From: Candidatus Pacearchaeota archaeon
GTDB taxonomy: Archaea > Nanoarchaeota > Nanoarchaeia > Pacearchaeales > GW2011-AR1
NCBI GenBank assembly: GCA_023228245.1
Contig: JALOBN010000066.1
Location: forward strand, 1-11,931
Length of the DNA stretch: 11,931 nt
Direction of reading: 5' to 3'
The translations under genes were made by a program, and so were the position numbers. The notes beneath the pieces were generated by a model. That model had not been told where the DNA came from. It was given only the letters and a program-made list of their open reading frames with translations, and made no database searches. This document shows positions 1 to 11,931 of the stretch, in pieces; the stretch's first letter is position 1; the number at the start of each line of letters is the position of its first letter.

Positions 1-3
1 GGA

Positions 4-630
4 ATGAATGACGACCTCATAGAGAAAACAGAAGCCATGATCAAACGACACGAGGAAGGATATTTTGACTGGTTGCCAATCAAGCAGATTATGCCCGAAT
101 TGGTGGCCGAGATCAAACGCCTCCGAGAAATCCAAGAAGTTGGCCCACATGCCGTATCAGTAGGCGGGAAAACATTTCTGTCCATTGATGTGGATGAGAA
201 ACGTCTGGAACAACTCGCCGCCAAGGATGCCCTCAACAACGATCTAATGGCCAATTGCAACCAGCTACGAGATAGATGCTGGAAAGCGGAAAGCAAGCTT
301 GCCAGATGGCAGAAGATTGCGATAAAGGAACGATCGTGGTTGTTGCTACTGGAAACTGATATACTAGACCTTCCACTCCGAGAAAACTACGCCAACCAGA
401 CCGATAAATACCACGATCGAGCTACCAAAGAGCTTAACCTGCAAGTCACACGAGAATCCAGCTATATAGATCGCTTGGAAGCAGCCTTTTTGGACATGTG
501 GAAAATATCACTAAATCTCCAAGAAAGCGATTTGACTATTGAACAACAGACCGATCTCAATAAAAAAGTTAATGATCTGATACAAAACCACGCGCGAGCC
601 GCCTTGACTAAGATTCGGGAGGGCAAGTAA
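4..630 (+). CDS. Hypothetical coiled-coil protein, 208 aa
   Basis: I do not recognise this protein. It is highly charged and helical. Residues about 29-45 and 68-110 look like amphipathic coiled coil, and a second helical part runs from about 150 to the end. There is no signal peptide or membrane segment. The style (short N-terminal helix, then a Pro/Leu turn and an EIKRLRE helix) resembles phage accessory proteins of the Ea22 type, but that is only a resemblance. The ATG lies four bases from the window edge, so any ribosome binding site is outside and an upstream start cannot be excluded. The next gene follows after one base, and the end of this gene carries that gene's GGGAGGG ribosome binding site. 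It is the first visible gene of a + strand operon running to 1197. Confidence 0.75.
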   Translation: MNDDLIEKTEAMIKRHEEGYFDWLPIKQIMPELVAEIKRLREIQEVGPHAVSVGGKTFLSIDVDEKRLEQLAAKDALNNDLMANCNQLRDRCWKAESKLARWQKIAIKERSWLLLLETDILDLPLRENYANQTDKYHDRATKELNLQVTRESSYIDRLEAAFLDMWKISLNLQESDLTIEQQTDLNKKVNDLIQNHARAALTKIREGK

Positions 631-631
631 C

Positions 632-874
632 ATGAGCATCGATGCACTGCGATACGACGCGATCACATCCGGCATGCGGATAGAGGCATGCCTACAAATG
701 ATACTAGATGCAGAAGATGCGCACCGCGCCACGGCAGACGACCTATCCGAAGCATGGTACCTCGCCCTGCAGAAATACGCCTCGCCTGAAGAAGCGCTCG
801 CCAAGACGACTGATCTCTTTGATAAAGGATACAACCTGGATATGGTGAAATGTGTCCTTATGAGGCATGCATGA
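632..874 (+). CDS. Hypothetical helical protein, 80 aa
   Basis: Function not recognised. The ATG is preceded by a strong GGGAGGG ribosome binding site at 617-623 with an 8-nt spacer, which fixes the start. The product is a compact all-helical protein: residues 1-30, 36-50 and 52-78 look like three helices, with a SPEEALAKTTDLFDKGYN stretch suggesting a small helical bundle. It has two cysteines (C20, C74) and no membrane segment. Its stop codon overlaps the next start (ATGA at 871-874), so translation is probably coupled to the following membrane protein. It could be a small regulator or adaptor; nothing in the sequence decides this. Confidence 0.75.
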   Translation: MSIDALRYDAITSGMRIEACLQMILDAEDAHRATADDLSEAWYLALQKYASPEEALAKTTDLFDKGYNLDMVKCVLMRHA

Positions 875-1017
875 CATTATATCAATCCTGGTCCGAATTC
901 TGCCAATCCGCCCGCAATCTCCTATGGGCCTATAGCCCCGAGACTATATTTTTCCTCGGCGTTCTGATAGGCATGATATGTGGCATATCACTGGCGCTTG
1001 TTACGTATGGAAGGTAA
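871..1017 (+). CDS. Small single-pass membrane protein, 48 aa
   Basis: The ATG overlaps the previous stop in an ATGA junction and follows a GAGG ribosome binding site at 862-865 (5-nt spacer). The first 22 residues are polar with Trp and Tyr. Residues about 25-45 form one continuous hydrophobic segment (IFFLGVLIGMICGISLALV), and the chain ends just after it with TYGR. A GxxxG-like spacing (G30, G34, G38) could support helix packing. Size and layout fit the tiny membrane proteins common in viruses and plasmids (holin-like, anchor or exclusion protein), but no family is recognised. The gene is too short for common ORF length cut-offs; overlap, ribosome binding site and hydrophobic pattern together make it convincing. 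Confidence 0.72.
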   Translation: MTLYQSWSEFCQSARNLLWAYSPETIFFLGVLIGMICGISLALVTYGR

Positions 1018-1020
1018 AAT

Positions 1021-1197
1021 ATGTCGATAGAAACCGCAGTCGAATTAATTAAAACGTATCAATCCAGAATAATAGCTGGAGGCGAATATGTCAATTCCAG
1101 CGAGCTTGAATTGATCAGAACCGAATTGGAAAAGCCGTATAAGTATTATCAGCCATTGTTCCGATTGGATGAGGAATTTCCCGAAACATTGGATTAG
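1021..1197 (+). CDS. Hypothetical small acidic protein, 58 aa
   Basis: A very good ribosome binding site, GGAAGG at 1009-1014 inside the end of the membrane-protein gene, stands 6 nt before the ATG. The product is acidic and predicted helical. Residues 3-18 and 26-38 form two amphipathic helices joined by a Gly/Asn loop (AGGEYVNSS), and an aromatic-rich YKYYQPLF stretch precedes an acidic tail. Two helices joined by a loop suggest a small helix-turn-helix or protein-interaction module, but no family is recognised. It is the last gene of the + strand operon; a T-rich run follows four bases after the stop. Confidence 0.68.
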   Translation: MSIETAVELIKTYQSRIIAGGEYVNSSELELIRTELEKPYKYYQPLFRLDEEFPETLD

Positions 1198-1201
1198 ATC
1201 C

Positions 1202-1210
1202 TTTCTTTTT
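1202..1210 (+). terminator. T-rich archaeal-type terminator of the left + operon
   Basis: TTTCTTTTT begins 5 nt after the stop at 1197. No stable hairpin is visible upstream, which suits archaeal termination on U-rich tracts. It lies between two convergent operons. Confidence 0.5.
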
Positions 1211-1280
1211 ACCCTAGGATTGCTCTAGCGGCCCAATGCCGCGAGATCATAGGTCGCTAGGCACAATTGCTTATGAGATG

Positions 1281-1286
1281 AAAAAA
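1281..1286 (-). terminator. T6 terminator of the 1305-1817 operon
   Basis: Six A on the + strand give a T6 run on the - strand, 19-24 nt past the stop of the ribbon-helix-helix gene. The 1198-1304 gap between the convergent operons otherwise holds nothing I can identify. Confidence 0.45.
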
Positions 1287-1304
1287 GTAGGCCGATTTGA
1301 GCCT

Positions 1305-1574
1305 CTAGCACCATGGGTCGGAAAGGTCACTTGGATTGTACATCTCATTGGTTTCCGCGATTGCTTCGCGGAGCTTCTTGTTTTCTTCCCGGAGCTTAGC
1401 CAACTCCGATGTATCGGGAACGCCTCGCCATGCCAGATAGGCAGGATCTGCTTCGATCAGGCCGCGAATGTATCGCGACATTTCGCCGCGATCTTTTTTC
1501 GCGAGATGCTGTAAGAAGGGCAATTGGCCCTCGATGGCGATAGAGACGTTGACGTTCTTGTGGGTGGCGGGCAT
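1305..1574 (-). CDS. Ribbon-helix-helix-like protein with coiled-coil tail, 89 aa
   Basis: Residues about 7-14 (NVNVSIAI) form an alternating hydrophobic strand, followed by helix 17-27 and a turn with KKDRGEMSRYIRGLIEADP (26-44). This is the strand-helix-helix order of RHH DNA-binding proteins (CopG/Arc-like). Residues 53-78 (SELAKLREENKKLREA) form a strong heptad coiled coil that may extend dimerisation. The chain ends in PWC. The start is set by GAGGTGG at 1583-1589 with an 8-nt spacer, lying in the last codons of the preceding 52-aa gene. The likely role is DNA binding, perhaps autoregulation of this short operon. The family call rests on pattern only; the coiled coil is the surest part. 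Confidence 0.75.
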   Translation of the reverse strand: MPATHKNVNVSIAIEGQLPFLQHLAKKDRGEMSRYIRGLIEADPAYLAWRGVPDTSELAKLREENKKLREAIAETNEMYNPSDLSDPWC

Positions 1575-1592
1575 GGCTCAGGCCACCTCTTC
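1565..1592 (-). repeat. Stop-RBS-start junction repeat, copy B
   Basis: 28 nt covering the last codons of the 52-aa gene, its stop, the GAGGTGG ribosome binding site and the first codons of the RHH gene (ATGCCCGCCA). It matches copy A at 1727-1754 at 25 of 28 positions by my alignment. Confidence 0.65.
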
Positions 1593-1736
1593 CAGACTGC
1601 TAGGAGGATAAATGAAAGCCATATTCCCCAGCATGATATTTCCATCGTTCGATACTTCTGTTATTGGGCCTTCGCGGCCCATGTCATACCGATATCCCCC
1701 GATGCTCGGCCCGACTATTCGGTATATGGCGGGCAT
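1578..1736 (-). CDS. Hypothetical protein, 52 aa
   Basis: A short gene read from ATG at 1736 to TGA at 1578-1580, starting two bases after the upstream stop and ending three bases before the RHH gene. A GAGGTGG ribosome binding site at 1745-1751 with an 8-nt spacer supports the start. The product begins MPAIYRIVGPSIGGYRYDMG and is Gly-, Tyr- and Ile-rich with predicted short strands and no Cys or membrane segment, so a small beta-rich fold is plausible. Function is not recognised. Its C-terminal codons for EEVA double as the ribosome binding site of the next gene, and the same arrangement is found at its own 5' side. Confidence 0.62.
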   Translation of the reverse strand: MPAIYRIVGPSIGGYRYDMGREGPITEVSNDGNIMLGNMAFIYPPSSLEEVA

Positions 1737-1754
1737 GGATTAGGCCACCTCCTC
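1727..1754 (-). repeat. Stop-RBS-start junction repeat, copy A
   Basis: 28 nt covering the last codons of the 25-aa frame, its stop, the GAGGTGG ribosome binding site and the first codons of the 52-aa gene. Both copies encode EEVA-stop before and Met-Pro-Ala after the junction, although the flanking proteins are otherwise unlike. Confidence 0.65.
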
Positions 1755-1817
1755 ATCCTCTTCTTCAGCCATTTCTCGATACTCTTCCATAATCCTTCTA
1801 ATTTCAAGTATGCTCAT
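1740..1817 (-). CDS. Putative 25-aa acidic leader or microprotein
   Basis: A 25-codon frame, ATG at 1817 to TAA at 1740, with GAGG 3 nt before the ATG and a second GAGG 10 nt before it. The peptide is one charged helix (IRRIMEEYREMAEEEDEEVA) with many Glu. It is the first frame after the TATA-like box at 1864-1870, and the next gene starts after TAA plus two bases. Its last codons form the ribosome binding site for the 52-aa gene, so its translation may mainly serve coupling. It could be a true microprotein or a regulatory leader; expression is unproven. Confidence 0.45.
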   Translation of the reverse strand: MSILEIRRIMEEYREMAEEEDEEVA

Positions 1818-1863
1818 TTTCCTCAACCTCACATTTCAACAATCACCTATAGCACGCCTCAGC

Positions 1864-1870
1864 TTAAATA
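1864..1870 (-). promoter_or_regulatory. Probable TATA box for the 1305-1817 operon
   Basis: TATTTAA on the - strand. A start about 27 nt downstream would fall near 1840, giving a leader of about 23 nt that carries the GAGG sites before the ATG at 1817. Confidence 0.45.
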
Positions 1871-1872
1871 CT

Positions 1873-1890
1873 TTGCGCTATACAGCGCAA
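1873..1890 (-). promoter_or_regulatory. Inverted repeat upstream of the TATA box, possible operator
   Basis: TTGCGCT-ATAC-AGCGCAA: perfect 7-bp arms with a 4-bp centre, ending 2 bp before the TATA-like box in the BRE/activator position. TACAGCGCA (1881-1889) is also directly repeated with one change as TACAGCACA (1891-1899). The operon's own RHH protein would be a natural ligand (inference). Confidence 0.45.
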
Positions 1891-1913
1891 TACAGCACAG
1901 AGCTGCTTTGAGC

Positions 1914-2096
1914 CTACTTGCCAGAATCGATATGCTGCTTCTCTTTCTGATATAGCTTGCAATTTGGCCCACATGTTCGCTTCTTGGCCATCATCGCCAT
2001 GATGCATTCATTGTATGCGATTTGTAGCTCGCGAAGGTCTGATTCTGATATCGTGATTACCACCCATTCAGGAAATCTATGATCCCTTTCATGCAC
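1914..2096 (-). CDS. Hypothetical small Cys-containing protein, 60 aa
   Basis: Not recognised. The core (VITISESDLRELQIAYNE, residues 13-30) looks like a strand followed by a helix, and the C-terminal part has a CGPNC motif (C42, C46) with C31, a possible metal or redox site, followed by a Lys-rich tail. The ATG at 2096 overlaps the upstream secreted-protein gene by 40 nt and has only a weak GAG before it. A GTG at 2063, overlapping that gene's stop by 7 nt as other genes here do, is an equally good start and would give 49 aa. It is the last gene of the 1914-2559 operon. Position and composition favour a real gene, but support is moderate. Confidence 0.5.
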   Translation of the reverse strand: MHERDHRFPEWVVITISESDLRELQIAYNECIMAMMAKKRTCGPNCKLYQKEKQHIDSGK

Positions 2097-2338
2097 TCGA
2101 TTTCCTGCTTATCATGCAGCATGAATCGATTGCCCCACATGACGAAATATGGATATGGCCAATCACGGAGCTCGTATCCATAGTAGCAATAGATGTCGTC
2201 GTTCTCGGGCGTGTCTGGGTACAGCCATATGCCATGCCCGGGATAACATGGATCACCGCCACCATAGCTAGCAAATCCCCATTCAAATGCATTGGCAGAT
2301 GAGGATAATATAAATACAACCATTAGGGTTCTTAACAT
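2057..2338 (-). CDS. Small secreted aromatic-rich protein, 93 aa
   Basis: The N-terminus is a clear signal peptide: MLRT, a hydrophobic core LMVVFILSSS and an ANA/F cleavage site after residue 17. The mature part (about 76 residues) is very rich in Tyr, Trp, Phe, Pro and Gly, with three cysteines (C31, C51, C82), and looks like a compact extracellular beta domain. The protein should be exported or shed and could act at the cell or virion surface; no family is recognised. The ATG overlaps the upstream gene by 7 nt and a GGAG lies 10 nt before it. Seen: signal peptide and composition. Inferred: surface role. Confidence 0.7.
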   Translation of the reverse strand: MLRTLMVVFILSSSANAFEWGFASYGGGDPCYPGHGIWLYPDTPENDDIYCYYGYELRDWPYPYFVMWGNRFMLHDKQEIECMKGIIDFLNGW

Positions 2339-2559
2339 GCACAGTCATCTCCTACCAGTTTTTGGCATCTATTGATGCGCGTCTTGGTTCCCTGCAACAT
2401 TGCCCTGGCTTCTTTCAGATAGCATGGATTGATTGCCTTTATCACATCGAGCCTTGCCTTCTGCCGTTCTTTCGTTGGGCCAACGTGCTTATATTCTGGA
2501 TGCTTCGCCTGCCATCGCCTTTGTGCTTCTATCGCGGCTTGCCCTCTTGGATTTCCCAT
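2332..2559 (-). CDS. Hypothetical basic Cys-containing protein, 75 aa
   Basis: The ATG at 2559 has a strong AAAGGAGA ribosome binding site (GGAG with an 8-nt spacer), making the start secure. The product is basic and helical: residues 5-20 (GQAAIEAQRRWQAKHP) and 28-60 form long Lys/Arg-rich helices. Cysteines lie at 46, 65, 73 and 75, ending in DDCAC. The basic charge suggests nucleic-acid contact and the four Cys could bind a metal, but neither is proven and no family is recognised. It leads a three-gene operon (2559 to 1914) whose genes overlap, the next encoding a secreted protein. Confidence 0.65.
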   Translation of the reverse strand: MGNPRGQAAIEAQRRWQAKHPEYKHVGPTKERQKARLDVIKAINPCYLKEARAMLQGTKTRINRCQKLVGDDCAC

Positions 2560-2707
2560 GTTTGGTCTCCTTTATTAAGCGATGCAATTGTATATGTGGT
2601 ATATGATTTTAGTACACCATATCAGTCTAGTACATATTCATTCTGCTTTGTGTTTAAATGCCCTACGTCTCTGCATGATTATATCTATGCATTTGTATTT
2701 ATGCACC
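2560..2707 (-). promoter_or_regulatory. Intergenic region: probable promoter of the 1914-2559 operon, short repeats
   Basis: AT-rich gap between the helicase stop and the next - strand operon. TTTAAACA on the - strand (2658-2651) is a possible TATA box giving a leader of about 70 nt. On the + strand, GTATATG occurs at 2590-2596 and 2599-2605 and TAGTACA at 2610-2616 and 2628-2634, the latter one base from the GGTACA element repeated in the helicase gene. No clear T-run ends the helicase transcript. Confidence 0.35.
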
Positions 2708-5257
2708 TCAAACTTGCCTTTTCTGCCTATACCCAAACTCGTTTTCTGTCTTGTCATGAGTCCTTTCTAGGTAGTTAACGACGTTAACCAATGGTATTTT
2801 GAGCTTATTTGCCACATTTCTGGCATCTATCCAGCCATTTAGGCCATGTTCTAGAATTGCAGCATTTCTGATCAAATTGGATTCGCTGATGGGTGTTTCC
2901 ATCTCATTTTTCCCGAATTTCTGTTTTTCGTCTTGGTACAAACCACCTGTTTTTGGTACACTTGGTACACTGTTTGGTACACTATTATCACTATCTACTA
3001 ACTCATTATCTATATCTGTACCAGTTGTACCAAGCTTTTCATCGTATTTTACTTTTGATTTTTTGGTTTCATCTTTTTTACCTTCTCTCTCATTTTCGCT
3101 TGGTACGTCTGGTACACTGGTACAAGGTTCTTCTGATATCGTTTTTCTGTACCCATCGTTTGGTACGGTCTGGTTTGACATTGGTACAACATCCATCTTG
3201 ATATACCATCCTCGGGTCTTCCCGTTATTGATTCTCATCTGATATTTGGCATTTCCAGCCGCGTCATGAATTAAGAGATTTTCCCGGTCCAATGCCATTG
3301 TCATAGATTCAACAGTTGGTGTCTGTGTGAACGTCTTTATTTTACTCAATTCGTTCAAAGTCTGCAAAGGAAGCACGCAAATGCCATTATCCATCCACTT
3401 GCCTATTACATTTCCGAGAACCGTCTTTTTCCCTTCCTTAGACACAAAAAGACCCGGATTTCCTATCAAAAGCTCGTTTAGGCCTGCCATAAACCTAGCG
3501 GATTCCGTCTCTTCGCTCGTGGTCTCGCCTTGCTCCCTCGCCGCTTCTTCTAAAGCTTTTGCGAATTCCTTCTCCATTTCGTGAAATATCGCCCCAATGG
3601 GCGATACTTCCAGTAGTGCCCACACGCTCTTAAGCAAAGTGCAAATCGTTGCCAACCTACCGGGGTTGACATATTCCTTCTTAATGAAATCTGTCATCAG
3701 CTTGCTTTGGTAATCGCCGAATCCGGGCGCAAACTCTTGTTCTGTGGTGCCTAGGAAATTCAGCCAATTATAGCCTATTACCGGTAATAGGGTTGCATTT
3801 TCCTGCACTTCTCTTAGAAGCTTCCCATCCACGGCGACCCAATTTGTATTAAGTACCCTGGCCGAAGTTGCTGCCTCTTGTGGTTTGACCTCACCTGTGA
3901 TGATTGGTGTGGTCAGAAACTCGCGTCCTTTTCGTAGGCCGCCGTCTTTCTTGCCCCTTGCCTTTTCCTCTCCTTCTAAAATTCCCTGAATAATGCTCAC
4001 ATAATTGATAGCGTCTTTGGGATCGGCGGCCTTGACGTTATCAAATATTTGTGGCAATATGCCTGCCGCTGCGAAAATCTCCATCGCTCCCACCGCAGTT
4101 GACCCACTCTTTCCAGACTTTAGCTTAGGGTCATCGATATAATTTACTCCATAAATACACATTGCTGCAGTTGCCGTGCTGGTCTTGAACGTGCCTGTTC
4201 CGCCCCATATCCCAAACCCGAACCGTTTTGTCTTGTGTTCCTTCGCGATGATCGGTGCGCCTAAGATCGTGGCTACCAAGAGAGGAGCATACTTATGGAC
4301 CTTCATCAGACATTTGAGCACCTTAAGAGCTTTTTTTAGATCACCATCGTAAACGCACGCGGGTATCTGATCTGCCAATTTATATTCTACATTTTCCATT
4401 AATTCCACGCCTGGAACCAACGGTATTTTCCCTTCCCACCTCGGAACCGCAATGCGTTTCATCTTCTTTGTGTTTAGGGTAATTCTTTGCACTATATCGA
4501 ATGTGAGCTTGCCCACCCGGTTCTTGGCTCCAAACGCATTGATGAGGGCCGCTTCAAATTTCTCATCTACTGCCATATCTCTTGCAGACTGTTTGAAGCA
4601 CACTTCTCTATTATCCTTCGCACCTTTACCTTTAAAAGTGAATTCCGTTTCATCATCTGCAATGGTCTCAGTCGCGATGTAAACCGGGCAATCTGACACC
4701 CATGCCAATGTAAGACCCGGTGGTTCACCGTCTTTTGGTTTGGTTTCGACCAATTGCGCTACAATGCCTTCTTTCGTCACGCCGATTGAGAATGGTGCAC
4801 TATCGGCACTTACCGTTTTCAGCTTTGGCCCTTCCCGTGGCGGCTTGTAGAACTCTTTTGCGTTCTTCAGTGCGTTTTTTATTGTCCTGTCTCTATAGTC
4901 AGCTCTGTCTATCCACTTGTCCCGCTTCCCTAGCATGGAAGCTGAAAAGAGTCTTTCCATTTGCGTGGCATTTCCACCGGTCCAAAAGGCAAGCTTATTC
5001 ATCAAAGCCATATCTGCCGCCGACGGGTCTGGTTTGCCGTTCTTGTCGGTATATCCCAACAACGATCCTTTCCACAGATCTTCGAATTTTCTTCCGTCCT
5101 TTGCCAACAATGCCTTTTGAATAATGGCCTTGTCCGACATATTGTTCTTTGCGGGCTCGGACGTGCTTCTTGGTTCTTTTGCGTCCTCGATTTCTTCAGC
5201 AAAAATCTCTTCAAATAACGCATCCAATGCTTCTTGCCGAGGCTCGATGGTCTTCAT
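2708..5257 (-). CDS. DUF927-type superfamily 3-like replicative helicase, C-terminal half of a split primase-helicase, 849 aa
   Basis: Probable ATP-driven replicative helicase of the element. Residues 2-13 (KTIEPRQEALDAL) match the linker that follows the prim-pol domain in one-chain relatives. About 40-135 is a helical-bundle primase C-terminal region, then a DUF927-like ATPase core with Walker A GGTGTFKT (352-359) and Walker B-like LPQIFDN (401-407). Residues about 710-790 are a disordered Pro/Val/Thr linker, and the last 55 or so residues look like a winged helix. The start at 5257 forms an ATGA overlap with the prim-pol gene, with GGGG 7 nt upstream; a TTG at 5293 is less likely. The linker DNA holds the GGTAC repeats listed separately. 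DUF927 membership is recognised from sequence style and motifs. Confidence 0.9.
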   Translation of the reverse strand: MKTIEPRQEALDALFEEIFAEEIEDAKEPRSTSEPAKNNMSDKAIIQKALLAKDGRKFEDLWKGSLLGYTDKNGKPDPSAADMALMNKLAFWTGGNATQMERLFSASMLGKRDKWIDRADYRDRTIKNALKNAKEFYKPPREGPKLKTVSADSAPFSIGVTKEGIVAQLVETKPKDGEPPGLTLAWVSDCPVYIATETIADDETEFTFKGKGAKDNREVCFKQSARDMAVDEKFEAALINAFGAKNRVGKLTFDIVQRITLNTKKMKRIAVPRWEGKIPLVPGVELMENVEYKLADQIPACVYDGDLKKALKVLKCLMKVHKYAPLLVATILGAPIIAKEHKTKRFGFGIWGGTGTFKTSTATAAMCIYGVNYIDDPKLKSGKSGSTAVGAMEIFAAAGILPQIFDNVKAADPKDAINYVSIIQGILEGEEKARGKKDGGLRKGREFLTTPIITGEVKPQEAATSARVLNTNWVAVDGKLLREVQENATLLPVIGYNWLNFLGTTEQEFAPGFGDYQSKLMTDFIKKEYVNPGRLATICTLLKSVWALLEVSPIGAIFHEMEKEFAKALEEAAREQGETTSEETESARFMAGLNELLIGNPGLFVSKEGKKTVLGNVIGKWMDNGICVLPLQTLNELSKIKTFTQTPTVESMTMALDRENLLIHDAAGNAKYQMRINNGKTRGWYIKMDVVPMSNQTVPNDGYRKTISEEPCTSVPDVPSENEREGKKDETKKSKVKYDEKLGTTGTDIDNELVDSDNSVPNSVPSVPKTGGLYQDEKQKFGKNEMETPISESNLIRNAAILEHGLNGWIDARNVANKLKIPLVNVVNYLERTHDKTENEFGYRQKRQV
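2935..3187. repeat. Cluster of TTGGTACA elements, candidate replication iterons
   Basis: GGTAC begins on the + strand at 2935, 2955, 2964, 2976, 3102, 3111, 3119, 3162 and 3183, and in reverse (GTACC) at 3018, 3027 and 3149: 12 copies in 253 bp. About 0.5 is the chance expectation, and I see only about a dozen in the rest of the window. Flanks often extend to TTGGTACAC. Because the element is read as Val-Pro, Gly-Thr, Cys-Thr and Gly-Tyr at different places, the protein does not explain it. Many initiator genes carry origin iterons within or beside the gene; that role is inferred here. Confidence 0.6.
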
Positions 5258-5721
5258 ACCAGATCCCCGGTTAGGTAGCATGGCCGCAGGCAATCATAAA
5301 TCTCATAAGGATTCCCGTGTTTCCGACATCTCCTGATAGGCTTTCGTCCTTTTACGAGTATGTGGATACCGTTGCCGCTCTGCGATCTTTCGGTGTACGA
5401 ATTGAATTTTTTAATAACCTCTTCTGCCCACGATTCTATTTTACTATCTTTTATACAATCATCTATATCTATGAATATTATGTCTCCCGGTATGATGGGC
5501 ATCATCCAGCAAATGCCATCAAATCCTCCCACGTCCTGATAGACTGTCATTGCCGTACTCAATTTATACCAGGTGGTAGGATCATTTGACCGGGCACGTT
5601 TCCCGTTGGGCTGGTAAGGAACCTTGCCGATTTTGCCGTCCTTTTTGGGTTCTTTTTTCCACAAAACCCACTGTTTGGAGCCTTGAATCTCTTCAGGTAG
5701 ATTCTCGGGAAAGAATTTCAT
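5254..5721 (-). CDS. Primase-polymerase (prim-pol) domain, N-terminal half of a split primase-helicase, 155 aa
   Basis: This is the archaeo-eukaryotic prim-pol domain found at the N-terminus of phage and plasmid primase-helicases (NrS-1 polymerase-like): it should make primers or DNA at the element's origin. Seen motifs: PEEIQGSKQWVLWK at the N-terminus, KVPYQPNG, the metal-binding FIDIDDC (D85, D87), SGNGIHILVKG with catalytic H120, and YEIYDCLRPCYLTG (E140). The chain stops at YLTGDLV, exactly where relatives run on into the helicase linker, and the helicase gene restarts in the -1 frame at the ATGA overlap. The start is supported by GAGG with an 8-nt spacer and lies 10 nt after the nuclease gene. 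It is complete for the catalytic motifs. Confidence 0.88.
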   Translation of the reverse strand: MKFFPENLPEEIQGSKQWVLWKKEPKKDGKIGKVPYQPNGKRARSNDPTTWYKLSTAMTVYQDVGGFDGICWMMPIIPGDIIFIDIDDCIKDSKIESWAEEVIKKFNSYTERSQSGNGIHILVKGRKPIRRCRKHGNPYEIYDCLRPCYLTGDLV

Positions 5722-5731
5722 TTCCCATCCC

Positions 5732-6478
5732 TCAAAAGTCGAATAGCGATTTCACTTTTCGATCGCCATGCAAGATATCAATCAGATCGTCTATACATCT
5801 ACCAGCATTTGCGTAAATTTCCGTGCCCGTGAATCTTATTACTTTCCATCCAAGTGCTTGTAATATACGTTCTCTTTGTGCGTCGTGTGTCCTCTGCTCA
5901 CGGCTTGAATGAAATTCATGCCCGTCAATTTCGATCGCAATTTTATCAGACACCACAGCGAAGTCTAATCTAAAATTTCCATTTTCTGTATAGACCCACC
6001 ACTGCGGTCGCAGGACCATTCCTCTGGAAATTGCCGCGTCTAGGAATCTCTTTTCGATCGGAGATTCGCATTTGGTAGATGCCCATTGCTTATATTTTTC
6101 TTTCATTCTGGTATCATGATATTCTTCTTCAGAGCATGGCACTGGAATACGAATCCAAGGGCGCAAAGGGAATCCGGTCGCCATTCCAAACCCGCGTTCC
6201 CAACTTTCTTCTTGATATCCGGGAGACGGATATTGCCCGCGATGGTCTTGGTATTTTTTTGGTATGTTCTCATAGAAATACCTACCAACTATCTTAAAAA
6301 TGCCATTTTCGGTGCGTTGGATCAAAATAATTGGCTCTTCACACGTGTTCATTATCAATTCTATCTCATCTGGAACATTCTTAATGAATGATCCGAGCAT
6401 GTAATAGCCAAAGCATTGATATTTAGGACTAAATGCTCTTTCGGCTCTTCTGGTTTCACCTGCGGGCCATTTCTTCAT
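5732..6478 (-). CDS. DUF559/Vsr-like PD-(D/E)XK endonuclease with novel N-terminal region, 248 aa
   Basis: The C-terminal half (about 137-235) matches the DUF559 family, relatives of the Vsr mismatch nuclease. SPIEKRFLDAA carries E142, FRLDFAVV carries D172, IAIEIDGHEFH carries E183 and D185, and the family's H..R.. helix follows (THDAQRERILQALGW), then KVIRF. These residues fit a metal-dependent nuclease. The first 135 residues contain an IILIQRTENGIFKIVGRYF strand pair and are not recognised; they may bind DNA or a partner. ATG 6478 overlaps the upstream stop (ATGA) and has GAGGTG with a 6-nt spacer; a TTG at 6496 is rejected. It lies directly before prim-pol, suggesting a role in replication or intermediate processing; host-DNA degradation or defence is also possible. 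Confidence 0.82.
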   Translation of the reverse strand: MKKWPAGETRRAERAFSPKYQCFGYYMLGSFIKNVPDEIELIMNTCEEPIILIQRTENGIFKIVGRYFYENIPKKYQDHRGQYPSPGYQEESWERGFGMATGFPLRPWIRIPVPCSEEEYHDTRMKEKYKQWASTKCESPIEKRFLDAAISRGMVLRPQWWVYTENGNFRLDFAVVSDKIAIEIDGHEFHSSREQRTHDAQRERILQALGWKVIRFTGTEIYANAGRCIDDLIDILHGDRKVKSLFDF

Positions 6479-6669
6479 ATATGGCACCTCGTGCAATTGC
6501 CATCACAATACGGCGCGCCGGTCCTTTCCTCATCGCGATCTGTCACTATCTGCCTATCACACTCATAGGCAAAGCTATAAATAGAAACGTCGCTTATAGG
6601 TTCTTGCATCATATCTGACCTCGCTCGGGCCATCCCATTGGTCCGATCTTCCTTCTTTTCTGTATTCAT
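6475..6669 (-). CDS. Hypothetical small Cys-rich protein, 64 aa
   Basis: Not recognised. The N-terminal half is polar and probably disordered. The C-terminus has a tight Cys cluster, YCDGNCTRCHI (C55, C59, C62, H63) with C37 upstream, a possible one-zinc site. The start ATG at 6669 forms an ATGA overlap with the RHH-like gene, and its own stop forms an ATGA overlap with the nuclease gene, so the three are probably translated in series. The upstream ribosome binding site is weak, as expected for coupled translation. An in-frame TTG at 6705 would overlap the RHH gene by 40 nt and is less likely. It may be an accessory factor of the nuclease or primase. Confidence 0.65.
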   Translation of the reverse strand: MNTEKKEDRTNGMARARSDMMQEPISDVSIYSFAYECDRQIVTDRDEERTGAPYCDGNCTRCHI

Positions 6670-6803
6670 TGCAATCCAGCCAGTCTTAGTACCATCTCTT
6701 CCCAAGTCTCTGATTCTTTTAGATCCTTGAGTGCGATATAGTCCGCTGGCTTCAGCTTCAGATTCACCGTTACAAATGGGCGATCCGCTATTTTATTAGC
6801 CAT
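6666..6803 (-). CDS. Small ribbon-helix-helix-like regulator, 45 aa
   Basis: A short frame from ATG 6803. Residues 9-17 (PFVTVNLKL) are an alternating beta strand, 19-29 (PADYIALKDLK) the first helix and 32-44 (ETWEEMVLRLAGL) the second. This is the strand-helix-helix layout of small archaeal RHH/CopG-type proteins, with the TWEE(M/F)(V/L)L pattern typical of archaeal antitoxin-like members (family recall, not a search). No toxin gene is adjacent. A TATA box ATTAAATA lies so that transcription should start at about the ATG, giving a leaderless message. The stop overlaps the next start in ATGA. It probably binds DNA as a dimer and may control the nuclease/primase genes behind it. Confidence 0.68.
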   Translation of the reverse strand: MANKIADRPFVTVNLKLKPADYIALKDLKESETWEEMVLRLAGLQ

Positions 6804-6825
6804 GCATGTAAGTAGGTAGGTTATA

Positions 6826-6933
6826 CTATTTAATCCTTCCTACATAATCCGGGCACATCCAAGGCTTGCACATCGCCGGATCAGTCAAGCAACCCACCTT
6901 GCCGCATTTCCGATTATCCTTCTTGTGATCCAT
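6826..6933 (-). CDS. Cys-rich microprotein, 35 aa
   Basis: Read from ATG 6933 to TAG 6826-6828. AAGGTG 6 nt before the ATG is a good ribosome binding site, and the AbrB stop is 11 nt upstream. Four cysteines are spaced C-x4-C-x6-C-x4-C (C10, C15, C22, C27), with a basic N-terminus (MDHKKDNRK) and a CPDY segment, compatible with a single zinc knuckle. No family is recognised. It sits between the AbrB-like regulator and the RHH protein, so a small regulatory or DNA-binding role is a reasonable guess. The symmetric Cys spacing and ribosome binding site argue for a real gene despite its size. Confidence 0.6.
   Translation of the reverse strand: MDHKKDNRKCGKVGCLTDPAMCKPWMCPDYVGRIK
6827..6834 (-). 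promoter_or_regulatory. TATA box ATTAAATA, leaderless promoter of the replication operon
   Basis: On the - strand ATTAAATA is centred 27 nt upstream of the ATG at 6803, the usual archaeal spacing to a transcription start, so the transcript would begin at the start codon. It overlaps the end of the 35-aa Cys-rich gene, making it an internal promoter behind AbrB. Confidence 0.55.
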
Positions 6934-6944
6934 CTATGACACCT

Positions 6945-7097
6945 TCATGCTACCGGGTCACTGGTAGCATCCTTTTCTGTCGCGAATGTCACATCCACGA
7001 CATCCCCGACCGTTACCTTCAACTTTCGCCTTACCTCTTCTGGTATGGTTATCCTTCCACCCGCTATTATTTTTAGCGGCATGTAATATTCTTTCAT
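6945..7097 (-). CDS. AbrB/SpoVT-type swapped-hairpin DNA-binding regulator, 50 aa
   Basis: Residues 7-42 are a typical AbrB/MazE-like domain: PLKIIAGGRITIPEEVRRKL followed by VTVGDVVDVTF. GRITIPEEVR is the hallmark loop-helix of the family, which binds DNA as a domain-swapped dimer. The start is chosen as ATG 7097 because a TATAAATA box is centred 27 nt upstream, predicting a leaderless message beginning at that codon. A longer frame reaching 7187 would run through this promoter and is rejected. It faces the + operon across an 88-bp divergent gap and most likely controls both directions and itself (inference). It may also be the antitoxin type of AbrB, but no toxin neighbour is seen. Confidence 0.88.
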   Translation of the reverse strand: MKEYYMPLKIIAGGRITIPEEVRRKLKVTVGDVVDVTFATEKDATSDPVA

Positions 7098-7120
7098 GTG
7101 GGTTGTTATGAATCGCTTAG

Positions 7121-7128
7121 TATTTATA
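7121..7128 (-). promoter_or_regulatory. TATA box TATAAATA, leaderless promoter of abrB-like gene
   Basis: TATAAATA on the - strand, centred about 27 nt before ATG 7097. The palindrome ATACGTAT (7126-7133) overlaps its edge and GTATC/GATAC arms lie at 7130-7134 and 7149-7153, possible operator half-sites for the regulator. Confidence 0.65.
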
Positions 7129-7154
7129 CGTATCGCACCGGGCACATAGATACA

Positions 7155-7162
7155 TTTAAATA
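7155..7162 (+). promoter_or_regulatory. TATA box TTTAAATA, leaderless promoter of the ibrA/ibrB-like operon
   Basis: TTTAAATA is centred about 27 nt before ATG 7186, predicting transcription from the start codon itself. No ribosome binding site precedes that ATG, while every downstream gene of the operon has one, which fits a leaderless first gene. Confidence 0.68.
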
Positions 7163-7185
7163 CATTGACCATCCTATAAGCTACC

Positions 7186-7563
7186 ATGAAAAGAGTCTTC
7201 TATCCTTATCATCTTTGGGAGGAGTATAAAGCAGGGATGTGGCGAATAGTACCAAGCAATGAAAGATTCAACTTCGCCAAACAAGCCGCAGGATTAATGT
7301 CAGAACCGCAAACCTTCAAAGAATGTATGCAAAAGGCAGTTCACGATTGGCCTATCTCATGTGAAATGAACCTTTCCGCCAAATGCATGAATAGGAGAGC
7401 ATGGCTAGGTCATGCCGGATGCTGCATAGGAGTGGGATCGCCAGAGGAAGCGACTAGAGAAGGCTGGCACATGCTGACAGAAGAAGAGCAAACCGACGCC
7501 AATCGAGTTGCGGATGAGGTAATAGCAGAATGGGAGGCCACATATGCCAAAAAGATATCTTGA
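7186..7563 (+). CDS. Conserved-looking protein of unknown function, partner of IbrA/IbrB-like genes, 125 aa
   Basis: First gene of the + operon, with a predicted leaderless start. The N-terminus MKRVFYPYHLWEEYKAGMWR is rich in aromatic residues. A central helix (QTFKECMQKAVHDWP) is followed by MNLSAKCMNRRAWLGHAGCC (61-80), and the C-terminal part (86-121) is helical with REGWHMLTEEEQTDANRVADE. The Asn-Arg-Arg-Ala-Trp-Leu-Gly-His-Ala block with four nearby Cys looks like a conserved functional site. From memory, proteins of this size and pattern occur beside PAPS-reductase-like genes in bacterial phages; I cannot verify that here and know no function. It overlaps the next gene by 20 nt, and GGGAGG in its last codons is that gene's ribosome binding site. 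Confidence 0.8.
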   Translation: MKRVFYPYHLWEEYKAGMWRIVPSNERFNFAKQAAGLMSEPQTFKECMQKAVHDWPISCEMNLSAKCMNRRAWLGHAGCCIGVGSPEEATREGWHMLTEEEQTDANRVADEVIAEWEATYAKKIS

Positions 7564-8767
7564 GAAGGATGTTCTAACCGCTGCCCGCGAACGAGTAGCA
7601 TTTGCCTTCGATAATTTTGATAAGGTTTGCGTGTCTTATTCGGGCGGCAAGGATAGTACTGTAATGCTTCATCTGACTATGGACGAGGCTCTTAAGAGGG
7701 ATGTTAAGGTATCGGTCTTGTTTATTGATCTGGAAGGCCAATACAAGCTCACGATAGATCATATACATGAATGCTTAGATAAGTATGCTGACCACATAGA
7801 GCTTTATTGGGTTTGCCTTCCGATCCTTCTCAGAAATGCCGTATCTGTCTATCAACCTAGATGGCTCTGTTGGGACAAAGAGTGCGAAGATGCATGGGTC
7901 AGGGATGCCCCGGCGCAAGGAATATTCGATGAGGTATATTTTCCATTTTTCGAACGAGGAATGGAATTTGAAGAGTTTGTACCTGAATTTTCTGAGTGGT
8001 TAGCAGACGGCAAGAAATTAGCTCAACTGGTAGGAATCCGAGCAAACGAGAGTCTTAATAGGTTTAGGACCATTGCCAGTGCATCCAAGATTCGCTACGA
8101 TAATCAGCAATTCACGACAAAAGTATCTGAAAACGTCTATAATATCTATCCTATCTATGATTGGAGGACAGAAGACATTTGGACGTATCACGGTAAGAAT
8201 CCAGATAAATGCTACAACGAGCTTTATAATCGGATGCATTTGGCGGGATTGAGTATTCACCAACAGCGGATTTGCCAACCATACGGCGATGACCAAAGAC
8301 GCGGCCTGTGGCTATTCCACCTAATCGAGCCTGAAACGTGGGCAAGAATCGTGGCCAGGGTCAACGGCGCAAATGGTGGCGCGATGTATATCCAAGAATG
8401 GGGAAACGTAAATGGATATAGACGGATTACAAAGCCGCCTGCCTGTCCTACTTGGAAGAGTTTTGCAAAGTTGTTAGCCGAATCCATGCCGCCATCTATG
8501 AAAGAACACTACCTTAATAAAATATTCTTGTTTGAAAAATGGTGGAAGCCGAAAGGATATGAAGACGGCATACCCGATGAAGCTCCATATGATCTAGAAG
8601 CAAAAAGAAAAGTCCCTAGCTGGAGAAGAGTTTGTAAGAGTCTATTAAGAAATGATTATTGGTGCAAAGGAATTGGATTTAGTCAACAAAAAAGTAGCGC
8701 TTATCTGGCATATCTGGAAAGAACGAAAAAGAAGAGACTGGATTGTGGTTTTAGTTTGGAGAGATGA
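7544..8767 (+). CDS. IbrA-like PP-loop ATPase, PAPS-reductase family with DUF3440, 407 aa
   Basis: An ATP pyrophosphatase-fold enzyme of the PAPS reductase/DndC-like superfamily. The PP-loop SGGKDST is at 33-39, followed by a strand with VLFIDLEGQY (58-67). The family's second conserved block is LVGIRANESLNRFRTI (162-177) and YPIYDWRTEDIWTYH is at 202-216. Residues about 280-395 match the DUF3440 tail of IbrA. Family enzymes activate a substrate with ATP, often for sulfur transfer or reduction; IbrA/IbrB of E. coli affect eib gene expression, but their chemistry is not known to me. Cys pairs at 109/114, 364/374 and others are candidates for catalysis or metal. The next gene is the matching IbrB-like partner. 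GGGAGG 7 nt upstream supports the start. Confidence 0.92.
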   Translation: MPKRYLEKDVLTAARERVAFAFDNFDKVCVSYSGGKDSTVMLHLTMDEALKRDVKVSVLFIDLEGQYKLTIDHIHECLDKYADHIELYWVCLPILLRNAVSVYQPRWLCWDKECEDAWVRDAPAQGIFDEVYFPFFERGMEFEEFVPEFSEWLADGKKLAQLVGIRANESLNRFRTIASASKIRYDNQQFTTKVSENVYNIYPIYDWRTEDIWTYHGKNPDKCYNELYNRMHLAGLSIHQQRICQPYGDDQRRGLWLFHLIEPETWARIVARVNGANGGAMYIQEWGNVNGYRRITKPPACPTWKSFAKLLAESMPPSMKEHYLNKIFLFEKWWKPKGYEDGIPDEAPYDLEAKRKVPSWRRVCKSLLRNDYWCKGIGFSQQKSSAYLAYLERTKKKRLDCGFSLER

Positions 8768-8769
8768 TT

Positions 8770-9444
8770 ATGGAAGAAGCCTGGTACAAAGAACAAATTG
8801 ATAAAATCGCGTTCGAACTGGCTAAAGAAAACGACTTAGACATTAAAATCGATATGCTAAACAAAATCAGATTCGCGCTACATGAAGTCAGTCCGCTTAA
8901 ATCCGAACCAGTCGACTTTGTGATGTGGACAAAGGCAGATAATGTAATCGCAAACGATTACAACCCAAATAATGTAGCGCCTCCTGAAATGGAATTGCTC
9001 CGCCTATCTATCGGGCACGATGGTTATACTCAGCCGTGTGTTTGCTGGCAGAAGGATAACATAATCGAGGTAGTGGATGGTTTTCATCGGACCAAAGTTT
9101 GTCGAGAGTTCAAGGATGTCCGTGACCGGGTACACGGCTATTTACCAGTCACGATTATCAAAGACGATTGTACCGGAAGGAGCGATAGAATAGCCTCTAC
9201 AATTCGTCATAACCGTGCCAGAGGCAAGCACGCTGTAACCGGCATGTCTGATATAGTCTTAGAGCTAAAGAGGCGTAATTGGTCAGACGAGAAGATCGGG
9301 AAGGAACTTGGAATGGATCCGGATGAATGTCTAAGATTGACTCAAATTACCGGACTGGCTGAAATGTTCAAGGATCGCGAATTCAGCAAAGCATGGGAAG
9401 CTGTTATAGATGGCGAAATGCCCGTCGAGGTCATTGATGGATAA
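8770..9444 (+). CDS. IbrB-like ParB/Srx-fold protein, 224 aa
   Basis: Residues about 50-155 form a ParB N-terminal-like domain: WTKADNVIANDYNPNNVAPP (the ParB box I region), LSIGHDGYTQPCVCW, then VVDGFHRTKV (VDGFHR at 102-107, the GEHR-type nucleotide site) and STIRHNRARGKH (143-154). Such domains can bind or hydrolyse CTP or ATP. Residues 171-196 (WSDEKIGKELGMDPDECLRL) are a probable helix-turn-helix. The pairing with the IbrA-like gene is diagnostic for IbrB. Start choice: ATG 8764 overlaps the upstream stop in ATGA but lies only 2 nt after GGAG; ATG 8770 has an 8-nt spacer and is preferred. It may give the PP-loop enzyme its DNA or target specificity (inference). Confidence 0.9.
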   Translation: MEEAWYKEQIDKIAFELAKENDLDIKIDMLNKIRFALHEVSPLKSEPVDFVMWTKADNVIANDYNPNNVAPPEMELLRLSIGHDGYTQPCVCWQKDNIIEVVDGFHRTKVCREFKDVRDRVHGYLPVTIIKDDCTGRSDRIASTIRHNRARGKHAVTGMSDIVLELKRRNWSDEKIGKELGMDPDECLRLTQITGLAEMFKDREFSKAWEAVIDGEMPVEVIDG

Positions 9445-9646
9445 AGACACGAATTGTCGAAAATGTGGTAAACCATGTTCACGAAATATGACCGTGCTTG
9501 GTATCGGTCCTGTTTGTTATTCGTGCCTGCAATCCCACCAAGATAAATCTTTTTGGGAAAAGCTGCATGGTAGAATTGATAAACGAGTAAAAGTTATAAG
9601 AAACGCTAAAGAAAATCCTAATCAGAGGACTCTAAATGACTTATAG
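9437..9646 (+). CDS. Small zinc-ribbon protein, DUF6011-like, 69 aa
   Basis: The N-terminal CRKCGKPCSRNMTVLGIGPVC segment with a following CYSC-type pair (C7, C10, C14, C27, C30) and the GIGPVC signature resemble the DUF6011 zinc-binding module seen in many phage proteins; the match is by eye. The rest is a basic tail (KLHGRIDKRVKVIRNAKENPNQRTLNDL) that could touch nucleic acid. ATG 9437 is chosen because GAGG lies 6 nt upstream and because it overlaps the IbrB stop by 8 nt; the earlier ATG at 9410 lies deep in that gene without a ribosome binding site. Its stop overlaps the nuclease gene by 11 nt, so it is part of the coupled operon. Confidence 0.75.
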   Translation: MDKDTNCRKCGKPCSRNMTVLGIGPVCYSCLQSHQDKSFWEKLHGRIDKRVKVIRNAKENPNQRTLNDL

Positions 9647-10316
9647 CCTTCCAAATGTGATATCTACGTCTCAGATAAATACGTATCGCCACTGCCCACG
9701 CAAATATTTTTTGCAATATGTCTTGAAGATCAAAACTGATACCAAGTCTGAAGCATTGGAGGCAGGCAGTCGGGTACATGCAAGCATATCTAGTAGAATA
9801 TTTAAATCGGATATTCCGATCGAACACCTGATGCTAACCAGAGCAAAAGCAATCCTTGATATGTATCCACCCAATCCGATACTAGAGACAACATACGAAG
9901 ATCCTAATAATCCTGGTAGATTTCACGGGAACGTGCTTGGCGAACGTGCAATAGGCATTTTTGATTTCCATTGGTCCGATATTCCCTGCGCAGGCGATTG
10001 GAAAACCGGTAAGTTTGATCCAAGGTACACGGAAAGTTATGAGGTGCAAGCATATATATTGAATGAATTGTATAAAGAAAAATACAATAGATCACTCACC
10101 GGATTCTCGTTTGAGTTTCTGAAATTCGGCAAGATCTATAATGCAACCTGCCTTTCAGGGTCAGAGAAACGAAATGAGATAGAAGAAGCACTAAAAGAAG
10201 CATTGGAAAATATCAATCTATGCAAATTCAACAAATGTAAAGGACCGCTTTGTAATTGGTGCGATTTAATTGAATATTGCAAAAAGGACTTTGGATTAGA
10301 TCTTTTTACTGTCTAA
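9636..10316 (+). CDS. Cas4/RecB-like PD-(D/E)XK nuclease with Fe-S cysteines, 226 aa
   Basis: The motifs follow the Cas4/AddB-type nuclease order. SQINTYRHCPRKYFLQY contains the first cluster cysteine C20, GSRVHASI carries H48, GIFDFHW gives the metal ligand D110, GDWKTGKF gives D121 and K123, and Q138/Y140 form the following helix. Three cysteines C206-x2-C209-x5-C215 close a predicted 4Fe-4S site. This predicts a metal-dependent exonuclease or endonuclease on DNA ends. Length is normal for a stand-alone Cas4-like protein. AGAGGA 7 nt upstream supports the start. There is no cas1 or CRISPR array here, so a viral replication/recombination, DNA-modification-linked or anti-host role is more likely. 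It is the last gene of the operon and converges on a - strand gene, overlapping by 21 nt. Confidence 0.9.
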   Translation: MTYSLPNVISTSQINTYRHCPRKYFLQYVLKIKTDTKSEALEAGSRVHASISSRIFKSDIPIEHLMLTRAKAILDMYPPNPILETTYEDPNNPGRFHGNVLGERAIGIFDFHWSDIPCAGDWKTGKFDPRYTESYEVQAYILNELYKEKYNRSLTGFSFEFLKFGKIYNATCLSGSEKRNEIEEALKEALENINLCKFNKCKGPLCNWCDLIEYCKKDFGLDLFTV

Positions 10317-10442
10317 CATCCATCTTATTTTTTCCTTATCATGCCACACAAACGGTTCCACCGCATGTATCCTAATCTCTCCATTCTGCATACATCTGCA
10401 AAAATATTTAGCGATAGGTCGCGGTTCTTCATTAAACCTCAT
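10296..10442 (-). CDS. Hypothetical small protein, 48 aa
   Basis: Read from ATG 10442 to TAA 10296. A full GAGGTGAT ribosome binding site 8 nt upstream is among the best in the window and decides the frame. The product (MRFNEEPRPIAKYFCRCMQN, then GEIRIHAVEPFVWHDKEK and a basic end) has a CRC pair, a predicted strand and aromatic residues; no family is recognised. It overlaps the 75-aa gene before it by 11 nt, and the 3' end of the convergent nuclease gene by 21 nt. A T5 run on the - strand at 10285-10281 may end the transcript. A 35-aa frame starting at 10432 is an inferior alternative. Confidence 0.62.
   Translation of the reverse strand: MRFNEEPRPIAKYFCRCMQNGEIRIHAVEPFVWHDKEKIRWMLDSKKI
10328..10333 (+). 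terminator. T6 terminator of the ibrA/ibrB-like operon
   Basis: TTATTTTTTCC lies 12 nt after the nuclease stop without a clear hairpin, as usual in archaea. It lies inside the convergent 48-aa gene. Confidence 0.45.
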
Positions 10443-10659
10443 ATTTCAGTATCACCTCTCCTTCCGGCCCCCTACTTCCCCTCCTCACATGATCAGGATA
10501 TTGGCAAGTCCAAGTGAGCTGCCCCTTGCCATCGGTGCCTACCTCATCAGCCCAATAATAGCAATCGCTGCCTATCTGTATGCCGTACTTGTGGCCGCCA
10601 TTGGTGGGAGGCGACTCGGTAGATTTCCTAAGGGCGGTGCCTTTCCAGGGATCTGTCAT
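10432..10659 (-). CDS. Hypothetical protein, 75 aa
   Basis: ATG 10659 forms an ATGA overlap with the upstream gene, behind a GGAGG site 4 nt away. The N-terminal 22 residues are polar and probably flexible. Residues 23-55 (HKYGIQIGSDCYYWADEVGT and following) look like a small beta sheet with Trp, Tyr and two Cys (C33, C52), and the end (GEVILKYEV) is another strand. A compact beta domain, perhaps OB- or SH3-like, is plausible, but I do not recognise a family. It is one link in a chain of overlapping genes. Confidence 0.65.
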   Translation of the reverse strand: MTDPWKGTALRKSTESPPTNGGHKYGIQIGSDCYYWADEVGTDGKGQLTWTCQYPDHVRRGSRGPEGEVILKYEV

Positions 10660-10832
10660 GCTCCTCCATGTGCTGCCTGTTGCCTCTTGGTCTTTCGCTT
10701 TTCCGCCCTAGATAGCTTCCGCATCTTGTAATCCTGGCAATTGCCCTGGTTAGATATCATTTTTCCTGCCGGGCACCAATTGTAACGGCTCCATTGGCAC
10801 GTTTTACAAATCCGGTCCTTTCCATCCATCAT
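10656..10832 (-). CDS. Small zinc-finger-like protein with basic tail, 58 aa
   Basis: Cysteines are spaced C9-x2-C12-x7-C20-x11-C32 (ICKTCQWSRYNWC then GNCQDY), a plausible single zinc site, followed by a strongly basic tail (KMRKLSRAEKRKTKRQQ) suited to nucleic-acid binding. The CxxC...NWC...C layout recalls small archaeal and phage Cys proteins without a named function. ATG 10832 is preferred because GGAGG stands 9 nt before it; ATG 10841 touches the site directly and ATG 10853 lies upstream of it. It overlaps the secreted-protein gene by 29 nt and the next gene by ATGA. Confidence 0.65.
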   Translation of the reverse strand: MMDGKDRICKTCQWSRYNWCPAGKMISNQGNCQDYKMRKLSRAEKRKTKRQQAAHGGA

Positions 10833-11007
10833 AGGTCGCATCCTCCCATACAATCATCCAACTGCTATTATTTCCAGTAATATTTGCATTTGGTGCTACA
10901 ACCATGGATTCATTGAAGCCGCTTCCTGTAAAGTTTCCCGCCACATACAGGCTCGTGTCGCTACCTGCTGCCAACGATAGCAGCAAAAATAGGATAAGTA
11001 CCCTCAC
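10804..11007 (-). CDS. Secreted sequon-rich microprotein, 67 aa
   Basis: GTG 11007 starts the base after the glutaredoxin-like stop, with GGAGGG about 6 nt upstream. Residues 1-15 (MRVLILFLLLSLAAG) are a signal peptide with likely cleavage near G15/S16. The short mature part contains five overlapping or adjacent N-glycosylation sequons: N25-F-T, N32-E-S, N42-I-T, N46-N-S and N47-S-S. Archaea glycosylate such sites on S-layer and virion proteins, so the product is probably an exported glycoprotein. It is too small to be an S-layer subunit; a virion or cell-surface decoy role is a guess. No family is recognised. Confidence 0.7.
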   Translation of the reverse strand: MRVLILFLLLSLAAGSDTSLYVAGNFTGSGFNESMVVAPNANITGNNSSWMIVWEDATYDGWKGPDL

Positions 11008-11349
11008 CTAATCCCTCCAAATCTTGCTACATTTCGTAGCATCAATATCACTGCCATTGCCGCCCGACCCGCCAAACTCCTTACGTGGCCTGACACCTTT
11101 CAGCTCTACCAGCCAGTTGGCTTTCAGGTTGCCGGAGGCATCGAATAGGTCGTCTGCGAAATGCCAGACATAGCCGTCCAAAACCAACGGTGCAGCCTGC
11201 ACCCAAATGTCGGTTTCGCACAAAACACGAGCCATTACCGATGCATCCAAGGGCTTCTCTTCATATGCGATATCTGCTCGCCAGAAGGCTTCCTTTAGGA
11301 TTTTGCAGCGACTGCATTGCGGGCCGGTGGTGTAGATAGTTATCGGCAT
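11008..11349 (-). CDS. Glutaredoxin-like thiol-disulfide protein, 113 aa
   Basis: The N-terminus MPITIYTTGPQCSRCKILKE is the glutaredoxin/NrdH start: a beta strand, then the C12-S-R-C15 active site and a helix. The cis-Pro motif is visible in VQAAPLVLDG, followed by a short WHFADDLFD helix. It should reduce disulfides in the cytoplasm, perhaps for ribonucleotide reductase or a viral enzyme. Residues about 85-113 are an extra polar Gly/Ser tail with one Cys, absent from standard glutaredoxins. AAGGAG 6 nt upstream fixes ATG 11349; an in-frame ATG at 11373 would overlap the upstream gene further and lacks a site. No reductase gene is in the window. Confidence 0.85.
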   Translation of the reverse strand: MPITIYTTGPQCSRCKILKEAFWRADIAYEEKPLDASVMARVLCETDIWVQAAPLVLDGYVWHFADDLFDASGNLKANWLVELKGVRPRKEFGGSGGNGSDIDATKCSKIWRD

Positions 11350-11459
11350 GTTATCTCCTTGAAATCTTTGCATTTTTCGTTATCTTTTGGGCATACTTTC
11401 CCATCCAGTGTGCATAGTTTAGCCCAATTTGTATAATAATGGTTGATGCAATCTTTCAT
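11340..11459 (-). CDS. Cys-rich microprotein, 39 aa
   Basis: Read from ATG 11459 to TAA 11340. The start forms an ATGA overlap with the 71-aa gene, and the end overlaps the glutaredoxin-like start by 10 nt, whose ribosome binding site lies in its last codons. Cysteines at 4, 16, 23, 30 and 38, with aromatic NHYYTNW and a Lys-rich C-terminal half, suggest a small metal-binding or redox-active peptide. No family is recognised. The ribosome binding site is weak, consistent with coupled translation. Without this gene the operon would have its only gap, which supports it. Confidence 0.6.
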   Translation of the reverse strand: MKDCINHYYTNWAKLCTLDGKVCPKDNEKCKDFKEITCR

Positions 11460-11671
11460 ATGTCCATCAAATCCTTCAAAGCCAAATCTATCTCAGAAAT
11501 CTTACTCTCGTAACAATCCCTGGCTTCTATCAATTGTGCTATAGCTTGCTCCACTGGAATAATCGCCCTGGTGGGCTGAATCTTCTTCCTCATCAATGGA
11601 TCAACATTCTGCCTCATGGCTGCTCGATAGGCAACACATAGGGCGCAAGTACAGGATGCCTCATGTTTCAT
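11456..11671 (-). CDS. Hypothetical protein with N-terminal Cys cluster and helical tail, 71 aa
   Basis: The N-terminus MKHEASCTCALCVAYRAAMR has H3, C7, C9 and C12, a possible metal site. Residues 39-70 (PVEQAIAQLIEARDCYESKI and following) form a long amphipathic helix likely to make a coiled coil. ATG 11671 forms an ATGA overlap with the partial gene upstream, and GGAAGG lies 8 nt before it. It ends in an ATGA overlap with the 39-aa gene. No family is recognised; a zinc-binding dimeric adaptor is the simplest reading. Confidence 0.68.
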   Translation of the reverse strand: MKHEASCTCALCVAYRAAMRQNVDPLMRKKIQPTRAIIPVEQAIAQLIEARDCYESKISEIDLALKDLMDI

Positions 11672-11931
11672 GGTCGGACCTTCCTGGCAGCGAGATAGGC
11701 TGCGAGGATGGCTTTGGCGGGCGTATCTCCTTGTATATACCCGGCCAAAACATCATAGTTTTTGTCGCATATGTCGCATACAACCCCATTGATGCAGGCG
11801 CAGATACTCGGATCGGAATTTTCCAACAGCCAATGCCATCCTTTCGTCACTATCGCTCTCTGTAATGCCCCCTGTATGATATCTTCCTCATATTCTATAT
11901 CTACCTGCTCCAGCCCGCGTTCTATTTCGGC
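11668..11931 (-). CDS. Hypothetical Cys-containing protein, 5' end outside the window (87 residues visible)
   Basis: The frame is open from the right edge (11931) to TGA at 11668. A GTG at 11850 could start a 60-aa protein, but no ribosome binding site precedes it and the 27 codons before it (AEIERGLEQVDIEYEEDIIQ and following) read as natural acidic, helical protein. I therefore call a gene truncated by the window. The visible part has an amphipathic helix, then ICACINGVVCDIC (C44, C46, C52, C55), a likely metal site, and a helical C-terminus (PAKAILAAYLAARKVRP). No family is recognised. It feeds the eight-gene overlapping - strand operon. Confidence 0.65.
   Translation of the reverse strand, partial: AEIERGLEQVDIEYEEDIIQGALQRAIVTKGWHWLLENSDPSICACINGVVCDICDKNYDVLAGYIQGDTPAKAILAAYLAARKVRP

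Follow-up and report, generated by a model that had tools for sequence, protein, structure and literature searches.

The window, a DNA stretch of 11,931 nucleotides, carries five overlapping plus-strand genes, from position 7186 to 10316, that encode a 125-aa protein (here p125), IbrA, IbrB, a small cysteine protein and a Cas4-like nuclease. IbrA, IbrB and p125 are linked as a three-gene core in one large group of IbrA loci, while the nuclease is linked to IbrA in one direction only; the motifs of these proteins are intact, and their relatives lie in a replication and recombination setting. The element carrying the cluster is virus- or plasmid-like DNA, and an archaeal host for it is plausible. 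Tentatively, and with a little less than even confidence, we propose that this is a mobile-element operon built on IbrA, IbrB and p125 with a coupled Cas4-like nuclease, which would serve as a viral module for the early modification or processing of DNA.

Layout of the gene cluster

The reading frames were recovered where the first-pass annotation had placed them (Table 1), save that the start it gave for the Cys gene, 9410, had to be moved. The start is most likely 9437, because the database entry is 69 aa long and the homologue in L041 (relatives' loci carry L numbers) begins right after the IbrB stop. Between the end of the TATA-like box and the first ATG lie 23 nt. GGAGG- or GAGG-like stretches are visible by eye upstream of the inner genes. 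One leaderless promoter for all five genes is plausible; the window has two matches to the TTTAWATA pattern where 1.39 are expected, which is about chance frequency. A search with the Cys protein returned two entries, one being the window's own protein. Its description as a zinc ribbon draws only on the CxxC...CxxC pattern, the Pfam matches being all sub-threshold (DUF2175 at 0.034, DUF6011 at 0.048).

Table 1. Features of the gene cluster, in window positions.
Feature	Position	Strand	Basis or remark
TATA-like box TTTAAATA	7155..7162	+	possible leaderless promoter; suggestive
p125, 125-aa all-helical protein, third core component	7186..7563	+	homologues and locus linkage
IbrA, PP-loop / PAPS-reductase fold with DUF3440	7544..8767	+	PF11922, PF01507, phrog_2302
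IbrB, ParB/sulfiredoxin-type partner, invariant DGxHR	8764..9444	+	phrog_2159
69-aa CxxC...CxxC protein, probable zinc ribbon	9437..9646	+	pattern; adjoins the nuclease in the window and L041
Cas4-like PD-(D/E)XK nuclease, four Fe-S-type cysteines	9636..10316	+	PDDEXK_1

Sequence and fold of the core proteins

The reading of IbrA as a PP-loop/DUF3440 enzyme was borne out by matches well beyond chance expectation to DUF3440 (7e-32, 111 bits against a cut-off of 25), to PAPS_reduct (5e-15, 56.6 bits against 22.5) and to the phrog_2302 family over residues 3-386 (4e-81). Among 94 IbrA sequences, S33xGKDS, D62xE64 and G164xR166xxE169-S170xxR173 are invariant, and this conservation of the PP-loop active-site residues implies catalysis. 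No cysteine is invariant in the same 94 sequences; five are kept in 83-87 of them, all five are present in the window, and a thiol role for the conserved cysteines is conceivable in the window's IbrA lineage. In fold searches, Foldseek ranked the sulfur enzyme CysH first, and VIA tied FAD synthase for best match with APS/PAPS reductases, the tied matches including adenylyl transferases that work without a cysteine (FAD synthase, FMN adenylyltransferase) together with those reductases and CysD; the sulfur transferases LarE, NcsA and TtuA also appear among the fold matches. Since adenylyl transferases and sulfur enzymes are mixed in this way, adenylation and sulfur chemistry cannot be told apart by fold. 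Given the invariant PP-loop and the lack of an invariant cysteine, we favour ATP-dependent adenylation.

IbrB had been described as a ParB-fold partner, which agrees with its match to phrog_2159 (1e-65) and with the 4-nt overlap of its gene with that of IbrA; Pfam gave no match. Its D105-G106-x-H108-R109 is invariant in 81 sequences, and this DGxHR resembles the DGQHR motif of DndB. The tail of IbrB looks HTH-like by eye.

For p125, no family exceeded its cut-off in Pfam or NCBIfam and none was found in PHROGs or PADLOC. A protein search gave 125 homologues, and the fold predicted by AlphaFold2 is all-helical (pLDDT 97) with no PDB match at E<=0.001.

A three-gene core with an optional nuclease

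IbrB relatives are found in all 80 of the best IMG/VR IbrA loci and the p125 family in 78 of them, and the reverse search recovered IbrA in 80/80 of the best p125-seeded loci. The first-pass annotation had taken the five genes for one system; the neighbourhood comparison upholds this for the 125-aa gene but not for the nuclease, since the window type is present in 1/80 of the best IbrA loci and absent from 79/80. In one large IbrA group, then, three genes form a core to which the nuclease is coupled but optional; the five genes are not one fixed system. Of 10 annotated phage loci with IbrA and IbrB, 6 lack p125, as do 3 of 3 plasmid loci with the pair; Mycobacterium phage Nebkiss carries IbrA, IbrB and, by HMM, p125. 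More widely, the collections searched gave 216 phage records with IbrA relatives, 40 of them covering at least 80% of the query. For IbrB there were 644 plasmid records, of which 607 reach that coverage. The E. coli phage PhiR5_2 encodes IbrA and IbrB 46% and 51% identical to those of the window, also from overlapping genes; by HMM its locus and the three plasmid loci differ from the window in lacking both p125 and the window-type nuclease.

When the nuclease was used as the query, 6 of 7 relatives lay at IbrA, the IbrAs concerned belonging to widely separated lineages, and the seventh was a 28%-identical outlier. These relatives stand directly 3' of IbrA, or behind IbrA, IbrB and the Cys gene in L041; the closer ones, where the locus is visible, come right behind IbrA or one to two genes on, and in the window itself IbrB and the Cys gene come between IbrA and the nuclease. 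L114, found via p125, is a further case of IbrA with the nuclease. The nucleases of L085 and L087 are 62% identical and their IbrAs 34%, and in a quick tree nuclease-linked IbrAs fall in at least three separate places. The first possible nuclease start overlaps the IbrA end in L083, L085, L087 and L114. This retention of the Cas4-like family with IbrA across lineages, together with the overlaps, looks like more than a shared address.

Three near-identical relatives adjoin type IV CRISPR genes, and csf1, cas11, csf2 and csf3 are present in L085 and L086. In L085, type IV genes occur together with genes for a PAPS-reductase-like protein and a Cas4-like nuclease. No csf genes were found in the window proteins that were scanned (with PADLOC, the five operon proteins).

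Two archaeal viruses offer comparisons. HeimV2 is an Asgard virus with IbrA and IbrB described as related to phage genes (PMC8813620); like the window it has both proteins, the virus is assigned to archaea, and the excerpted text of that paper mentions neither p125 nor a nuclease. Fuxivirus of Bathyarchaeia encodes type IV-B CRISPR with a CysH-like and a Cas4-like protein (PMC10848311) and shares with the window a PAPS-reductase-like protein alongside a Cas4-like nuclease. It differs in that its Cas4 is related by that paper to rudivirus Cas4, in that the text has no mention of Ibr or ParB, and in its type IV genes, csf genes being absent among the window proteins scanned.

The Cas4-like nuclease

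The nuclease has all the PD-(D/E)XK and Fe-S residues that had been ascribed to it, namely H48, D110, D121-x-K123, Q138, C20, C206, C209 and C215. It matches PDDEXK_1 at 1e-12, the model is matched by 23/23 aligned members (the window protein and 22 of 30 homologues), and the motif residues and four cysteines are invariant in those 23 sequences. The motif residues and cysteines are also invariant in the window and eight locus copies, among which L122 is the same contig as L087 and L084-L086 are identical in that comparison. From its residues, then, the nuclease appears intact. The pattern looked for in Cas4, RecB-type catalysis with one N-terminal and three C-terminal cysteines, is present; its scores lie below the Cas4 cut-offs (22.0 against 22.7 bits for Cas_Cas4, 22.9 against 65 bits for TIGR00372), and of the 23 relatives, 8 reach E<=0.001 with Cas_Cas4. 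The 11.9-kb window holds no direct repeats of at least 20 nt within 120 nt, and a scan of 11 window proteins with Pfam, NCBIfam or PHROGs found no Cas1 or Cas2 on this short contig.

Replication and recombination setting

In phages, IbrA is surrounded by genes of replication and recombination. A replication or recombination family is found within 6 genes at 50 of the 80 IbrA loci, and an exonuclease or PD-(D/E)XK gene within 3 genes at 25 of them. Other, distantly related PD-(D/E)XK families occupy positions +1 to +3 of IbrA at 20/80 loci (15 of the phrog_298 family, 5 of the L054 family), and a Microcystis phage has the order IbrB-p125-IbrA-YqaJ, a small gene and then RecT. The window resembles these early-region exonuclease-recombinase cassettes (YqaJ-RecT, phrog_298) in having a PD-(D/E)XK nuclease soon after IbrA; it differs from them in the four Fe-S-type cysteines and in that no recombinase adjoins among the proteins scanned. 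An early-region position is common for phage genes.

Proposed function and alternatives

In the module that we propose, the PP-loop of IbrA would cleave ATP at its alpha phosphate and activate a nucleic acid or nucleotide by adenylation, a reaction that would need no obligatory cysteine-borne sulfur step. IbrB, with its ParB/sulfiredoxin-type domain and HTH-like tail, would be the targeting subunit that brings IbrA to DNA or nucleotide, and p125 may be a small helical subunit of the IbrA/IbrB complex. The module would act at an early stage on the DNA of the element itself, in step with replication and recombination, and the nuclease would resect or trim the same DNA, or DNA without the mark. 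Adenylation, complex formation, the substrate, the role of the HTH-like tail and the biological purpose belong to the inferred part of this proposal.

Several other explanations have to be weighed. The genes may simply share an early operon, IbrA, IbrB and p125 having one task and the nuclease being the element's recombination or replication exonuclease. The other PD-(D/E)XK families close behind IbrA and the YqaJ of the Microcystis phage speak for this, but the Cas4-like family is kept with IbrA across lineages with overlapping starts, and we consider it an unlikely reading that nonetheless deserves some weight. A regulatory role, in which IbrA and IbrB act on transcription of element genes and the chemistry is secondary, draws on the HTH-like tail and on E. 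coli ibrB, described as an activator of Eib expression (Sandt 2002, cited in PMC7649339). The invariant active site of IbrA argues for catalysis instead and makes this reading improbable. In the excerpted literature found, IbrA and IbrB appear in annotation-level or phylogenetic mentions and in that one cited regulatory phenotype. Activation of eib, as reported there, suggests regulation, and the E. coli phage form has no p125 near IbrA.

Phosphorothioation-like modification with restriction would cast IbrA as DndC or SspD, IbrB as DndB and the nuclease as acting against unmodified DNA. IbrA has the PAPS-reductase fold in common with DndC, SspD and BrxP, with weak PADLOC profile matches to DndC (2e-8) and BrxP (4e-7), and the DGxHR of IbrB is consistent with the comparison. 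DndC is described as having a cysteine dyad, with the ParB-superfamily protein DndB as a partner in Dnd (PMC10853773), whereas IbrA has no invariant cysteine; beyond the weak DndC match, scanning the five operon proteins with PADLOC found no DndA/D/E or Ssp parts, and the nuclease is missing from 79/80 of the best IbrA loci. The DndC analogy of the first-pass annotation is weakened by the lack of an invariant cysteine but keeps some room, since the type 4 BREX PAPS reductase is described (PMC12839542) as serving phosphorothioation without the dyad and with another cysteine-rich region, so that the dyad is dispensable in some systems. On balance we regard it as quite unlikely. Far less probable is a reading in which the nuclease's part turns on host CRISPR spacer acquisition: virus-encoded Cas4 homologues have been proposed, and that of SIRV2 reported, to lower acquisition (excerpted text of PMC10848311), but the window nuclease falls below the curated Cas4 cut-offs.

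The modification or processing module remains our preferred reading. A bolder form of it, which we think rather unlikely, is that IbrA, IbrB and p125 form, in viruses of bacteria and archaea, a novel kind of complex that modifies nucleic acids by adenylation and without sulfur. Together with the nuclease, this complex would become a weapon that modifies and cleaves DNA of the host or of competitors, and it would sometimes be joined to type IV CRISPR effectors that also come with a PAPS-reductase-fold protein. A constant third protein and a linked nuclease would make a small, defined complex, open to purification and testing, out of what was a vague pair of regulators, and the type IV CRISPR link would offer another way into the question of why PAPS-reductase-fold proteins are found with such loci.

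The operon and its neighbors in the window

The five genes noticed in the first-pass annotation are real, overlapping one another on the plus strand between 7186 and 10316, and the locus is more structured than that annotation could show. The nuclease scores 22.0 bits against the Pfam Cas4 model, slightly under the cut-off of 22.7, and its catalytic residues and four cysteines are all kept in an alignment of the window protein with 22 of the 30 homologs found. The first gene encodes p125, a protein with 125 homologs at E<=0.001 and no Pfam domains among the 120 of these that were listed. Structure prediction from 35 sequences confidently gave a helical bundle (pLDDT 97), and the model had no match in the PDB at E<=0.001.

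Features of the window
Feature	Position	Strand	Remarks
Primase/helicase, two overlapping ORFs	2708-5721	minus	phrog_13901, phrog_1829; upstream of operon
DUF559/MTES_1575-type restriction-endonuclease-like nuclease	5732-6496	minus	upstream of operon
AbrB-like	6945-7187	minus	between DUF559-type gene and operon
p125	7186-7563	plus	125-aa product
IbrA	7544-8767	plus	DUF3440 7e-32, PAPS_reduct 5e-15, phrog_2302 4e-81
IbrB	8764-9444	plus	phrog_2159 ParB-like 1e-65
Cys gene	start most likely 9437	plus	69-aa CxxC...CxxC protein
Nuclease	9636-10316	plus	PD-(D/E)XK, PDDEXK_1 1e-12
Glutaredoxin-like small protein	11008-11373	minus	under Pfam cut-off

The primase/helicase ORFs correspond to successive parts of the same phage families, as in a split gene, a frameshift or an assembly error. 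The window proteins that were scanned include no recognizable capsid or terminase, and an archaeal origin is suggested only by a TATA-like box and gene style.

A three-gene core and a coupled nuclease

As a matter of gene linkage, the proposal of a single five-gene system held at IbrA for IbrB and p125 and failed for the nuclease. Among the best 80 of 297 confirmed IMG/VR IbrA loci, a set skewed to window-like IbrAs, IbrB occurs in all 80 and p125 in 78, while the nuclease and Cys gene occur in L041 alone, whose contig begins within IbrA and may therefore miss an upstream p125. ORF calls place p125 next to IbrA, on its 5' side, in each of the 68 loci with the family assigned. In the reverse set (the best 80 of 173 p125 loci, some contigs being common to both sets), IbrA is found in 80 and IbrB in 78, and no more than 200 nt separate the end of the p125 frame from the start of an IbrA frame in 73. 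p125 is not universal across IbrAs, being present in 4/10 annotated phage loci and 0/3 plasmid loci.

With the nuclease as query, one relative was found in GTDB genomes (L083) and six in IMG/VR (L041 and L084-L088). Six of these seven stand directly after IbrA or, in L041, after IbrA-IbrB-Cys gene, which is the window order; L088, whose nuclease is 28% identical, has neither IbrA nor IbrB within its 20.4 kb. Since the L084-L086 nucleases are identical, the independent cases at IbrA number 4/5. L114 is a further case, biased to IbrA because it was found through p125. The nucleases of L085 and L087 are 62% identical and their IbrAs 34%, which argues that nuclease and IbrA have been re-paired. 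On a quick IbrA tree of 95 rows, nuclease linkage requires 4 changes, of which starred branches force 3 or more, a result that long branches leave unsure. The nuclease keeps to IbrA, but IbrA does not keep to the nuclease.

Genomic setting of IbrA

In the 80 IbrA-seeded loci, the families lying up to 6 genes from IbrA belong to the early set of phage genes, every family taking its name from a single representative: replication initiator (24/80), PD-(D/E)XK exonuclease phrog_298 (15/80), NinG (11/80), DnaB (9/80) and exonuclease phrog_5715 (8/80). At least one counted replication/recombination family is present in 50 loci and none in 30. Named phages have the order helicase-IbrA-IbrB, and Microcystis phage Mwe-JY13 has IbrB-p125-IbrA-YqaJ, then one small gene and RecT. 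In 31/80 loci IbrA has an exonuclease or PD-(D/E)XK gene no more than 6 genes away, and in 25/80 no more than 3, so the window nuclease could likewise be a recombination exonuclease at its customary position.

Two nuclease-bearing loci, L041 (7691-8314, minus strand) and L087 (4084-4800), carry a thymidylate-synthase-family gene, which may serve nucleotide supply or modified-nucleotide metabolism. Two different IbrA genes share a single nuclease-bearing operon in L041 (2-1021 and 1376-2590) and in L114 (208-1524 and 2873-4123; DUF3440 1.9e-71 in the first); two copies above 100 bits were found in 0/169 nuclease-negative loci, many of them short or cut. Small ORFs after p125 in L090 (6829-7143) and L093 (7475-7831) match a portion of the IbrA profile at E of about 1e-10, which would fit a piece of IbrA existing as a separate protein. 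On a Rhodovastum plasmid (L097, 1796-4567 and 5959-6756), IbrA and IbrB are separated by a GNAT acetyltransferase gene and a second PAPS-reductase-family gene is close by, and a GNAT gene lies between an IbrB fragment and IbrA in L083 (293-688).

Viral hosts and type IV CRISPR neighbors

L087 carries a terminase as well as an MCM gene (1.5e-85) in which the P-loop, lid, OB and N-terminal domains are all present, consistent with a virus of archaea. The MCM family search was positive in 14/14 control genomes, bacteria included, and found none in the L114, L085 and L041 records, so MCM evidence counts for L087 alone.

Matches to csf1, cas11, csf2 (about 1e-72) and csf3 occur in L085 (3337-5650) and L086 (4315-6628), followed by IbrB, a methyltransferase-like gene, a 267-aa gene, IbrA and the nuclease, after which L085 has a full PAPS-reductase-like protein. 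L084 has a RAMP match where csf2 would stand (2848-3693), and its IbrB, IbrA and nuclease matches are near-identical to those of L085/L086; the three are near-copies in this part and were counted as one case. Terminase was confirmed in L084 and L085. No CRISPR-like array was evident in L085, its repeats amounting to one 24-nt pair. Fuxivirus of Bathyarchaeia is described as a virus that combines type IV-B genes with CysH-like and Cas4-like ones (PMC10848311), and so resembles L085 in bringing together type IV genes with PAPS-reductase-type and Cas4-like proteins; a search of the text of that paper turned up neither "Ibr" nor "ParB". The window's locus belongs to the already known IbrA/IbrB kind, in a new form with a p125 core and a coupled Cas4-like nuclease.
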